From assembly GCF_000725345.1 (NCBI RefSeq), contig NZ_CP008852.1, positions 734,001 to 798,000 on the forward strand: DNA of 64,000 nucleotides, given 5' to 3'. Below the pieces are notes generated by a model. It was given only the letters and a program-made list of their open reading frames with translations, had not been told where the DNA came from and made no database searches. Source of the stretch: Pelosinus sp. UFO1. Lineage in GTDB: Bacteria; Bacillota; Negativicutes; DSM-13327. The translations under genes were made by a program, and so were the position numbers. Below, in pieces: positions 1 through 64,000 of this stretch (positions are counted from its first letter, which is position 1; each line of letters begins with the position of its first letter).

Positions 1-200
1 TTAATCTGGAAATGGCTTGTTTTTGTCAGTTAGAATGCATTGATGATTTGATCAGAATATAGCGAAACAATGCTTGCTGATATATTACACTCGCGTAAAG
101 TACATCTCTTAAGGCGGTAATGGTTTTACAATTTTTTAAAGAAGGGGTTTATTAAAGCTTTTTTTCGGGCGATATTAGATAAAGATTAACTATTGAATCG

Positions 201-234
201 AAAAAATCTGCAGCAAGAAGCATGCTGCAGATTT
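201..234 (-). terminator. Intrinsic terminator of the GH18 gene
   Basis: A perfect 12-bp stem (204-215 with 223-234) around a 7-nt loop is followed on the minus strand by a run of six T. It lies about 40 bp past the stop codon of the GH18 gene. The rest of positions 1-200 is AT-rich and I see no gene in it. Confidence 0.8.
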
Positions 235-275
235 ATAAGGGAATTGTGAATTTCAGGCTTGAGTAAGTTTATGGT

Positions 276-1430
276 TTATTGCTTTATATTTTTATATAAT
301 ATGTCAATTAAGGTTCCATCCATATCTTTACTTAACTCCCACAGCATAACACCTCCAAGGTTATGATCGCGAACAAACTTTACTTTATATTCCAGTGCCT
401 GCGGGTCGTCGTAGGTAATAAAAACTTTGGTTTTAGGATTGAACAAGTAGGCCGCTTTGGCTGTCTCATCCCAGTAGCGGGTAAACCCTGTTTGTTTGGT
501 ATAGGCGAAAACTATTTCTTTGTAGGAAACATCACGAGCATTTTTTGTGGAGGCTTTTTGATACAAACCGTTGTTCTTTGGCTCTACTTGTTCCCAGAGG
601 CGTCCGTAAAACGCAGTGCCTAGTACAATTTTGCCGGAAGGGACACCGGCGGATATATAACGGAGCGCCGCATCAGCCGCGCCGCCGATGCCCAAAGTAT
701 CCAATTTGTTGGCATAGAGGGCGGTATGGTGTCCGGTTTGGGCTTCCCAGCCGCCATGATAATCATAGGTCATAAGATTGATGTAATCAACTAGCGGTAT
801 TACTTTGTCGATTTCAATATTGTCAATAGCCCATTGATTCACATTAGCGGCGTAGGTTAGCAGATAATCCTTTTTGGTGATTGTGCTCAAGTTGTCCAAT
901 TCAGCACGAATGGCTTGTAGGAATAAGGTAAAGTTTTGCTTGTCTTCCGGTCTGGCTTTAATAGCGCCCCAGCCGCCTTGAACCGGAAACTCCCAATCAA
1001 TGTCGATTCCATCCAGATCATGTTTGCTCAAATAGTCAGCAACACTTTTAGCAAATATATCACGGGATTCCGGTGTCAGCGCGGCGTCGGAAAAGCCGTC
1101 GCCGCCCCAGCCGCCAACTGCAATTAATACTTTTAAGTCGGGGTTTTCCAGTTTGGCTTTTTTCAATTCTTGAAATTGAATAGCTTCAATCCCTTTTCCA
1201 TCAATTTTTACGTTGGCAATTTTTCCGTCTTCAATTCGCGCAAACGATAAATTGATATGCGTTAATTTTTTAGCTGGAATGTCTTGTGCTGACCAGTTTT
1301 CCCAAGCAGCCAGATAAGCAACAATTTTGTGGTCTGTAATAGCATTGTCCTGAGCAAAAACGGGTGTGATGACAAGCGCACAGGAAATTAAAATTAATAC
1401 CAGAACTGCCCCAAATGCCCTCTTAATCAT
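276..1430 (-). CDS. Secreted glycoside hydrolase family 18 (chitinase-like) protein
   Basis: The protein carries a signal peptide (MIKRAFGAVLVLILISCALV, cleavage probably after VFA) and a single GH18 TIM barrel. The family catalytic signature DxxDxDxE is present as DGIDIDWEF, and typical strands YLAAWENW, INLSFA and GGWGGDG precede it, with YDYHGGW and MLWELSKDMDG near the end. GH18 enzymes cleave beta-1,4-linked N-acetylglucosamine polymers; without binding modules the substrate could be chitin or peptidoglycan. About 384 residues is normal for a lone catalytic domain. I start it at the ATG at 1430, not the upstream in-frame start at 1469, because GGGAGGATC sits just upstream and the signal peptide begins there. 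It is transcribed alone. Confidence 0.92.
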   Translation of the reverse strand: MIKRAFGAVLVLILISCALVITPVFAQDNAITDHKIVAYLAAWENWSAQDIPAKKLTHINLSFARIEDGKIANVKIDGKGIEAIQFQELKKAKLENPDLKVLIAVGGWGGDGFSDAALTPESRDIFAKSVADYLSKHDLDGIDIDWEFPVQGGWGAIKARPEDKQNFTLFLQAIRAELDNLSTITKKDYLLTYAANVNQWAIDNIEIDKVIPLVDYINLMTYDYHGGWEAQTGHHTALYANKLDTLGIGGAADAALRYISAGVPSGKIVLGTAFYGRLWEQVEPKNNGLYQKASTKNARDVSYKEIVFAYTKQTGFTRYWDETAKAAYLFNPKTKVFITYDDPQALEYKVKFVRDHNLGGVMLWELSKDMDGTLIDILYKNIKQ

Positions 1431-1627
1431 TCGTAAAGATCCTCCCTCAAAATTTTGTAGGTCTATCACCGGTAATTGTTATCAGTCTTGACCTATTTTT
1501 TGATTATGCAAATAGCATGCCAGCTGGATCGCATTTTTAAAAACGTTGAAATGCAAGTTTAAAATAAGATAATTACTTAACGGATTCTAATTTAAATAGA
1601 TTTTCAGGACATCTATTAATAAAGAAA

Positions 1628-1656
1628 AAACAGTGTAAATGCATTACACACTGTTT
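1628..1656 (-). terminator. Hairpin terminator, minus strand
   Basis: AAACAGTGT pairs with ACACTGTTT around an AT-rich loop, and the minus strand continues into TTTTTTCTTT. It sits just downstream of the cytochrome-like remnant at 1686-1815, which suggests that remnant is the 3' end of a once complete minus-strand gene. Confidence 0.6.
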
Positions 1657-1685
1657 CTCTTTGTTCTACACGCTAGGTTTGAGTT

Positions 1686-1815
1686 TTACACACCTGTGGC
1701 TGGCTTCTGGGGAATGTTAGTATGGGTACCATGACACTTTGTGATGTTGTGGTCTTCATGCCCATTGCCTTTATGAATGCATGAGCGAACAGTATTGCCA
1801 AATTTCGCAGGAATT
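1686..1815 (-). pseudogene. Possible 3' remnant of a c-type cytochrome gene
   Basis: One minus-strand frame stays open for about 40 codons up to a stop at 1686 and reads ...FGNTVRSCIHKGNGHEDH followed by NITKCHGTHTNIPQKPATGV. The KCHGTH segment resembles a haem-binding CxxCH region of tetra/multihaem cytochromes, but the first cysteine is missing and no start codon or ribosome binding site is seen. A terminator follows it. The assignment rests on motif resemblance only and the region may be non-coding. The remainder of 1431-2021 shows no other gene. Confidence 0.3.
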
Positions 1816-2021
1816 TGGCAGGAGTTCTTTATGATATGACAAATATAGATGGTTAATCAACACTCGTGTACTAATGTAAAACTATTTTAAATCAGTATTT
1901 ATTTAGGATGAACATAAAAAGCATCATTTCTTTGAACCGAGAAATATTTGTTGCGAGCGCTTGGTCAAATTTTATGAAAGATTTGCAAGAGTCAGAGTGA
2001 TTTCAATGGGAGGTGTTTATT

Positions 2022-2693
2022 TTGAAAAGCTTTGGGAAATTACAGGGGACACACTTGTTTAGTCAATTACCAGAATCTGTTATAGCTCAATACTTTAGTC
2101 ATTGTCGTACACACAAATTCAAAAAAAAGGAAGAAATATTTGAATTAGAGGAACACTCGGACTATATTTATATTGTTCTTCAAGGGCGGATTCGCGTGTA
2201 TTTACGGTATCCAAATGGCAAAGAATTTACGCTTACTATTTTAGAATCTGGTGCTGTTTATAGCGGGCATACGCGTGCTTTTGGTCAAGCCCTTGATGAT
2301 GGTGAAATTGTATTTCTTCCTATACAATCATTTCGTAAATTGCTAATGGAAGTACCGTTGTTTGTGATGAGTGTAATTTCAGTGCTAGGCGATTCGTTAA
2401 AGAACTCTATTAATACAATTGAAAGTTTAGTGTTCAAAGAAGTGAATAAAAGATTGTATCAGTTTGTGTATAGTCTAGCCCTCGCTGGTGGTGAGCAGAG
2501 TACAGCAACCTTTCAAATTACTTTAGGTTTAACACATCAACAGATTGCAACGATCGTCGGTAGTACAAGACAAACGGTGAATACTTTCTTTAATAATCTT
2601 CAAAAGGAAGGATTGATCGTACTAGAAAAAGATAAAATTATCATTCGAGATTTTAATGAAATAACAAAGCGTGCAAAGGATGATACAGAGTAG
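2022..2693 (+). CDS. cooA: CooA-like CO-sensing Crp/Fnr family regulator
   Basis: This is a Crp/Fnr protein of 223 residues with an N-terminal cyclic-nucleotide-binding-type beta roll (about 10-115), a dimer helix (about 120-145) and a C-terminal HTH (LTHQQIATIVGSTRQTVNTF, about 170-190). The segment SGHTRAFGQALDD matches, from memory, the haem-binding stretch of Carboxydothermus CooA (CTHTRAFIQAMED). The distal-site histidine is kept as His83, while the CooA cysteine is Ser81. CooA binds CO through haem and activates CODH genes. Position 55 bp before a CooA-type box and upstream of cooS supports the call. I start it at the TTG at 2022, eight bases after GGGAGG; the GTG at 2013 overlaps that site. 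It could be a non-haem Crp/Fnr paralogue. Confidence 0.75.
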   Translation: MKSFGKLQGTHLFSQLPESVIAQYFSHCRTHKFKKKEEIFELEEHSDYIYIVLQGRIRVYLRYPNGKEFTLTILESGAVYSGHTRAFGQALDDGEIVFLPIQSFRKLLMEVPLFVMSVISVLGDSLKNSINTIESLVFKEVNKRLYQFVYSLALAGGEQSTATFQITLGLTHQQIATIVGSTRQTVNTFFNNLQKEGLIVLEKDKIIIRDFNEITKRAKDDTE

Positions 2694-2745
2694 CAAGTCG
2701 TTAACGCTATAAGTATACAATCAAGTAATTTCAACTAAAAAGGAG

Positions 2746-2776
2746 AAAGATGTCGGCTAGCTGACATCTTTTTTTT
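2746..2776 (+). promoter_or_regulatory. CooA-type palindrome / terminator hairpin between cooA and cooS
   Basis: TGTCG (2751-2755), six bases GCTAGC, then TGACA (2762-2766) form a nearly perfect dyad matching the TGTCR-N6-YGACA form of known CooA boxes. Flanking AAAGA and TCTTT extend the stem, and eight T follow, so the same sequence also reads as an intrinsic terminator for cooA. The centre is 130 bp before the cooS ATG; a weak -10 (TAGTTT, 2788-2793) would place it near -41.5, the class II activator position. The promoter assignment is inference. Confidence 0.6.
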
Positions 2777-2888
2777 CATGTTTATGTTAGTTTATAAGTA
2801 GAGAAGGCTAAGATTCAGGAGTTTTTTTGCAATATAACGCCTTACAGGACTTGATTATCAGATAAATGGTGAGGGAGATGTATATATT

Positions 2889-4847
2889 ATGCATAAATCA
2901 CAGAAAATTCAGTCTATTAGTTTGGATCATGATATTGAGATTCTTTATAAAAAAGCCTGTGAGGAAGGAATTGAAACCGCTTTTTCTCGTGCGGAGCAAA
3001 GCGCTGCTCGTTGCCCTTTTGGTTCAGCTGGGGTTTGTTGTCGGCATTGTTTAGAAGGACCATGCCGCATAGCACCAAATGGTAAAGGAGCGCAACGAGG
3101 GATATGCGGAGCTGACGCTGATACAATTGTTGCGCGAAATCTATTAACCAACCTTATTGAAGGTGTAGCTGGCCATGCTGAACATGGCAGGGAAACGGCC
3201 TTGGCTTTATTAGAAGCAGCTGAAGGTCATTCCGACTATACAATTAAAGGGATAGAGAAGTTATATCAGGTGGCGAAAGGTCTAGGCCTTAATACCAATG
3301 AAAAAACAGTAGAGGCTATTGCAAAAGAAGTGGCTCTCAAGGCATTAGAGGACTATCAAAAACAAGCGGGAATTATGAATTGGCTGACTCTTCATGCGCA
3401 AAAGCAATCAATCGATAAATGGAATGAGCTTGGTATTACGCCTGTTAATATTCATTTGGAAATTTCAAAGGCGATTACTAGAACTTCAATGGGCTGTGAT
3501 GCTGATCCAGTAAACCTTCTGTTGGGCTGCTTGACGATGGGGCTTGTGGATGGTTATGGCGGTTTGCATTTGTCTACAGATCTGCAGGACATACTCTTTG
3601 GTGTACCTAAATTAGTAAAGTCAAAATTCAAACTTGGTGTGATAAAACCAGAAACGGTTAACATTGCAGTGCATGGCCATGTTCCCCTACTATCGGAGAA
3701 AGTTGTGGAATGGTCTCGTAAATTATCAGAGGAAGCAAAGGAAGTAGGCGCAACAGGAATTAACGTTGTTGGGGTGTGTTGTTCCGGTAACGAAATATTG
3801 ATGCGTCACGGTATACCGGCAGCGTCGAGTTTCTCTTCTCAAGAACTAATTATTGTAACTGGTCTGCTGGAAGCAATGGTGGTTGATGTACAATGTATTA
3901 TGCCAGGTCTGCAAAAAGTGGCAGAGTGTTATCATACAGAAATTATTACAACCTTACCCTATGTTAAAATTGCTGGCGCCACTCATATTGATTTTCATAC
4001 GACTGAGGCAGATCAAGCAGCACAGGCGATTGTTCGTAAAGCAATTGCCAATTTCAAAAAGCGAGATCCTCAAAAGACCTCTAATTTTACAGGAACAGTA
4101 GAAGCTTATGCTGGATTTTCTACAGAACAAATTCTAGAAGCTCTAGGCGCACTGAATGGAAAGGAGCCTCTACAACCTTTAATTGACGCCATCACCAGTG
4201 GTGCCATCCGTGGTGTTGCGGCTATCGTCGGCTGTACCAATCCTCGTGAATTACAAGACTTCGGGAATGTTACAGTAGCAAAAGAGTTGCTTAAAAATAA
4301 TGTCTTGGTGGTTGCCACAGGCTGCGCAGCTCATTCTTTGGCAAAGCATAATCTGATGAATATGGACGGGTTAGAATATTGTGGTCAGTCTTTGCGAGGG
4401 GTTTTGCAGGCCATTGGGCAAGCAGTAGGGCTTCCATCATTGCCACCAACCTTGCATATGGGAAGTTGTGTTGATAATTCACGTCCTGCTGCTCTGCTAT
4501 TAGCCGTAGCAGATTTTCTAGGGGTGGAAATTAAGGATTTGCCTGCTGTTGGAACTTGTCCAGAAACTCATAGTCCCAAAGCGCTAGCAATCGGTACTTT
4601 TTTTCTAGCAAATGGTGTAGACGTTCATATCGGCGTTGATCCACAAGTGTCTGGTTCTAAGCTTGTTACTGACGTTCTCTGCAACGGCGCTGAGGATGAA
4701 GGTTTAAATTTGGAAAAATTATTTGGTGGCAAATTAATTTATGAACAAGATGCTGTAAAAGCAGCTAATATTTTGCTTGGGCGAATTGAAGAGAAAAGAT
4801 TGGCGCTAGGCCTAAGTTCAAATTTTGATAGGTGGCAGGAGAAATGA
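2889..4847 (+). CDS. cooS: Anaerobic carbon monoxide dehydrogenase catalytic subunit (Ni-Fe)
   Basis: The 652-residue protein has the standard CooS length and catalyses CO + H2O to CO2 + 2H+ + 2e-. The cysteine spacing at the N-terminus is diagnostic: Cys42 and Cys50 (interface D cluster), Cys51, Cys54, Cys59 and Cys73 (B cluster) match the spacing of Carboxydothermus CODH-II with a constant offset of three. The active-site region also fits, with HGHVPL (His264) and VGVCCSGNE (Cys298) as C-cluster ligands, and later conserved CTNPRE, GCAAH and MGSCVDNSR segments. No electron carrier CooF or ECH hydrogenase genes follow, so the electron acceptor is encoded elsewhere. It overlaps cooC by four bases (ATGA). 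Confidence 0.97.
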   Translation: MHKSQKIQSISLDHDIEILYKKACEEGIETAFSRAEQSAARCPFGSAGVCCRHCLEGPCRIAPNGKGAQRGICGADADTIVARNLLTNLIEGVAGHAEHGRETALALLEAAEGHSDYTIKGIEKLYQVAKGLGLNTNEKTVEAIAKEVALKALEDYQKQAGIMNWLTLHAQKQSIDKWNELGITPVNIHLEISKAITRTSMGCDADPVNLLLGCLTMGLVDGYGGLHLSTDLQDILFGVPKLVKSKFKLGVIKPETVNIAVHGHVPLLSEKVVEWSRKLSEEAKEVGATGINVVGVCCSGNEILMRHGIPAASSFSSQELIIVTGLLEAMVVDVQCIMPGLQKVAECYHTEIITTLPYVKIAGATHIDFHTTEADQAAQAIVRKAIANFKKRDPQKTSNFTGTVEAYAGFSTEQILEALGALNGKEPLQPLIDAITSGAIRGVAAIVGCTNPRELQDFGNVTVAKELLKNNVLVVATGCAAHSLAKHNLMNMDGLEYCGQSLRGVLQAIGQAVGLPSLPPTLHMGSCVDNSRPAALLLAVADFLGVEIKDLPAVGTCPETHSPKALAIGTFFLANGVDVHIGVDPQVSGSKLVTDVLCNGAEDEGLNLEKLFGGKLIYEQDAVKAANILLGRIEEKRLALGLSSNFDRWQEK

Positions 4848-5629
4848 GACAGAAAGGAATAAAGATTGCTATATCTGGTAAAGGTGGTGTTGGGAAAACT
4901 ACACTAGCCTCACTACTGTGTCATGTATTATCTTCTAGAAATATCAAGGTATTAGCTGTTGATGCTGATCCTGATGCTAATCTTGGTATGGCATTAGGGT
5001 TTAACCCGGAAGTTCTTGCTAAGGTTAGCACCATCGCCCAAGATGAAAAACTCATTCAAGAACGTACAGGGGCAACACCTGGTGGATTCGGGGAGTGGTT
5101 TACTTTAAACCCTTTGGTGGACGATATACCTGAGAAGTATCTGGTAAGAAAGGATCATATCGGCCTTTTGCAAATGGGTACAAAATCGATAGGCGGTGCA
5201 GGATGCGCTTGTCCAGAAAGTATATTGCTAAAATCTCTTTTAAACCATTTGGTGCTTGAGCGAAATGAGGCAGTTATTGTTGATATGGAGGCAGGTTTAG
5301 AACATTTAGGTCGTGGCACTGCTGAAGGAGTGGATGCATTTATTATAGTAGTTGAACCTGGACAGCGTAGTTTTGTGACGGCGCGTGCCGTGGCAAAAAT
5401 GGCGAAGGATTTAAATATACAAAAAATATATATTGTAATTAGTAAATTTCAAGGCATAGAAATGACATCCATAATAGAACAATTAGAAGATTTAAAGATA
5501 ATGGGGGTCCTTCCTTACAAAATGGAAGCGATTTCTGCTGATTTCCAAGGAAGGACCTTATTCGAACTATGTCCTGAGTTAGTAGAAGAAGCGGCCTGTA
5601 TTCTAGATAGGATCATGAATGAAATCTAA
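4844..5629 (+). CDS. cooC: CODH nickel-insertion accessory ATPase
   Basis: A MinD/NifH-type P-loop ATPase with deviant Walker A GKGGVGKTT near residue 11, the DADPDANLG switch segment and the CxC motif GCACPE used for nickel binding and dimerisation in CooC. It loads nickel into the CooS C-cluster. The ATG at 4844 overlaps the cooS stop as ATGA, which points to translational coupling; an in-frame GTG at 4832 is the alternative start. The length of about 261 residues is typical. No other maturation genes (cooT, cooJ) follow. Confidence 0.95.
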   Translation: MRQKGIKIAISGKGGVGKTTLASLLCHVLSSRNIKVLAVDADPDANLGMALGFNPEVLAKVSTIAQDEKLIQERTGATPGGFGEWFTLNPLVDDIPEKYLVRKDHIGLLQMGTKSIGGAGCACPESILLKSLLNHLVLERNEAVIVDMEAGLEHLGRGTAEGVDAFIIVVEPGQRSFVTARAVAKMAKDLNIQKIYIVISKFQGIEMTSIIEQLEDLKIMGVLPYKMEAISADFQGRTLFELCPELVEEAACILDRIMNEI

Positions 5630-5636
5630 TATACAA

Positions 5637-5672
5637 GAGGAGTAATGGCAACTTAATAGTCCATTACTCCTC
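5637..5672. terminator. Inverted repeat after cooC
   Basis: GAGGAGTAATGG (5637-5648) is repeated inverted at 5661-5672 around a 12-nt spacer, starting 8 bp after the cooC stop. There is no T-run, so it may protect the 3' end of the mRNA rather than terminate it. Confidence 0.55.
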
Positions 5673-5887
5673 ACCTCTAACGGCGAAAAACTAGCATTAA
5701 GCTTTGCGTGTCATTAGCGACCTACGCTTCACGCGCACAATAGCGAAGCATAAACTAAGCACTTTAAAATAAACTTTAGGAGAAACCAAAAGAAATCTTC
5801 AAGATACTGGACTGCTACAAGATTGAGGAAGAAATCGTACAAGCACTACAACGGGCAGCCGTAGCAAATGAATAGGAGGTCATTAGT

Positions 5888-6061
5888 ATGCTTATTGAAG
5901 TTGGTTCAAAAGTATCTCTCTATTTTAATACCTGTCATAACGGAACGATAACTAATATAGATGGGGCTAAGGTTTTTGTAAGGTTCGATGATAAACCAGA
6001 TCAGGAAGAATCGTATTCTATGAATGAATTTCTGAAGATGTTGAAGGTAACTGAAGAATAG
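5888..6061 (+). CDS. Small hypothetical protein (57 aa)
   Basis: A short frame beginning MLIEVGSKVSLYFNTCHNGT and ending LKMLKVTEE, with a good GGAGG eight bases before the ATG. It is charged, lacks membrane segments and looks like a small beta-rich (SH3/KOW-like) fold by its GSKVSL...NGTITNIDG...VFVRFDD pattern, which is only an impression. A short open stretch before it (ending ALQRAAVANE at 5872) has no start and may be a remnant of an upstream gene. I do not recognise the family. Confidence 0.55.
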   Translation: MLIEVGSKVSLYFNTCHNGTITNIDGAKVFVRFDDKPDQEESYSMNEFLKMLKVTEE

Positions 6062-6084
6062 AACTTTAGAGGTGAGACGTAGAA

Positions 6085-6152
6085 CCGTATCATTGGTAAT
6101 AGCGAAAATAGTAGAACTCCTGCCAAACTTGTGGATTTGGCAGGAGTTCTGT
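6085..6152. repeat. Composite intergenic repeat: CGTATCATTGG box plus 15-bp hairpin
   Basis: The box CCGTATCATTGGTAATAGCG (6085-6104) is followed by a perfect 15-bp stem (AGAACTCCTGCCAAA with its complement, loop of 8, ending 6152). The box recurs near 26273, 44774, 50566 and 53300, and the hairpin type recurs in degenerate form near 1796, 21572, 39307, 53362 and 63296. The rest of 6153-6404 is AT-rich with no gene seen. Confidence 0.75.
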
Positions 6153-6404
6153 GTGTTTTAGGGAATAAGACTATTGTATTCTGTTTTGCAGGGCCGGTAT
6201 TACTGAGTCAGCTAAGCAAGAAAGAAGATAAAAGGGACAAGTCACTTGTCACAATAAAAAGCAGTGTGTTATAGAATAAAAGAAAGGCTTATTTCAATAT
6301 TCGATGACCGTTTATAGTCAATCAGAGAGTATTTAAGTGTTTTTTTAGTTAAAAGCTTTGATTAACAGTGAAATATAGCCTAATAACCCTATACGGAGGT
6401 TTAA

Positions 6405-7388
6405 ATGTCTATTTTGTTTATTCAATTAAATGATTGGTTATCCAAAAACATGTTCATCGTAGTGCTTTCTGGACTATTCTTAGGCTTTTTCGTTACTATT
6501 ACTGATTCCCCGTTTCTACGACAAATTGTGGTGGCTTTATTCGCTTACATGACCTTTATCACCGCATTAGGTACAAGTTTTAAGGAATTCACTACCGTGC
6601 TAAAGAAGCCCTGGATTCCTATATGGGTGCTGATTTTAGTTCATTTTGTTACACCGTTGACAGCTTGGGCTGTTGGCATGATCTTCTACCCCAATGATCC
6701 TGACATCCGGCTAGGCTATCTAATCGGCTCTTCAATTCCAATTGGGGTTACATCTATCATCTGGACTTCGTTAATCAAAGGTGATTTAGGCATATCTTTT
6801 GTTGCAGTAACATTGGATACTTTAGTTGTACCTACAGTATTACCGTTATTTTTCCATATTGTTGTTGGCCAAACCATCGACATTAGCTATAGTAAAATGG
6901 TTATCGACCTTATGCTCATGGTTACGGTGCCTAGCATCATCGGTATGCTCCTGCATGATTGGACAAAGGGGAGGAGTGTTAATTTCGCTAACAGCATTGG
7001 GGGTGCCACATCAAAAGGAGCACTTTTTCTGGTCATCCTAATTAATTCAGCAGTCGTAATGCCACAAATTAATTGGGACATCTCCATACTAAAAACATTA
7101 CTCGTTACCTTATTTGTTGTATCAGCAAGCTTCTTTGTCGGTTACCTAGGATCATTTGCATTAAAAGAACGAACTCAGAGTATTATACTAACAATGATTT
7201 TTAATGTGGGCATCCGTAATAACGCTTGTGGACTCGTCATTGCACTCACCTATTTTCCGCCAAGGGTTGCAGTTCCTATGACACTGGCTATTTTGTATCA
7301 GCAGCCACTCGCAACAATTGTATCTCATTTATATAAACGTCTTCAAGCAGCAAAGTGTCAAGGGGACAGGTTCGTTGACATTAGGTAA
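6405..7388 (+). CDS. Bile acid:sodium symporter (BASS) family transporter
   Basis: A 327-residue integral membrane protein with about nine to ten hydrophobic segments. GSSIPIGVTSIIWTSL, TLDTLVVPTVLPLFF and FNVGIRNNACGLVIAL fit the two inverted repeats and the crossover regions of the BASS fold. Family members move bile acids, pantoate or other organic anions with Na+, or arsenite in the related ACR3 group; the substrate cannot be told from sequence. An unusual feature is that the last codons (QGDRFVDIR and stop) lie inside a REP-like palindrome that starts at 7356, so the natural C-terminus has been replaced or extended by repeat DNA. GGAGG precedes the ATG. Confidence 0.85.
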   Translation: MSILFIQLNDWLSKNMFIVVLSGLFLGFFVTITDSPFLRQIVVALFAYMTFITALGTSFKEFTTVLKKPWIPIWVLILVHFVTPLTAWAVGMIFYPNDPDIRLGYLIGSSIPIGVTSIIWTSLIKGDLGISFVAVTLDTLVVPTVLPLFFHIVVGQTIDISYSKMVIDLMLMVTVPSIIGMLLHDWTKGRSVNFANSIGGATSKGALFLVILINSAVVMPQINWDISILKTLLVTLFVVSASFFVGYLGSFALKERTQSIILTMIFNVGIRNNACGLVIALTYFPPRVAVPMTLAILYQQPLATIVSHLYKRLQAAKCQGDRFVDIR

Positions 7389-7449
7389 GCAAAATATAAA
7401 ATGTATAAGTAAGAAAGGCATCTATGTCAAAGGACCTGTCCCCTTGACG
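7356..7449. repeat. REP-like long palindrome (GGGGACAGGT family)
   Basis: GTCAAGGGGACAGGT (7357-7371) and its exact complement (7434-7448) bracket a 62-nt spacer. It overlaps the 3' end of the BASS gene. Half-copies of the same unit lie at 21414-21445. The arrangement is typical of RAYT-mobilised palindromes. Confidence 0.7.
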
Positions 7450-7549
7450 TTGGACATTAAAAATAAATTTGCCGGTTACGGTGGTTGGATGACCACTGTA
7501 ACCGGCTTTTTACTTTTACAATTAAGAATGTTATGTTCTGTACTGCCTA

Positions 7550-7798
7550 TTATTTTGAGTTTTTTTGTAGTGTTTGACATGAAGTATTGCCTAGGACAAT
7601 ATTTTGCGCTTCGCGAGCATATTGACCATCTGACATTGGAGAGATATCGTTAAGAACACCAGAGTAAATACTATGAAAGAAAAACATTACTCCTGATATG
7701 AGTACTACGACGGCAGTTTGGCGTGCTTTGCTTTTTATCATAAATACAACTCCGTCAACGGGTAGTACCGAAAAATTTACTTTTTCGTTTTCACCCAT
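7550..7798 (-). CDS. Possible small single-pass membrane protein
   Basis: A frame of 82 codons starts four bases past the stop of the DUF362 gene, so it could be coupled to it. It has one hydrophobic segment (TAVVVLISGVMFFFHSIYSG) and a polar tail. There is no clear ribosome binding site and I do not recognise a family. It may be real only as a coupled downstream gene. Confidence 0.4.
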   Translation of the reverse strand: MGENEKVNFSVLPVDGVVFMIKSKARQTAVVVLISGVMFFFHSIYSGVLNDISPMSDGQYAREAQNIVLGNTSCQTLQKNSK

Positions 7799-7802
7799 AT
7801 TG

Positions 7803-8909
7803 TTATAGAACAATTAATTCATAATCGCGGCTGCCCATGCCGATTTCTTCTCCATGCCGCATTTGGATAGTGCCGTCGATGTGAGGACGCAAACCATAAA
7901 ACTTGTCTGCCCCGGCTTCAAGGTTGGAAGAAAGCAAAGAGTGAGAGAAACCAAGCTGTTTATTGATTAGGTCATAGCTTGCCTGATCAATAGCTACAGG
8001 GTCAGTGGATGCCAAAAAGCCGATATCAGGAACAATCGGTGCATCGCTCCATGATGCACAGTCACAATCAGGCGTAATGTTCAATAAAAAGTTTATATAA
8101 CCGATACGTTTCTCATGAGTCTTATGAACTCCATAGCCGTACTCGGTCATTCGTTCAAGAAAATCTGCTAGGTCTGTTGCCCAGTCCATTCCGTTGGCTT
8201 TTACCGGACAAACGGTCAAACACTCCCCGCAGCCAATGCATGCATCAGGAGAAACATTTGCCTTCATTTCACTCATGCGAATGGCCGTTTCTGGGCAAAC
8301 CACGCTGCACTTTGAGCAACCAACACATTTTTCTTGATCAACTACAATCTTAAGAGCATGCTGCTCTTTTTTTCCAAGCGCCGGTGCTCCGCCCATAGCC
8401 AGATTTTTTATAGCGCCGCCGAAGCCAGCCATCTCATGACCCTTAAAGTGAGACAATACAATCATACTGTCGGCACTGACAATGTCTGTAGCCAGTTTCA
8501 CTTTACTAAAGTGTTTTTTATCAATCTGTACTTCGGTCATGCTTTCGCTGCGCAGTCCATCGGCTATGATAATGGGAGCTCCTGTAACCGTATAATCAAA
8601 ACCATGTTCCAATGCGGTTAGTAAATGATCAACCGAGTTATGTCTGCTTCCCGAATAAAGCGTATTCGTATCGGTTAGAAAAGGCTTAGCTCCATTTTCT
8701 TTTATCTTATCTACCACTTGCCGCACAAAAACCGGACTAATAAAGCCGTCACTTCCGTGTTCGCCGAAGGTTAGCTTTATAGCTGTAAGGGCATCCTTTT
8801 GGATAAATTCATTAAAACCGGCACGATCAAATAAACTTCTTATTTTGCTGATTTTATTACTTTTGTCTGTTCTCGCTCTAAGGTTTACAAAATATACTTT
8901 GTTGGACAT
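7803..8909 (-). CDS. DUF362 family protein with two [4Fe-4S] ferredoxin motifs
   Basis: A DUF362 domain covers most of the 368 residues (TDTNTLYSGSRHNSVDHL, SHFKGHEMAGFGGAIKNLAM are characteristic). A 2[4Fe-4S] ferredoxin insert at about 195-245 reads CVGCSKCSVVCP and CIGCGECLTVCP. Such proteins are cytoplasmic iron-sulfur proteins of unknown substrate, common in anaerobes and probably electron carriers or reductases. The start at 8909 is preceded by AGGAAGGGG. It is followed by the small membrane protein frame and stands alone otherwise. Confidence 0.9.
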   Translation of the reverse strand: MSNKVYFVNLRARTDKSNKISKIRSLFDRAGFNEFIQKDALTAIKLTFGEHGSDGFISPVFVRQVVDKIKENGAKPFLTDTNTLYSGSRHNSVDHLLTALEHGFDYTVTGAPIIIADGLRSESMTEVQIDKKHFSKVKLATDIVSADSMIVLSHFKGHEMAGFGGAIKNLAMGGAPALGKKEQHALKIVVDQEKCVGCSKCSVVCPETAIRMSEMKANVSPDACIGCGECLTVCPVKANGMDWATDLADFLERMTEYGYGVHKTHEKRIGYINFLLNITPDCDCASWSDAPIVPDIGFLASTDPVAIDQASYDLINKQLGFSHSLLSSNLEAGADKFYGLRPHIDGTIQMRHGEEIGMGSRDYELIVL

Positions 8910-9070
8910 GTATTCATTCCCCTTCCTAAAACAAGCTATGTATTGCTCATATTCTATGTTACAACTTTGAGTCTACTCAAAGTCAATAGGGTTGATGCAA
9001 TTTTTTATCACCCTAGTCAACAATTTTGGGTAGATAGGCTATCCATTACAAAAAATGCTTGACTTAACTT

Positions 9071-9529
9071 TTAGGATGGTTCCGGAGCTCGACCAACTGT
9101 CAGAACCCGATATTCCCACATGGTCTCCATAACCTGGATAGACTGTTCTTCTAAGCACTGGACGATGATCGTGATTTCGGGTAATTTTTTCGGAAGATGT
9201 CGATGCGTACCCTTGTTGATGAGAAGATATATTCCCAAAGCGATTGTAAAGCCAATAACGGCAGCTATTAGCCCCACAAAGATGGGCCCCCATGGCAAAA
9301 TGAACCCGATACTCGTACCAATGACAGCGCTTCCCGTAGCACAGGCTACGCCTACCTCAAAACCTTTGGTATAAAGGTCGCGTGCTTTGGTAATAAACCG
9401 GACTGAGGGAGTGGGTTCTGTATCCATGGGTATTACCAGGATATGCTTTCTGGCAATCCCGTTATGTTCCAATACTGCTAAGACCTGTTCTAACTCAAGG
9501 GAATGCTCAAAAGTTCCAATAATTAGCAA
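9071..9529 (-). CDS. Hypothetical membrane protein with two TM segments
   Basis: The 152-residue protein has a cytoplasmic-looking N-terminal alpha/beta part (LIIGTFEHSLELEQVLAVLE, ILVIPMD), two hydrophobic segments (VACATGSAVIGTSIGFILPW and IFVGLIAAVIGFTIALGIYL) rich in glycine, and a C-terminal soluble tail. The layout recalls small stress-type proteins in which a ferredoxin-like domain flanks a glycine-rich membrane hairpin, but I cannot name a family. It starts with TTG at 9529; its AGGTG overlaps the stop codon of the preceding gene 11 bp away, so the two genes are one operon. Confidence 0.75.
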   Translation of the reverse strand: MLIIGTFEHSLELEQVLAVLEHNGIARKHILVIPMDTEPTPSVRFITKARDLYTKGFEVGVACATGSAVIGTSIGFILPWGPIFVGLIAAVIGFTIALGIYLLINKGTHRHLPKKLPEITIIVQCLEEQSIQVMETMWEYRVLTVGRAPEPS

Positions 9530-9540
9530 ATTTTCAGCAC

Positions 9541-10305
9541 CTACTTTGCGGGGAATATGCGAACTTCGGAATTTTGGTAGCGATCGACGAGATGTTGGCG
9601 CTGTTCCAGACGAAAAAGCCGATTATGTTCCAAGGCTGTATAAAAGGCATGATAAATCGACCCTCCCCAAACGGATGGCATAAATAATAGCCAGTGCGGG
9701 TTAAGTATGGAAATCGATTCTTGAACATTGTGATGTAACAGGTACAAGAGGAAAGTATGTGCATGGGATAAGGAAAGGTAAATCCACCACCAGGTCATTC
9801 CGTAAAATGCCAGTAACCATTGATGATTGTAAAGTTGACCCAGACAGGGAAAGAAGAAAGAATATAAAGCTGCTATCCATGGATTTCTTTGTTCCAGATA
9901 TTGAATTTCAAACGGATGAATGATTGTACATCGTAATGGTTCATTTTCGAGCTCTGCAAGCTGACACATTTTGTTTTGCACCAAGGCAGATCGATAACTG
10001 TCCCATATTGCAAAAAAATAGATGATGACATAGCCCAAGAGCCAGTGTGTTTTTATGACGGCTTTGGCCATTTCAAATTGTCCGCAAAAGGAATAAATAA
10101 TTGCTTCGTTTATATGAATTAGTGTATTTGTAGTTACTTCAAATAAAGTTAATAAGGTAGCCCGTGCATATTGATTAAGCAAATAGTGACCAAAACCGGG
10201 GTATGAAGCGGATAACCAAGCTACCATATAAGGATTCTGCCGTTGGAAATATGTAACGCCATACAGGCTGATGGTCATGAGGGGACGGCGGGGTTGATTA
10301 TGCAT
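9541..10305 (-). CDS. Membrane protein made of two TM2-like repeats
   Basis: The 254-residue protein is an internal duplication. Copy one begins YFQRQNPYMVAWLSASYPGF (about residue 20) and copy two YLEQRNPWIAALYSFFFPCL (about residue 136). Each then has G-x-[LY]-x-x-[NH] and two or three hydrophobic segments, and ends with a Tyr/His-Ser/Ala-A-L-x-x-N pattern. The P-G-F-G-H-Y/P-C-L-G-Q-L-Y motif resembles TM2-domain proteins. The function is unknown. The start at 10305 has AAGG about nine bases upstream. It is the first gene of a two-gene operon with the hypothetical membrane protein downstream. Confidence 0.75.
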   Translation of the reverse strand: MHNQPRRPLMTISLYGVTYFQRQNPYMVAWLSASYPGFGHYLLNQYARATLLTLFEVTTNTLIHINEAIIYSFCGQFEMAKAVIKTHWLLGYVIIYFFAIWDSYRSALVQNKMCQLAELENEPLRCTIIHPFEIQYLEQRNPWIAALYSFFFPCLGQLYNHQWLLAFYGMTWWWIYLSLSHAHTFLLYLLHHNVQESISILNPHWLLFMPSVWGGSIYHAFYTALEHNRLFRLEQRQHLVDRYQNSEVRIFPAK

Positions 10306-10549
10306 AGTAATAGTACCTTCTTAATAAAAAGTTGAGCGATATGCGTGTCTTACTATATTCTACCAGTTATTTTTGTAATTATTCTTCTTCTGTTGGTATG
10401 AGTCATGACAGTTTTGTGGATTTGTATTTGCTGGGTTATTTTGCCTTACAACATTTAAAGGGATAGGCTGATTGGCGTGGAATTAGTGGATAGCACTTTT
10501 AAAATTGGATTTTACACTTTAAAGGTTTAAACTTGGGACAGGAAGTGAG

Positions 10550-12898
10550 GTGCCAAATTACATGACACCGGATGTAGTTCATTTATCAGTAAAAAACTTA
10601 GTTGAGTATACCTTGCGTTCGGGTGATATTGATACTCGCTTTGTGGGTACTAGCAGAGCGGTAGAAGGAACCAAAATACACCAAAAGCTTCAAAAGGCTG
10701 GTGGCGACAAGTATTTGGCAGAAGCCCAATTGAAATATGAAATTAGATACAAAGAGTTTTTATTCCTTATAGAAGGCCGTGCGGACGGGATCATTATCGA
10801 GGATCAGCAGGTGGTGATCGATGAAATCAAAACAACGGCTGTTCCTTTGGAACGGATCGATGAGAATTTTAATCCCCTGCATTGGGCTCAGGCGAAATGC
10901 TATGGACTCATTTATGGTGAGCAAAATAATGTAGAGCAGCTGGAAATTCAATTGACGTATTACAATATTGATACGGATGAAATAAAAAGACTAAGAGAAA
11001 CCGTTACTATGCAGGAGCTGCAAACTTTCTTTTACGGATTGTTGGATTCCTATTTAGTATGGGCAAAACATCTCAAGGAATGGAATATGTTACGAGATTC
11101 ATCCATAAAAAAGCTGAAATTTCCTTTTGCAACTTACCGCCAAGGCCAGCGTGAATTAGCGGTGACCGTATATAAAACCATTTCGGATAACAAAAAAATG
11201 TTTATACAAGCACCCACCGGGATTGGGAAAACCATTTCTACCTTGTTTCCGGCCGTCAAGGCTATAGGAGAGAATAAAACGAGCAAGATTTTTTATTTGA
11301 CGGCCAAAACCATTACTCGTCAAGTGGCTGAGGAAGCAGTAAACGCCATGCGGGGATGTGGCTTGGCCTTTAAATCGATTACGATTACTGCGAAAGATAA
11401 AATCTGTTTTAAGGAAAAGGCCATCTGCAACCCGGACCATTGCGAATATGCCAAGGGGCATTTTGATCGAGTAAATGATGCCATTATCGATTTATTTGTG
11501 AAGGAGAGGGCATTTACACGGGAAGTGATAGAAGCCTATTCGCGAAAGTATATGGTGTGTCCATTTGAGCTTTCCTTGGACTTATCCATGTGGGCCGACT
11601 GCATTATTTGTGATTACAATTATGTTTTTGATCCCAGAGTGTATTTAAAACGTTTTTTTCAGACGAGTCAGGGTGATTATACCTTTCTAATTGATGAAGC
11701 GCATAATTTGGTGGATCGAGCAAGAGAGATGTTTTCCGCAGAACTAACAAAAAGCTCTTTCTTGAAGTTAAAGAACATCTATAAAGGCCATAGTATTGGC
11801 AAGACCCTGGGTAAAATCAATACGGTTATGCTGGGAATGAGAAAGGAGTGCAGTGAAGAGGGGTATTATACACAATTACATCAACCGGAGGAAGTCTATC
11901 CCTTGCTTTGGACGTTTGTTAACAAAGCGCCTGCTTTATTAACTGACAATAGTAAAACAGAGGGTTATGATGCATTATTGGAACTCTATTTTAATGTACT
12001 CATATTTTTGAAAATGGTAGAGTTCTATGATGATCACTATATTACGTACGTAGAAAAATCCTCATCAGAGGTTACGCTGAAACTGTTTTGCCTTGACCCA
12101 TCCAAGTTGTTAGGGGAAGCTGTTAAAAGGGGCAAGTCCAGCGTATTTTTCTCGGCAACCCTGGCTCCCTTGGATTATTTTTGTGAAATTTTAGGTGGTG
12201 AGGCAATGGATGCAAAAATTGCCTTCCCATCGCCTTTTAAGACCGAGAACTTATGTTTATTGGTAGCCGATCAGATATCTACAAAGTTCAAAAATCGCGA
12301 AAGTAGTTATGATGAAATTGCTCAATATATTCATTTGGCTATCCAGCAGAAAACCGGGAATTATCTAATCTTTTTCCCATCCTATCACTACATGCAGGAA
12401 GTGCATCATGTCTTTTCACAGTTGCATCCTGATACTGAGACTATAGTGCAAACCAATATCATGTCTGAAGAGGAGCGGGAAAGTTTTTTAGATCGGTTCC
12501 AGCCGAATCGTAATCGCATGTTAGTTGGCTTCTGTGTGTTAGGGGGAATTTTTTCCGAAGGCATTGACCTCAAAGGGGATAAACTGTTGGGGACTGTCAT
12601 TATAGGAGTAGGACTTCCTCAGATATGTATAGAGCGCAACCTTATAATGGAACATTTTAAAAAGAAAAACCAACTGGGATATGAATATGCCTATATGTAT
12701 CCAGGTATGAATAAAGTGTTACAAGCAGCTGGGCGCGTAATTCGTTCAGAAGACGATAAAGGCGTAGTACTTTTGATTGATGCAAGGTTTTCCAATTACT
12801 ATTATAAAAAGCTATTTCCGGCACACTGGCGTTATCCTAGGGAAGTGCGAAACGGCAGTAAGCTCAATGCATTGATTCAAGAATTTTGGGATAAGTAA
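10550..12898 (+). CDS. PD-(D/E)XK nuclease-XPD/DinG-type helicase fusion
   Basis: An N-terminal Cas4-like PD-(D/E)XK nuclease domain (GTKIHQKLQ, EGRADGII, VIDEIKTT, then Q at WAQAKCYG) occupies about 1-180. It is followed by a superfamily 2 XPD/Rad3 helicase with Walker A APTGIGKT, a four-cysteine Fe-S insert (KICF, AICN, DHCE, MVCPFEL), the DEAH box (LIDEAHNL) and the C-terminal motifs SATLAP and QAAGRVIRSEDD. Enzymes of this architecture unwind DNA 5' to 3' and probably process damaged DNA. The 782-residue length is normal. The GTG at 10550 has AGGA six bases upstream; ATG at 10562 is an alternative. It stands alone. Confidence 0.92.
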   Translation: MPNYMTPDVVHLSVKNLVEYTLRSGDIDTRFVGTSRAVEGTKIHQKLQKAGGDKYLAEAQLKYEIRYKEFLFLIEGRADGIIIEDQQVVIDEIKTTAVPLERIDENFNPLHWAQAKCYGLIYGEQNNVEQLEIQLTYYNIDTDEIKRLRETVTMQELQTFFYGLLDSYLVWAKHLKEWNMLRDSSIKKLKFPFATYRQGQRELAVTVYKTISDNKKMFIQAPTGIGKTISTLFPAVKAIGENKTSKIFYLTAKTITRQVAEEAVNAMRGCGLAFKSITITAKDKICFKEKAICNPDHCEYAKGHFDRVNDAIIDLFVKERAFTREVIEAYSRKYMVCPFELSLDLSMWADCIICDYNYVFDPRVYLKRFFQTSQGDYTFLIDEAHNLVDRAREMFSAELTKSSFLKLKNIYKGHSIGKTLGKINTVMLGMRKECSEEGYYTQLHQPEEVYPLLWTFVNKAPALLTDNSKTEGYDALLELYFNVLIFLKMVEFYDDHYITYVEKSSSEVTLKLFCLDPSKLLGEAVKRGKSSVFFSATLAPLDYFCEILGGEAMDAKIAFPSPFKTENLCLLVADQISTKFKNRESSYDEIAQYIHLAIQQKTGNYLIFFPSYHYMQEVHHVFSQLHPDTETIVQTNIMSEEERESFLDRFQPNRNRMLVGFCVLGGIFSEGIDLKGDKLLGTVIIGVGLPQICIERNLIMEHFKKKNQLGYEYAYMYPGMNKVLQAAGRVIRSEDDKGVVLLIDARFSNYYYKKLFPAHWRYPREVRNGSKLNALIQEFWDK

Positions 12899-13069
12899 AG
12901 GATTCACACTTCGAATAAAGAGGTACAGGTCTAGATAAGGGGACGTTCCGTTGATTCGATTGAAAAAATGTGATAAGGATTATGTTTTGAAGAATATATG
13001 TGCCAATCACATATACTGTCTACACAAAATATAGCAGTCGCTTGTGAGGCGGAATATAAAAATAATTCT

Positions 13070-13085
13070 TGACCGATCGTTCTCA
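13070..13085. promoter_or_regulatory. Operator upstream of tetR-type regulator gene
   Basis: TGACCGATCGTTCTCA shares the core GATCGTTCTC with the perfect palindrome at 13718-13731. It lies 36 bp before the regulator's start, as expected for autoregulation. Confidence 0.65.
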
Positions 13086-13120
13086 AAAGATTATTATTAC
13101 TATTAACAGGAGGGGATGTA

Positions 13121-13699
13121 ATGGGACGAAGCAAAGAATTTGAGGAAAGTGTAGTTCTCCAGAAAGCCATGGAATTATTTCGGAAACAAGGCTATGAAAA
13201 GACATCTTTGAGCGACCTGGTAGAGCATATGGGAATCCATCGTAGAAGTTTATATGATACCTTCGGTGATAAACATACATTATTTTTAAAAACAATAGAC
13301 TGCTACGGAGAATTTATAAAAGCCAGACTAACATCTGAAATCTTACGCGCAGAAACGGCAAAACAAGCTATACAGTGTATCTTTGACTTTACGATCGAAG
13401 GAAGCGGGGATAGACTATTGGGTTGCCTATTTGTAAACGCAGCAACTGAGTTGGCTTCCCGAGATAAGGAGGTAGAAGAAAAGACGAAAGAAGCATTTAT
13501 GCAAGCAGAGCATTTTCTTGCGGAACTTATTCGCAAAGGACAGCAAACAGGTGAATTTTTATGTGATCTTGAAGCTGAAGTTGTGGCAGAAAGCTTGCAT
13601 AATACTTTGCTTGGGCTTCGGGTACTTGCAAGAACCTCAGCTAGCAAAGAAAAGTTACATCGTATAGCGGATTTTTCCTTAGCAATATTGAACAAATGA
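13121..13699 (+). CDS. TetR/AcrR family regulator
   Basis: The 192-residue protein has an N-terminal HTH (SLSDLVEHMGIHRRSLYDTF) and an all-helical ligand domain of AcrR type (ERLLGCLFVNAATEL-like region). GGAGGGG precedes the ATG. Two copies of a GATCGTTCTC operator flank the gene, one in its own promoter and one before the SDR gene, so it probably represses itself and the SDR-OYE pair. It is a clear paralogue of the TetR protein at 34887, sharing the SLYDTFGDK segment. Confidence 0.92.
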   Translation: MGRSKEFEESVVLQKAMELFRKQGYEKTSLSDLVEHMGIHRRSLYDTFGDKHTLFLKTIDCYGEFIKARLTSEILRAETAKQAIQCIFDFTIEGSGDRLLGCLFVNAATELASRDKEVEEKTKEAFMQAEHFLAELIRKGQQTGEFLCDLEAEVVAESLHNTLLGLRVLARTSASKEKLHRIADFSLAILNK

Positions 13700-13717
13700 A
13701 TTTTTTTTACATCAATT

Positions 13718-13731
13718 AGAACGATCGTTCT
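13718..13731. promoter_or_regulatory. Perfect 14-bp operator palindrome before the SDR gene
   Basis: AGAACGATCGTTCT is a perfect dyad in the gap between the TetR gene and the SDR gene. Together with the site at 13070 it defines the likely binding sequence of the TetR protein. Confidence 0.75.
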
Positions 13732-13828
13732 CAAAAAAACACATGCTTTACGCTCTTTGAAAATCTTGTTGCACAATAAAGTAAGTAAAGCCACTATATA
13801 AATCATTTATAGGAAAGGATTTATTTTT

Positions 13829-14617
13829 ATGAAAATGGATTCCAACACAATTCTCATAACAGGAGGAACATCTGGGATTGGACTCGAGCTTGCTACTCAG
13901 CTCCTTAAGCTTGGGAACACTGTAATTATTACCGGGCGGGATCAGTCCAAACTAGAATTAGCCAAAAAGAAACTACCAAACGTTCACACATTTCAGTGTG
14001 ATGTAAGCGATCCAAAGGCAATTTCTGACCTTTTTGAAAAAGTAATCAGTCAATTTCCAAAATTGAACTTTCTGATCAATAACGCTGGGATTATGCGTAA
14101 ATTGAACTTTCAGGCTGAAGAGGTTGATTTAGAGGATATCACTCAGGAGATTGAAATTAACCTCAACGGTTCGATCCGCATGGTGAAACAATTCTTATCG
14201 CATTTAAAGACGAAGAAATACGCTGCGATTATGAATGTCTCATCCGCACTTGCATTTGTTCCTTATCCGATATCGCCAATTTATTGTGCGACGAAAGCCG
14301 GTATTCACTCATTTACACAATCACTGCGAATCCAGCTAAAGAATACGAATATTAGAGTGTTTGAATTAGCACCTCCAGTTACTCAGACCTCATTAATTGG
14401 AAAAGATTTTGATGCCGACGATTTCAAAGGCATAACGGCAATGGATGCTGGTGAGATGGTTAGGGTCACAATCAAGGGGTTGGAACAGGATCGCTTTGAG
14501 ATCATGCCGGGCTTTAGCAGTACGCTGAAGTTCATGAGTCGGGTTGCACCTCAGTTTATGTTAAAGCAGCTTAGCAAACCCGTTGATAAAATGCTGACTA
14601 AAATCAAGCGTAATTGA
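13829..14617 (+). CDS. Short-chain dehydrogenase/reductase, DltE-like
   Basis: A classical SDR with the nucleotide-binding motif TGGTSGIG at about residue 12, NNAG at about 87 and the catalytic YCATK with upstream Ser (MNVSSA). The protein matches the DltE-like oxidoreductase group rather than the fatty-acid FabG group. It uses NAD(P)H to reduce or oxidise an unknown carbonyl substrate. It lies 47 bp before the OYE-like gene and behind a TetR operator, suggesting a shared response to a reactive electrophile. An in-frame ATG at 13835 is an equally good start. Confidence 0.9.
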   Translation: MKMDSNTILITGGTSGIGLELATQLLKLGNTVIITGRDQSKLELAKKKLPNVHTFQCDVSDPKAISDLFEKVISQFPKLNFLINNAGIMRKLNFQAEEVDLEDITQEIEINLNGSIRMVKQFLSHLKTKKYAAIMNVSSALAFVPYPISPIYCATKAGIHSFTQSLRIQLKNTNIRVFELAPPVTQTSLIGKDFDADDFKGITAMDAGEMVRVTIKGLEQDRFEIMPGFSSTLKFMSRVAPQFMLKQLSKPVDKMLTKIKRN

Positions 14618-14663
14618 TGCCTGTAATAGTGAAAGCAAAAAAATATGCGAAGGAGCAAATTTA

Positions 14664-15884
14664 ATGAAAACATTATTTGACCAAACAAAATTAACAGGAA
14701 ATAAAGTATTTGAGCCATTTACATTGGCAGGTATAACATTTCCTAACCGAATTATTAGATCGGCAACTTTTGAAGGAGTGAGTGATGAGAGTGGCAAGCC
14801 TACAGAGCAATTACTTAAAAAGTACGAGGCATTAGCTAAAGGCGGTGTTGGTGGAATTATTACTGGCTTTATTGGAGTGGGTCAGCAAGGAAAGGCTTCA
14901 GATAATACGCCCATGATTGATAAAGCTGAAAATATTGAGGCCTTCAAAGAATTAACGAAGAGAATGCATGAAATGGGAACCCCTATTATAGCACAGCTTA
15001 ATCATTGTGGCGGTCAGTCAAAAGAAGAAAGTAGCCATATGCCAGTTGTTGCACCTTCTAAAATATCTGACTATAAAGCAAAAGAAATGACTAAAACTGA
15101 AATTTTAGAAGTAATAGAAGCGTTCGTTCAAGGAATAAAAAATGCCAAAGAAGCAGGTTTTGATGGTGTACAAATTCATGTGGCGCATGGATATTTACTT
15201 TCAGAATTTGTATCACCCAGAATGAACAGGCGAAAAGATGAATGGGGAGGAAGCACAGAAAACAGATTTAGAATTCTTAAAATGATATTTGAAAAGGCTA
15301 GGGAGGAAGTTCTAAGTTACCCAATCATTGTAAAAATGAATGGATATGAAACATTAAAAAATGGTATGACCGTTGCAGAGTCTGTAAAAATTGCTAAACT
15401 GCTAGAGCAGGTGGGATGTGACGGAATTGAAGTTTCAAATGGAACAATAAAAGCTGGGCTGGCGACAATGCGCGGGCAGGTGCCTTGGAAAATGATGATA
15501 GCTCAAAATCAGAAGTTAAATAAAATGCCGGAATTTATGAAAAATTTCGTTGGTATAGTAGCAAGAAAAATGGTACCACAACCTCAGCCGAAAAACTTAT
15601 ATAATTTGGAAGCAGCCATGTCAATCAGGGAAGCTGTAAATATTCCAATTATTGTAGTAGGAGGAATAACTAATTTAGAAGAAATAGAAGACGTAATTAA
15701 CAATGATAAATGTGATATGGTTTCCATGTCAAGGCCATTTATAATCGAATCAGATTTAGTAAATAAATTCAGAATAGGAAAACAGACACAATCAAAATGC
15801 ATACAATGCAATTTCTGTATAGTCGGCTTGGAAAAAGGACCGCTTAAATGCTATTATGGAAAGCTTCCAGTAAGCAAGGCTTAG
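14664..15884 (+). CDS. Old-yellow-enzyme family NADH:flavin oxidoreductase
   Basis: A 406-residue FMN-binding TIM barrel of the OYE family with RIIRSATFEG, QLNHCGGQS, the substrate-binding HxAHGYLLSEF and the phosphate-binding VVGGITNLEE. The tail has cysteines in CIQCNFC and PLKCYYGK, resembling the Fe-S site of 2,4-dienoyl-CoA reductase types, but the C-terminal FAD/NADH domains of those enzymes are absent. It probably reduces enones or other electrophiles. A 29-bp copy of its last codons (one mismatch) is found at 34541, a remnant of a paralogue. Confidence 0.92.
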   Translation: MKTLFDQTKLTGNKVFEPFTLAGITFPNRIIRSATFEGVSDESGKPTEQLLKKYEALAKGGVGGIITGFIGVGQQGKASDNTPMIDKAENIEAFKELTKRMHEMGTPIIAQLNHCGGQSKEESSHMPVVAPSKISDYKAKEMTKTEILEVIEAFVQGIKNAKEAGFDGVQIHVAHGYLLSEFVSPRMNRRKDEWGGSTENRFRILKMIFEKAREEVLSYPIIVKMNGYETLKNGMTVAESVKIAKLLEQVGCDGIEVSNGTIKAGLATMRGQVPWKMMIAQNQKLNKMPEFMKNFVGIVARKMVPQPQPKNLYNLEAAMSIREAVNIPIIVVGGITNLEEIEDVINNDKCDMVSMSRPFIIESDLVNKFRIGKQTQSKCIQCNFCIVGLEKGPLKCYYGKLPVSKA

Positions 15885-16001
15885 CATTTACTAGATAATT
15901 GATTTTTCATATAGGAAACTCCGTCGTGAACTTTTGAGTAAAAATTTTGGAACGAATCCCTGTCTCCGTTTTTTTAGGTTGCGACTGAAGCAGACGGGGG
16001 A

Positions 16002-16042
16002 CGTGGTTTTTTAGTGAAGTCATTAACAGTAGAGTAATAAAA
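16002..16042. repeat. 41-bp repeat, identical copy at 39137-39177
   Basis: The unit beginning CGTGGTTTTTTAGTGAAGTC is identical at 39137. Both are preceded by a GAAGCAGA..GGG.. stretch, part of which recurs near 62098. In 15885-16291 no gene is seen. Confidence 0.75.
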
Positions 16043-16111
16043 CTTTCCTGAACGTGGCTAGAAAACATCAGCAACTTAAATAGAGAGCCAATAAACAGAG
16101 AACACAATATT

Positions 16112-16142
16112 AATGCCCGTTGTCAGATAGACAACGGGCATT
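16112..16142. terminator. Hairpin between convergent OYE and hydrolase genes
   Basis: AATGCCCGTTGTC pairs perfectly with its complement over 13 bp around AGATA. The T-tract is poor on both strands. Its position between convergent genes suggests bidirectional termination. Confidence 0.65.
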
Positions 16143-16291
16143 TGTTATAAGTATGTTTTGGACTATTTGGATGTATTTCATTCAGAGGTAGATGTCTATG
16201 CGTAAGGGTATACTAGTGTAGACTCACGTGAACGCAACTGCAGCACTTCAAGTAGCGCAATCGTGGCGGCAAATGTTTTTTCGTATCCATC

Positions 16292-17362
16292 CTATTTCAA
16301 ATACTTGGAAAAGAAGGATGTGAGCTTGTCAAAGGGGATATAATTCACCCGGTCGTACAGATCCACATGACCTGCGCCCGGAACAATGTAGAGTTCCTTC
16401 GGTTCGGCCGCCAGCTTGTAGGCGTCTTCGCTGAACTCTATGGAATGAGAGTTTTCACCTGCGATGAAAAGCATAGGACGAGGAGAGATCGTCTCTATGT
16501 CATTGAACGGGTAAAAATTCAGAAACTTAACGTTACTGGTGAGCGTTGGGTGCGTTGTAAGTTTTGGTGACTGGCCTTTGGGAGTGAATTCACCTCTTGG
16601 AGTACGATAGAAATCATAAAATTCACGTGCAATTGGAGGTGAATTTTCATCCAATTCGTCTACAGTACCACTGGTGTATTTTGTTTTGCCACCTGAAAAC
16701 TCTACATAGCGTTGTTCTGCTGCGCCTTCAAGAGTCTCTTTTCTCTGTTCGAGGGTCGCGGAATGCCTGAGTCCGTTACGGTTGGCGGCACCCATGTCGT
16801 ACATGCTGACTGTCGCAATGGCTTTCATGCGCGGGTCGATCTTGGCTGCGCTGATGGCAAAGCTCCCGCTGCCACAAATCCCGATAACACCAATCCGATC
16901 CCTGTCAACAAACGACCGGGTGCCCAGAAAATCCACCGCGGCACTGAAATCCTCGGCATAGATATCCGGCGAAACAGCGTTGCGAGGTTGACCCTCACTC
17001 TCTCCCCAGAAAGACAAATCCAAGGACAAAGTAACGAATCCCTGTTCAGCCATTTTTGTGGCATACAGATTCGCACTTTGTTCTTTTACTGCGCCCATAG
17101 GATGTCCGACAATGATCGCGGGATTTTTGGTGTTTTGATTCAAACCTTTGGGAATAAAAAGATTACCTACAACCTTCATGTTGTATTGATTTTTAAATGT
17201 AACCTTCTGCATGGTTACCTTGTCGCTCTTGTAAAAGTTGTCTGCTCCATTGGACATGTCTGCTGCGGATGCAACACCAGCGCCCGTCGTGGATAAAACC
17301 AAGCCCAGTACCATTGCTGTAAGTAGGTGAAGGCCACGTGTGATAATCGATTTTTTTTTCAT
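16292..17362 (-). CDS. Exported alpha/beta hydrolase with cysteine nucleophile
   Basis: The 356-residue protein has an N-terminal signal peptide (GLHLLTAMVLGLVLSTTGAG, cleavage after ASA) and an alpha/beta hydrolase fold. The nucleophile elbow reads GICGSG, that is G-x-C-x-G, as in dienelactone hydrolases, in place of the usual serine. The acid and histidine are in AGENSHS and PGAGHVDLYD. The substrate is unknown. It is divergent from the MFS-MerR operon, and a MerR-type promoter with a TGGTGTTAACACCA dyad drives it, so it probably belongs to the same regulon. Confidence 0.88.
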   Translation of the reverse strand: MKKKSIITRGLHLLTAMVLGLVLSTTGAGVASAADMSNGADNFYKSDKVTMQKVTFKNQYNMKVVGNLFIPKGLNQNTKNPAIIVGHPMGAVKEQSANLYATKMAEQGFVTLSLDLSFWGESEGQPRNAVSPDIYAEDFSAAVDFLGTRSFVDRDRIGVIGICGSGSFAISAAKIDPRMKAIATVSMYDMGAANRNGLRHSATLEQRKETLEGAAEQRYVEFSGGKTKYTSGTVDELDENSPPIAREFYDFYRTPRGEFTPKGQSPKLTTHPTLTSNVKFLNFYPFNDIETISPRPMLFIAGENSHSIEFSEDAYKLAAEPKELYIVPGAGHVDLYDRVNYIPFDKLTSFFSKYLK

Positions 17363-17530
17363 TTTAAACCCCTTTCAATATTTTTCTGATTTCATTACTC
17401 TGTTCATGTTTATAAATTTTACAAAATATATGTTGCTGGAATTCCTTATTCCCCCTCTCTAGACAAGTTAAAGAATGGATAACATGTCTAATACCATATT
17501 TTTGCTAACGGTTTTTCTATTAACAGTTAA

Positions 17531-17561
17531 AACGTATCATCTGGTGTTAACACCAAGTCAA
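17531..17561 (-). promoter_or_regulatory. MerR-type promoter of the alpha/beta hydrolase
   Basis: On the minus strand TTGACT (-35, 17556-17561) and TACGTT (-10, 17531-17536) are separated by 19 bp, which is the over-long spacer used by MerR activators. The spacer contains the perfect 14-bp dyad TGGTGTTAACACCA (17542-17555). Confidence 0.7.
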
Positions 17562-17637
17562 TAGATTTAACAAAAATTTTTTGTTACTAAGTTATAAAGA
17601 GAGTGGCAATTGCTTTCACTCAAAAAAATAAAAAAAC

Positions 17638-17668
17638 TTGACCTGGAGTTAAGACAAGGTGATAGCCT
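17638..17668 (+). promoter_or_regulatory. MerR-type promoter of the MFS-MerR operon
   Basis: TTGACC (17638-17643) and TAGCCT (17663-17668) are 19 bp apart, with an imperfect dyad TGGAGTTAAGACAAGG in the spacer. It resembles the divergent promoter 80 bp away in spacing and half-sites. Confidence 0.65.
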
Positions 17669-17756
17669 TAGAGTATAACGAAAAATATTGAGGAAAGACT
17701 TGAAAGAATGAGAGGCAGTCCATTTGATTCATAATGATTGAAAGAGGGGGTATTTT

Positions 17757-18929
17757 GTGATTAAAAAAACTAATTTACTTATTTTTATATTAACCATAGG
17801 CGTTTTTGGCATTTTAAATACGGAAATGGGGATGATCGGCGTATTGCCTTTTATGGCGGAGCGGTTCCATGTAAGTATATCCCAGGCGGGACTGCTCGTT
17901 AGTCTCTTTGCGCTGGTGGTCGCCATATCCGGCCCGACGATGCCGCTCTTGTTTTCTGGGATTGATCGTAAGAAGGTCATGCTGCTGGTATTGGGGGTTT
18001 TTATTGCCGGCAACATTGTTTCGATCTTTGCGACAAACTTTACGATTGCTCTGATTGCCCGTGTGATTCCGGCCTTTTTCCATCCGATTTATTGTTCTCT
18101 GGCGTTTACCGTAGCGGCTGCGTCGACCAGTCAGGAGGAAGCTCCTAAGGCTGTTGCAAAGGTGTTTGTCGGAGTATCGGCAGGGATGGTTATTGGCGTA
18201 CCAGTCAGCAACTTTATTGCCGGGGCAGCTTCACTGGAAATGGCAATGGTGTTTTTCGCTGTCGTAAACGTGATAGCATTTGTTGCTACAATTTTCTTTG
18301 TACCATCCATGCCGGTAAAGGCAAGGATTTCTTATGGAGCACAGGTAAGCGTCTTAAAGAAAACAACGACCTGGATTTCCATTATTGCTGTTGTCTTAAT
18401 GAATGGTGCAGTATTTGGAGTGTTCAGCTATCTGGCAGAATATCTAGAAAGGATTACAAAGTTTTCCTTGCATACAATAAGCCTCGTATTGCTGGTGTAT
18501 GGTTTGGCAAATATTCTAGGCAGCATTATCGCTGGAAGACTGCTTACGAAAAATGCGCTGAAAACGGTAGTTGCTTTTCCGTTTGTAATAGGAGCAGTTT
18601 ATGTTATATTATTCGTGACTGGGCAGTTTACGGTGCCTATGGCTTTGCTTACTTTGGCATTGGGAACTTTAGGCGGCATAGGGGGCAATATTAACCAATA
18701 TTGGATTTCCACTGCAGCTCCGGAAGCACCTGATTTTGCGAATGGATTATTTTTAACAGCAGCTAACCTAGGAACGACCATGGGAACAACGGTATGTGGC
18801 TACTTTATATCCGGCCTCGGTATAAAGTACGTTGTGCTTGGGGGACTGTTATTTTCGCTGTTAAGTATCGTATTCATTTTTATAAGAATTTACATGCAGC
18901 CCGGGAAAACCAAGTTCTGTTATGAGTGA
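17757..18929 (+). CDS. MFS drug/sugar efflux transporter (AraJ/YdhP type)
   Basis: A 390-residue protein with twelve predicted membrane segments, starting with GTG after GAGGGGG. Motifs NTEMGMIGVLPFMAERFHVS and PLLFSGIDRKKVMLL (MFS signature between TM2 and TM3) fit the DHA1 AraJ-like subfamily of proton-driven exporters. It is the first gene of an operon with a MerR regulator and a lipoprotein, and is expressed from a MerR-type promoter, so it may export the compound sensed by MerR. Confidence 0.9.
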   Translation: MIKKTNLLIFILTIGVFGILNTEMGMIGVLPFMAERFHVSISQAGLLVSLFALVVAISGPTMPLLFSGIDRKKVMLLVLGVFIAGNIVSIFATNFTIALIARVIPAFFHPIYCSLAFTVAAASTSQEEAPKAVAKVFVGVSAGMVIGVPVSNFIAGAASLEMAMVFFAVVNVIAFVATIFFVPSMPVKARISYGAQVSVLKKTTTWISIIAVVLMNGAVFGVFSYLAEYLERITKFSLHTISLVLLVYGLANILGSIIAGRLLTKNALKTVVAFPFVIGAVYVILFVTGQFTVPMALLTLALGTLGGIGGNINQYWISTAAPEAPDFANGLFLTAANLGTTMGTTVCGYFISGLGIKYVVLGGLLFSLLSIVFIFIRIYMQPGKTKFCYE

Positions 18930-18987
18930 TATGGTTGAAACGGGAACGAATTAAGGTAAAACAATGGAGAACTAAGGAGTGAATCAA

Positions 18988-19344
18988 ATGATAATTTCAG
19001 AGGTCAGTGAAAAATATGGTATGACACAAGACGCATTGCGCTACTACGAACGAGTTGGTTTGATCCCACCGGTTCCGCGTAAACCAAATGGGATTCGCGA
19101 CTATGACGATTACAGCTGTGGATGGATTGAATTTATTCACTGCATGCGGAAAACGGGTGTTCCAGTAGAAGTCCTTGTTGAATATGTCCAACTTTATCAG
19201 CAGGGAAGTAAAACAAAGGAGATAAGGAAGGAACTTTTACTGGCAGAATTAAACCGTTTAGATGAACGTATTGCAAATTTGCAGGCAACAAGGAAACGAT
19301 TGGCCTCAAAAATTGAAAACTATGATGATCTTGAGAAATCTTGA
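18988..19344 (+). CDS. MerR family transcriptional regulator
   Basis: The protein (118 residues) has the MerR winged helix (MIISEVSEKYGMTQDALRYY, YERVGLIPP, RDYDDYS) and a coiled-coil C-terminus (LLLAELNRLDERIANLQATR). There is no C-terminal effector domain. A cysteine occurs in YSCGWIEFIHC but the metal-binding CxC pairs of CueR/MerR are absent, so it fits the NmlR/AdhR-like aldehyde or thiol-stress branch. AAGGAG eight bases before the ATG at 18988 makes this start better than the GTG at 18979. It probably regulates both divergent promoters upstream. Confidence 0.92.
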   Translation: MIISEVSEKYGMTQDALRYYERVGLIPPVPRKPNGIRDYDDYSCGWIEFIHCMRKTGVPVEVLVEYVQLYQQGSKTKEIRKELLLAELNRLDERIANLQATRKRLASKIENYDDLEKS

Positions 19345-19445
19345 TATGCGGCAACAACCTAGTCAATCTTCATCGCCAAAGAAACCTGGGGTGACTGAGA
19401 CAAGTTCTATAGAAATCGTTCAGATAAATCGGGAGGGAGATTTAG

Positions 19446-20015
19446 ATGAAAATAAAGGGCTCAAAAAAAATCTTTCTTTTGCTGCTGTCTGTGCTTTTAA
19501 TGTTCTCCCTGACTGCTTGCAGCGCTGCTAAGATCTCTGGAGAAACAGCAGCAGGCAGTTCAATTTTCGCCAATTCGGGTTCAACAATGCTAAATTCTGA
19601 GTCATCTAAGGAAAGCAAAGGGAGCAAGAAGACTAGCGGTGTTGAAGGTGAGAAAATGAGAAACGCGAAGATTACAGTAGGTAATAAAGTATTCACTGCG
19701 AAGTTTTATGATAACGAAACAGCACAGGCTTTAGTTTCAAAGTTACCGATGACTGTCAATATGAGTGAACTGAATGGCAAGGAGAAATATTACCATCTGG
19801 TGGAGAATTTGCCTGCCCAATCGACAGAGACGCCTGCAACAATCCATGCAGGCGAGATTATGTGTTGGTCTTCTAATTCCTTGGTGCTATTCTATAATAC
19901 GTATGCCAATTCGTATGGAGGATACGTTAAGCTCGGGTTTATAGAAGACGTTTCCGGACTTACAGAGGCTTTGGGGCAGGGGAATGTGCAAGTGACATTC
20001 GAAGTTAGCAAATGA
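19446..20015 (+). CDS. Lipoprotein with cyclophilin-like domain
   Basis: A lipoprotein signal peptide ends in the lipobox LTAC (Cys about 25). A low-complexity serine/lysine linker follows, then a C-terminal cyclophilin-like fold of about 115 residues (KITVGNKVFTAKFYDNETAQ, LPMTVNMSELNGKEKYYHL, GGYVKLGFIEDV). The domain is of the cyclophilin-like-2 type often found beside flavodoxins and MerR regulators; its ligand is unknown. It lies 101 bp after the MerR gene on the same strand and probably belongs to that operon. Confidence 0.82.
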   Translation: MKIKGSKKIFLLLLSVLLMFSLTACSAAKISGETAAGSSIFANSGSTMLNSESSKESKGSKKTSGVEGEKMRNAKITVGNKVFTAKFYDNETAQALVSKLPMTVNMSELNGKEKYYHLVENLPAQSTETPATIHAGEIMCWSSNSLVLFYNTYANSYGGYVKLGFIEDVSGLTEALGQGNVQVTFEVSK

Positions 20016-20017
20016 AA

Positions 20018-20048
20018 AACTGGATTCCGCATTTGGCGAAATCCAGTT
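20018..20048 (-). terminator. Terminator shared by lipoprotein and rsmH genes
   Basis: AACTGGATT pairs with AATCCAGTT around a 13-nt loop. The minus strand continues into TTTTTC, ending the rsmH transcript; it starts three bases after the lipoprotein stop. Confidence 0.7.
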
Positions 20049-20062
20049 AGAGAATTTTATCT

Positions 20063-21127
20063 TTATGATTTGATTGCCCAACGCAATTTGGCAGAACGGG
20101 CACGGCTATTGATATGGCATTCTTCTGCTGATGCCCGAATAGGATCGGGTGCTATTTCACAATAAACGCCTTCACGAAAAAATTGTCTAAAAGATTTTTT
20201 AACGCGACGATCTTCCCCGGAGTGAAAGGAAAGTATGGCAACGCGCCCACCCGGTGCCAAAGCATTAGGAAGCTTTTCTAGAAATTCGTCTAATACATCA
20301 AATTCCTTATTGACATCAATCCGCAATGCTTGGAAGGTTCGTTGACAAGATTTTTTAATATCATCTTTGGTGACTTTTTGAACATATTTCAGAGCATCTG
20401 TGATGATATTTCGAAGCTCAGTTGTTGTCGATATAACAGTTCCTTTTTTAATGTTGGAAGTAATAGCACGAGCGATTACCTCGGCATGAGGCTCGTCAGC
20501 ATTTTCTATCAGCATATCTTGTAATTCATCTTGAGATATCTTCTTTAAAAGGCTTGCTGCAGAGTAACCCGCTTTCGGATTAAGCCTTAAGTCCAATGGT
20601 CCTTCATACTTAAATGAAAAGCCTCTTTCAGGATTATCTATTTGCATAGAGGAAATACCCAAGTCTGCCAAGACAAAATTAAATAGCCCTGATTCGGGAA
20701 TGATTTGATCTATTTTGGAAAAGTTCATTTGCTTGATCTCTAAAATTTCGGGACCATAACCCAAACGCTCTAAACGCTCTTTGGTGCGCGGCAATTCAAG
20801 AGGATCTACATCCGTTGCATACAAGCGCCCCTTTGAATTTAAACATTTAAGCATCTCTAAGGTATGACCACCATAACCTAGTGTTGCGTCTAAGCCTATT
20901 TGTCCCGGTGTAATTTGTAAGAAATCCAATATTTCTTTAACGCAGATTGAAATATGCATACCAGCAGGCGTATTGCCCTTTTGGATAATTTTTGCCACAT
21001 CATCCGCATATTGCTCTGGTTGCAGTTCCTTATATTTTTCTTTAAAATTCTTAGGGTGAGTGCCTTTATAGCGAACACGTCGCTGATGTTTGGGCTCTTG
21101 CTCATCCAATGTGTGATCTGGGGCCAT
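20063..21127 (-). CDS. RsmH-type 16S rRNA (cytosine-N4) methyltransferase, stand-alone copy
   Basis: Typical RsmH/MraW motifs are present: DATLGYGGHT (SAM site, about residue 95), ADLGISSMQIDNPERGFSF, EGPLDLRLNP, RTFQALRIDVN and ILSFHSGEDRRVKKSF. RsmH modifies C1402 of 16S rRNA. This copy has a basic 45-residue N-terminal extension and lies away from any dcw cell-division cluster. It is therefore likely a second RsmH paralogue of the kind seen in clostridia; a housekeeping copy would be expected elsewhere. I leave the symbol open for that reason. Confidence 0.88.
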   Translation of the reverse strand: MAPDHTLDEQEPKHQRRVRYKGTHPKNFKEKYKELQPEQYADDVAKIIQKGNTPAGMHISICVKEILDFLQITPGQIGLDATLGYGGHTLEMLKCLNSKGRLYATDVDPLELPRTKERLERLGYGPEILEIKQMNFSKIDQIIPESGLFNFVLADLGISSMQIDNPERGFSFKYEGPLDLRLNPKAGYSAASLLKKISQDELQDMLIENADEPHAEVIARAITSNIKKGTVISTTTELRNIITDALKYVQKVTKDDIKKSCQRTFQALRIDVNKEFDVLDEFLEKLPNALAPGGRVAILSFHSGEDRRVKKSFRQFFREGVYCEIAPDPIRASAEECHINSRARSAKLRWAIKS

Positions 21128-21235
21128 TCTATTCCCTCATTTTTATCATATATTTTTGTACTTTTGTTACAGATATATGATAGCAGGTACAATTTATTAA
21201 AGCAACTGCAACAGTAGAATAGGTAAATGAGTACA

Positions 21236-21273
21236 GCCCCTATCCTCGGAATGTTGAGGATAGGGGCTTTTTT
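21236..21273. repeat. CCCCTATCCTC hairpin, terminator-like
   Basis: GCCCCTATCCTC pairs with GAGGATAGGGGC (21256-21267) and is followed by TTTTTT. Related hairpins occur at 27361, 28404, 34567 and 39175. Confidence 0.7.
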
Positions 21274-21333
21274 GTCGTTGGGAGATATGGTTTATGCTCT
21301 TTTTAGAAGGGATTTTATTGTTGTAAGGAGGGG

Positions 21334-21445
21334 AAGGGTCAATGTTATTAACGCTTCGCCGTGATACTTAACCTTCGCTTATAATAACATTGACCCTTTG
21401 CTCTAGATAAGAAAGGCACTATGTCGAAGGACCTGTCCCCTTGAC
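21334..21445. repeat. Nested REP-like palindrome and half unit
   Basis: A 17-bp perfect stem (21334-21350 with 21382-21398; arm AAGGGTCAATGTTATTA) is followed by one arm of the GGACCTGTCCCCTTGAC repeat (21428-21445). A degenerate CCTGTCAAA..TTTAGCAGGGATT hairpin lies at 21572-21612 and a CGGGT-CAA-ACCCG hairpin near 21685. No gene is seen in 21128-21733. Confidence 0.65.
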
Positions 21446-21733
21446 ATTCGCGTTTAGCTTTTTCAAGTTTTTTTGTGCAAATAAGTCAATTTTAAACAAC
21501 TCAAGCCTGACCCCACTGACTTCCGTCCGTTTACGAGAACCATATTATTTACAATGGTGGAATAGAGAGAATTCCTGTCAAATCCTGTTGGATTTAGCAG
21601 GGATTCTTTGTTTTTTATGGAATTTTATAACTTATAGAATAAAATGCTGTGGGAATAACCCGATGGAGCCGTCCCCTTGAGTACTCGGGTCAAACCCGGT
21701 TTTAGCGAGCAACCTTATAAAGGGAGTGATTAC

Positions 21734-22735
21734 TTGGATAACGCTCAATATATTTTAAAACAAATACTTGAGGGAAAATACCAAAGAATAATGCAGTTTA
21801 TAAGTGACGGGCAGGAAGAGCATCTTTGGTTGGACTTTAAGGAGAACTCAGACCCAACGCGCCCAGGTATCTCAGGTGACGATAAAAAGAACTATGCCAA
21901 AGCTCTTTCTGGGTTCTCAAATGCCAACGGTGGAGTAGTCGTATGGGGTATTAAGGCACGAAAGGAGAGCAGTCATTCTCCTGATGTCGCTTGCGAATCT
22001 AAACCAATAATGAATGTTAAGCGCTTTTTAACGGACTTAAACAGTATAACGGGTAGTGCGTTAGTGCCAGTTAATAATGGTATTCAAAATCAGATTATCT
22101 TTGTCGATAATGATGAAAGCAGAGATGAAGGTTTCGTAGTTACATATGTTCCCGAAACAGATGGATTACCCCATCGTGCAATGTGTAGAGAGAACATTTA
22201 CTATACCAGGTCAGGCGATAGTTTCTATATGTTAGAGCACCATCAGTTGGCAGATATGTTTGGAAAACGCCAAAAGCCAGATTTACATATTTTCTATCGT
22301 TTGCAAAAAAGGCAGGTTGGTGACAAATTTAAGTTAGAACTTATAGTAGGTATCGAAAATAAAGGGCGGTATCTTGCAACGTATCCTGCACTAAGGCTAA
22401 AGCCTATCCAACGCTTAGAATTATCTCGTTTCGGGGTTAACGGAAACAGTGGAGGGTGGGTACTCTTTCCTCAGGTTCAGTCCCACGAGTCAATTCGTGA
22501 TCAGGGACAACTTTTCTCTGGTGGCGTTAATGATACCATATACCCTCAAACAAAGCTTGAGGTTGCAGTGCTCGACTCGACAATTGAAATTCATCGTGAC
22601 CAGTACATATTCGAAGTAAATCCCAACACTACAGTATTCCTATTCAGTTATGAGATATTCTGTGAAGGATGTCCGACGAAAAGCGGTGAAGTAGCTGTTA
22701 CAGAGGATAAACTTAAATTATTTATTGAATTGTAA
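21734..22735 (+). CDS. AlbA_2 (Schlafen AAA_4) domain protein
   Basis: The protein (333 residues) has an N-terminal AlbA_2 domain with the hallmark LDFKEN, then NYAKALSGFSNANGGVVVWG and IYYTRSGDSFYML. The second half (about 185-333) is a beta-rich region (LHIFYRLQKRQVGDKFKLEL, LRLKPIQRLELSRFG) that I do not recognise; it may be an Ig-like sandwich. AlbA_2 proteins bind nucleic acid or nucleotides and are common in defence loci. AGGGAG seven bases before the TTG at 21734 makes this the preferred start over the in-frame TTG at 21677. It lies 46 bp before the DUF4238 gene. Confidence 0.82.
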   Translation: MDNAQYILKQILEGKYQRIMQFISDGQEEHLWLDFKENSDPTRPGISGDDKKNYAKALSGFSNANGGVVVWGIKARKESSHSPDVACESKPIMNVKRFLTDLNSITGSALVPVNNGIQNQIIFVDNDESRDEGFVVTYVPETDGLPHRAMCRENIYYTRSGDSFYMLEHHQLADMFGKRQKPDLHIFYRLQKRQVGDKFKLELIVGIENKGRYLATYPALRLKPIQRLELSRFGVNGNSGGWVLFPQVQSHESIRDQGQLFSGGVNDTIYPQTKLEVAVLDSTIEIHRDQYIFEVNPNTTVFLFSYEIFCEGCPTKSGEVAVTEDKLKLFIEL

Positions 22736-22781
22736 ACCCAGCACTTCGATTGTCAGATCGCCATACGGAAAGGAGGACATT

Positions 22782-23747
22782 ATGCCGCTCGACCATTACG
22801 TGTCGCAAGTCCATCTCAGAAATTTCTACTCACAGAAGCTTGAAGTCTTAATGTATGCTATCCGAAAGACTGATCTAAAGTCATTCAAAACCAACTCGGA
22901 ATCAGTGTGTAGAATTGAAGAAGGAAATACGAACTTGTACCTACAAGAAGATCAACGAGCAGTCGAAAAGTTTCTTAAAGGCATTGAGCCGAAGTATAAT
23001 AAAGCGCTCGAAAAGTTAACAACTAACAACATCGACCAAGAATGTGTATATGTAATCGCTGGATTCGTCGCATATGTTCTCACGTGCTCACCAGCAGGTA
23101 TGCGCATTCAGTCAGTACCGCTAAAGAATTTTGTTGAGGAGACTGAGCGGATAATTGACTCACAGGGGATATCTATTCCTCCACCATCTGAACTCGGTGG
23201 TGAAAGTCTAACCGAGTTATTGATCAGCGATAAGGTGCAACTAACAATCGATCCCAAATATCCACAGGCAATTGGCATTGCTTCGATATCCTCTCTGACA
23301 GCGGCGTTTGGGAATTGCATATGGGACGTTCTCATTAACCCCTTTGACGATACCCCTTTCTTTACAAGTGACTTTCCTATCGCAATTGAAGAGACCGAAG
23401 ATATTCGTATTATCAATAGAATTGTTCCTCTTTCTCCGAAGATCGCGATTAGAATACGTCCCAATCTCACGATCGACAGAGATCACACTGACTTCTCTTT
23501 CTCAAACTTTCGCTATGCCGTTCGAAAGTTAAGTCGTAAAGAAGTGGTTGGCATTAACAGGCTAATTGTTCGTTGTGCTGAGAGTGTAGTATTTTTTCGC
23601 GATGACCACGAGTGGATTAGCAAGTTTGTGAAGAAAAATGCTACGTTTCGCATTGAAATGAATACATACAGGATGCCTCGTGGAAAGGGGACACTTCTTG
23701 GGTCTATGCTAAAGGTAGTTGATAACAAACGTGGTATTATATCATAA
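22782..23747 (+). CDS. DUF4238 family protein
   Basis: The 321-residue protein starts MPLDHYVSQVHLRNFYSQ, the conserved opening of DUF4238, and later has NPFDDTPFFTSDFPIAIEE and PLSPKIAIRIRP, also typical of the family. The function is unknown; members occur singly and in defence islands. AAAGGAGG precedes the ATG at 22782. Pairing with the upstream AlbA_2 gene in one operon suggests they act together. The mixed content of arginine-rich and charged segments gives no membrane span. Confidence 0.82.
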   Translation: MPLDHYVSQVHLRNFYSQKLEVLMYAIRKTDLKSFKTNSESVCRIEEGNTNLYLQEDQRAVEKFLKGIEPKYNKALEKLTTNNIDQECVYVIAGFVAYVLTCSPAGMRIQSVPLKNFVEETERIIDSQGISIPPPSELGGESLTELLISDKVQLTIDPKYPQAIGIASISSLTAAFGNCIWDVLINPFDDTPFFTSDFPIAIEETEDIRIINRIVPLSPKIAIRIRPNLTIDRDHTDFSFSNFRYAVRKLSRKEVVGINRLIVRCAESVVFFRDDHEWISKFVKKNATFRIEMNTYRMPRGKGTLLGSMLKVVDNKRGIIS

Positions 23748-23791
23748 AACTGACAGTTGGTACGATCCTTTTTTGACAACTTTATGTTGCA

Positions 23792-23815
23792 GGAAAGGGA
23801 ACGTCCCCAGTGTCC
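23792..23815. repeat. GGGAACGTCCCCAGTGTCC repeat unit
   Basis: This unit separates the AlbA_2/DUF4238 pair from the ATPase/HNH pair. Near copies are at 34511-34536, 36414-36440, 41988-42016 and 52330-52360, often preceded by GGTGACGAAAGG. Confidence 0.65.
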
Positions 23816-23869
23816 TTATTTTTATCGGACAGTAATTTTTTGAAAATAAGTAAGGGGTGGTGGGGTAGA

Positions 23870-25198
23870 ATGGAACTTAAACACGTATTCATCAATCAGT
23901 ATCGAGGAATTAGAAACCTGTCATTAAATTTTGGAATTCCTAAATCGAATGCGGATCTATTTGGTGATTTAAAGATCTCTGTTTTAGTCGGAGAAAATGG
24001 AACTGGGAAGACATCAATCTTTAAGTTGTTAACACTTGCCCTATGCCCACAACTTAACGTCGCTGAAGAAAACTATTCTTGTAGAATTCACTATACTATT
24101 AATAATCAGGATTACAAATTTGAAAATGGAATACCAGAGAGCATGGGCATCAATGAGTATCCTAATAAAGTTATAGTTTCTTCTTTCTCGGTATTTGATC
24201 AGTTTGTCCCCCCGAGGAAAGTTAACAGAGATTCAAAAATAGAGGATGGTTCCCGCTATGTCTATGGTGGACCACTAAATGGCATAAATTCATCTAGTTT
24301 GACTACTGTTATTCAGATTTTGTTAGAAACCTTTTATAAGACGAAAAAAAATAATGAACAATATAATGCATATAGAAAGATGTTAGAGGTAATTGGATAC
24401 GGAGATATTCAATATCTAGAGTTTTCCTTAAATTCAGATAATTATGGAATAGGTTCGCGCTATCAGGATAAGTTACTTGAAAATGAAGAGTATCACGTAG
24501 AATACAATAATCGAAAAAAACTACGAGAGAAAACTCGGAGAATTAGAATAAAAAAATCCAATTTCCCTCATCGAGCTGGATATATTGTCGCAATAGACGA
24601 TATTGACGAGTGTCTTTTTGAGCTGATGCTTGATGTTATAGCACAAGGGTTTTGTCCAATACGCGATGTCTGGATACGTAAAGATAATTCTGTTGTACCA
24701 CTATCACGTATGAGTTCCGGGGAGTTAACAATGCTATTCAGGTTTTTTCCTCTAATTTCAGAAATTACTCATAACTCACTTGTTTTGATTGATGAGCCTG
24801 AGACACATTTGCACCCCAAGTGGGTGCAACGATATATTTATCATTTGGTAAAAATCTTCAGTAGCTTTAAGGCTCATATTATTTTGGCTACACATTCTCC
24901 ACTAATCACAGCAGATGTTCCTGTAGAATGTATTGTGGGATTGATGAGAGACAGTCACAATATAATAAGTCAATATCCCATTCCGGAGAAAACTTTGGGT
25001 GGAAATCCTGAAGATATTATGAAAGCCGTTTTTGGCTTAAACCAAATAAATAGTGAATTTACAAACGGTATAATGGAAAAAATTTCGCAGCTCCTAGGAG
25101 AGCAGAAAAGGGATACTGCTTTAGAGTTATATAGTAATTTAAGTAACACAACTGAAAAATATAATCTATTTTTGAAAATTAGGGATAAATTGGAGTAG
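23870..25198 (+). CDS. Septu-like AAA/ABC-type ATPase (PtuA-like)
   Basis: A 442-residue SMC/ABC-type ATPase with N-terminal FINQYRGIRNLSLNFG, Walker A GENGTGKTS (about residue 40), a variable helical middle, signature SRMSSGELTMLFRF, Walker B LVLIDEPETHLHP and the H-loop ATHSPL. This is the OLD/AAA_15-AAA_21 class used in Septu (PtuA), retron and Gabija-like systems. The stop is four bases before an HNH-nuclease gene. I start at the ATG at 23870 because earlier in-frame codons read through repeat DNA. No TOPRIM domain is fused, so it fits PtuA better than OLD/GajA. Confidence 0.85.
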   Translation: MELKHVFINQYRGIRNLSLNFGIPKSNADLFGDLKISVLVGENGTGKTSIFKLLTLALCPQLNVAEENYSCRIHYTINNQDYKFENGIPESMGINEYPNKVIVSSFSVFDQFVPPRKVNRDSKIEDGSRYVYGGPLNGINSSSLTTVIQILLETFYKTKKNNEQYNAYRKMLEVIGYGDIQYLEFSLNSDNYGIGSRYQDKLLENEEYHVEYNNRKKLREKTRRIRIKKSNFPHRAGYIVAIDDIDECLFELMLDVIAQGFCPIRDVWIRKDNSVVPLSRMSSGELTMLFRFFPLISEITHNSLVLIDEPETHLHPKWVQRYIYHLVKIFSSFKAHIILATHSPLITADVPVECIVGLMRDSHNIISQYPIPEKTLGGNPEDIMKAVFGLNQINSEFTNGIMEKISQLLGEQKRDTALELYSNLSNTTEKYNLFLKIRDKLE

Positions 25199-25202
25199 AA
25201 CT

Positions 25203-26216
25203 ATGTGGAAGATACAAACAACAAAAATCAATGAAATATATAGATTTACCGATTACTTCATAAAGGATTTAATGGACTGGGCTATTGCTAACCCTAATAT
25301 TCAATGCACAGAGTTTGATACAATACAGAGTACAAAAATTAATGATAAGCTAAAAAGTCTTGCAGAAAGATATGAAGTCTTAAGACGAATCATGTCTCAA
25401 TTATCCTGTGCACCGGATATTAAAAACATATCAGAAGCATATGTAATGTGTACAACTTGCTACAAAGATATTCTGAATGGAAGTATGAACTCTCCATTAT
25501 TAGAAGCTGAAACTAAGACGATGGTTATAAAAGCTTTTAGGTATTTTTATAACTACTTGATTGACCAAGAATATTTCTGGCATACTTATAATCAATACGA
25601 TCCATTTGTCTCTAAGTCGCAATTTAGGCAGGATGTAGGGATGAAAAGGAAGGTTTGTCCGTATTGTGATGCTAGTAAAATTACTACTTCTCGGCGAACA
25701 AACACTGATCATTTTTTGCCAATAACGCAAGTTCCTTTGCTGGGAATATATTGGGAGAATTTGATTGTATCATGTGTTTCTTGTAATAATATTTTGGTTA
25801 AGGGAGATGATTTTAAGCTTCCGATAACACATCCCTTTTTTGACGAAACAGCAGATCATGTCTTTTTTTCGTTTGATGATAAATTACATACTATTGATAT
25901 AAATGGTGCTACAGATGCCGAAAAGAATTTTATCGAAGTTTTTAAGTTAAAAGATACATATAAAAATGAATGGGATCAAGTAAGTTTTACTCACAAATTG
26001 TTGACGAAAAGAATTATTAAACGGTTTAAGAATACTCCTAATAAGGATGACATACCTTTGCTTATAAATGAAGAAGTTGCAGATTACATGGCGATATTAT
26101 ATGATTTTGTACGGCGAAAAGAGTATACAAAATTAAATCTCGAGGTTTGTAATTATTTTAAAGCACTTCATCTAGATGCGTTTACTAGCTACTTATTATT
26201 TGAAGAGACTCTTTAA
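25203..26216 (+). CDS. HNH endonuclease, Septu PtuB-like
   Basis: The 337-residue protein carries a zinc-HNH core in the middle: CPYCDASK (about residue 157), TDHFLPI and YWENLIVSCVSCNNILVKGD. The C-x2-C, D-H and C-x2-C plus N arrangement is the HNH pattern seen in PtuB and retron Septu partners. The N-terminal 150 and C-terminal 120 residues are helical with no recognised domain. Only four bases separate it from the ATPase gene, so the two are one unit. It would cut DNA or RNA when the ATPase senses infection; the target is unknown. Confidence 0.82.
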   Translation: MWKIQTTKINEIYRFTDYFIKDLMDWAIANPNIQCTEFDTIQSTKINDKLKSLAERYEVLRRIMSQLSCAPDIKNISEAYVMCTTCYKDILNGSMNSPLLEAETKTMVIKAFRYFYNYLIDQEYFWHTYNQYDPFVSKSQFRQDVGMKRKVCPYCDASKITTSRRTNTDHFLPITQVPLLGIYWENLIVSCVSCNNILVKGDDFKLPITHPFFDETADHVFFSFDDKLHTIDINGATDAEKNFIEVFKLKDTYKNEWDQVSFTHKLLTKRIIKRFKNTPNKDDIPLLINEEVADYMAILYDFVRRKEYTKLNLEVCNYFKALHLDAFTSYLLFEETL

Positions 26217-26245
26217 AGTATGTTATTTTCAGAAGACGAAAAAAA

Positions 26246-26293
26246 TTTGCCGTTACCAATGATACGGTGAAACGTATCATTGGTAACGGCAAA
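26246..26293. repeat. Perfect 21-bp-stem palindrome after the HNH gene
   Basis: TTTGCCGTTACCAATGATACG (26246-26266) and its exact complement (26273-26293) flank the loop GTGAAA. It is the most complete copy of the CGTATCATTGG repeat and begins 30 bp after the HNH stop. Confidence 0.85.
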
Positions 26294-26303
26294 AAACTAT
26301 AAT

Positions 26304-26346
26304 AAAGACACAGCCTATCCCTTAGCGCAACAGGGCCGTGTCTTTT
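26304..26346 (+). terminator. Intrinsic terminator after the defence genes
   Basis: AAAGACAC pairs with GTGTCTTT, with a further GC-rich inner stem and T4 at the end. It would stop transcription from the ATPase/HNH operon before the RNA region. Confidence 0.65.
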
Positions 26347-26503
26347 GACAGATATCCACTCAGTTGACCGAGTAATTGAGACAGGTACGTTGACACTTGA
26401 GTAAGAAAAAGCTAAATTTAAAAGAAAAACCGCCCATTACAGCGGAGCATTTTAGCACATTCATTTTTATAAAATAACAACAGCTTTTCCACTTTACTTT
26501 CTC

Positions 26504-26531
26504 TTGCAATCCCCATAAAAAGTAATATAAT
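26504..26531 (+). promoter_or_regulatory. Sigma-A-type promoter of the candidate RNA gene
   Basis: TTGCAA (26504-26509) and a consensus TATAAT (26526-26531) are 16 bp apart. The predicted start is near 26538. No coding frame with a ribosome binding site follows for almost 480 bp. Confidence 0.7.
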
Positions 26532-26537
26532 TAGTAA

Positions 26538-26797
26538 TAGGTGGAAATTAAAAAGTCGCCGTGTCCTAAGAGTGTTGGCGCACTCCTAGGCACGAGCAGG
26601 TGAACAGAGCACCTACACGTAACAGCTAGCTGTCTACGACGACAATTTATTATACCGTGAACTTTCCTTGAAGACAAGGGATGGTATGTTCGGGGGATAA
26701 TAGGATTGTGGTGTATTGGCAGAGGCTTTGCGTCTGCATGCAATCAAGATGAAGCAAAGCGCATGTGTAGGTTGAATAGACCTCGCATGCGCTTTTT
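26538..26797 (+). ncRNA. Candidate structured small RNA of about 260 nt
   Basis: The stretch has a strong promoter, no credible coding frame, many self-complementary blocks and a clear terminator. Visible stems are: CGTG-CCTAAGAGTG with CACTCCTAGG-CACG (26560-26594); AGGTG/CACCT (26598-26614); palindrome ACAGCTAGCTGT (26621-26632); a long hairpin ACAAT..TATTAT..ATACC with GGTAT..ATAATA..ATTGT (26642-26709); GCTTTGC/GCAAAGC (26725-26760); and a terminator with a GCGCATG/CATGCGC stem then T5 (26756-26796). It does not show the signatures of tmRNA, SRP RNA, RNase P RNA or the common riboswitches, and its ends do not pair as in 6S RNA. The class is unknown. Confidence 0.6.
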
Positions 26798-26800
26798 AAT

Positions 26801-26883
26801 TTCCCCCAAAACAGCTGTTTGCTGGTTTCTTCTATCTGCAAAGACGGATAGAAGAAACTTCATGCAGTATGAAGATGGGGGGA
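26801..26883 (+). ncRNA. Candidate four-way-junction (cloverleaf-like) RNA element
   Basis: Four helices stack with almost no unpaired junction bases. P1 is TTCCCCCA (26801-26808) with TGGGGGGA (26876-26883); P2 is CAGC/GCTG (26812-26824); P3 is a perfect 12-bp stem (26825-26836 with 26847-26858) that extends by two pairs; P4 is TTCAT/ATGAA (26859-26873). The layout recalls a tRNA, but there is no T-loop GTTCRA, no CCA and no plausible anticodon arm, so it is not a tRNA gene. It could be a leader element for the gene at 27017 or the far end of the RNA above. Confidence 0.55.
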
Positions 26884-27016
26884 TATATAGTGGTGTCAGT
26901 AGAAGGTAAGAGATGGGTAATGCTTATAAAAAGAAGATTACATGGAGTACACGGATAAGGACAATTGATTAAGGAGATAGCAGGAGTTCATTTTAAATAC
27001 TAAGGAGAGGATTATT

Positions 27017-27310
27017 GTGAAAAAAGAAAGCCTTTTTGAATGTGCAATGGATTCTATGGAGGATATTAGCCTTAACATACCACTACAGCAAATATCAAAC
27101 GACTATTATTATTCCAATATAGCGGCTAAAGAATATGAAGAGGAACTACGTGCAGCACTCCCACAGAATTTACACCTCATTTTAAGTAGGCTTGCGGATA
27201 AAAACAATGAAAGGGAAGCAGCGAGTATGGCTGTTAGTTATCGGCAAGGGTTTTCTGACTCCATACGATTTATTATGCAGGCATTGTCCTGGGAGCCGTC
27301 AAGGCGGTGA
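27017..27310 (+). CDS. Small hypothetical protein (97 aa)
   Basis: A helical, acidic protein starting with GTG after AGGAGAGG. The C-terminal half (LSRLADKNNEREAASMAVSY, RQGFSDSIRFIMQALSW) resembles small DUF6809-like proteins of Firmicutes, a family with no known function; this is an impression, not a match. Its last 14 codons and the terminator are duplicated at 37194-37285. It is 133 bp downstream of the cloverleaf-like element, which could sit in its leader. Confidence 0.65.
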   Translation: MKKESLFECAMDSMEDISLNIPLQQISNDYYYSNIAAKEYEEELRAALPQNLHLILSRLADKNNEREAASMAVSYRQGFSDSIRFIMQALSWEPSRR

Positions 27311-27328
27311 TTTTTTGGCAATTAAATG

Positions 27329-27356
27329 AAAGGTACTCTGTAAAGGGTGCCTTTAT
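27329..27356 (+). terminator. Terminator of the 97-aa protein gene
   Basis: AAAGGTACTCT pairs with AGGGTGCCTTT through two G-U pairs. The same hairpin accompanies the duplicated gene tail at 37258-37285. Confidence 0.6.
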
Positions 27357-27360
27357 TTGA

Positions 27361-27412
27361 AAATGATAACGTCCCTATCCTCAGAGTGCCGAGGGTAGGG
27401 ACGTTATCATTT
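27361..27412. repeat. 52-bp hairpin repeat, copy at 39175-39229
   Basis: AAATGATAACGTCCCTATCC begins a 22-bp stem (one G-U pair) with an 8-nt loop. The same sequence occurs at 39175, where it directly follows the 41-bp repeat. It ends convergently with the flavin reductase gene. Confidence 0.8.
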
Positions 27413-27424
27413 GTATTGGGTCGC

Positions 27425-27964
27425 TCACGATTCGATAATATATGCACTAACGATCTCTCCGTAATAAGCGGTATGAAAATCCTTGTTTCTACTGTGAAAG
27501 GAACTATCAACGTCCTGTGGGTAAAAGATAGTCTTGTTTTCTTCTGTAATTTCACACTCATCTTGTTTTTGCTTGTATATAACCCTACACTCAAGCGTTA
27601 AAGGAAGTTCCTTAATAGCAGGAACAGAAACAGTATTAGGTGTTTCAAGTGTCAAGTTAAGTTCTTTGATTTTATCAATTGTACGACCGGATTTTGTCCC
27701 GCAAATCGCTAATATCTTTTTGTCAAAAGCACCATATGGTATATTTATTGTGAATTCAGGATTTTTATCAAGTTGATGTTTTGTAAAACGATTTTCTCTA
27801 ACGAAAACGGTAAAAATGGGTTTTGCCCATTCAATTCCGAGTGTACCCCAAGAAATAGTCATAGAGTTTACTTTGTCATCTACCTTCGTCGTCACCAAAA
27901 CACCTGTTTTGACCGCTTTCATAATTTCATTCGCATAATCAAATACTTCAATCTTTTTTTTCAT
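27425..27964 (-). CDS. Flavin reductase family protein
   Basis: The 179-residue protein is a split-barrel FMN-binding protein of the flavin reductase/flavoredoxin family (VLVTTKVDDKVNSMTISWGT, PIFTVFVRENRFTKHQL, FTINIPYGAFDKKILAICG, KSGRTIDKIKEL). It probably carries FMN and transfers electrons from a ferredoxin or NAD(P)H. GGAGG precedes the start. It is divergent from an HxlR regulator with a 107-bp shared promoter region, so HxlR likely controls it. Confidence 0.9.
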   Translation of the reverse strand: MKKKIEVFDYANEIMKAVKTGVLVTTKVDDKVNSMTISWGTLGIEWAKPIFTVFVRENRFTKHQLDKNPEFTINIPYGAFDKKILAICGTKSGRTIDKIKELNLTLETPNTVSVPAIKELPLTLECRVIYKQKQDECEITEENKTIFYPQDVDSSFHSRNKDFHTAYYGEIVSAYIIES

Positions 27965-28071
27965 AGTGCTAAGCCTCCTTGAAACTTCGATGTTTCTATG
28001 GTAAACTAATATGCGCTTGATAACAAGTATGCACTTTTTTGTGAGATACTATCCAAAAGGAGAGTATGTGT

Positions 28072-28398
28072 ATGGTTCAAGAAGATGAGGTATTTTCCGC
28101 ACCATTTGAATATACATTGTCAATCATTGGTGGAAAGTGGAAAATGATTATAATGTTTTGGTTGTCTAAACGAAAAATAATAAGATATGGAGAATTAAAA
28201 AAATTAATAAAAGGTATTACTCATAAAATGTTAAGTAGCCAACTAAAAGAACTTGAACATGAAGGAATTATTATTCGCAAAGAATATCATCAAGTTCCAC
28301 CTAAAGTAGAATATTCTTTGTCAGAGAAAGGCTGGACTCTTATGCCTATATTAGAGGAAATGTGCAAATGGGGACATTTGTATTTTGAAGACAAATAA
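28072..28398 (+). CDS. HxlR family transcriptional regulator
   Basis: A winged-helix protein of 108 residues with the family core FEYTLSIIGGKWKMIIMFWL and GITHKMLSSQLKELEHEGII. The cysteine that usually precedes the first helix of redox-sensing HxlR proteins (C-P-V-E) is replaced by alanine (SAPFEY), so a thiol-based switch like HypR or YodB at that position is unlikely. ATG at 28072 is nine bases after AAGGAG and is preferred to the ATG at 28066. It is divergent from the flavin reductase gene. Confidence 0.9.
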   Translation: MVQEDEVFSAPFEYTLSIIGGKWKMIIMFWLSKRKIIRYGELKKLIKGITHKMLSSQLKELEHEGIIIRKEYHQVPPKVEYSLSEKGWTLMPILEEMCKWGHLYFEDK

Positions 28399-28403
28399 TT
28401 TTG

Positions 28404-28440
28404 AAATGAGTACCGCCCCTATCCTCAGTAGATTGGGGGT
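28404..28440. terminator. Hairpin between convergent HxlR and YkvI-like genes
   Basis: ACCGCCCCTATCCTCA pairs imperfectly with TGGGGGTAGAGGCGGT and is followed by TTTTG. It belongs to the CCCCTATCCTC hairpin family. Confidence 0.65.
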
Positions 28441-28458
28441 AGAGGCGGTTTTGTGCTT

Positions 28459-29610
28459 TTAAACTGCTTTATCAAGTTTATGTTCCTTTCTGAGCGTAGC
28501 ATTTTTTCTGATTTTGATCGTACCGATAATAATCTCTGGAAGTAAGACAAAGAATAGGCCGATATAACCAACGGAACCGTATCCCTTGACAACGATATTC
28601 GTTAAGCCAAAGACAGAGATACCTGTGCATATTACGATAGTAATAAGAGAAATGGCGATTCTACGAGTTCTCAATTGTTTGAAAATATTTCTTTTACTCA
28701 ACACGGGCTCGAAACGAGCGACTGTAGAAAATATTAAGGAAATTGCAGTACCTAGTAATGCTACAAACAAAATGACACTGTATAGAATTTTTAGCCAAGG
28801 CAAGTCAAGTTTGGTAGTGACAAAATATACTGGTAATGTCTGATTGAGAACTTCTGGGGAAAAGCCTAGCAGCATGATACAAATAATTGCTAGAAATCCA
28901 CCGTTTAGAATCGTGCCAAACAGCATAAACCGATTGCAGTCCTGAGTCGTTTTAATATTATGCGAGACAGAGATGATTGGTAGCACTGTGAAAGCTTGAA
29001 AGCCAATGTAAATTAACATATGCCAAACCGCATCTCCTAAGCTGGTATCAAAGGTTTCATGAGTAGCCAGAATTCGCTCGAAATTAAAGGCACCCATTTG
29101 AATACCTAGTACGCAGAGAAGTAGAAGGGTAACGATGATAAAGTACGTCTTAAGATTTAAGACTTTAATAATTAATTCGCTGCCAAATATGGTTAATAAC
29201 AATACAATAAGTCCCACGGCTACGATGCCGATTCCATAAGGAATTCCCAGAGAACTATTTAATAGGGCACCTGAACCTGCAATGGAAGTACTTACACCAC
29301 ATACAATCAACAGGATAAAACCCAACTCAAATATAAGGGAAAAATATTTTTCATAAGGGTGAAAAAGAGCATCACAAAAACTTTTATAATCATAGGTTTT
29401 ATAATCTTTTGCCAAGACCAGTGCATTCCGATGCCCCCATCCTAACAATAGCATGGCAATCAGAGGGAGAAAAAGTGAGTACCAGCCATATTTTACAAAG
29501 TAATTAACTTCTTGGTTCCCGGTAGCAAAGCCTCCGCCACTATGGGTTGCAAACCATACAGCCGCCATGGCAAATGCTGTTCCTATTGAACCAGATTTTG
29601 AATTTCCCAT
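28459..29610 (-). CDS. YkvI-like APC-superfamily membrane transporter
   Basis: A 383-residue protein with ten to eleven hydrophobic segments. The N-terminus SIGTAFAMAAVWFATHSGGG with FATGNQE, and the later PIISVSHNIKT, fit the uncharacterised YkvI family of LeuT-fold transporters. The long leader is a T-box riboswitch with a UGGU antiterminator bulge, so expression responds to the uncharged state of one tRNA. The transporter therefore probably imports, or exchanges, that amino acid; the specifier reads most simply as leucine. It is transcribed alone. Confidence 0.85.
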   Translation of the reverse strand: MGNSKSGSIGTAFAMAAVWFATHSGGGFATGNQEVNYFVKYGWYSLFLPLIAMLLLGWGHRNALVLAKDYKTYDYKSFCDALFHPYEKYFSLIFELGFILLIVCGVSTSIAGSGALLNSSLGIPYGIGIVAVGLIVLLLTIFGSELIIKVLNLKTYFIIVTLLLLCVLGIQMGAFNFERILATHETFDTSLGDAVWHMLIYIGFQAFTVLPIISVSHNIKTTQDCNRFMLFGTILNGGFLAIICIMLLGFSPEVLNQTLPVYFVTTKLDLPWLKILYSVILFVALLGTAISLIFSTVARFEPVLSKRNIFKQLRTRRIAISLITIVICTGISVFGLTNIVVKGYGSVGYIGLFFVLLPEIIIGTIKIRKNATLRKEHKLDKAV

Positions 29611-29639
29611 ATTTTCTCATCCTCTCTTTGGTGTTTTTA

Positions 29640-29956
29640 TTACATAGAAAAGCCCCTATTGACATGATGTCAATAGGGGCGACAATATCGCGGTACCACC
29701 CTACATTAGGCTCGTAGTTCAGCCAAACGTAAATACAATGGCTGATATCCTATAACGCGGATGTACGCTTTTGCCTAACGAAGTTAAATTCCTACCTTCA
29801 GCAAAAGAATTCATGGGCGAGTTTCGCAAAAAATGTCTGTACCGGTTTTCACCAACCACCGGATCTCTGAAACAGAATCATAGTTGCTTTTTCCCAATCA
29901 TTATTTTTAAATCGATTTTAAATTTTGTAAACATTACACGCCTGCAGGACGAAGTA
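29640..29956 (-). promoter_or_regulatory. T-box riboswitch leader of the YkvI-like transporter
   Basis: On the minus strand the T-box core GGGTGGTACCGCG (29688-29701) precedes the terminator GCCCCTATTGACAT / ATGTCAATAGGGGC (29653-29680) and T4. Stem I is recognisable upstream: CCGGTGGTTGGTGAAAACCGG apical region (29839-29861) and lower helices GCAA/TTGC and GGG/CCC. The specifier loop reads GAAACTCG (about 29818-29829), which gives CTC (Leu) followed by a purine, or ACT (Thr) in the other register. The UGGU bulge fits a tRNA with discriminator A, which favours leucine. Confidence 0.88.
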
Positions 29957-29962
29957 ATTATT

Positions 29963-29992
29963 ATAATAGTACACTTGTTAACAAATTGTCAA
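29963..29992 (-). promoter_or_regulatory. Promoter of the T-box leader
   Basis: On the minus strand TTGACA (29987-29992) and TATTAT (29963-29968) are separated by 18 bp, placing the RNA start near 29956. The region 29993-30165 shows nothing else. Confidence 0.7.
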
Positions 29993-30165
29993 TAAAATAT
30001 TGAATAAAGATGAAATTAGTATTTTGTAATAATACAAACGTTCTTCACATAAAGATAGTGAGAATAATAGGAATTCCATTGTTAATGAAATCTAGGTAGA
30101 GTTTTGTTGGTTAAGTTACGATCCGTAGATAATTAGCCTTATAAGAGACTTTCACTATAAAGGAA

Positions 30166-30208
30166 AAGAGGCTATTACAAAACTCAAACGAGTTCTGAAT
30201 AGCCTCTT
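30166..30208 (-). terminator. Terminator of the TRAP operon
   Basis: AAGAGGCTATT pairs perfectly with AATAGCCTCTT, and on the minus strand TTTTCC follows. It lies 25 bp past the dctP-type stop codon. Confidence 0.75.
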
Positions 30209-30232
30209 CGAATAGTTCCATATTCTATTTTA

Positions 30233-31243
30233 TTACTTTAAAGTGTGTATATAATCAATAAGATCTTTAAATTGTGCACCATTCTTATCAATTACTGGTT
30301 TAACGGCTGCTTGCCACTCAGCTACGTTCTCAACAGGAGTAATTGTAACGCCAGCAGCTTTAATTTTTGCGTTGGATTTTTCCTCATATTTAGCCCATTC
30401 TTCCTTTTCTGTAGTAACAGAAGCAGTAGCGGCATCTTGAATAATCTTTTGATCAGCCGGTGAAAATTTCTTCCACATAGCTAAGTTCATCAAAAGTACT
30501 TCAGGAACACGTTGATGTCCATCTAAAATATAATTTTTCGCAACTGTATAATGGTTTGCAGATTCAAAGGAAGGTGCATTATTTTCGGCAGCATCAATTG
30601 TACCAGTCTGTAATGCTCCAAATACATCACCATATGGCATTACAATAGGATTTGCACCTAGAGCAGTAACCATCTCAAGGGTAATTGCACTTTGTTGTAC
30701 GCGTATTTTTTGACCTTTCAAGTCGGAAAGCTTGGTAAGAGGCTTGCTGGAATAGAAGCTTCTAGCGCCAGACTCATAGTAAGCCAATCCCATCATATTA
30801 GACGATTGAAGGTCTTTTAGCAGTTTCTGCCCTTTTTCGCTATCCAAAAATGCCCATTCTTGTTTTGAGTCTGTAAATAAATATGGAAGAGCAAACAATC
30901 CCATTTGGGGGTTGAAGGAGGTAAGTGTAGCACTGCTAACTCTTGTCATATCAACGGTACCACCTGTTTGAACCTGACTTACAACTGAGTTTTCGTCACC
31001 TAATGTTCCGCCAGGATAAACTTCAACATTAATTCTGCCGTTTGAGGCTTGTTTAACAAGTTCTGCAAATTTCTTGTCACCTAATGTTGTCGGATAGTCC
31101 GCGGGGTGAGCTTCTGCCAGCCTGATCGTCACTTTTGCTCCTTCACTCGATTTTTCCGCGGTTTTTGAACCTCCTGAGCTACAACCAGTCAACAAAGCAG
31201 CACATAGCAGCGTTGCAGTTAGAACGGACAAACTTTTCTTCAT
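30233..31243 (-). CDS. TRAP transporter solute-binding lipoprotein (DctP family)
   Basis: A lipoprotein signal (lipobox LTGC, Cys about 21) is followed by a DctP-type binding domain. Typical segments are TIRLAEAHPADYPTTLGDKK, VEVYPGGTLGDE, LKGQKIRVQQS with the carboxylate-binding arginine, and GTIDAAENNAPSFESANHY. It captures an organic acid outside the membrane and delivers it to the DctQM permease encoded just upstream in the same operon. The ligand is probably a C4-dicarboxylate or sugar acid; the sequence does not decide. Confidence 0.94.
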   Translation of the reverse strand: MKKSLSVLTATLLCAALLTGCSSGGSKTAEKSSEGAKVTIRLAEAHPADYPTTLGDKKFAELVKQASNGRINVEVYPGGTLGDENSVVSQVQTGGTVDMTRVSSATLTSFNPQMGLFALPYLFTDSKQEWAFLDSEKGQKLLKDLQSSNMMGLAYYESGARSFYSSKPLTKLSDLKGQKIRVQQSAITLEMVTALGANPIVMPYGDVFGALQTGTIDAAENNAPSFESANHYTVAKNYILDGHQRVPEVLLMNLAMWKKFSPADQKIIQDAATASVTTEKEEWAKYEEKSNAKIKAAGVTITPVENVAEWQAAVKPVIDKNGAQFKDLIDYIHTLK

Positions 31244-31289
31244 TTTCTTAGCTCCTTTTTAATTTGTTATTTTAAATACTTAAATGTAT

Positions 31290-32588
31290 TTAACGCAAGA
31301 AATGTGGTAAATACGTAGATAATTGAGGAACGTAGATAATGACCATCAAACAAACAAACAGGATCGCATAGAATGGGACCATGTGTTTGACAGCTCTCCC
31401 GATCGGTGTATCTGTCAAGGCACACCCGATAAACAATACAGCTCCATGAGGTGGAATCGTCAAGCCAATTCCTAGGCTGAGCATCATAACAATTCCGAAA
31501 TGGACAGGGTCTATATGCATGCTAAGTACAACTGGCTTTAAGATTGGTGTCATAATCATAATTAATGGTGCCATATCCATCGGTGCGCTCAGCAAAATCA
31601 ACAAACAAGCGATGATAAACAATACGATGAGCGGGTTACTGGATATTTGTAATAGAAGTGCAGTAACCATATCGGGTATACGCAAGATTGTTAAAACATA
31701 GCTAAATGCTGCAGAAGCTGCCATTAAGAAAAACACAAGAGAGCAGATTCTTAATGTTTTTAATATAATAGGCCAAAACTCTGTAATGGGAATATCGCGA
31801 TAAAAGAAGAAGGTAATAATGAAAGCGTACAAGCAAGCAATTGCTCCTGCTTCAGTGGCTGTAAACCAACCTGTAAAAATACCCCCGAGAATGATAACGC
31901 AAGGCATAATAGAAAATATTCCGTCAAAAATAGTTTTTCCGCGTTCTTCCTGCGGTATTATTTCAATCGTTGTGTAACCATTTCTAATCGCTAGAAATCG
32001 ACCAGCAGTCATTAAGATTGCACAGATAACGAGACCAGGAAATACACCCGCTAAGAAAAGAGCATTGATAGACGGAGCCGATGCGCCATAAGCAAGGGCA
32101 TACAAAATCAAATTATGACTTGGTGGAACAACAACACCTTGTATCGCACCAGAAATAGTAAGGCTTGTTGCAAATTCTTTACTATAACCTTTTTTGACCA
32201 TCTGCGGGATCAAAACAGTACCCACAGAAGCGATATCAGCAGCAGCTGAGCCGGAAATGTTACCAAACAATAGGCAAGCAAGGCAGTTTACCATAGCAAG
32301 ACCACCCTTAAAGCGGCCAAAACCTAGCAATGCGAATTTTATTAATCGTTTGGCTAGCCCACCTTCACCCATAATTTGACCAGCCAAAATAAAGAACGGA
32401 ATGGTAAGTAACGCATAGTTATTAAGGCCATCGATCATTTTGTGAGAAATTAACTCAAGACCAAAATCCTCCATTAAAAACACAACTAGGGTGGAGGAGA
32501 CAATGCATAACGAAATTGGCACTCGTATCAGCATTAACCCAATAAATGTTACTGTAAGTGCAATAATTTCAAGCGTAGTATAATCCAT
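31290..32588 (-). CDS. TRAP transporter large permease (DctM)
   Basis: The 432-residue protein has about twelve to thirteen membrane segments with family motifs IPFFILAGQIMGEGGLAKRL, GNISGSAAADIASVGTVLIP and IGLTIPPHGAVLF. It is the Na+-coupled transport subunit. The ATG at 32588 shares a base with the TGA stop of the DctQ gene (TGATG), so the two are translationally coupled, and GGGGGTGG lies upstream. Confidence 0.95.
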   Translation of the reverse strand: MDYTTLEIIALTVTFIGLMLIRVPISLCIVSSTLVVFLMEDFGLELISHKMIDGLNNYALLTIPFFILAGQIMGEGGLAKRLIKFALLGFGRFKGGLAMVNCLACLLFGNISGSAAADIASVGTVLIPQMVKKGYSKEFATSLTISGAIQGVVVPPSHNLILYALAYGASAPSINALFLAGVFPGLVICAILMTAGRFLAIRNGYTTIEIIPQEERGKTIFDGIFSIMPCVIILGGIFTGWFTATEAGAIACLYAFIITFFFYRDIPITEFWPIILKTLRICSLVFFLMAASAAFSYVLTILRIPDMVTALLLQISSNPLIVLFIIACLLILLSAPMDMAPLIMIMTPILKPVVLSMHIDPVHFGIVMMLSLGIGLTIPPHGAVLFIGCALTDTPIGRAVKHMVPFYAILFVCLMVIIYVPQLSTYLPHFLR

Positions 32589-33124
32589 CAATGCCCACCC
32601 CCTATTCCTTTATGTCTTTTCAAATCAACACCAAAAAATTGAAATACGCCATAGAACAGAATAAAGACACCTGATACCGGTATTGCGAGAGTTCTGTAAG
32701 CTATAGGCAAATCACCCATGGTAGGAATCGTTTGACCAAAGTCGTTTAACATAAGCTTTGATCCATAAACAATCAATATTAATGCAAAAATAATTTCAGT
32801 AATCGAAATGACCTTTTCAATATAAAAATTCGTTTTTTCGCTAAAGTCGATAGAAGTAAAAGCTAGGTGTATTCTTTCCCGAAAGCCCATCGCAATGCCC
32901 ATAAATGAAAACCATATCAGTAAAAATATTGTGATATCTAAAGACCAAGTCGGTGTATAGCTAAACAATTTTCTCGCAAACACTTGAAAACATACAATCA
33001 CGATCATGGTTAGCAGCAATATCTTTGATAATTCTTCAAAGGCCTTATCGATGGATACAAGTAAATTTGCTATCCAATTTACTCCGTTATTTTGAATTTG
33101 AGCGGGTTCTTTTGAATCTGCCAA
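32588..33124 (-). CDS. TRAP transporter small permease (DctQ)
   Basis: A 178-residue protein with four membrane segments and the DctQ pattern FARKLFSYTPTWSLDITIFL followed by WFSFMGIAMGFRERIHLAF. It partners the large permease. The start is a TTG at 33124 with GGAGA eight bases upstream. It is the first gene of the operon; the 5' region 33125-33400 contains a short degenerate coding-like stretch (33165-33280) and a CTGCAGCCAGTTGCAG inverted repeat but no clear promoter that I can defend. Confidence 0.92.
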   Translation of the reverse strand: MADSKEPAQIQNNGVNWIANLLVSIDKAFEELSKILLLTMIVIVCFQVFARKLFSYTPTWSLDITIFLLIWFSFMGIAMGFRERIHLAFTSIDFSEKTNFYIEKVISITEIIFALILIVYGSKLMLNDFGQTIPTMGDLPIAYRTLAIPVSGVFILFYGVFQFFGVDLKRHKGIGGGH

Positions 33125-33404
33125 AATATCATCTCCTCATATATCATTTAATACCAATTCTTACTACTTCACATGGTTTTACCGGCAGAAAGAGCAACAG
33201 CTGCAAGAATCTCCGAATCAGGTGATTTTAAAAGCTGCTGCAAGACCAAGAGTTTCGTTAATTCCATCACGTCCTTTCAAACTGCAGCCAGTTGCAGAAC
33301 TTAATTAACTTAATTTAGTTAGTCTATATATTATGATAATTTGCTATTTGTTTGAAAATTCCTGCTAAATTCTTTATTCCGAATTTTTTATTTTTAAAAG
33401 AATG

Positions 33405-33490
33405 ACAGCGGGGACGGTCCCTTTTGTCACATTAGTTTCTCTTCTAAAAAATTGTCAAACAAGGGACAAGGGAATCTCACTGTCAGGTTT
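33405..33490. repeat. GACAGCGGGGACGGTCCC repeat pair
   Basis: TGACAGCGGGGACGGTCCCTTTTGTCA... and AGGGACAAGGGAATCTCACTGTCA form loosely inverted arms around a 40-nt spacer. It ends at the cupin gene stop. Confidence 0.5.
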
Positions 33491-33493
33491 CAT

Positions 33494-33835
33494 TCATTTA
33501 TCACTGGTCGTGAGGAAATCCTCCCGTAACGGTGTGAAAGCATCTACCAGAATTGAATCGTCTTCCAAGGCCACAACGCCATGCCAGACTGTCTTGGCAG
33601 CATAGTAACAATCACCCTGTTTGGCAACTTTTGTTTCGTTACCTACAGTAATTTCAAAACTTCCTTTAGCAACATAACCAATTTGCTCATGGTCGTCATG
33701 CTTATGCAAAACACCAATTCCACCTTTATCGAAATAAAATTCTACCATCATAATTTGATCCCCGGCGACGAGGACCTTTTGTGATGTTTTGTCACCTGTT
33801 TTTTTAATTTGCACGTCTTTGTTGGTTATAATCAA
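33494..33835 (-). CDS. Small cupin domain protein
   Basis: A single-domain cupin of 113 residues with the metal-binding motif GVLHKHDDHEQIGYVAKGSF (H-x-H-x4-E) and the second motif WHGVVALEDD. Lone cupins of this type bind a metal ion and small ligand. AGGATTTT precedes the start. The gene is alone between repeats; its C-terminal FTPLREDFL is typical of the family, so it is intact. Confidence 0.88.
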   Translation of the reverse strand: MIITNKDVQIKKTGDKTSQKVLVAGDQIMMVEFYFDKGGIGVLHKHDDHEQIGYVAKGSFEITVGNETKVAKQGDCYYAAKTVWHGVVALEDDSILVDAFTPLREDFLTTSDK

Positions 33836-34021
33836 GAAAAATCCTCCTTTATTGTAGGAATCTAAGCTCTATTCCAGCATCCCCCAGTTCCTACTATCAA
33901 TTATACTTCCAGTTTAATATAATTATCACCCTTTGTCTTGATTGAATATTGTGACAAAATGTTGTTATATTGCGATTTGGGAGTGATCGATTTATCATTG
34001 ATAAATGATTTTGATTGTTGA

Positions 34022-34372
34022 ACTAACTGCACATCCCCATCAATTTATCTGCCGTCATACCACCCCGGCGTGGAATTCATCTACGTTCACGAGGGAGAAG
34101 GTTCGGCTATCATTGATCAAGTCATCTATCCCTTCAAACCAGGATCGTTAATGTATTTTAAGACCTTCCAGCTTCACAGGGTAAAGGCGAAAATACCTGA
34201 AACAGGCTCTTACATTCGGTCAAAGCTGTGGTTAGAGCCATCGGTTCTCAAGTCTTGCATGGAACAATTAACAATCTTACAACGTTTCTTTCTATACTTG
34301 CGTCAGAAACCTGCTAATAAAAAACTATTGCTTTTTATTAGCAGGTTTTTGAAAACAAGGTTTTTTTTCTAA
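34022..34372 (+). pseudogene. Truncated AraC-type cupin sensor domain
   Basis: The frame opens after a TGA at 34019 without a start codon and reads YLPSYHPGVEFIYVHEGEG, then IYPFKPGSLMYFKTFQLHRV, which is the ligand-binding cupin of AraC-family regulators. Both the N-terminal strands and the entire HTH half are missing, and the frame ends in low-complexity residues encoded by a terminator. It looks like a decaying regulator. A GTG at 34070 could start a shortened protein but has no ribosome binding site. Confidence 0.6.
34307..34350 (+). terminator. Intrinsic terminator at the end of the AraC remnant
   Basis: AAACCTGCTAATAAAAA pairs with TTTTTATTAGCAGGTTT over 17 bp and is followed by TT. 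It overlaps the last codons of the remnant frame. Confidence 0.75.
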
Positions 34373-34510
34373 AAAAGAGGTGATGAGATATGCCAAGAGA
34401 AGCGAGAAAGTTAAGTGAGAGTGGTTCTACCATGTGATATTTAGGGGAACAAATCATCAGAATATCTTTGTAGAAGAAGACTTTGAAATATATTAGAGAA
34501 ATAAAACTGA

Positions 34511-34608
34511 CAGAAAAGAAACGTCCCGTGTGTCCAATTTGGAAAGGTTCCAGTAAGCAAGGCTTAGCAACCGCCCCTATCCTCAGAATGTTGAGGGGAG
34601 GGGCGGTT
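34511..34608. repeat. Repeat cluster with a fragment of an OYE gene tail
   Basis: AAACGTCCCGTGTGTCC (34519-34535) is followed by a 29-bp sequence (34541-34569) that matches the last codons of the OYE gene (15858-15886) with one mismatch. It is then fused to a CCGCCCCTATCCTC hairpin (34571-34608). This looks like the trace of a deleted OYE paralogue. Confidence 0.65.
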
Positions 34609-34648
34609 TTATTAGGGAAAAACTTTGCCGCTTTTGGCAAAAGTACTA

Positions 34649-34780
34649 GAGGTGTCCATTGATAAACTGCTTACTGGAAGCAATTTAAAGGAAAATACAA
34701 GTCCGTATGATGGGGAATATGAGAAAGAGGAATACTATTGGGGACTTAAACATTCTTTACTTGCCGAACAGGTTCTATAG
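34649..34780 (+). pseudogene. Possible remnant of an XRE-type regulator
   Basis: The open frame reads EVSIDKLLTGSNLKENTSPY and then EEYYWGLKHSLLAEQVL before a stop at 34778. VSIDKLLTG is the usual end of an XRE HTH domain and EEYYWGL resembles the start of small methyltransferases. There is no start codon. The call rests on resemblance alone. Confidence 0.3.
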
Positions 34781-34886
34781 AAATTAGCTTTGGATAAAAG
34801 AGCGGAATTCTAAAAAGAGGAAATTTAAGAAAGATATGGACTGATTGATCCAGAATTGTTATACTAATATTCGGAGGATGAAAAAA

Positions 34887-35468
34887 ATGGCGAGACCCAA
34901 AGAATTTGAAAGAAAAGAAGCCTTGGCTCAAGCCATGAAGGTCTTTTGGCTAAAGGGTTATGATGGTACGAGTATTCCCGACTTAATAGAAGCAATGGCA
35001 ATAAGTCGGTCTAGTTTGTATGATACTTTTGGTGACAAAAGGCAACTGTTTTGTGAGACCATAGAGTATTACGCTGCGATGGTTAGGCAACGGCGTAGGG
35101 AGATACTGGCATCGGCACCTTCTCTACGACAAGGTATAGCTTGTTTTTTGCAAGAGATAATAGATCTAGCTGTACATGAAGGTTATCCAGGGGGTTGCTT
35201 TTTTACCAATACGGCTACGGCATTGGTTACAGCTGACCAAGAGACTCGTGAGATAATACAGGGCAGCGCCGAAAAGATGGAAGACGAGCTGACTGCTTTC
35301 ATTGCACAGTGGCAAGACCGTGGTGAACTAGCTGCTGGGCGGGATGTTCGGTCTTTGGCTAGGTTCTTCGTGGCTTTAGCTACTGGCATGAATGTAGACG
35401 CCAGACGGCGTTGTAACCGCGGTGTTTTGGAAGATATGGCCAAGGTGGCACTAACAGTTTTAAACTGA
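34887..35468 (+). CDS. TetR/AcrR family regulator
   Basis: The 193-residue protein starts MARPKEFERKEALAQAMKVF and has HTH residues SIPDLIEAMAISRSSLYDTF. The C-terminal domain contains GGCFFTNTATALVTADQETR, as in its paralogue at 13121. GGAGG nine bases before 34887 makes this ATG the start. It lies 84 bp before the Fe-S protein gene on the same strand and probably controls it. Confidence 0.92.
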   Translation: MARPKEFERKEALAQAMKVFWLKGYDGTSIPDLIEAMAISRSSLYDTFGDKRQLFCETIEYYAAMVRQRRREILASAPSLRQGIACFLQEIIDLAVHEGYPGGCFFTNTATALVTADQETREIIQGSAEKMEDELTAFIAQWQDRGELAAGRDVRSLARFFVALATGMNVDARRRCNRGVLEDMAKVALTVLN

Positions 35469-35552
35469 GGGTATTATAGGCATCGATTTTTTGAATTGAT
35501 GCCTATATATAAAATAATTCTGGACTAAACAGTACAGAAAGGAGACGGTGGC

Positions 35553-36386
35553 ATGGAAGAAAAAATTTTGGAGGAAATTCGTCGGTTCGTAGCGACAAGT
35601 CTGGGAAATCGGCATGAGGAAACGGGGTTGATATATTTTTCAGAACCTCTAGTGGGTTATGCATCTTGGGATGATCCCTTGTTCAAGGAGTACAAGAATA
35701 GTATTGGTGAGTTTCATCTTACGCCACGCGAAATCTTCGCAGCTACTTTGGATGGTAACAGGGGAGCAGCCGGAACAGTAATCTGTTGGGTCCTGCCTAT
35801 CAGCGAACTAGCAAGACAAAGTAACCGTTCGCAGGAGCAGTGGCCTGGACGGGAGTGGGCTCTAACTCGATATTTTGGTGAAGAATTTAATTGCGAACTT
35901 CGTCGTCATATGGTTGAGTATCTTACTGGACTTGGCTATCAGGCGGTGGCGCCAACACTATCAGGCGTATTTCAGTGTTTTTCAGACACACCAGTAGGCA
36001 TTGCCTCCAATTGGTCGGAGCGACATGCAGCCTATGCGGCAGGCTTGGGGACTTTCAGTATGAATGATGCATTCATCTCAGAAGCTGGTATGGCTATGCG
36101 ATTAGGATCAGTCATCACCGACCTAAACCTGCTGCCAACTTTACGAAAAGAACAGGATTACCGAGCCAATTGTTTAAATTGTAATGCCTGTATTTCTCGT
36201 TGTCCCGTAGGGGCGATTACGATGAGTGGTCATGATAAGATCAAGTGCCGGAATTATTTATTTTGCGAAGAGTCAGTGCAGTTGGCTGAAAAATATGGTG
36301 GTCAAAGGACATCTGGTTGTGGTCTTTGCCAAACTCGTGTACCCTGTGAATTCAAAAATCCAAGGGGAAAAAACGAAGCAATATAA
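35553..36386 (+). CDS. Epoxyqueuosine reductase-like Fe-S protein
   Basis: A 277-residue protein related to the C-terminal part of QueG-type reductases: GIASNWSERHAAYAAGLGTF and SVITDLNLLPT, followed by a ferredoxin motif CLNCNACISRCPVGAI (about 208) and a second cysteine set CRNYLFC...CGLCQTRVPC. The N-terminal half lacks the cobalamin-binding features I would expect of true QueG, so the function may differ, for example a reductase of another substrate. The gene pairs with a TetR regulator. Its stop is followed at once by repeat DNA. Confidence 0.82.
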   Translation: MEEKILEEIRRFVATSLGNRHEETGLIYFSEPLVGYASWDDPLFKEYKNSIGEFHLTPREIFAATLDGNRGAAGTVICWVLPISELARQSNRSQEQWPGREWALTRYFGEEFNCELRRHMVEYLTGLGYQAVAPTLSGVFQCFSDTPVGIASNWSERHAAYAAGLGTFSMNDAFISEAGMAMRLGSVITDLNLLPTLRKEQDYRANCLNCNACISRCPVGAITMSGHDKIKCRNYLFCEESVQLAEKYGGQRTSGCGLCQTRVPCEFKNPRGKNEAI

Positions 36387-36440
36387 GTCAAAGGGGACAT
36401 TTCTTTAGTACTATAAAAGAAACGTCCCGTGTGTCCAATT
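36380..36440. repeat. GGGGACATTTCTTTA / AAGAAACGTCCC inverted repeat
   Basis: AAGGGGACATTTCTTTAGTA is answered by TATAAAAGAAACGTCCCGTG to form an imperfect hairpin that begins at the stop of the Fe-S protein gene. It belongs to the GTCCC repeat family seen at 23792 and 34519. Confidence 0.6.
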
Positions 36441-36500
36441 CTTTGAGTTTTCCTTGTGATAGAATGATCCTAATACTATTTTAATGGAGGGAATTAAAAC

Positions 36501-37052
36501 ATGAAAAAAGTGGTCGCTTTTTTGGGGAGTCCAAGAAAAAATGGTAATACGGCTACCCTCGTTAAAGAAGTTATTCACGGAGCTAAAGATGCTGGTGCCG
36601 AAATAACTACTTTTAATCTGTATGATATGAACATCAAACCTTGCCAAGGCTGTCTGGTTTGTCGTAAGACCGGACAATGCGTCATACAAGAAGACGATTT
36701 CGATAACATGTTTAAGCATATTATCGATGCTGATGTTGTGGTTTTCGGCTCACCTGTATATGTTTGGCAGGTAACAGCTCAAATGAAGCTGTTATGGGAT
36801 AGACTCTGCGGCTTGTTCGATGAAAATTTCAAGCCCAGGTATGCCGCTAAAAAGCTGATTATGGTATATTCTCAAGGGAATCCAAACGCCCAGGCTTTTC
36901 AGACATCTTTTCAAAGCAATGAAGCTGTGCTTAAAATGTTTGGTTTACATGTAGTTGACACTATTTTAGTGACGGGCGGCTCAGACCCCAACACCGCAGC
37001 AAATAATAAAGAAATTTTATTAAAAGCTTATGAAGCAGGAAAAGGTGTTTAG
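36501..37052 (+). CDS. NADPH-dependent FMN reductase-type flavoprotein, copy 1
   Basis: A 183-residue flavodoxin-fold protein with FMN-binding GSPRKNGNT (residue 9) and a cysteine motif CQGCLVCRKTGQC (about 49-61) that marks iron-sulfur flavoproteins of anaerobes. FGSPVYVWQVTAQMKLLWDR is the second flavin-binding stretch. It transfers electrons between flavin and an Fe-S or NAD(P)H partner. It differs from copy 2 at 40407 at only a few residues, and the 35 bp before both starts are identical (36466-36500 and 40372-40406). Confidence 0.93.
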   Translation: MKKVVAFLGSPRKNGNTATLVKEVIHGAKDAGAEITTFNLYDMNIKPCQGCLVCRKTGQCVIQEDDFDNMFKHIIDADVVVFGSPVYVWQVTAQMKLLWDRLCGLFDENFKPRYAAKKLIMVYSQGNPNAQAFQTSFQSNEAVLKMFGLHVVDTILVTGGSDPNTAANNKEILLKAYEAGKGV

Positions 37053-37090
37053 CCAATAGGCAATAGTCAGCCTCTTAAAGGGGAGCAATT

Positions 37091-37184
37091 GGGTCAGGCT
37101 TGACTTATGTCAAAATTGAGTTGTTTTCCTCATGATCTCGTATTAGTCACATAAATCAAATTATTAATAACTCAAGCCTGACCC
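37091..37184. repeat. GGGTCAGGCTTGA palindrome, copy 1
   Basis: GGGTCAGGCTTGA (37091-37103) and TCAAGCCTGACCC (37172-37184) bracket a 68-nt internal part that is itself partly self-complementary. A near-identical copy lies at 57857-57952. It is immediately followed by the truncated gene tail at 37194. Confidence 0.8.
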
Positions 37185-37193
37185 TACTTTTCC

Positions 37194-37285
37194 CGATTTA
37201 TAATGCAGGCATTGTCCTGGGAGCCATCAAGACGGTGATTTATTGAAATAGAACGAAGGGTACTCTGTAAAGGGTGCCTTTTTGT
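37194..37285 (+). pseudogene. 3' fragment of the 97-aa protein gene
   Basis: Codons for RFIMQALSWEPSRR and stop (37194-37238), plus the downstream terminator, duplicate the end of the gene at 27017-27310. The encoded peptide is identical although the DNA differs at several third positions. The break point abuts the REP-like palindrome. Confidence 0.75.
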
Positions 37286-37316
37286 TTCTTTGTCTTGACT
37301 CGGAAGGGACTGGTGA

Positions 37317-37409
37317 ATGGTTAACTTTAAAAAGGGAAATCGCCTATTACAATTTATATGCTTTGTTGCTGCAGTATTGATAGTATATACATTCTGGGGT
37401 AATATTTAA
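37317..37409 (+). CDS. Possible 30-aa membrane peptide
   Basis: The frame MVNFKKGNRLLQFICFVAAV... has one hydrophobic helix and a GAAGGGA sequence about eight bases before the ATG. It is too short to judge by content and could be chance. The rest of 37410-37671 shows no gene. Confidence 0.25.
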   Translation: MVNFKKGNRLLQFICFVAAVLIVYTFWGNI

Positions 37410-37671
37410 AACTTATTTTGGCATCTATATCCTTCGGGAGAGGAACGCAGTGTGAATCCGATGTATAATGGATAAATATCCTTATCTATAATTTGCTTTC
37501 TTAGAATTATACATAGGAAGACTTTGTAATAGCTAAGGAACAGGGGCGGATACCATTGCCAAAGATAGCTATACCAAACTAGATAGCATGGATATCAGCG
37601 CGTTTAATTATGTATGTATTCACTAAAGGTAATGGAATTTAAGATTCTAAGAAGAAAGAAGGAAAAAATTG

Positions 37672-39042
37672 ATGAAAATTTCGAGAATTGTTATTATATT
37701 ACAAGTGTGTATGATTTTATTATTAAATCCTCAGGCCCAGGCATCCCCTTTTTATGTCGAAGATGGAAAAATTTTTGGACATAAAGGGCCGGATAGTACG
37801 ATTTCATTTTTTGTACAGGATGCAGCTCCTAATTGGAAAACACAAATTCATAAAGTATTTTCCACCGATAGTAAATATTACTATTTTCTTTATGTAGATG
37901 TTATTGATCGAAATTTTGAAACAAATCCTCTTCCCAATATGGTGATGACTTTAAATGGTCAAAATATACCTTTGAAGTTGCTGGAAGGGACTAAGCCAGT
38001 TATTGAGAAAAAGAATTTAAGTGCTTATTATGAGTTGCCTGAAGAGGTCATTCAAACGCTTGCAAAAGCGGATACCATGGTTTTGACGCTTCAATTTGAC
38101 AATGCAAAGGTTGCAACCCGGAAAACGATTCCATCAAAGTTTGCTGGATTTAAGCAGATAGCAGTAGTAGATAAAAGCTCCTACATTCGAGAAGGTCAAC
38201 TATTAGACCAGAATCAAAATATTGAGAAAACGATTTTTCATCCGCAAATATTTATTCCAAACGCAACACCGGAAGAAGTAATTGATGCATTGATATATGA
38301 AACAAATTTTAGCACCTACAAAGGGAAAGAAGAGTTTGATTACTCAAGTGGATACTTTGTGTATCACACATCAGATCCGCAAGTTGTTCAACTGCTATGC
38401 AGGGAAGGTCTCAGTAGCGGCTATGATTTCGTCACAATAGCATGTCGTCCTTATAATAATGGCGTCTGGGTAACTCTAAGCTTAATGGCAGATGCTTCTG
38501 ATGGCTATACATTCTACGAGCAGACAAAATCAAGTAGTTTTGTTGGTACAATGGGGTATTGGAGGAGCAATTCCCGGTTATGGGCTATGAAACTGCATTC
38601 GGTGTATGGGAAGCTTTATGGAAAAATAGACTATGGCTTTATCTGTGATCCGCAGAATAGCGAAAAAGGTCCTTTTAAAATTAAATCGGTGGACGTAAAT
38701 ATGTTTCCTCAGTTGGATGGTGTTAAGGTTGGCGATATTCTAACTAGTATTGATAATGTTTCTACAACGCTTATGTGTAGTCTAGATCAAGAGTATTGGC
38801 TAGATAATGGTATTGGCGGCCCAAGAACATTTACATTTAGAACTGCTGCAGGGGAAGAGAAAAAAGTTACAATAACTCCACAGTTCCGTTCCAGCAAACT
38901 GGAAGAAAGAAAGGATTACAAGAAAGTGCTTGCAGAGAAGATGCCTAAATGGTTCATAAAAAAAGAGACCAAGGTTGTTTCCCAAGATGGATATTTTCTG
39001 GAAAGCGATATCTATAATCCACTAGGAAGAAATCTAAAATAG
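37672..39042 (+). CDS. Exported protein with C-terminal PDZ-like domain
   Basis: The protein (456 residues) has a signal peptide (VIILQVCMILLLNPQAQASP). Residues about 25-180 are beta-rich with a HKVFSTDSKYYYFLYVDVID region, 200-340 form a second domain (TPEEVIDALIYETNFSTYKG, YDFVTIACRPYNNGVWVTL), and about 345-410 look like a PDZ fold (LDGVKVGDILTSIDNVSTTL, GGPRTFTFRTAAGEEKKVTI). I do not recognise the family. Nothing suggests a protease triad. ATG at 37672 follows AAGGA at a usual distance. It stands between the two flavoprotein copies. Confidence 0.75.
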   Translation: MKISRIVIILQVCMILLLNPQAQASPFYVEDGKIFGHKGPDSTISFFVQDAAPNWKTQIHKVFSTDSKYYYFLYVDVIDRNFETNPLPNMVMTLNGQNIPLKLLEGTKPVIEKKNLSAYYELPEEVIQTLAKADTMVLTLQFDNAKVATRKTIPSKFAGFKQIAVVDKSSYIREGQLLDQNQNIEKTIFHPQIFIPNATPEEVIDALIYETNFSTYKGKEEFDYSSGYFVYHTSDPQVVQLLCREGLSSGYDFVTIACRPYNNGVWVTLSLMADASDGYTFYEQTKSSSFVGTMGYWRSNSRLWAMKLHSVYGKLYGKIDYGFICDPQNSEKGPFKIKSVDVNMFPQLDGVKVGDILTSIDNVSTTLMCSLDQEYWLDNGIGGPRTFTFRTAAGEEKKVTITPQFRSSKLEERKDYKKVLAEKMPKWFIKKETKVVSQDGYFLESDIYNPLGRNLK

Positions 39043-39136
39043 TTTCGCCCTTATCAATATTTTATCTTTAGTATGGTTTTTGAAATATTTGTCCCTCCCT
39101 GCCGCCGTGTTTTTACGGTAATGAAGCAGAGGGGCA

Positions 39137-39229
39137 CGTGGTTTTTTAGTGAAGTCATTAACAGTAGAGTAATAAAAATGATAACGTCCCTATCCTCAGA
39201 GTGCCGAGGGTAGGGACGTTATCATTTTT
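39137..39229. repeat. Fused 41-bp and 52-bp repeats
   Basis: The 41-bp repeat (39137-39177; copy at 16002) runs directly into the 52-bp hairpin (39175-39229; copy at 27361). A degenerate GGCAGGAGTTC element follows at 39307-39340. No gene is seen in 39043-39515. Confidence 0.75.
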
Positions 39230-39515
39230 ATAGAATCGCTCTTTAAGAAAGAATGTTCTTTTATTGTATGAGGGGAAGGGGCAATTTCAGGCAGATGTAG
39301 TGCCCTGCCCAATTTTTGTAGAAATTGTGGCAGGAGTTCTTTGTGCTTATAGGAAATATTACAAAGATAGAGTGAGGATAGTAGATTTTAATTATTGGAT
39401 TGATTCGTCGGAGCCGGCTATGCGAATTTACTAAAAGATATGGCATGGACTACCTGAAGATAGAAAAACTTTCGAATAGAAACAAGCAAAAAAATATACA
39501 TTGGAGATTTTTTAA

Positions 39516-40373
39516 ATGATAAAGTTAATTGCATCTGACATGGACGGAACGCTCATATTTGATCAGAAAATTTCGAAGGAAAATATAGAAGCGATTCACG
39601 CAGCGCAAAAAAAAGGAATAAAGTTTGCTATTGCAACTGGTAGACCCTATGAGGACGTTAAGCCATTCTTAGATCAATACGGGTTAACATGTGAATGTGT
39701 GGTTTTGAATGGGGGAGAGTATCGGGATATTGCAGGTTCGATAGTGGAAGGAATTTATATTGAGAAGAGTTTGGTAACCGAAATTATAAGTATACTATCT
39801 GAGTACAAGTTAGCAATTGAGATATATACAAATGATGGATATTATACAACAAATACAGAGAAAGAAATATTAGATAGTATGGTTAAACGATCAAAGATTT
39901 TCCGACCGCACATTACAGATCCAAATGAAATTTACCAAAATGCGTTAAATCATCCGCATTTTGTTAAAATGAAATACATAACGAATATAGTTGAATTTTT
40001 GAAAAGCAATGTAGAAATAGGCAAATTTATATCTTTTGCCGATTCAGCTGATGAATTAAATGGACCACGAGAAAAATTAAATAAATTGAGAGGAATAGTG
40101 GTATCATCTAGTTTTACAACGAATATTGAAATTAATGATAGGTATGCAACCAAAGGACGGATATTAGCCAAAGCTGCAGCAAGAATGGGGATAAATAAAG
40201 ACGAAGTAGCTATTTTAGGCGATGGGTTTAATGATTATTCTATGTTTGTAGAGTTTCCCAATTCATTTGCTATGGAAAATGCAATACCAGAAATTAAAGA
40301 GGTGGCGAAATATATGACGGCAAGTAATGTGGAACATGGTGTAGCAAAAGCGATTTATCGCATGTTAAAATGA
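39516..40373 (+). CDS. Cof-type HAD superfamily phosphatase
   Basis: The 285-residue protein has the HAD motifs I (ASDMDGTL), II (AIATGRP) and IV (LGDGFNDYSMF), and a large C2-type cap. This is the Cof/YbiV group that dephosphorylates sugar phosphates, FMN or similar small metabolites; specificity cannot be read. The ATG has GGAG upstream. The stop is at 40373, one base into the duplicated leader of flavoprotein copy 2. Confidence 0.92.
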   Translation: MIKLIASDMDGTLIFDQKISKENIEAIHAAQKKGIKFAIATGRPYEDVKPFLDQYGLTCECVVLNGGEYRDIAGSIVEGIYIEKSLVTEIISILSEYKLAIEIYTNDGYYTTNTEKEILDSMVKRSKIFRPHITDPNEIYQNALNHPHFVKMKYITNIVEFLKSNVEIGKFISFADSADELNGPREKLNKLRGIVVSSSFTTNIEINDRYATKGRILAKAAARMGINKDEVAILGDGFNDYSMFVEFPNSFAMENAIPEIKEVAKYMTASNVEHGVAKAIYRMLK

Positions 40374-40406
40374 TCCTAATACTATTTTAATGGAGGGAAT
40401 TAAAAC

Positions 40407-40955
40407 ATGAAAAAAGTGGTCGCTTTTCTGGGGAGCCCAAGAAAAAATGGCAACACGGCTACTCTCGTTAAAGAAGTTATTCACGGAGCTCAAGATGCTG
40501 GTGCCGAAATCACTACTTTTAACCTGTATGATATGAACATCAAACCTTGCCAAGGCTGCCTGGTTTGTCGTAAGACCGGACAATGCGTCATACAAGACGA
40601 TTTCCAGAACATGTTTAAACATATTATCGATGCTGATGTTGTGGTTTTCGGCTCACCTGTATACGTTTGGCAGGTAACAGCTCAAATGAAGCTGTTATGG
40701 GATAGACTCTGTGGCTTGTTCGATGAAAATTACAAGCCCAGGTATGCCGCCAAAAAACTGATTATGGTATATTCTCAAGGGAACCCAAATGCCCAGGCTT
40801 TTCAGACATCTTTTCAAACCAATGAAGCTGTGCTTAAGATGTTAGGCTTACATGTAGTTGATACTATTTTAGTGACGGGCGGCTCAGATCCCAACACCGC
40901 AGCAAATAATAAAGAAATTTTATTAAAAGCTTATGAAGCAGGAAAAGGTGTTTAG
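40407..40955 (+). CDS. NADPH-dependent FMN reductase-type flavoprotein, copy 2
   Basis: A near duplicate of the flavoprotein at 36501. It is one residue shorter (IQDDFQ where copy 1 has IQEDDFD) and differs elsewhere at only a handful of positions, mostly by silent changes. Motifs GSPRKNGNT and CQGCLVCRKTGQC are intact. The leader is identical to that of copy 1, including GGAGG. The pair brackets 3.4 kb containing the PDZ-like protein and the HAD phosphatase. Confidence 0.93.
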   Translation: MKKVVAFLGSPRKNGNTATLVKEVIHGAQDAGAEITTFNLYDMNIKPCQGCLVCRKTGQCVIQDDFQNMFKHIIDADVVVFGSPVYVWQVTAQMKLLWDRLCGLFDENYKPRYAAKKLIMVYSQGNPNAQAFQTSFQTNEAVLKMLGLHVVDTILVTGGSDPNTAANNKEILLKAYEAGKGV

Positions 40956-40981
40956 CCAATAGGCAATTGTTAAATCAGAAC

Positions 40982-41039
40982 ATGTCAAGGGGACGGGGTT
41001 GTTGACACTATTGTTGTCGAAACCCCGTCCCCTTGACAT
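40982..41039. repeat. Perfect 19-bp-stem REP-like palindrome
   Basis: ATGTCAAGGGGACGGGGTT (40982-41000) and its complement (41021-41039) flank a 20-nt loop that contains GTTGACA and TGTTGTC. It is the cleanest copy of the GGGGACGGGGTTGTTGAC family. Confidence 0.85.
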
Positions 41040-41191
41040 CTTTAAAGCTTGACTTTAATTAGCTGGTCTTTGTCCCATCCAGGCCTTAGGGAAAGGCGAA
41101 CCGGGGTCATGGAACTTTTCATAATAGATTTGCATAGTATATAACAGGAAACCCCAATACTCCAAAAAAAAATTAGAGGAGGGATGTATGA

Positions 41192-41521
41192 GTGAACAAC
41201 TGTGACCATAAGCACATGCACGAGGAGCATATGATGCATGACAATTGTATGCCGATGCATGACGGGCATATGGAGCATATGATGCATATGATGCACGGTG
41301 GACACATGATGCCCGGCATGGACCACATGATGATGGCTATGATGAGTATGGCCTACTTCCGGATGCACTCCGACCCTATAACTGAATATGCTTGTATGCA
41401 AGTAAAAAAAGTCGGTGTCAAATGTGCTATCATGGAAGCAGCCCTGCTTGGGTTGCTGATTGGCATGGGATATAGCCATGAAAAGGCCCACATGGTACTT
41501 GACACCTGGAAAAAGTGCTAA
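41192..41521 (+). CDS. Methionine/histidine-rich small protein
   Basis: The 109-residue protein starts MNNCDHKHMHEEHMMHDNCM; the first 55 residues consist mainly of Met and His with Asp/Gly/Pro (HMMHMMHGGHMMPGMDHMMM). The C-terminal 50 residues are an ordinary helical domain with cysteines (YACMQVKKVGVKCAIMEAAL, KAHMVLDTWKKC). The GTG start is eight bases after GAGGAGGG. Met/His-rich tracts bind Cu(I)/Ag(I) or nickel in known chaperones and CopC/PcoE-type proteins, so a metal-binding role is plausible but unproven. There is no signal peptide. Confidence 0.75.
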   Translation: MNNCDHKHMHEEHMMHDNCMPMHDGHMEHMMHMMHGGHMMPGMDHMMMAMMSMAYFRMHSDPITEYACMQVKKVGVKCAIMEAALLGLLIGMGYSHEKAHMVLDTWKKC

Positions 41522-41590
41522 TTAAAACAGGAAACAGTCCGCCGCTCGTCAATGGTCAAGCACCATTTTAGTAGACACTGAAAAATACAG

Positions 41591-41810
41591 CTAAGTGATA
41601 AGCTGGCGTCTATACTCGACAGGCGTCAGTTTATTTAATTTTCGTTGGGCTCTATCTTTTTTTGTAAAAAGAATACACTCAGAAATACTCCTTAGTACTT
41701 CATCTAAATTTGATATATGATAAGGGTAGAGCGCTTCTACCTTAAGGTGTGAAAAGAACCCAATAGAGGTATTGTCTAAAAACGTGACAGGGTACTAACC
41801 ATGACCGATA
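41591..41810 (-). pseudogene. C-terminal remnant of an IS3-family transposase
   Basis: The minus strand encodes DNTSIGFFSHLKVEALYPYH and later RAQRKLNKLTPVEYRRQLIT before a stop at 41591. This is the end of the IS3/IS150-type integrase core (DNAxxESFFxxLK..., LSPxEYR). No start or left part of the element is found. The remainder of 41522-42084 holds repeat units (41940-42016) and the MarR promoter. Confidence 0.75.
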
Positions 41811-42016
41811 TGGATTTAGCACTTTTCTAAGTCTTTGGTGCTTAGTATAAGTGAGTTTGAATATATAGCAGGATTTAGTATTTGTAAAAGAGAAGCTAAT
41901 AAAAACAATTTAGAATTATCGTTTTTAATTAGGACAAGGAACCTGTCCCTTGTAAGATGTAGTATAGAAGGGTTATTTTGGAGATGGTGACGAAAGGAAA
42001 CGTCTCCAGTGTCCTA

Positions 42017-42050
42017 TTTTGTTGAAATAGAAACAAAAATTTAATATAAT
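42017..42050 (+). promoter_or_regulatory. Promoter and operator of the MarR gene
   Basis: TTGAAA (42022-42027) and TATAAT (42045-42050) are 17 bp apart. The -35 lies inside TTTTGTTGAAATAGAAACAA (42017-42036), a copy of the operator found twice before the MFS gene. Confidence 0.8.
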
Positions 42051-42084
42051 ATTGCTAATGCACCAACGGGTGGGAGGACAGGCC

Positions 42085-42558
42085 ATGAACAAAGAAGAAC
42101 AGGTCATGATGCGTTTCAGGGACTTATACAACAAGATGGTTTGGCTTAATAAGCTTAAGATGGAAGACAGTTTAAAGGGGTATAAGCCTTCTGAAGTACA
42201 TTGCATCGAATACATTGGAGGAAATGTAGATTCCAACGTGACAAAACTTGCGGAGCCCTTTTATATGACTAGGGGGGCCATAAGTAAAATGACCAAGAAG
42301 CTCATAAAAAAGGGTGTCATTGAAAGCTATCAGAAGCCAGATAATAAGAAAGAAATTTATTTCAGGCTTACTGAACAAGGGCAAGAAATTTACAAAGTCC
42401 ATGAGGAGCTGCACAAAGAGTTTCAAGAGCGGGATAAAGCCGTATTTGAGCAGGTAACCGAGGAACAATTTGACAGTATGCTTAGCTTCGTGGAAAAGTA
42501 TAATAGGCATTTGGATGCAGAAATAAAGAAACAGGGTATAGAGATTAAGTCGGAATAA
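42085..42558 (+). CDS. MarR family transcriptional regulator
   Basis: The 157-residue protein has a winged helix with VTKLAEPFYMTRGAISKMTK as recognition region and the wing KPDNKKEIYFRLTEQG, with dimerising helices at both ends. GGGAGGA precedes the ATG at 42085; an in-frame ATG at 42052 lacks a ribosome binding site. It is likely a repressor of itself and of the MFS-flavoprotein operon downstream, since the same 22-bp operator occurs in all three promoter positions. Confidence 0.92.
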   Translation: MNKEEQVMMRFRDLYNKMVWLNKLKMEDSLKGYKPSEVHCIEYIGGNVDSNVTKLAEPFYMTRGAISKMTKKLIKKGVIESYQKPDNKKEIYFRLTEQGQEIYKVHEELHKEFQERDKAVFEQVTEEQFDSMLSFVEKYNRHLDAEIKKQGIEIKSE

Positions 42559-42567
42559 ACTAGACTT

Positions 42568-42600
42568 GATTCAGATGGAGTGTTAAACTCCATCTGAATC
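42568..42600 (+). terminator. Hairpin after the MarR gene
   Basis: GATTCAGATGGAGT pairs perfectly with ACTCCATCTGAATC around GTTAA, nine bases after the MarR stop. The T-tract is weak. Confidence 0.6.
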
Positions 42601-42626
42601 TTAGTCGACGTTATCCAGGGACTTAG

Positions 42627-42670
42627 CCGCTCTTTATTCACCGCCTATAGAGGCGGGAGTATTAGAGCGG
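42627..42670. repeat. Double hairpin resembling an IS200/IS605 end
   Basis: CCGCTCT/AGAGCGG closes a stem that contains a second hairpin CCGCCT-ATAG-AGGCGG. Such GC-rich subterminal hairpins are typical of IS200/IS605 or TnpB element ends, but no TnpA or TnpB gene is present here. Confidence 0.5.
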
Positions 42671-42710
42671 GTTAGTCATCGGATAAACTTGAATAATGAA
42701 ATGAAACCAC

Positions 42711-42746
42711 AGGCAGCCCAACTCTATTGAGAACGGGCTGCATTTT
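42711..42746 (+). terminator. Intrinsic terminator before the MFS promoter
   Basis: GCAGCCC pairs with GGGCTGC around 15 nt and is followed by A-TTTTT. It separates the MarR transcript from the MFS promoter. Confidence 0.7.
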
Positions 42747-42757
42747 TATTGCAATCA

Positions 42758-42816
42758 TTTTGTTGACAAAGAAACAAAACGGTGATAAGATGATTTTTGT
42801 TGACAAAGAAACAAAA
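42758..42816 (+). promoter_or_regulatory. MFS promoter with two MarR operators
   Basis: Two identical 22-bp copies starting TTTTGTTGACAAAGAAACAA lie at 42758-42779 and 42795-42816. The first contains the -35 TTGACA (42763-42768), 17 bp from TAAGAT (42786-42791); the second covers the start site region. The MarR gene has a third, near-identical copy in its promoter. Confidence 0.85.
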
Positions 42817-42843
42817 ATATCATCTTTTGAGAGGAAAATTTAA

Positions 42844-44100
42844 ATGTTCAAATTTAGATCACAAAATGTACAGAACACAGAACAAACCGTAGATAAAAAG
42901 GCTTTACTATTCGGTCTTATGTTTGTGTTTCTTTGCGGAATAGGCTTCGGTATCATAACACCTGTCGTCCCATTCTTAGTGCAGCCTTATACAAGCAATC
43001 CGGGAGATCAAGCGATAGCTGTTACGCTGCTGACCTCTGTTTATGCAGTCTGCGTGTTTTTCGCGGCCCCCGGACTTGGAGCTTTGAGCGACAGATATGG
43101 CCGTCGTCCAGTACTCTTAGTATGCCTTTTGGGTTCCGCAATCGGGTACTTAGTTTTTGGCATAGGAGGAGCTCTATGGGTACTATTTGCTGGGCGCATA
43201 ATAGAAGGTATAGCAGGCGGGAGCATAAGCACAATCTTCGCATATTTTGCAGACATCACTCCTCCAGAACAGAGAACAAAATACTTTGGATGGGTGAGTG
43301 CGGCTTCAGGTGTAGGCTTCGTCATTGGCCCAACTCTAGGCGGATTACTTGCCAAGTTTGGTTATTCTGTACCCATGTATTTTGGAGCAATAATAACTTT
43401 ATTGAATGTTGTTTATGGATTCTTTTTTATGCCTGAGAGCCTTGACAAGAATAATAGACTAAAAGAGATTGCCTTTGTAAGACTGAATCCATTTACACAG
43501 CTTGTAAACGTACTTTCCATGAAAAACTTAAAAAGGCTGTTTGTCTCAGCGTTTTTACTTTGGATACCCAACGGATCTTTACAGGCAGTTCTTTCACAAT
43601 TTACAATAGATACTTTCAGTTGGGAGCCTGCACAAATCGGACTTGTGTTTTCAATTATGGGCTTCCAAGACATCATTTCACAAGGTCTTATAATGCCAAA
43701 GCTTTTGATAAAACTTAGTGATAAACAGATAGCAATTCTTGGAATGGTTTCCGAGATTATAGGCTACAGTCTTATTGCAGCATCGGCTTTGTTCTCATTC
43801 TATCCTCTTTTTATCGCTGGAATGTTTATATTTGGTTTTGGTGATTCGCTCATTGGGCCTTCATTCAATGGGATGGCCTCTAAGTCTGTCGATTCTAGTG
43901 AACAAGGAAGGATTCAAGGAGGTAGCCAATCTATTCAGGCTTTAGCAAGAATAATTGGGCCTATCATTGGAGGTCAAATCTATGTATCACTTGGTCATGC
44001 CGCACCCGCTTTTATGGGGATGATCCTTATAGCAGTGGCAATACCAGTTTTGTATAAGGGTACGCAAAAATCAATACACAATCTACAGAACAAACCGTAG
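42844..44100 (+). CDS. MFS efflux transporter (tetracycline-resistance/DHA1 type)
   Basis: A 418-residue protein with twelve membrane segments, the motif A GLGALSDRYGRRPVLLVCLL between TM2 and TM3, and motif C-like SAASGVGFVIGPTLGGLLAK. FGIITPVVPFL at TM1 fits TetA/MdtG-type exporters driven by the proton gradient. It is repressed in all likelihood by the MarR protein and is co-transcribed with the flavoprotein gene 20 bp downstream. A 20-bp direct repeat (acagaacaaaccgtagataa) lies in its 5' end (42877-42896) and again at the stop (44085-44104), in different frames. Confidence 0.93.
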   Translation: MFKFRSQNVQNTEQTVDKKALLFGLMFVFLCGIGFGIITPVVPFLVQPYTSNPGDQAIAVTLLTSVYAVCVFFAAPGLGALSDRYGRRPVLLVCLLGSAIGYLVFGIGGALWVLFAGRIIEGIAGGSISTIFAYFADITPPEQRTKYFGWVSAASGVGFVIGPTLGGLLAKFGYSVPMYFGAIITLLNVVYGFFFMPESLDKNNRLKEIAFVRLNPFTQLVNVLSMKNLKRLFVSAFLLWIPNGSLQAVLSQFTIDTFSWEPAQIGLVFSIMGFQDIISQGLIMPKLLIKLSDKQIAILGMVSEIIGYSLIAASALFSFYPLFIAGMFIFGFGDSLIGPSFNGMASKSVDSSEQGRIQGGSQSIQALARIIGPIIGGQIYVSLGHAAPAFMGMILIAVAIPVLYKGTQKSIHNLQNKP

Positions 44101-44120
44101 ATAAGGAGGAAAGAAGAAAA

Positions 44121-44702
44121 ATGAAAATTATCGGAATTATTGCAAGTCCGCGGAAAGAAGGCAATACCGCCTGGATAGTAAACAAAATACTCGAAGGTGC
44201 GAAAGAACAGGGTGCCGAAACCCAATCTTGGTATTTCAGCGATCTTGATATCAAACCGTGCCAGAGTTGTTATGGCTGCAAAAAGGGCGATCGGGGTTGT
44301 ATTATCAACGACGACATGCAGAAACTTTATGGCGCGATTGAGCATGCCGATGCCCTTGTTCTCGGCTCGCCGGTTTACATGGGGCAGATGAGTGCCCAGG
44401 CGAAGATATTCACCGACAGGTTGTTTGCGCGATTTTCTCCACGATTCTCTCCGTATTTCAAAGAAGAAAATGCCGCGAAAAAAAAGCTGATTCTTGTGTT
44501 TACTCAGGGTAATCCTGATTCCGGCATGTTCCAGTTGTATTTTGATTATACGAAAAACATGTTTCAGCTGCTGGAATTTGATGTTAAAGAGGTACAAGTC
44601 GTTGCCGGTATGCGAAATGAAGCGGCGCATGAAAGAAAAGATCTGCACACTGTCATGAAGGATATCGGTTCATCGTTGGTTTCGGAACGATTCCCGGAAT
44701 AA
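44121..44702 (+). CDS. NAD(P)H-dependent FMN reductase-type flavoprotein, third paralogue
   Basis: A 193-residue flavodoxin-fold protein with IASPRKEGNTAWIVNKI (FMN site), cysteines in CQSCYGCKKGDRGC and GSPVYMGQMSAQAKIFTDRL. It is related to the two copies at 36501 and 40407 but clearly diverged. It follows the MFS gene by 20 bp with GGAGG and is part of the MarR regulon, suggesting that a quinone, nitro or other redox-active compound is both reduced and exported. Confidence 0.92.
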   Translation: MKIIGIIASPRKEGNTAWIVNKILEGAKEQGAETQSWYFSDLDIKPCQSCYGCKKGDRGCIINDDMQKLYGAIEHADALVLGSPVYMGQMSAQAKIFTDRLFARFSPRFSPYFKEENAAKKKLILVFTQGNPDSGMFQLYFDYTKNMFQLLEFDVKEVQVVAGMRNEAAHERKDLHTVMKDIGSSLVSERFPE

Positions 44703-44773
44703 TGAGGATATTGCAATTGCGGATAAGCAGGGGTAGAGCGGGTGTATCGAGGGTTTAAGATTAATCGGGGGGA

Positions 44774-44833
44774 ACGTATCATTGATAACGGTGCAAAATG
44801 TCCTCAATCCTTGTGTATGCAGGGATTGAGGAC
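44774..44833. repeat. CGTATCATTGATAACGG box plus hairpin
   Basis: The box (44774-44798) is followed by a 11-bp stem GTCCTCAATCC/GGATTGAGGAC (44800-44833). The same arrangement, in the same order, precedes the complete methyltransferase gene copy at 50566-50625. Confidence 0.8.
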
Positions 44834-44880
44834 ATTTCTAATTTTACTTTTTGCCAATAAAGATGTATTTATACGATTAT

Positions 44881-45110
44881 CTATAGTTCTTTTTTACATT
44901 TTACAATTATAAATTTCACTGGAGGTTTATTTTTAAAGTTCTTATTTGACTCATCAATTTCTTCAAATTCTATCAATCCATATTTTCCAAATTCTCGTTT
45001 TACTGAATCAGAATCACAAAAGAACATTTTTACGCCTTCCATTATCTCAAATCGGTCTTTACTCAGTTGTTTTCCCTTTCCAAACATTGGAGCTTTTTTT
45101 GAAACAGTTG
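44881..45110 (-). pseudogene. 3' fragment of a SAM-dependent methyltransferase gene
   Basis: The last 70 or so codons (PMFGKGKQLSKDRFEIMEGV onward to the stop) match the gene at 50675-51304 almost exactly. The left limit at 45110 abuts a GGGACAGG repeat. No start or SAM-binding motif remains. The downstream repeats are included in the duplicated block, which spans about 44774-45110 and 50567-50905. Confidence 0.85.
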
Positions 45111-45116
45111 TAGGAG

Positions 45117-45143
45117 GGACAGGGGGACAGGGACACTGTCCCC
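45117..45143. repeat. GGGGACAGGGACACTGTCCCC unit
   Basis: A short palindrome of the GGGGACA/TGTCCCC family marks the break in the methyltransferase fragment. Confidence 0.6.
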
Positions 45144-45172
45144 GTTTTCCTCAGGGTCCATTGGAATCATTA

Positions 45173-46057
45173 TTATGGTGATTTATTTAAATTGGAGGCT
45201 ACCATTATATTATAAAATTGCTTAGGAGTAACACCATATTCATTTTTAAAAGATCTGAAAAAATTTGAATAATCACCAAATCCAGCTTGTTTGTAAACGC
45301 TATTTATTGGATAGTCTTTAAGAATTAGCTCTTTGGCGAGAATTAATTTTTTTTGCACAATATACCTGTGAATGGTAGTACCTGTATGCTTGGAAAATTC
45401 TCTGGACAGATGGAATTTACTAAGATAACTTTCTTTAGAAAGTTCATCAAGGGTAATGTCTTCATCGATATGATTATTAATATACTCAATTATTCCTTCA
45501 ATTAGGTGGTTCTTCTGGACAGTAATATCTAAGTGAGATTTATCGTTAAAAGCAAGATTGTTTAAGTATATGGCAAGCTCTATAATATAAGCCTTATAGA
45601 GCAAGGTTTTGCCGGGAACTTTGTAGTTTTCTAGACTCAGCAGTTTATTGAGCTGTGTCTTTATGTTTTGTTGATTTTCAATATCAGCTCTTATTACATT
45701 TTTTTTTGCTAGGCTTTCAAAGCATAGGGTAAGATCAATTTCTGGTGTTGATAATCCCTGTAGAAAGGATTTATTTATCCAAAGCACGATACGCTCATAG
45801 GGAATCTTCATGCTATTAACAATTGCTTGGTGAAGTTCCCTTGTATTAATTAATACAATGTCCCCTAATTGTAGGTTATAGGATTTGCCTTCGATTAAGT
45901 ATGTCACATCTCCAGACATATATAGATAACACTCATAAAAATCATGATGATGTAAATATAAAAAGGGAAGATCAGTATTTAAAAAATGAAAGACTTCATA
46001 ATCATGGGGAAGCATATGTTTGCGTGTCAAAAATTCGTGTATGCCTTTTTTTTTCAT
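45173..46057 (-). CDS. AraC family transcriptional regulator
   Basis: The 294-residue protein has an N-terminal cupin (FLYLHHHDFYECYLYMSGDV, INTRELHQAI) and a C-terminal double HTH (DITLDELSKESYLSKFHLSR, YPINSVYKQAGFGDYSNFFR, typical FKNEYGVTPKQF). It is divergent from the GH31 gene with a 457-bp gap, so it probably activates the GH31-MFS operon in response to a sugar bound in the cupin. The start at 46057 follows AAAGGTG; a GTG at 46066 is in frame. Confidence 0.92.
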   Translation of the reverse strand: MKKKGIHEFLTRKHMLPHDYEVFHFLNTDLPFLYLHHHDFYECYLYMSGDVTYLIEGKSYNLQLGDIVLINTRELHQAIVNSMKIPYERIVLWINKSFLQGLSTPEIDLTLCFESLAKKNVIRADIENQQNIKTQLNKLLSLENYKVPGKTLLYKAYIIELAIYLNNLAFNDKSHLDITVQKNHLIEGIIEYINNHIDEDITLDELSKESYLSKFHLSREFSKHTGTTIHRYIVQKKLILAKELILKDYPINSVYKQAGFGDYSNFFRSFKNEYGVTPKQFYNIMVASNLNKSP

Positions 46058-46514
46058 TATTATCACCTTTTAAACAATTTGTATAAATTGCGGTAAAATT
46101 TTCTGAATTATTCCGCTATTAAAGAGTTTGAATGGTAAAAAATAACTGTAACTAGTAGTGCGTGTTAGCGAAGTTTATCTATATTATATTTTGTACAGCA
46201 ATTTTTGCAAGTTTTTGAGCAATGAAAACAAACTTTTTATATCTTTGTTCAGTTATAATTTAGTCGTAGTATTTGAAATATAAAAAAAATTCGAATAAAT
46301 TAAAGGAAATTCAATGAGGTGATAAAGGGCAATCGAACAATAAAAATAATCCAAGTAAGAGGGAGGAATGAAGTTTTTTCTTAACAGGGAGGGGGAATTG
46401 TTGTAGCAAGTTTATATTGATGCGACAGTAATTGAAAAAATAGAATAGTACGGTAACTTTGCTAAAAGTAGATAATAAACAGCCGGAATAAAATGTGTTA
46501 AAAGGAGGGGAAAT
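46058..46514. promoter_or_regulatory. Divergent AraC/GH31 promoter region
   Basis: This AT-rich gap has no gene. A TTGTTC..TATAAT-like stretch near 46243-46260 and a run of A/T before 46300 are candidate promoter parts, but I cannot assign operators. It must hold the AraC sites. Confidence 0.4.
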
Positions 46515-48995
46515 ATGAATTTATTACAGATTGATGTTAATGATGATTTTATTGAAATGCATACTGATGAAGCTTGGGTACGAATGATATTTCTTAGTGC
46601 AGACATCTTTCGGGTACGGGTTTCCTGGAATGAAAAGTTTCTGCCGGATCGTTCGTATATTCTGGTAAAAACAGCATGGGAAGACGAATTAGACGACTTT
46701 ATGAGCAGTGAAAGGATAAAGGTAAAACCATATGTAGCCCGCCAGGAAGAAACAGCAGAAAATGTAATTTTTCATACTGACTCGTTAGAAGTCAGAATAA
46801 AGAAAGCGCCCTTTGCTATTTCTGTATATAACAAACAAGGCGTGTGTCTACATGCAGATGTTCCGGAGATTGCTTATGGCAAAGATCATTTGGGGCGTGT
46901 TTATCACTATAGTGTGAAACATCCTGATAATTGTTATTACGGTTATGGGGAAAAAACAGGATTTCTTAATAAAGATAAACGGCGTTTGCGTATGAGCAGC
47001 AAAGATACGATTGGCTATGATCCACGTCAAGCTGATCCGCTTTACAAGCATATTCCGTTTTATATGGTGCTAAATAAAGAGGGTAAAACCGCTCATGGCA
47101 TTTTCTATCATAATGCGTACGACTCTACTTTTGATATTGGCGCAGAACGCAGCGGCTATTGGGCCCCTTATACTTATTTTGTTGCTGACGGGGGAGAAAT
47201 GGACTGGTTTTTCTTTAACGGACCTACGGTTAAAGATGTTGTTGCTAATTATACAGATATTACTGGAAAAACAGTGCTTCCTCCGCGCTACAGCCTAGGG
47301 TATATGGGGTCAACTATGTATTATACCGAACTGCCGGAGAAATCTGATGAAGCAGTACTTGGTTTTATCGCGCAAGCTAAAGCAGAAGATATTCCCTGTG
47401 AAGGATTCTTCTTGTCTTCCGGCTATACCAGCGGTAAGGATGGCAAACGGTATGTATTTGAATGGAATCAAGATCGTTTTCCTGATCCGGCAGGGTTTGT
47501 TACAAAGCTGCAGCAAAATGGTGCTGAATTATGTCCGAATATAAAGCCGGGCATGCTGCTTACGCATCCACAGTATGCAAAATTTTCGGCTGGCGGAGCG
47601 TACATAAAAGATGCTAAAGGAGAGAAGGCGCGAATCGACCGTTTTTGGGGCGGTCCTGCGTCCTTTATCGATTTTACCAGTCCGTCTGGCCGGGAGTTTT
47701 GGAAAGAGGGCATGAAAGAAGCGTTGATTTCTAAAGGCGTTGTGGCTATCTGGAATGATAACTGCGAGTATGAAACGCAGGATATGCTGGCATCCTGTCA
47801 TGGGGACGGCAAAGCTGAACCACTCGGAGGACTTCGCCCGATAATGTCAACACTAATGGCGCGTGTGGCTCACGAGGCTATGGCTGAAGCAAAACCTGGG
47901 GTGCGCCCTTATGTTTTAAACCGGGCTGGCTTTGCCGGGATTCAGCGTTATGCATCAACATGGTGCGGTGACAACTTTACAAGCTGGGAAAGTCTGAAAT
48001 TCAATGTACCGACAATGTTAGGCATGGGGTTGTCCGGTGTAGCTAATCAGAGCAGTGACATTTGCGGGTTTGCCGGACCGCGTCCGGAACCTGAGCTTTT
48101 GGTGCGCTGGATTCAGCAAGGGATTTTTCAGCCGCGTTTTTGTATCCACTCCTGTAATGACGACAATACAGTGACTGAGCCCTGGATGTATCCTGACTAT
48201 ACTCCTTATGTCAGCGAAGCTCTTAAATTCCGTTACACCTTAGTTCCATACTTATATTCCTTAATGTATCAGGCTTCCATAGAAGGTGCGCCAATAATGC
48301 GTCCTATGTTGTTCGAATTTCAAAATGATTCTAAGGTTTATGAGGAAAGCTTTGATTATATGTTTGGACCGAGCATGTTGGTGGCCAATGTACTGGAAAA
48401 GGGGGCGACTACACGAGAGATTTATTTGCCGGAAGGTACAATCTGGCGCGAATGGGGTACTTGGCGGAAGATGGAAGGTGGACAGAAAATTACCGTGGAG
48501 ACGCCGCTTGCTAGAATACCGCTATTTATTAGAGGTGGCAGCATTATTCCGATGACCGAAGGTATTACAAATTTAAGAACACAAGAAATCACCCGAATTA
48601 AGTATCTGATTGAGCCAACGGCTGCGGGCGAGTTTACGATGTATGAAGACGATGGTTATACTGATAAATATAAAGATAAAGAATATCTCACAACGCAGAT
48701 TATTTGTACTGCTGAAAAGGAAGCCTGCAATATCGAATTTATCCGCAGTGGTGAGTACCAAAGTACTGTAAAGGAGGAGGAAATTCAAATAATTTGTCCC
48801 GAAAAGGCGCCGCTTGAAGTACGAATTAATGAACAATTATTACCAAGAATTATGAATGTTGCAGACGGAAAACAGGGCAAAGATAGTTGGTACTATGATG
48901 CGCAAGCAGGTATTGCCTCAATTTCTTTATTTCAGCAGCAAGAGAAGATAAGTGTAGAAGTGTTGTTTGCCAGCAAAGATTTGATTTCGATCTAA
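46515..48995 (+). CDS. Glycoside hydrolase family 31 (alpha-glycosidase)
   Basis: A large (826-residue) GH31 enzyme with an N-terminal beta-sandwich, a TIM barrel and C-terminal beta domains. Marker segments are NCYYGYGEKTGFLNKD, PPRYSLGYMGSTMYYTE, the nucleophile region AIWNDNCEYE (W-N-D-N), GFAGIQRYASTWCGDN with the acid/base aspartate, and ICGFAGPRPEPELLVRW. No signal peptide is seen, so it acts inside the cell. Substrates in this family are alpha-glucosides, alpha-xylosides or sulfoquinovosides. It is co-transcribed with an MFS sugar transporter 46 bp downstream. Confidence 0.95.
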   Translation: MNLLQIDVNDDFIEMHTDEAWVRMIFLSADIFRVRVSWNEKFLPDRSYILVKTAWEDELDDFMSSERIKVKPYVARQEETAENVIFHTDSLEVRIKKAPFAISVYNKQGVCLHADVPEIAYGKDHLGRVYHYSVKHPDNCYYGYGEKTGFLNKDKRRLRMSSKDTIGYDPRQADPLYKHIPFYMVLNKEGKTAHGIFYHNAYDSTFDIGAERSGYWAPYTYFVADGGEMDWFFFNGPTVKDVVANYTDITGKTVLPPRYSLGYMGSTMYYTELPEKSDEAVLGFIAQAKAEDIPCEGFFLSSGYTSGKDGKRYVFEWNQDRFPDPAGFVTKLQQNGAELCPNIKPGMLLTHPQYAKFSAGGAYIKDAKGEKARIDRFWGGPASFIDFTSPSGREFWKEGMKEALISKGVVAIWNDNCEYETQDMLASCHGDGKAEPLGGLRPIMSTLMARVAHEAMAEAKPGVRPYVLNRAGFAGIQRYASTWCGDNFTSWESLKFNVPTMLGMGLSGVANQSSDICGFAGPRPEPELLVRWIQQGIFQPRFCIHSCNDDNTVTEPWMYPDYTPYVSEALKFRYTLVPYLYSLMYQASIEGAPIMRPMLFEFQNDSKVYEESFDYMFGPSMLVANVLEKGATTREIYLPEGTIWREWGTWRKMEGGQKITVETPLARIPLFIRGGSIIPMTEGITNLRTQEITRIKYLIEPTAAGEFTMYEDDGYTDKYKDKEYLTTQIICTAEKEACNIEFIRSGEYQSTVKEEEIQIICPEKAPLEVRINEQLLPRIMNVADGKQGKDSWYYDAQAGIASISLFQQQEKISVEVLFASKDLISI

Positions 48996-49041
48996 TAATA
49001 TTTAAACGAACTCAAAATAAATAGCAGGGGAGATACGAAAA

Positions 49042-50319
49042 ATGGGCAAATTTAAACAATTGCGTTGGTCCATACTTGTCCTATTTATTGCCGGTGTAAC
49101 GATAAATTATATTACAAGGAATTCGCTAGGAATATTGGCGCCTGAACTGCAACGTATCTTGCATATGTCTACGCAAGAATACTCTTGGGTTGTTGCTGCG
49201 TTCCAAGCAGCCTATGCAATTTTCCAGCCAATCTGTGGATGGGCTCTGGATTTTATTGGATTGAAGGTTGGTTTCTTTGTTTTTGCTACAGCTTGGGCGT
49301 TAGTCTGCATGTTTCATTCGCTGGCTAACAGCTGGCAAGTACTTGCTGGTTTAAGGTTTCTCATGGGAATAACTGAGTCTGTCGCAGTACCCGCTAACTT
49401 GAAGATTTTAACGGATTGGTTTCCAGCGAAAGAAAGAGGAGTTGCTGCCGGATGGGCAGGTGTTGGTTTTTCCTTGGGTGGCATGCTGGCACCGCCGTTA
49501 GTTGCTTTTATTAGCCTGCAATTTGGCTGGCAGATGGCGTTTTTGGTAACTGGTTTTATGGGGTTAATCTGGGCTGGTATTTGGAAAATTTATTATGATA
49601 ATCCTAAAGATCACAAGTCGATTTCTGAAGAAGAAAAGGCTTACATTTTAGATGAAGAGACTGTAAGATCAAATGAGTCATTGAAAACTAATCTTTGGAC
49701 TAGTATTAAAGACATTTGCAAAGTAAAAAAATTCTATGGCGTTGCTATACCTGCTTTTCTCGCTGAACCGGCATGGCAGACAATGAGCTTCTTTGTTCCT
49801 TTGTATTTGGCGACAGAAAGAGGGATGAATCTAAAAGAGATTGCCCTGTTTGCCTGGCTGCCATTTTTAGCAGCGGACATTGGAAGTGCTATTAGTGGCT
49901 ATTTAGCAAAATTTTACCGGGGAAAATTAAAATTATCAAACAACAATGCCGCAATTTGGAGTTCAGTATCAGGAGCATGTCTTATGATTTCTCTGGCATT
50001 TGTTCCTTTTGTGCATAGCCCGTATGCAGCCATTGGACTAATATCGATTGGCGGCTTTGGGCATGCAGCGATTTCTGCGATGCTTGGTGTTTTGATTATG
50101 GAGAATTTTGAATCGAATCAGGTTGCTTCGGTCAACGGTATACGTGGTTTTTCAGCATGGACAAGCGGATTTTTATTCTCACTATTGATTGGCGCCATTG
50201 TACCGAAGTTTGGCTATAGTCCTATATTTATTAGCATGGGCTTTTTTGATATAATTGGTGCGGCCTTTATGTTGTGGTTTATTTATGAAAAAGGGGTAAA
50301 GACCTTAAAATCCAAGTGA
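49042..50319 (+). CDS. MFS transporter, anion:cation symporter-like (ExuT type)
   Basis: A 425-residue transporter with twelve membrane segments. The TINYITRNSLGILAPELQRI start and GFRFLMGITES-like segment (ADLRFLMGITESVAVPANLK) fit the ACS family that moves hexuronates and related sugar acids with protons or Na+. It is the second gene after GH31 and probably imports the glycoside or its product. Both are likely under the AraC regulator. Confidence 0.9.
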   Translation: MGKFKQLRWSILVLFIAGVTINYITRNSLGILAPELQRILHMSTQEYSWVVAAFQAAYAIFQPICGWALDFIGLKVGFFVFATAWALVCMFHSLANSWQVLAGLRFLMGITESVAVPANLKILTDWFPAKERGVAAGWAGVGFSLGGMLAPPLVAFISLQFGWQMAFLVTGFMGLIWAGIWKIYYDNPKDHKSISEEEKAYILDEETVRSNESLKTNLWTSIKDICKVKKFYGVAIPAFLAEPAWQTMSFFVPLYLATERGMNLKEIALFAWLPFLAADIGSAISGYLAKFYRGKLKLSNNNAAIWSSVSGACLMISLAFVPFVHSPYAAIGLISIGGFGHAAISAMLGVLIMENFESNQVASVNGIRGFSAWTSGFLFSLLIGAIVPKFGYSPIFISMGFFDIIGAAFMLWFIYEKGVKTLKSK

Positions 50320-50552
50320 TTTTTGCTAAATGGGTGTCTTAGAAATGGGGCTTCATCCTGTCTAGACATCCTTTTTTCTATAGGTGTCATGGGGACGGAG
50401 TTGTCGGCACACAGCTGTAAGCAAGAATCGTGTGGACGGTCTTATCTGAGTCAGTCGGATTTGGTAGACTTAAGCAGAAACGTCAACGCGAGTCATTCCG
50501 GTTTTTTTGTAGGGCAATGAGGGCGACTCATTGCCCTGTTTCGCTGTTATAC

Positions 50553-50625
50553 CCGATACGGGGAACCGTATCATTGATAACGGTGCAAAATGTCCTCAAT
50601 CCTTGTGTATGCAGGGATTGAGGAC
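50553..50625. repeat. GATACGG box and hairpin after the MFS gene
   Basis: CCGATACGG-GGA-ACCGTATC forms a small hairpin (50553-50572), then ATTGATAACGGTGCAAAA, then an 11-bp stem GTCCTCAATCC/GGATTGAGGAC with CTTTTC, which ends the methyltransferase transcript on the minus strand less clearly than the plus. A GGGGACGGAGTTGTCGG unit is at 50391. No gene is seen in 50320-50674. Confidence 0.75.
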
Positions 50626-50674
50626 TTTTCTAATTTTACTTTTTGCCAATAAAGATATATTTATAAGATTATCT

Positions 50675-51304
50675 TTATAGTTCCTTTTTACATTTTACAA
50701 TTATAAATTTCACTGGAGGTTTATTTTTAAAGTTCTTATTTGACTCATCAATTTCTTCAAATTCTATCAATCCATATTTTCCAAATTCTCGTTTTACTGA
50801 ATCAGAATCATAAAAGAACATTTTTACGCCTTCCATTATCTCAAATCGGTCTTTACTCAGTTGTTTGCCCTTTCCAAACATTGGAGCTTTTTTTGAAACA
50901 GTTGTAAAAATCATATATCCGTTTGGTTTTAACTGACTATAACAATCTTTAATAAATTTCTTCCTCTCACGATTATTTAATAAGTGAATAAGTGCATAGG
51001 AAAATATACCGTCATAAAGTTTGTTATCAAAAGGCATGTCAGTTACTGAACCATGATAGATACTAATATCAAGCCCGTTTTGTCTTGCCAAATCAATCGC
51101 TGTTTCTGAAATCTCAATGCCTGTTACATTAATTCCGTTGTCAATAAAAGCCTTTGCATTTCTGCCGTATCCAATACCTGGTATCAATATATCCTTAACT
51201 TTCTTTTCAAGGAAAAAGTCCTTTGTCAAGATTGTGGAGTCTGAAGGTTCAAATCCCCACATCGTTTGTTTTTCTATAAAACTTGATTCCCAGAATTCTG
51301 TCAT
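50675..51304 (-). CDS. Class I SAM-dependent methyltransferase
   Basis: The 209-residue protein has motif I (DILIPGIGYGRNAKAFIDNG, with G-x-G-x-G), acidic DI(E) end of strand 2 (VTGIEISE), and YDGIFSYALIHLLN (motif IV). The gene is intact, with AAGGAG before the ATG. It resembles TehB/UbiE-like small-molecule methyltransferases. Its last third is duplicated at 44881. A shared promoter box upstream with the Rrf2 gene suggests Rrf2 control. Confidence 0.88.
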   Translation of the reverse strand: MTEFWESSFIEKQTMWGFEPSDSTILTKDFFLEKKVKDILIPGIGYGRNAKAFIDNGINVTGIEISETAIDLARQNGLDISIYHGSVTDMPFDNKLYDGIFSYALIHLLNNRERKKFIKDCYSQLKPNGYMIFTTVSKKAPMFGKGKQLSKDRFEIMEGVKMFFYDSDSVKREFGKYGLIEFEEIDESNKNFKNKPPVKFIIVKCKKEL

Positions 51305-51366
51305 ATCTCTATCTCCTTTATGTTTTATTTTAATTAGAATATTGTCTTGCTTGCGGCTAGCGTAAT

Positions 51367-51501
51367 TTACGTAATGCTTATACGTCTAAACTCCAATAAA
51401 TAAAGTATTCCTATAAATACAGTCAACAGTACCGCGGGAACTGAGTATTGGACTAGTAATTTTCCAATCGGTTTCTTTTTAAGTTCTTCAATTTTGTTCA
51501 T
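51367..51501 (-). CDS. Small (44 aa) MATE-like N-terminal fragment or peptide
   Basis: The frame MNKIEELKKKPIGKLLVQYS... ends after 44 codons. KPIGKLLVQYSVPAV is the usual N-terminus of MATE-family exporters, so this is either a truncated MATE gene or a short membrane peptide derived from one. It has AAAGGGA upstream and a promoter box shared with the Rrf2 gene. It ends 63 bp before the methyltransferase start and may be co-transcribed with it. Confidence 0.5.
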   Translation of the reverse strand: MNKIEELKKKPIGKLLVQYSVPAVLLTVFIGILYLLEFRRISIT

Positions 51502-51520
51502 TTGTATCCCTTTATAAAAT

Positions 51521-51549
51521 ATATTATAGACATTTAATATCTATGATTA
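51521..51549 (-). promoter_or_regulatory. Rrf2 operator candidate, copy 1
   Basis: The 29-bp box from ATATTATAGACATTTAATAT onward matches 52025-52053 at all but five or six positions. It lies directly before the 44-aa gene on the minus strand. Confidence 0.65.
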
Positions 51550-51567
51550 GAGTGCAAAATCCTATTG

Positions 51568-51596
51568 AATAATCAATCAAATACTGATTGATTATT
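51568..51596 (-). terminator. Hairpin at the end of the Rrf2 gene
   Basis: AATAATCAATCA pairs with TGATTGATTATT around AATAC. It overlaps the last codon of the Rrf2 gene. Confidence 0.6.
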
Positions 51597-52005
51597 CCGT
51601 ACCGATTCTACAAGTTGATTTGCTCTGGGCTACTTCATAAAGCTTTTTATCCTGCAGATACGTCTCCATGATATTTTCTGCTTCTGCCATTGCTTTATGT
51701 ATCAAACACTTGCTTTCTGTTTGGAAACTACAATCAAATAATGATCCGGTTCCTTCGGTTGCCTTAATAACATCCATAAAGGAAATGTCCTCAATCTTTT
51801 TGCGCAAGGCGTAGCCGCCTTTCACACCTGAAGTTGATTCAATTAAATCCGCCTTAACCAACTGCGTTAAAATTTTTGAAAGATAGGTAACGGAAACATT
51901 GAAGTGATCCGCCAGTGTCTGTACACTCAGTTTCTCGTTTTGAGCATGTTCAATCATGTATACAATCGTATGCAGAGCATAGTTTGTTGCTTTTGTATAT
52001 TTCAA
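51592..52005 (-). CDS. Rrf2 family transcriptional regulator
   Basis: The 137-residue protein has the Rrf2 winged helix (YTKATNYALHTIVYMIEHAQ, LSVQTLADHFNVSVTYLSKI, GVKGGYALRK) and cysteines in FDCSF, SKCLIH and STCRIG, of which C-x7-C-x~40-C resembles the Fe-S ligands of NsrR/IscR-type proteins but in a looser spacing. It starts with TTG at 52005, seven bases after GGAGG. It is probably a redox or NO sensor that controls itself and the 44-aa/methyltransferase unit. Confidence 0.9.
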   Translation of the reverse strand: MKYTKATNYALHTIVYMIEHAQNEKLSVQTLADHFNVSVTYLSKILTQLVKADLIESTSGVKGGYALRKKIEDISFMDVIKATEGTGSLFDCSFQTESKCLIHKAMAEAENIMETYLQDKKLYEVAQSKSTCRIGTE

Positions 52006-52024
52006 ATGAAAACCTCCATAAAAG

Positions 52025-52053
52025 ATATTGTAGACTTTCTTTATCTATGATTA
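52025..52053 (-). promoter_or_regulatory. Rrf2 operator candidate, copy 2
   Basis: The box ATATTGTAGACTTTCTTTAT plus CTATGATTA lies 20 bp before the Rrf2 start and matches copy 1 at 51521. TACAAT on the minus strand could be the -10. Further on, 52054-52474 holds only a degenerate GATACG..GTATCATC box (52269-52292) and a GGTGACGAAAGGGAACGTCC unit (52330-52360). Confidence 0.65.
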
Positions 52054-52474
52054 TATGAATAACAGATGATTTTGTCAATCCAATAAGTTGATTTATATTT
52101 TGAATACTTTAACGATCTCCATGATAAACTTAGCGGATTTTGTTACGCACAATCCAGTAATGCAAGGAATTTACGATGAAAAGACGATTTTATTGACACA
52201 AAATGGGTAGATTTACAAGTTCTCGGATCGCGTATAGTGCTCCTGTCCAGATGGAAAAAACTCGCTGTTTGATCCGATACGCAGAACTGTATCATCTTCC
52301 CATCATTTAATATACGTACTTTTTGGATATGGTGACGAAAGGGAACGTCCCCAGTGTCCTATCCAGTGTTACGTTCCTGCTAAAATATGGAGTACTATTA
52401 CCTCTGCCAGGCTGTAAGAAGGTATCACACAAAAAGATTGTGAGTTTCTGAAATACTCTATTTAGTTAGATAAG

Positions 52475-52840
52475 TTATTCATTGGAAAGATCGTCAATCG
52501 CTTGAACAGCTAGTTCCAATGATTTAATTCTTCTTTCTAAAAGCGTTCTTTGAGGACTACCTGCCTTTGACTTAGCATAAATGTTCTCAATTGATGGGAA
52601 TAAACCAATAAGAACATTGCGAGCTTCTGCTAAATCTTCCTGGGTATAATGATGGGGTCTTTGATTCCAAACGTTTTCTAGCATGGCTAAGCCGATGTAA
52701 AGAGCGTTGAGTCGTTTCTTTAATAAGGTAGTATTTGAGCCTTTCTGAGTCATCTGAGCTAAGGCATTTTCGGATTTACTGATTGTCGATTGGAAGGATT
52801 TTATTGATTCTAATTTATTTACATTTGATACGTTTTCCAT
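52475..52840 (-). CDS. Hypothetical helical protein (121 aa)
   Basis: The protein is predicted all-helical, with SIKSFQSTISKSENALAQMT, LKKRLNALYIGLAMLENVWN and RTLLERRIKSLELAVQAIDD forming amphipathic helices. No membrane segment or motif is recognised. The start at 52840 has GAGAGGACA upstream. It is isolated; its neighbours are repeats. Confidence 0.7.
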   Translation of the reverse strand: MENVSNVNKLESIKSFQSTISKSENALAQMTQKGSNTTLLKKRLNALYIGLAMLENVWNQRPHHYTQEDLAEARNVLIGLFPSIENIYAKSKAGSPQRTLLERRIKSLELAVQAIDDLSNE

Positions 52841-53013
52841 GTTAATGCTGTCCTCTCTTCTTCTCTGAATTATTTTGCTTGATACTTGATAAAATTCGTT
52901 AAGAACCTGATCTCACTCACTCTGTAACCCCCAACCATAGTTAGAGAGTATTAGTAGAGGAATTTTATCGACAATCCAATAGTGCATACCTAGGATTAGT
53001 ATTACTCTCTCTA

Positions 53014-53172
53014 TCAAAACAAAACGTGCTGGGTCTGGCGTCTTAATCCTATCTCGAATAAAAAAGTGCGCTTAAACCAGGTGTTTAAATCACTATCAAT
53101 TACATAGTGAAAACCTTTAATAAGTTTAACCTTATCTTTACTTTGAATTCGCACTTCGTTAATTTTTTTCAC
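53014..53172 (-). CDS. Possible small protein (52 aa)
   Basis: A frame beginning KKINEVRIQSKDKVKLIKGF with GTG at 53172 and GGAGGGG five bases upstream. The C-terminus (FEIGLRRQTQHVLF) looks unnatural and may be the result of a truncation. An upstream ATG at 53232 lacks a ribosome binding site. Low confidence that it is functional. Confidence 0.35.
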   Translation of the reverse strand: MKKINEVRIQSKDKVKLIKGFHYVIDSDLNTWFKRTFLFEIGLRRQTQHVLF

Positions 53173-53284
53173 AGACCCCTCCCTAATTAAGAATTTTTTT
53201 TTTATATAAGCATGTGGGGTATTTATCATCAATACTCTTCTATATACAAGAGTGAGGGCAATGAGGGCGAGTTTAGTGTACTTT

Positions 53285-53401
53285 CCCGCACCATTTGACC
53301 CGATACGGAGAAACGCATCATTGGTAATGGCGAAAAATAACTTGTTATATACAAAAATAGTCGAAGTTCCTGCAGAAAGTTCTGATACTTTGCAGGAACT
53401 T
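53285..53401. repeat. Composite GATACGG box and CCTGC hairpin
   Basis: CCGATACGGAGAAACGCATC (53286-53305) and ATTGGTAATGGCGAAAAA are followed by a GAAGTTCCTGCAGAAAG / CTTTGCAGGAACTTC stem (53361-53401). The order box-then-hairpin is the same as at 6085-6152. Confidence 0.7.
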
Positions 53402-53559
53402 CGTATTTTTATGGTAAATTTATTGATTGTAAGCTTAATAGGACTTTTAGACTCCAGAGAACCGTCCCCGCGAGTCTGCTTACAGTATAAATGAAATATA
53501 GGTTATTGACGAGAAGGACTTCTGCATGAGAAGTCTTATTTTTATGTATATTAGTAAAT

Positions 53560-53606
53560 AATGAAGTAGGAGGCTATTCAAATAATGAGTAGCCTCCTAC
53601 TTCATT
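53560..53606. terminator. 16-bp-stem terminator of the TetR gene
   Basis: ATGAAGTAGGAGGCTA (53561-53576) pairs perfectly with TAGCCTCCTACTTCAT (53590-53605). It sits 40 bp past the TetR stop, convergent with nothing. Confidence 0.75.
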
Positions 53607-53645
53607 AAGTGGATTTTACCGGAGAATTTCATCACCTGACACTGG

Positions 53646-54191
53646 TTATAAATTTCTATCTAACAACATTCCTACTTGTTCCGCCATAACACGAGGTGGA
53701 AATGGCATTTTATTTGCAAACCACCATTCTAGTATTCCTATATAAGCTGATGCAACAAACTGAATAATGATATCTTCATTTAGGTCTTTGTTCTTGCCTT
53801 TTGTTGTATTAACCTCGTTACTCAAATCTTCGATGAGAAGGGCAAGGAGCCGATTACGAAAAGAAGGGGCACCTTTACTCGCTAACATTGTTGAAAAAAA
53901 TAGATAATTATGTTCAAAATATCCGAACCAAATCAGATTCCCGTCTATAAAATCCATATCACCGGATTCTTCGCATAGTCTTTGGAGTTCATTTATATGT
54001 GTTTCCATCAACTTATCTAATAGATCATATTTATCTTGATAGTGGAGATAGAGAGTTCTACGGCTAATATTTGCGCGGTCAGAGAGGTTTTGAATGGTAA
54101 TGTCATCAAAATTTTTCTCAGACATTAATTCTATGAAGGCCTTAGTTATTGCGTCTTGTGTTTTGAGTATTCGTCTATCAACTTTAGACAT
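53646..54191 (-). CDS. TetR/AcrR family regulator
   Basis: The 181-residue protein begins MSKVDRRILKTQDAITKAFI and has the HTH DDITIQNLSDRANISRRTLY followed by LHYQDKYDLLDKLMETH. The C-terminal part (ENIIWFGYFEHNYLFFSTML-like region) is of the TetR_C_33/YfiR-like type. The ATG at 54191 is used; a GTG at 54206 is in frame. It is divergent from the aldo-keto reductase gene and probably controls the redox genes at 54450-57822. Confidence 0.9.
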   Translation of the reverse strand: MSKVDRRILKTQDAITKAFIELMSEKNFDDITIQNLSDRANISRRTLYLHYQDKYDLLDKLMETHINELQRLCEESGDMDFIDGNLIWFGYFEHNYLFFSTMLASKGAPSFRNRLLALLIEDLSNEVNTTKGKNKDLNEDIIIQFVASAYIGILEWWFANKMPFPPRVMAEQVGMLLDRNL

Positions 54192-54449
54192 TGGAAAAGA
54201 CACCAACCTTTCTTAAAGATAATTATCATATCTACTTAGAACGTGCATTAATACACATTCTATACTTATTTGGCAATTGCAAATCGTTTGTTTTTGAATA
54301 TAATTATACACAGATGAGCATTAATACGTCAATGTGAATTATTAATCTAATATTAATTGTTAGAGATAGATGGGGGGGATGTAGAATAACTCTGCAACCT
54401 TAAAGAGGATATTTAATAAATTTACTTATTAGAAAGTGAGGAATAATCA

Positions 54450-55427
54450 ATGGAATATGTAAAACTTGGAAATACTGGACTGGATGTATCTAAAATATGC
54501 CTGGGGTGTATGAGCTTTGGCGATCCTAAAAAATGGCAGGCAACCTGGGTATTAGAGGAAGATGCCGCCCGCAAAGTCATCAAAAAAGCCCTTGATCTTG
54601 GCATCAATTTCTTTGATACAGCAAACTGCTATGGTCTTGGCGCAAGCGAAGAAATCCTTGGCCGCGCTTTAAAAGATTATGCGAAACGAGAAAACATCGT
54701 CCTTGCTACCAAGCTGTCTGTAAAAATGCGAGATACCCCAAATGGCAGCGGCTTATCCCGCAAAGAAATTTTCTATGAAGTAAACGAAAGCCTGAAACGC
54801 CTACAGACAGACTATATTGATCTGTTATATATCCACCGCTGGGATTATGGCACACCAATTGAAGAAACCATGCGTGCACTGAACGACCTGGTTACTGAAG
54901 GAAAAGTCAGATATATCGGCGCCAGCTCCATGTATGCATGGCAGTTCCAAAAAGCACAATATACTGCCGAAAAACATGGCTGGGTGAAATTCGTCACAAT
55001 GCAAGGACACTACAACTTATTATATAGAGAAGAAGAACGCGAAATGAATCCTCTCTGCAAGGATATGGGCATTGCCCTGACTCCATACAGCCCACTGGCT
55101 GCGGGAAGACTAAGCCGCGACTGGTTCGCAACAACCGCCAGAGCTGAGCAGGATCAGATTGCAAAAATGAAATACGACAGCACTGAGGATTCCGACAAAA
55201 TGATCGTTGACCATGTCGGCGAAATTGCTGAAAAGAAGGGTATTACAAGAACAGCGGTTGCTCTTGCCTGGCTCTGGGCCAAAGGTGTTGTCGCTCCAGT
55301 TTACGGTCCAACCAAGGAAAAGTATCTTGATGATGCGGCCTCCGCTTTGGATGTCAAACTGACTGACGAAGAAATCTCCTATTTGGAAGAACCTTATATC
55401 CCTCACAAAATTATGGGGCATTGCTAA
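54450..55427 (+). CDS. Aldo-keto reductase (AKR11/12-like)
   Basis: A 325-residue NADPH-dependent reductase with the AKR catalytic set: FFDTANCYG (Asp, Tyr), VLATKLS (Lys) and YIHRWDYGTP (His). LGLGASEEILGRAL and KVRYIGASSMYAWQ are family-typical. It reduces aldehydes or ketones. GTGAGGA lies nine bases before the ATG. It is divergent from a TetR gene and first of a row of redox genes. GC content looks higher than in its neighbours, which may indicate transfer. Confidence 0.93.
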   Translation: MEYVKLGNTGLDVSKICLGCMSFGDPKKWQATWVLEEDAARKVIKKALDLGINFFDTANCYGLGASEEILGRALKDYAKRENIVLATKLSVKMRDTPNGSGLSRKEIFYEVNESLKRLQTDYIDLLYIHRWDYGTPIEETMRALNDLVTEGKVRYIGASSMYAWQFQKAQYTAEKHGWVKFVTMQGHYNLLYREEEREMNPLCKDMGIALTPYSPLAAGRLSRDWFATTARAEQDQIAKMKYDSTEDSDKMIVDHVGEIAEKKGITRTAVALAWLWAKGVVAPVYGPTKEKYLDDAASALDVKLTDEEISYLEEPYIPHKIMGHC

Positions 55428-55541
55428 AAAACATATCCCGGAATCCATTCCTGTACGTAAAGATAAATAAAATACCGAAATGTGATTTACACGATATCCT
55501 AAAAAAACAAAACCATATTTACTAAGAAAAAGAGGTTAACT

Positions 55542-56360
55542 ATGGAATCCACAAAAAAAGGAACTACTATTTTAGATATGTCACGTCCAAACAATAAAGT
55601 TTTAGCAGGACGCGTAGCCTTAGTTACTGGAGGCAGTTCCGGGCTTGGTTTCGGCGCTGCTAAGCGCCTGGCTGAGGAGGGCGCATTCGTTTATATTATT
55701 TCGCGGCGAAGAGATCAGATTGAGCAGGCGGCAGCGCGGATTGGAATATCAGTGCGTGGAATCGCGGTTGATGTTACGAAGAAGGATGATATGCTGCGTC
55801 TTGCTGAGACAATCAGGAAAGAGCATGGTGGCCTTGACATCATTTTTGCAAATGCTGGCGGAGGTAAGGCCATCTCGTTCGAAGATCTTACAGAGGAAGA
55901 TGTCGACCACTTGTTGGGCGTCAATATCAAGGGCGTAATCTTTACTGTTCAGACAATGCTTCCGATTCTCAAGGACGGCGCTTCAGTTATTCTGAACGCT
56001 TCGATTACCGCCGATATGGGCCTGCCAGGGTTTGCTGTTTATGCGGCGACGAAGGCAGCTATTCGGTCCCTCGCCCGCAGTTGGACTACCGACCTCAAGC
56101 ATAGGGGCATCAGGGTGAATTCGGTTAGCCCGGGCGTTGTGCCAACGGAGGGATACAATACCGAGCAAAACATGACTGACGCACAGGTGGCCGATTACGT
56201 GCAGCGAGTTACGAGTGAGATTCCGGCAGGCCGTGTCGGAACGCCGAAAGATATCGGTGATGCTGTGGTCTTTCTAGCCTCTGATGCGAGTAGCTTCATT
56301 ACTGGTATTGATCTGGTAGTTGATGGTGGCATGACGCGAGTGTATGCGGGGAGAAATTGA
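55542..56360 (+). CDS. Short-chain dehydrogenase/reductase
   Basis: A 272-residue classical SDR: TGGSSGLGFG, NAGGGK (a variant of NNAG), NASI and the catalytic YAATKAA, with C-terminal FLASDASSFITGIDLVVDGG. It is of the FabG-like/glucose-1-dehydrogenase-like group. The gene is noticeably GC-richer than the flanks and has codon use unlike them, suggesting recent acquisition. It lies 115 bp after the aldo-keto reductase gene on the same strand. Confidence 0.92.
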   Translation: MESTKKGTTILDMSRPNNKVLAGRVALVTGGSSGLGFGAAKRLAEEGAFVYIISRRRDQIEQAAARIGISVRGIAVDVTKKDDMLRLAETIRKEHGGLDIIFANAGGGKAISFEDLTEEDVDHLLGVNIKGVIFTVQTMLPILKDGASVILNASITADMGLPGFAVYAATKAAIRSLARSWTTDLKHRGIRVNSVSPGVVPTEGYNTEQNMTDAQVADYVQRVTSEIPAGRVGTPKDIGDAVVFLASDASSFITGIDLVVDGGMTRVYAGRN

Positions 56361-56438
56361 TCGATATCGATCAACACGCTCATTGAACATAAAGCCGGAA
56401 GGTATGCGAACTCTACTAACTAAAAAGGAAGATGACCA

Positions 56439-56756
56439 ATGCAAAATTCAAAATTAGACGAACAACACATCATTTGCGAATTGCGTTGTGAAACACCGAA
56501 CCGCGAAAAGGTAAAAGAACTCATCTTAGAATTTGTCGGGCCTGCACGTCTTGAAGAAGGGTGCCTTTACTACGACTTATATCAAAAGATCGAAGATTCC
56601 AACATTTTCTACATCATTGACGGTTGGGTTAATGAAAAAGCTGTTGCTGAGCACGCTCAGCATCCGAATGTGGCAAGAGTTATGGAACATTTGGGCCCCT
56701 TACTTCTGTATCCTCCGAAGATTACACTGAGTCAGCGTGTGAGTGAGCCGTCATAG
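56439..56756 (+). CDS. Antibiotic biosynthesis monooxygenase (ABM) domain protein
   Basis: A single ABM domain of 105 residues with the family pattern [31 protein letters not shown] and [15 protein letters not shown]. Such small ferredoxin-like barrels act as cofactor-free oxygenases on quinols, or as binding proteins. AAGGAAGATG precedes the ATG. It belongs to the redox gene row. Confidence 0.9.
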
Positions 56757-56807
56757 TTGCAATATTGACTAGGTAGGGGGAGCTATTAAATCGATATTCC
56801 CAAAGAT

Positions 56808-56853
56808 AAAAAGGAACTGAAAGAAGTTGTATATCAACTTTCGGTTCCTTTTT
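56808..56853 (+). terminator. Intrinsic terminator after the ABM gene
   Basis: AAAAAGGAACTGAAAG pairs with CTTTCGGTTCCTTTTT with an inner AAGTTG-TATAT-CAACTT hairpin. It ends the aldo-keto/SDR/ABM transcript. Confidence 0.8.
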
Positions 56854-56964
56854 TCGAAAATGAAGTGTAAATACGGCTAGTTCAAAAGTGAGGGAAAAGT
56901 ATGGCATGACAGGATACGTTGGGATTATGAACGCGTGGGACTGTTAGGAAAATCATTATATTAG

Positions 56965-57822
<858 letters not shown>

Positions 57823-57856
57823 TGAATTCGTCGACGGTGGAATCTCAAGAGCAATT

Positions 57857-57952
57857 GGGGTCAGGCTTGACTTATGTCAAAATTGAGTTGTTTTTCTCAT
57901 GATCTTGTATTAGTCACATAAATCAAGTTGTTAAGAACTCAAGCCTGACCCC
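57857..57952. repeat. GGGGTCAGGCTTGA palindrome, copy 2
   Basis: GGGGTCAGGCTTGA (57857-57870) and its complement (57939-57952) flank a 68-nt interior that matches the copy at 37091-37184 with few changes. Confidence 0.85.
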
Positions 57953-58005
57953 AGTTTTTGCACTCGATATAATAGAATAGATCTTCCAAGAAAATCATTG
58001 ATGGG

Positions 58006-58046
58006 AAACAGCTATTTGTCTAATGATAGGCAAATAGCTGTTTTTT
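58006..58046 (+). terminator. Terminator-like hairpin before the Lrp gene
   Basis: AAACAGCTATTTG pairs with CAAATAGCTGTTT over 13 bp and ends in TTTTTT. Confidence 0.8.
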
Positions 58047-58176
58047 GTGTGCCGTGGGGAGATGTGGTGTATAATTGTATTTAAAAAACATTGACAAGAC
58101 GACATAAAATGTTGCAATATATACAAATGACCTCATAATATTTTTGTTTTTAAAAATAAAGGAGAATTATATTATA

Positions 58177-58644
58177 ATGATACTCGATAACTACGACAAA
58201 GCAATTCTTAGAGAGTTGCAAAAAGATTCTTCAATATCCAATTTAGATTTATCAAAAATGATTGGTTTGTCTACCTCAGCGTGTCTAACAAGGACAAAAA
58301 ATCTAAAAGAACTAGGTGTTATCAAGCAGTTCACAACGATTGTTGATGAAAAAAAACTTGGAATGGAAACTATTGCTTTTATTATGGTGGTTTTGTCTCC
58401 GCTGACGAGAGAAACAGTTGATTTTTTCTTGGAGCAGATCAATAAAATTCCACAGGTTCTTGAATGTTATGCGATTACTGGTAATCGAGACTATCTTTTA
58501 AAAATTGTTGCAAAGGATATGCCTACTTACAAAGATTTTGTAATCGATTTACTTATGGCGATACCTGGAGTAAGTCGGGTGGAAGCTAACATTGTAATAA
58601 ATACGGAAAAAAGAACATTATCAATACCAATTGACGAAGATTAA
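58177..58644 (+). CDS. Lrp/AsnC family transcriptional regulator
   Basis: The 155-residue protein has an N-terminal HTH (SISNLDLSKMIGLSTSACLT) and a RAM ligand domain (ECYAITGNRDYLLKIVAKDM). ATG at 58177 begins the usual MILDNYDKAILRELQKDSS; AAAGGAG is 12 bases upstream, so spacing is slightly long. It lies 21 bp before an amino-acid permease gene, which is likely its target and operon partner. Confidence 0.93.
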   Translation: MILDNYDKAILRELQKDSSISNLDLSKMIGLSTSACLTRTKNLKELGVIKQFTTIVDEKKLGMETIAFIMVVLSPLTRETVDFFLEQINKIPQVLECYAITGNRDYLLKIVAKDMPTYKDFVIDLLMAIPGVSRVEANIVINTEKRTLSIPIDED

Positions 58645-58665
58645 TTTTGTAAGAGGGGGAGAAGT

Positions 58666-60030
58666 ATGGACACCAATAATACGAATCAGTATGTGCAACG
58701 TGGACTTAAGAATCGTCATATCCAAATGATCGCGTTGGGGGGAGCCATCGGTACAGGATTGTTCTACGGTTCTGCTACAGTAGTAAAAATGGCTGGACCA
58801 GCGATTACTTTATCTTATTTAATCGGTGGCGCAATTATATTTTTTATTATGCGAGCATTGGGAGAAATGGCTGTCGATCATCCAGTGTCAGGCTCATTCA
58901 GTGAATATGCTTATCAATATTGGGGCGAACTTCCGGGATTCATTGCTGGCTGGAACTATTGGTTTAATTATGTAGTTGTTGGTATGGCTGAATTATCAGT
59001 GGTAGGCGTTTATATTAATTATTGGTTTCCGGATATTCCAACATGGGTTTCAGCACTGATATGCTTGGTGGGCGTTACATTAATTAATATGATAAATGTA
59101 AAAGTTTATGGCGAGTTTGAATTTTGGTTTGCCATTATTAAGGTAATAGCAATCATTGGCATGATTGTTTTTGGTATAGGGATGATTGTTTTTGGTGTTG
59201 GTAATGGTGGACAACCTATTGGGATCAGTAACTTATGGACACATGGAGGATTTTTACCAAATGGCATACAGGGAGTGGTGATGTCGCTGGTTTTAGTCAT
59301 GTTTTCATTTGGTGGTGTAGAGCTTGTAGGAATTACTGCTGGTGAAGCTGAGAATCCTGAAAAAACCATTCCACAAGCCATTAATCAAGTTGTATGGAGA
59401 ATTTTACTATTTTATATAGGAGCTATGGGAGTGATTTTAGCAATATTCCCGTGGATTGAAATGGAGTCAACGGGGAGTCCTTTCGTACAGATATTTTCTC
59501 ATGTAGGTATTTCGTCAGCAGCTAATTTGTTGAATTTTGTAGTTCTTACGGCAGCTTTATCAGCATATAATAGTGCTTTATATAGTAACGGAAGAATGTT
59601 ATACGGTTTGGCCGAACAAGGAAATGCTCCGAAAATCTTTGGTAAATTAAATTCAGCAGGTACACCAGTAAATGCAGTATTGGTTTCTACAGTGTTTACA
59701 TTAATTGTAGTGTTATTAAGTTATTTAAACCCAGAGAAAGTATTCTTATACTTAATGTCATTGGCGACTATTTCGATTATTATTAATTGGGCGATTATTT
59801 TAATTGTACAGTTAAAGTCTCGCAAACATAAAGAACAGGCCAATAAACACATATTGTTTAAAATGCCGTTATACCCTATTGCATCTTATATCGGTTTAGC
59901 TTTTTTAGCAGCTGTTGTTGTTATTATGGCTTTCATGCCTGACATGCGTTTCTCGTTGTATATTGCACCTGTTTGGTTGTTATGTTTGTATATTGGTTAC
60001 AAAATTAAAACAACAGCCCAAAGTAAATAG
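58666..60030 (+). CDS. Amino acid permease (APC, AAT family)
   Basis: A 454-residue, twelve-span permease with the AAT-family start RGLKNRHIQMIALGGAIGTG, then GEMAVDHPVSGSFSEYAYQY and GGVELVGITAGEAENPEKTI. It imports an amino acid with protons, by similarity to ProY/aromatic or histidine permeases; specificity is not clear. It is co-transcribed with an Lrp-type sensor, so the amino acid may be the effector. Confidence 0.93.
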   Translation: MDTNNTNQYVQRGLKNRHIQMIALGGAIGTGLFYGSATVVKMAGPAITLSYLIGGAIIFFIMRALGEMAVDHPVSGSFSEYAYQYWGELPGFIAGWNYWFNYVVVGMAELSVVGVYINYWFPDIPTWVSALICLVGVTLINMINVKVYGEFEFWFAIIKVIAIIGMIVFGIGMIVFGVGNGGQPIGISNLWTHGGFLPNGIQGVVMSLVLVMFSFGGVELVGITAGEAENPEKTIPQAINQVVWRILLFYIGAMGVILAIFPWIEMESTGSPFVQIFSHVGISSAANLLNFVVLTAALSAYNSALYSNGRMLYGLAEQGNAPKIFGKLNSAGTPVNAVLVSTVFTLIVVLLSYLNPEKVFLYLMSLATISIIINWAIILIVQLKSRKHKEQANKHILFKMPLYPIASYIGLAFLAAVVVIMAFMPDMRFSLYIAPVWLLCLYIGYKIKTTAQSK

Positions 60031-60156
60031 CTGTAGTTATAAAAGGATGGTAAGTAGAAACTTATCATTTATAATGACGAAAGAATCCCCTGCCGCAATT
60101 GAAGTGCACCCTAGTTCGGGAAGATAAAAAAACACCATATGTAGGATTACTTGAAA

Positions 60157-60305
60157 TTAAGCAGACTGGCGCCGTTTTTCAAACGGTGTCAGTTTTGTTT
60201 TGAGGTTATACCGTTCATAGTTATAGTAATGTATGCATTGCTCAACAGCTTCTCTTGCTTCATCTATGGTTATAAACTGAAGCCAAAGTTGCCCAAAAAG
60301 CACAG
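60157..60305 (-). pseudogene. C-terminal remnant of a second IS3-family transposase
   Basis: The minus strand reads FITIDEAREAVEQCIHYYNY, then YNLKTKLTPFEKRRQSA and a stop at 60157, the terminal part of an IS3-type OrfB (YYNxxR...L..L.P..YR). It is a different element from the remnant at 41591. No ends are seen. The rest of 60031-60608 has no gene. Confidence 0.75.
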
Positions 60306-60608
60306 TATCAGAGCACGTAGGATACGTCTACCCTTTTTAGGGAATAACAGCAATAAATTAGAACCAATAATTATTTTAAAAAACAGAAGTCTGTTTTTAA
60401 GGTAGTACGCCTTTATGGATAACGCGAAAGGCAATATGAAATTCCCTCAGCTATCAAATGATAGGAACAATGATGTAATTCTTTGCGATGACGAGAACGT
60501 ATACCCTATAAGGACAATGGGATGAAATGTAGTAAATAAAAAGAGGATTTACAAATTTTGTATTGAAAAGTAAATAGTAAGAATATTGAAAATGTACAGG
60601 AGGATCAT

Positions 60609-62003
60609 ATGGAAAAGGTTTTTTCTAATTTGGATGCTAGTAAGGCCGACCTCGTTAAAGCAATTCAGACAGTAATTGGATTTCACAGTGTTAAAGGAGA
60701 TCCACAGCCAGGTGCGCCATTCGGCAAAGAGAATAAAGATGCGCTGGACTTTGCATTGGCGGAAGCTAAAAAACTTGGTTTTACCGTAAAGAATCTTGAT
60801 GGATATTGTGGTTATGCTGAGTATGGCGTGGGGGAAGAATATGTTGCCGTACTTGGACATTTAGATATTGTACCTCTTGGTAAGGGCTGGACTTCTCCAC
60901 CTCTTGAGGGGAAAATTGTGAACAATTGTATCATAGGACGTGGGGCGATCGATGATAAAGGGCCAATTTTTGCTGCTTTATATGCCTTGAAAGCCATTAA
61001 AGATGCGGGAATAACGCTGAAGCATCGCATTCGAGTTATTTTTGGTTGCGATGAAGAAGTTGGTATGATGGATATGGAGCATTATTTGAAACATGAACCA
61101 GCACCATGCTTTGGTTTTACTCCTGATTCTACTTTCCCGGTAACCTATGGAGAAAAGGGACATGTCAATATTTTTCTCTCCGCAGTGCTTGGGGAACAAC
61201 CAGCAACCAATGTGATTGTAAGCATCGGCGGTGGCGATACGATGAACGTCGTACCAGATTATGCAGAAGCTACCGTAAGAGTAACTGATCCTAGTGCTTT
61301 CATAGCATTATCCCAGAGATATACCCAACGGGAAAAATGTCAGCTGACTGCCGAAGGCGGTAATGGCAATGAAGTGGTGATAAAAGTAAAAGGCAGACCT
61401 GCTCACGCTATGGAACCAGCGATGGGTGATAATGCTGTTAGCCGTCTGTGCGCTTTTTTAGTTGAATGTCAATTGAGCGGGACCCTTGCAGAGTTTGTTG
61501 GCAAAATCAATACACTCCTAGGGCGGGAATGTGATGGGCAGTCTTTAGGTATTGCGTGTAGCGATGAAGTATCCGGTGGTCTGACCTTGAATTTTTCACG
61601 AATTATATGCAAGAATGGGAATGTGGAAGTTGGCTGTGACATCCGTGTACCAGTGACTGTCAACCCAGAAACGATAGCGGAAAAAATAAAAGGGGCTACC
61701 GCTGCTTTAGGATTAAAACTGGAGATACCCGAAATTACCCAGCCTCTATATTATCCTAAAGACAGCTTTTTGGTCACGACATTGACCGAAATTTTTTGTC
61801 GGCAATTTGGCAAAGAAGTAGCACCTATGACTACAGGTGGCGGTACTTATGCAAAAACAATGCCTAATACTGTGGCTTTTGGTATGGCCTTTCCTGGAGG
61901 AATATCTAAAGGTGAACATGAGGCTGACGAAAAACTTGATTTAGATGAATTGACGCTAGCGACAAAAATACTTGCGGAAGCCATGATAAAACTAGCGCAA
62001 TAA
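60609..62003 (+). CDS. Dipeptidase PepV/Sapep-type, M20 family
   Basis: The 464-residue metallopeptidase has Zn/Mn-site segments LGHLDIVPLG (His, Asp), RGAIDDKGP (bridging Asp), GCDEEVGM (catalytic Glu, ligand Glu) and a late GGTYAKTMPNTVAFG/HEADEKLDL region with the last His. This is the PepV/Sapep dipeptidase type. It hydrolyses dipeptides inside the cell. GGAGGATCAT precedes the ATG. A 22-bp-stem terminator closes the transcript. Confidence 0.94.
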   Translation: MEKVFSNLDASKADLVKAIQTVIGFHSVKGDPQPGAPFGKENKDALDFALAEAKKLGFTVKNLDGYCGYAEYGVGEEYVAVLGHLDIVPLGKGWTSPPLEGKIVNNCIIGRGAIDDKGPIFAALYALKAIKDAGITLKHRIRVIFGCDEEVGMMDMEHYLKHEPAPCFGFTPDSTFPVTYGEKGHVNIFLSAVLGEQPATNVIVSIGGGDTMNVVPDYAEATVRVTDPSAFIALSQRYTQREKCQLTAEGGNGNEVVIKVKGRPAHAMEPAMGDNAVSRLCAFLVECQLSGTLAEFVGKINTLLGRECDGQSLGIACSDEVSGGLTLNFSRIICKNGNVEVGCDIRVPVTVNPETIAEKIKGATAALGLKLEIPEITQPLYYPKDSFLVTTLTEIFCRQFGKEVAPMTTGGGTYAKTMPNTVAFGMAFPGGISKGEHEADEKLDLDELTLATKILAEAMIKLAQ

Positions 62004-62017
62004 TAAGGTATAATAGT

Positions 62018-62068
62018 AAAAAGATAAGGGGTAGTAGAGTTATTTTCTCTACTACCCCTTATCTTTTT
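62018..62068 (+). terminator. Strong terminator of the dipeptidase gene
   Basis: A perfect 22-bp stem (62018-62039 with 62047-62068) encloses a 7-nt loop, rich in G/C in its middle and ending in TTTTT. The remaining 62069-62300 has a partial GAAGCAGACGGGGG repeat (62098) and no gene. Confidence 0.9.
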
Positions 62069-62300
62069 ATAATCACACGTCTATAAAGGGCGCGATGGAA
62101 GCAGACGGGGGAAATGGTTTTGTCTTTGTTTAAGGCAACCTTAACTTACGGTGGATGTCCTCAAAAGTTCTGTCAATTATTGAGCGAGATTTGTTTGTAT
62201 ATTTGCATAAATAGTTTAACTTATTTATGGATATTGTCTCTATTTATACAATTTTTACATACTCGTCTTTTATTTTTAGCGTAATTTTTTCACTTAGCTC

Positions 62301-63203
62301 TTACCCAATAGTTATGAGATTTCGACCATTGTTTTTGCTCTGATACATTAATTGATCTACACGCTTTATTAGACTGTCTATAGTATCTTCTGCTTTTACT
62401 AACGTACCTCCACCTGATACAGTTACACACAATAACCCTTCGTTGATGTGGAGACATGATTTTTCTACCAAGATTCGAAGTTTATTAGCAGCATATTCTA
62501 GTTTATTTTCTGTTAAATTACCACTGAGAATAGCTATTATTTCTTCGCCACCCCATCTAATGACTACATCAGAAGCTCTGAGGCCGTTAACTAGTGTCTT
62601 GCTAACCATTTTTAAAACAGAATCACCAACGTCGTGACCATACTCATCATTTACTTGTTTAAAATGGTCAATGTCAAAAAAAAGTATTCCTAGTATAGCC
62701 CCGTTTCTGTGCACCTCATGTAGCTTGGATGTCAGATAGTCCTCAGCAAAACGTCTATTCTTTAGGCCGGTAAGTGTATCAACCATTACTAGCGCATTCA
62801 GCTGGTGGATTTCTTTTGTTAATTCATCGTGAACTGAGTTGTCTACAAATACTTCTGTTACTCCCAAAGTTTCGCCATCATCATCCAATAAAGGAATTAC
62901 CCGTATAGACACTGGAACCCGATATCCTTCTTTATGATGAATGTAAACTTCAACTTCGCGAATTTGAGAGTCTTTTAGAGTAGCATCAATTGGACATTCC
63001 TTCGTACAGAGGTTATTTCCTTCTCCATCAATATGCATTAATATGTTACTGCAATAGGGTTTTTTAATTACTTCGGAATGTGAGTAGCCAGTAATCTTTT
63101 CAGCGCTCATATTCCAAAATAATATTCTCTTGTCTTTATCTACAATATAGAGACCATCATATAAGTTATTTAAGATGCTCGGATTGTAAAGTTTTTCTTT
63201 CAT
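62301..63203 (-). CDS. PAS-GGDEF diguanylate cyclase
   Basis: An N-terminal PAS domain (LYIVDKDKRILFWNMSAEKI, residues about 15-120) is joined to a GGDEF domain (about 140-300) with DTLTGLKNRR, FFDIDHFKQVNDEYGHDVGD and the active-site loop RWGGEEI. The signature is GGEEI, in place of GGDEF, a tolerated variant. The enzyme would make cyclic di-GMP in response to a signal at the PAS domain. There is no membrane segment. AAGGAGG precedes the ATG. There is no clear I-site RxxD before GGEE. Confidence 0.93.
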   Translation of the reverse strand: MKEKLYNPSILNNLYDGLYIVDKDKRILFWNMSAEKITGYSHSEVIKKPYCSNILMHIDGEGNNLCTKECPIDATLKDSQIREVEVYIHHKEGYRVPVSIRVIPLLDDDGETLGVTEVFVDNSVHDELTKEIHQLNALVMVDTLTGLKNRRFAEDYLTSKLHEVHRNGAILGILFFDIDHFKQVNDEYGHDVGDSVLKMVSKTLVNGLRASDVVIRWGGEEIIAILSGNLTENKLEYAANKLRILVEKSCLHINEGLLCVTVSGGGTLVKAEDTIDSLIKRVDQLMYQSKNNGRNLITIG

Positions 63204-63295
63204 ATTCTGGTCGTTGCCTCCTTACGGTAATAGCACTAATTCGCCAAAACTTTTCAAACTCCTGTCCAAGCAGTTTAACGATATATAATAGCTAA

Positions 63296-63335
63296 GAACT
63301 CCCGCCCAATTTGTGGATTTAGCAGGAGTTTCGTA
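63296..63335. repeat. Degenerate GGCAGGAGTT hairpin
   Basis: AAGAACTCCCGCCCAATTTG and GATTTAGCAGGAGTTTCG form an imperfect stem of the same family as 6114-6152. The flanking ACGTTTATGAGAAATGTTAC matches the flank at 39350. Confidence 0.6.
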
Positions 63336-63505
63336 CGTTTATGAGAAATGTTACAAAGATAGATTAAGGGCAGTAGATTTTGTTATTGGATTGATTTATC
63401 GGAAGAAGCGTCCTTGAGAGTCTGCATTAGGGCGAAAGTAAATGTTATTAAGCAAAATTTCCAAAAACATTGATGAAGATGTTGTTATTGGAGGCTCTTT
63501 TAATT

Positions 63506-64000
63506 ATGGAATTAAGACAAATTGAATATTTTTGTATGGTAGGCAAATTACAGAGTTTTACCAGAGCGGCGGAACAATTACATATTTCTCAGCCTTCTAT
63601 TACTCAGGCCATTCGCAAGCTGGAGGAAGAAATTGATGTTCAGCTTTTTGACAGGAGTAAAAAGAAAGCCGTTCTTACGGCAGAAGGTCAGGCTTTCCTC
63701 TCACGAATGGAAAAGATTCTTGATGACTGTCAACAAGCCGTTCAGGAAGCAAAGGACTTTAAAACATGGCGAAAAGGTACGGTTAAATTAGGTGTTCCGC
63801 CCATGATTGAATCTTACTTATTTCCTGACATTTTCTCTTGTTTTAAACAGGCCTACCCAGCTTTACAACTGATTGCTTTTGAAGAAACATCCTCCTTGGA
63901 TGCTGCTGCTAAACTAGAAAAAGACGAACTTGATTTGGCAATCATCATTCTTCCTGAGAATTCGGAAACTCTCAATACCTCGGTAATCACCCAGGAACAA
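63506..64000 (+). CDS. LysR family transcriptional regulator (cut by window end)
   Basis: The frame begins MELRQIEYFCMVGKLQSFTR with AAEQLHISQPSITQAIRKLE as the HTH, typical of LysR proteins. About 165 codons are present, through the start of the co-inducer domain (VKLGVPPMIESYLFPDIFSC), with no stop before the window ends. GGAGG lies upstream at 63490. It may regulate a gene outside the window. Confidence 0.92.
   Translation, partial: MELRQIEYFCMVGKLQSFTRAAEQLHISQPSITQAIRKLEEEIDVQLFDRSKKKAVLTAEGQAFLSRMEKILDDCQQAVQEAKDFKTWRKGTVKLGVPPMIESYLFPDIFSCFKQAYPALQLIAFEETSSLDAAAKLEKDELDLAIIILPENSETLNTSVITQEQ

Follow-up and report, generated by a model that had tools for sequence, protein, structure and literature searches.

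A probable composite defence island of Schlafen-like, DUF4238 and Septu-like genes in a strain-variable chromosomal spot

The locus analysed here, which lies in a window of 64 kb (the whole stretch of DNA that was examined, 64,000 nucleotides), is very probably a small defence island of composite make-up, assembled from separately acquired units that came together in a strain-variable chromosomal spot. The units would be a stand-alone Schlafen-like gene (gene 1), a stand-alone DUF4238 gene (gene 2) and a two-gene Septu-like PtuAB system (genes 3 and 4). An ORF check of the window placed the four genes in a row, all on the + strand, just where the first-pass annotation of this DNA had put them, and the hairpins that it had described on both sides of the island were found at 21235-21268 and 26246-26293. 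Its reading of the locus as a defence island holds as well, with PADLOC and Pfam matches among the genes and a variable spot that has other contents in same-genus genomes. The island appears to be an ordinary composite built from already described kinds of genes, for which an antiviral role is probable. No other convincing defence gene was found in the 64-kb window, the remaining genes of which are metabolic and regulatory. These results remove a false lead, that of a new two-gene system, and divide the locus into three units, each open to testing by itself.

On one side of the block is an rsmH-like gene, at 20063-21127, and on the other, at 27017-27310, a DUF6809 gene. Two same-genus genomes have the same flanks, about 89-95% identical, which hold 6.7 kb and 4 kb, respectively, and no match to genes 1-4 was found between them; likewise, genes 1 and 3 had no good match in nine family-mates. 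The G+C content is 41-42% in genes 1-2 as compared to 31-34% in genes 3-4, and relatives of PtuAB and of the AlbA_2 gene were found among members of the host phylum and in Priestia, with the nearest ones of gene 2 lying elsewhere (see below). Since the G+C contents are unlike and the nearest relatives belong to different lineages, the genes were presumably acquired separately, and on the simplest reading the locus looks like a variable spot that gathered separate defence genes. The flanking rsmH-like (MraW) gene is itself an extra copy, whose conservation within part of the family is 86-98%; the genome has another, more distant copy at a different place. In one of the same-genus genomes (G401; L153 1000-13000) this gene is broken up, and holds a group II intron-type reverse transcriptase ORF of 469 aa (7013-8422).

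Genes 3 and 4 code for a PtuA-like ABC ATPase of 442 aa (23870-25198, + strand, starting with the ATG at 23870) and a PtuB-like HNH endonuclease of 337 aa (25203-26216, + strand), the latter starting 4 nt past the end of the former. The ATPase scores 73 bits against Pfam AAA_21, matches PtuA structures in the PDB, and has intact motifs (Walker A VGENGTGKTS, SSGE, LIDEPETHLHP and ATHSP); the Walker A, SSGE and DEPETHLHP elements pointed out in the first-pass annotation are all present, and the ATPase motifs are invariant among relatives. Gene 4 carries a zinc/HNH core of the form CPYC ... TDHF ... NL ... CVSCN, in which C152, C155, D169, H170, N186, C191 and C194 are invariant (7 aligned sequences). 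Its score against Pfam HNH, 18.7 bits, is below the cut-off of 21.4, and it does match PADLOC PtuB with 46 bits. In the PADLOC check that had been proposed for the locus, the PtuA and PtuB profiles matched genes 3 and 4 and none matched gene 1; the best models were PtuA (149 bits) and PtuB (46 bits), followed by the candidate PDC-M01/M62 pairs (44 bits for PDC-M62B with gene 4). When gene 4 relatives were drawn from 400 genomes of the phylum and one Priestia plasmid, a PtuA-like ATPase adjoined 7 of the 8 (own copy left out). The proposal of a Septu-like PtuA/PtuB pair is thus upheld by the intact motifs, the PADLOC matches and this linkage.

About 145 residues at the N-terminus of the gene 4 product are additional, and its nearest relatives have them too; solved PtuB chains measure 215-216 aa as compared to its 337 aa. 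No reverse transcriptase gene was seen among the ORFs around the pair, where the gene upstream is that for DUF4238, an Rfam search of 19000-29000 gave no match, and a PtuB scan of viral contigs retrieved nothing. A retron I-A identity was rejected for want of a reverse transcriptase and because the NCBIfam Ec78 PtuA/PtuB models scored far below cut-off. Given the ATPase-HNH linkage and the lack of a reverse transcriptase, we class the pair, from its sequence, as Septu type I-like, its PtuB being of enlarged size.

Gene 2 (22782-23747, + strand) begins with the ATG at 22782, preceded by GGAAAGGAGG as ribosome-binding site, and codes for a DUF4238 protein of 321 aa that matches the Pfam family over its full length (residues 5-275; 81.5 bits against a cut-off of 27). 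A lone DUF4238 gene from a P2-phage hotspot, belonging to another subfamily than gene 2, conferred strong T7 resistance on E. coli (Rousset et al. 2022, PMC9122126), so that the domain is already known in defence, and later surveys list DUF4238 among defence systems. When the rhizobial DUF4238 proteins (as an alignment) and that of the window served as queries, in a scan whose patterns favour close members, the gene 2 subfamily was retrieved at 80 loci in genomes and 3 in viruses, spread over Nitrospinota, Nitrospirota, Planctomycetota, Proteobacteria and other lineages; a genome-contig scan with a single DUF4238 protein found nothing. The nearest relatives, up to 69% identical, are from Nitrospinota, Planctomycetota and Proteobacteria. 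Among phylum-mates of the host, just 16 of 398 have a DUF4238 protein above the Pfam cut-off, and none of 397 other genomes of the phylum has a member of the gene 2 subfamily. With such close relatives in other phyla and the subfamily missing from phylum-mates, the distribution of gene 2 points to horizontal transfer.

The AlphaFold model of the gene 2 protein is confident (pLDDT 88). Against the PDB, neither a Foldseek search of this model (best E 0.06, probability 0.13) nor VIA-align (best Z 2.5 over 61 residues) gave a convincing match, which is no proof of a new fold. One confident match was obtained in a viral library, to the uncharacterised phage Smp131 protein V9IQH5 (E 3e-9), and DUF4238 had no match in the phage collection. 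Several positions are kept in near and distant members alike (H5, L12, L65, E69, F95, T195-S196-D197, P199, P216 and N259), which suggests that they form a putative active site. DUF4238 emerges from these searches as a defence family found across many phyla, with no regular partner in the surveyed subfamily and a confident predicted fold without a PDB match.

The first-pass annotation had taken the AlbA_2 and DUF4238 genes for a coupled unit, which it regarded as either a new two-gene module or an accessory pair of a Septu variant. The pairing was unseen in every set that we examined, and the co-occurrence search proposed along with it turned up the AlbA_2-DUF4238 adjacency in no other genome examined, the outcome that the annotation itself had named as a refutation. 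From 82 DUF4238 subfamily loci we took 219 neighbours with a length of at least 120 aa. These formed clusters of at most three and were nearly all single; since no cluster is larger than three, DUF4238 has no regular partner in this subfamily. The lack of a conserved neighbour in these 82 loci agrees with single-gene action on genomic grounds, as distinct from functional ones. AlbA_2 was absent from the 124 Pfam-scanned neighbours of the subfamily loci, from 80 proteins that surround distant DUF4238 genes at 14 sites in the host phylum (Bacillota), and from the DUF4238 neighbourhoods of four rhizobial plasmids, where HipA, Fic, AbiJ-like and PtuAB-like genes were seen. In the opposite direction, a six-frame search with the gene 1 profile retrieved no relative in the vicinity of a DUF4238 gene, and that with a DUF4238 profile gave nothing around the relatives of gene 1 or of PtuAB. 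On the Bradyrhizobium plasmid pUSDA123-1 (L023 6959-12225), a DUF4238 gene is located upstream of an ATPase-HNH pair, with a few genes in between, an arrangement in which defence genes cluster, but as no fixed unit.

If genes 1 and 2 were a novel defence module, in which, for instance, DUF4238 served a Schlafen-type effector as sensor or partner, this would agree with their shared strand, the gap of 46 nt, the similar G+C content and the separate ribosome-binding sites. Such a module is nevertheless very unlikely, given the lack of pairing in the 82 subfamily loci, the 14 distant Bacillota places and the four rhizobial plasmids, the lack of DUF4238 near AlbA_2 relatives, and the activity of DUF4238 alone in E. 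coli. What the earlier claim of novelty loses is the new two-gene system, which does not recur in the genomes examined; its DUF4238 component had already been described as a single-gene antiphage system. Since the two genes are 46 nt apart and alike in G+C, they may be co-transcribed, and one could imagine a rare module, recently assembled in this strain, in which a co-transcribed AlbA_2 protein modifies DUF4238 activity; we give this version little credence. To read genes 1 and 2 as accessory genes of a Septu variant, and the locus as one four-gene system, is to rely on adjacency and a common strand and on nothing else. Neither gene is carried by the PtuAB relatives, the two halves differ in G+C and in the lineage of their relatives, and a dispersed repeat stands between them, all of which makes a four-gene system extremely improbable. 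We therefore retain a composite of separately acquired units, in which the AlbA_2 gene would stand by itself.

Gene 1 (21734-22735, + strand) codes for a Schlafen-like AlbA_2 protein of 333 aa, with the AlbA_2 domain at residues 29-163 and a C-terminal half that received no domain assignment. The TTG at 21734 is preferred as its start because it is preceded by the ribosome-binding site AAAGGGAGTG. The match to Pfam SLFN_AlbA_2 is real but weak, just above the cut-off (about 27 bits, 26.8-27.0, against 25.3). Built from gene 1 together with five relatives, a profile matches the solved structures of CbCash and of mammalian SLFN5, 8, 12, 14 and 11 in the PDB; from its name and this match, we take CbCash (PDB 9ylu) to be a bacterial Schlafen. 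The protein carries E29-x4-D34-x-K36, in agreement with the Schlafen motif. Three positions past the glycine of 'G-I/V' (G+3), the residue is Glu in relatives and Asp in SLFN5 and CbCash, but Ala75 in this protein; by this mapping, which is by alignment only, its acidic residues are E29 and D34, with A75 at the third position and E78 nearby. An E/E/D active site has been described for SLFN/SAMD9L (PMC11221667). If Ala75 is the third acidic site, the nuclease site would be incomplete, and the protein would be more likely to bind RNA or DNA than to cut it. A single-sequence AlphaFold model of the protein alone was unusable (pLDDT 32). In a survey of 400 members of the phylum, the relatives of gene 1 stand alone, next to spore germination, peptidase, conjugation and recA genes, and an AlbA_2 scan of viral contigs and the phage collection gave no match.

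These observations bear on whether gene 1 belongs to the defensive content of the island at all. An ordinary AlbA_2 nucleic-acid binder or regulator, with no part in defence and next to defence genes by chance, could well have alanine at G+3 in place of the Glu of relatives and the Asp of SLFN5 and CbCash, relatives next to spore, peptidase and RecA genes, and no PADLOC match. Its place within a defence-rich variable spot argues the other way, as do bacterial Schlafens that, according to a preprint cited in PMC12839542, take part in antiphage defence. We consider a non-defence gene 1 rather unlikely, yet serious enough to be kept in mind, and continue to count the gene among the units of the composite island.

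The intergenic stretch between the two halves (23748-23869, + strand) contains the single repeat noted earlier between genes 2 and 3. It is a dispersed 18-nt motif, GGAACGTCCCCAGTGTCC, present at 23798 and in 4 copies genome-wide, 3 of them within 757-786 kb (window positions 23798-23815, 41997-42014 and 52342-52359). A link of this motif to a Y1/RAYT transposase was unsupported, with one Y1 transposase and 4 motif copies in the genome. At the upstream edge, the terminator-like hairpin at 21235-21268 (+ strand) belongs to the CCCCTATCCTC...GAGGATAGGGG family, which the 5.1 Mb genome contains at only 7 sites. Six of these sites fall between 733 and 773 kb, so that the repeat is regional, not genome-wide. 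Copies within the window lie at 21235-21268, 27361-27412, 28404-28454, 34570-34610 and 39183-39223, and such hairpins are also found near the same flanks in relatives. After gene 4, a perfect 21-bp hairpin (about 26246-26295), terminator-like on the - strand, folds at -35.9 kcal/mol (z -11). It is a member of a second dispersed hairpin family of the window (CGTATCATTGGTAACGG), seen at 6073-6108, 26246-26295, 50554-50589, 53301-53336 and 60048-60083. The window also contains two pairs of long direct repeats, 36457-36990/40363-40893 (about 530 nt) and 44768-45112/50560-50906 (about 345 nt), and their 95-99% identity suggests recent local duplications.

By analogy with described relatives, the PtuA ATPase would most likely restrain the PtuB HNH nuclease until infection frees PtuB to cut tRNA or DNA. 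The PtuAB of an E. coli Septu system (PMC13096335) and that of retron-Eco7 (PMC11555353) both cleave tRNA-Tyr, and another PtuAB is cited in PMC11555353 as nicking DNA (Li et al. 2024). The relatives of the other two proteins suggest that DUF4238 most likely works alone, via its conserved H / E / TSD-P / N site, and that the AlbA_2 protein would bind RNA and possibly cut it.

Compared with known systems, gene 1 shares with the bacterial Schlafen/AlbA_2 protein CbCash (PDB 9ylu) an AlbA_2 domain with E29-x4-D34-x-K36, and differs from it by Ala75 at the third acidic position, another C-terminal half, and its stand-alone state. In common with the DUF4238 antiphage system of Rousset et al. 2022, gene 2 has a full-length Pfam DUF4238 domain, stands alone, and shows a mobile, patchy spread in defence-rich sites; from other Bacillota DUF4238 proteins it is set apart as a distinct subfamily, with about 18-20% identity. 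Genes 3 and 4 differ from retron I-A / Septu II in having neither a reverse transcriptase nor msr-msd. With Septu type I they have in common that an HNH nuclease comes directly after an ABC ATPase and that all catalytic motifs are kept, whereas the PtuB encoded by gene 4 is longer (337 aa, with its N-terminal extension of about 145 residues) and in length comes nearer to the PADLOC candidate PDC-M62B.
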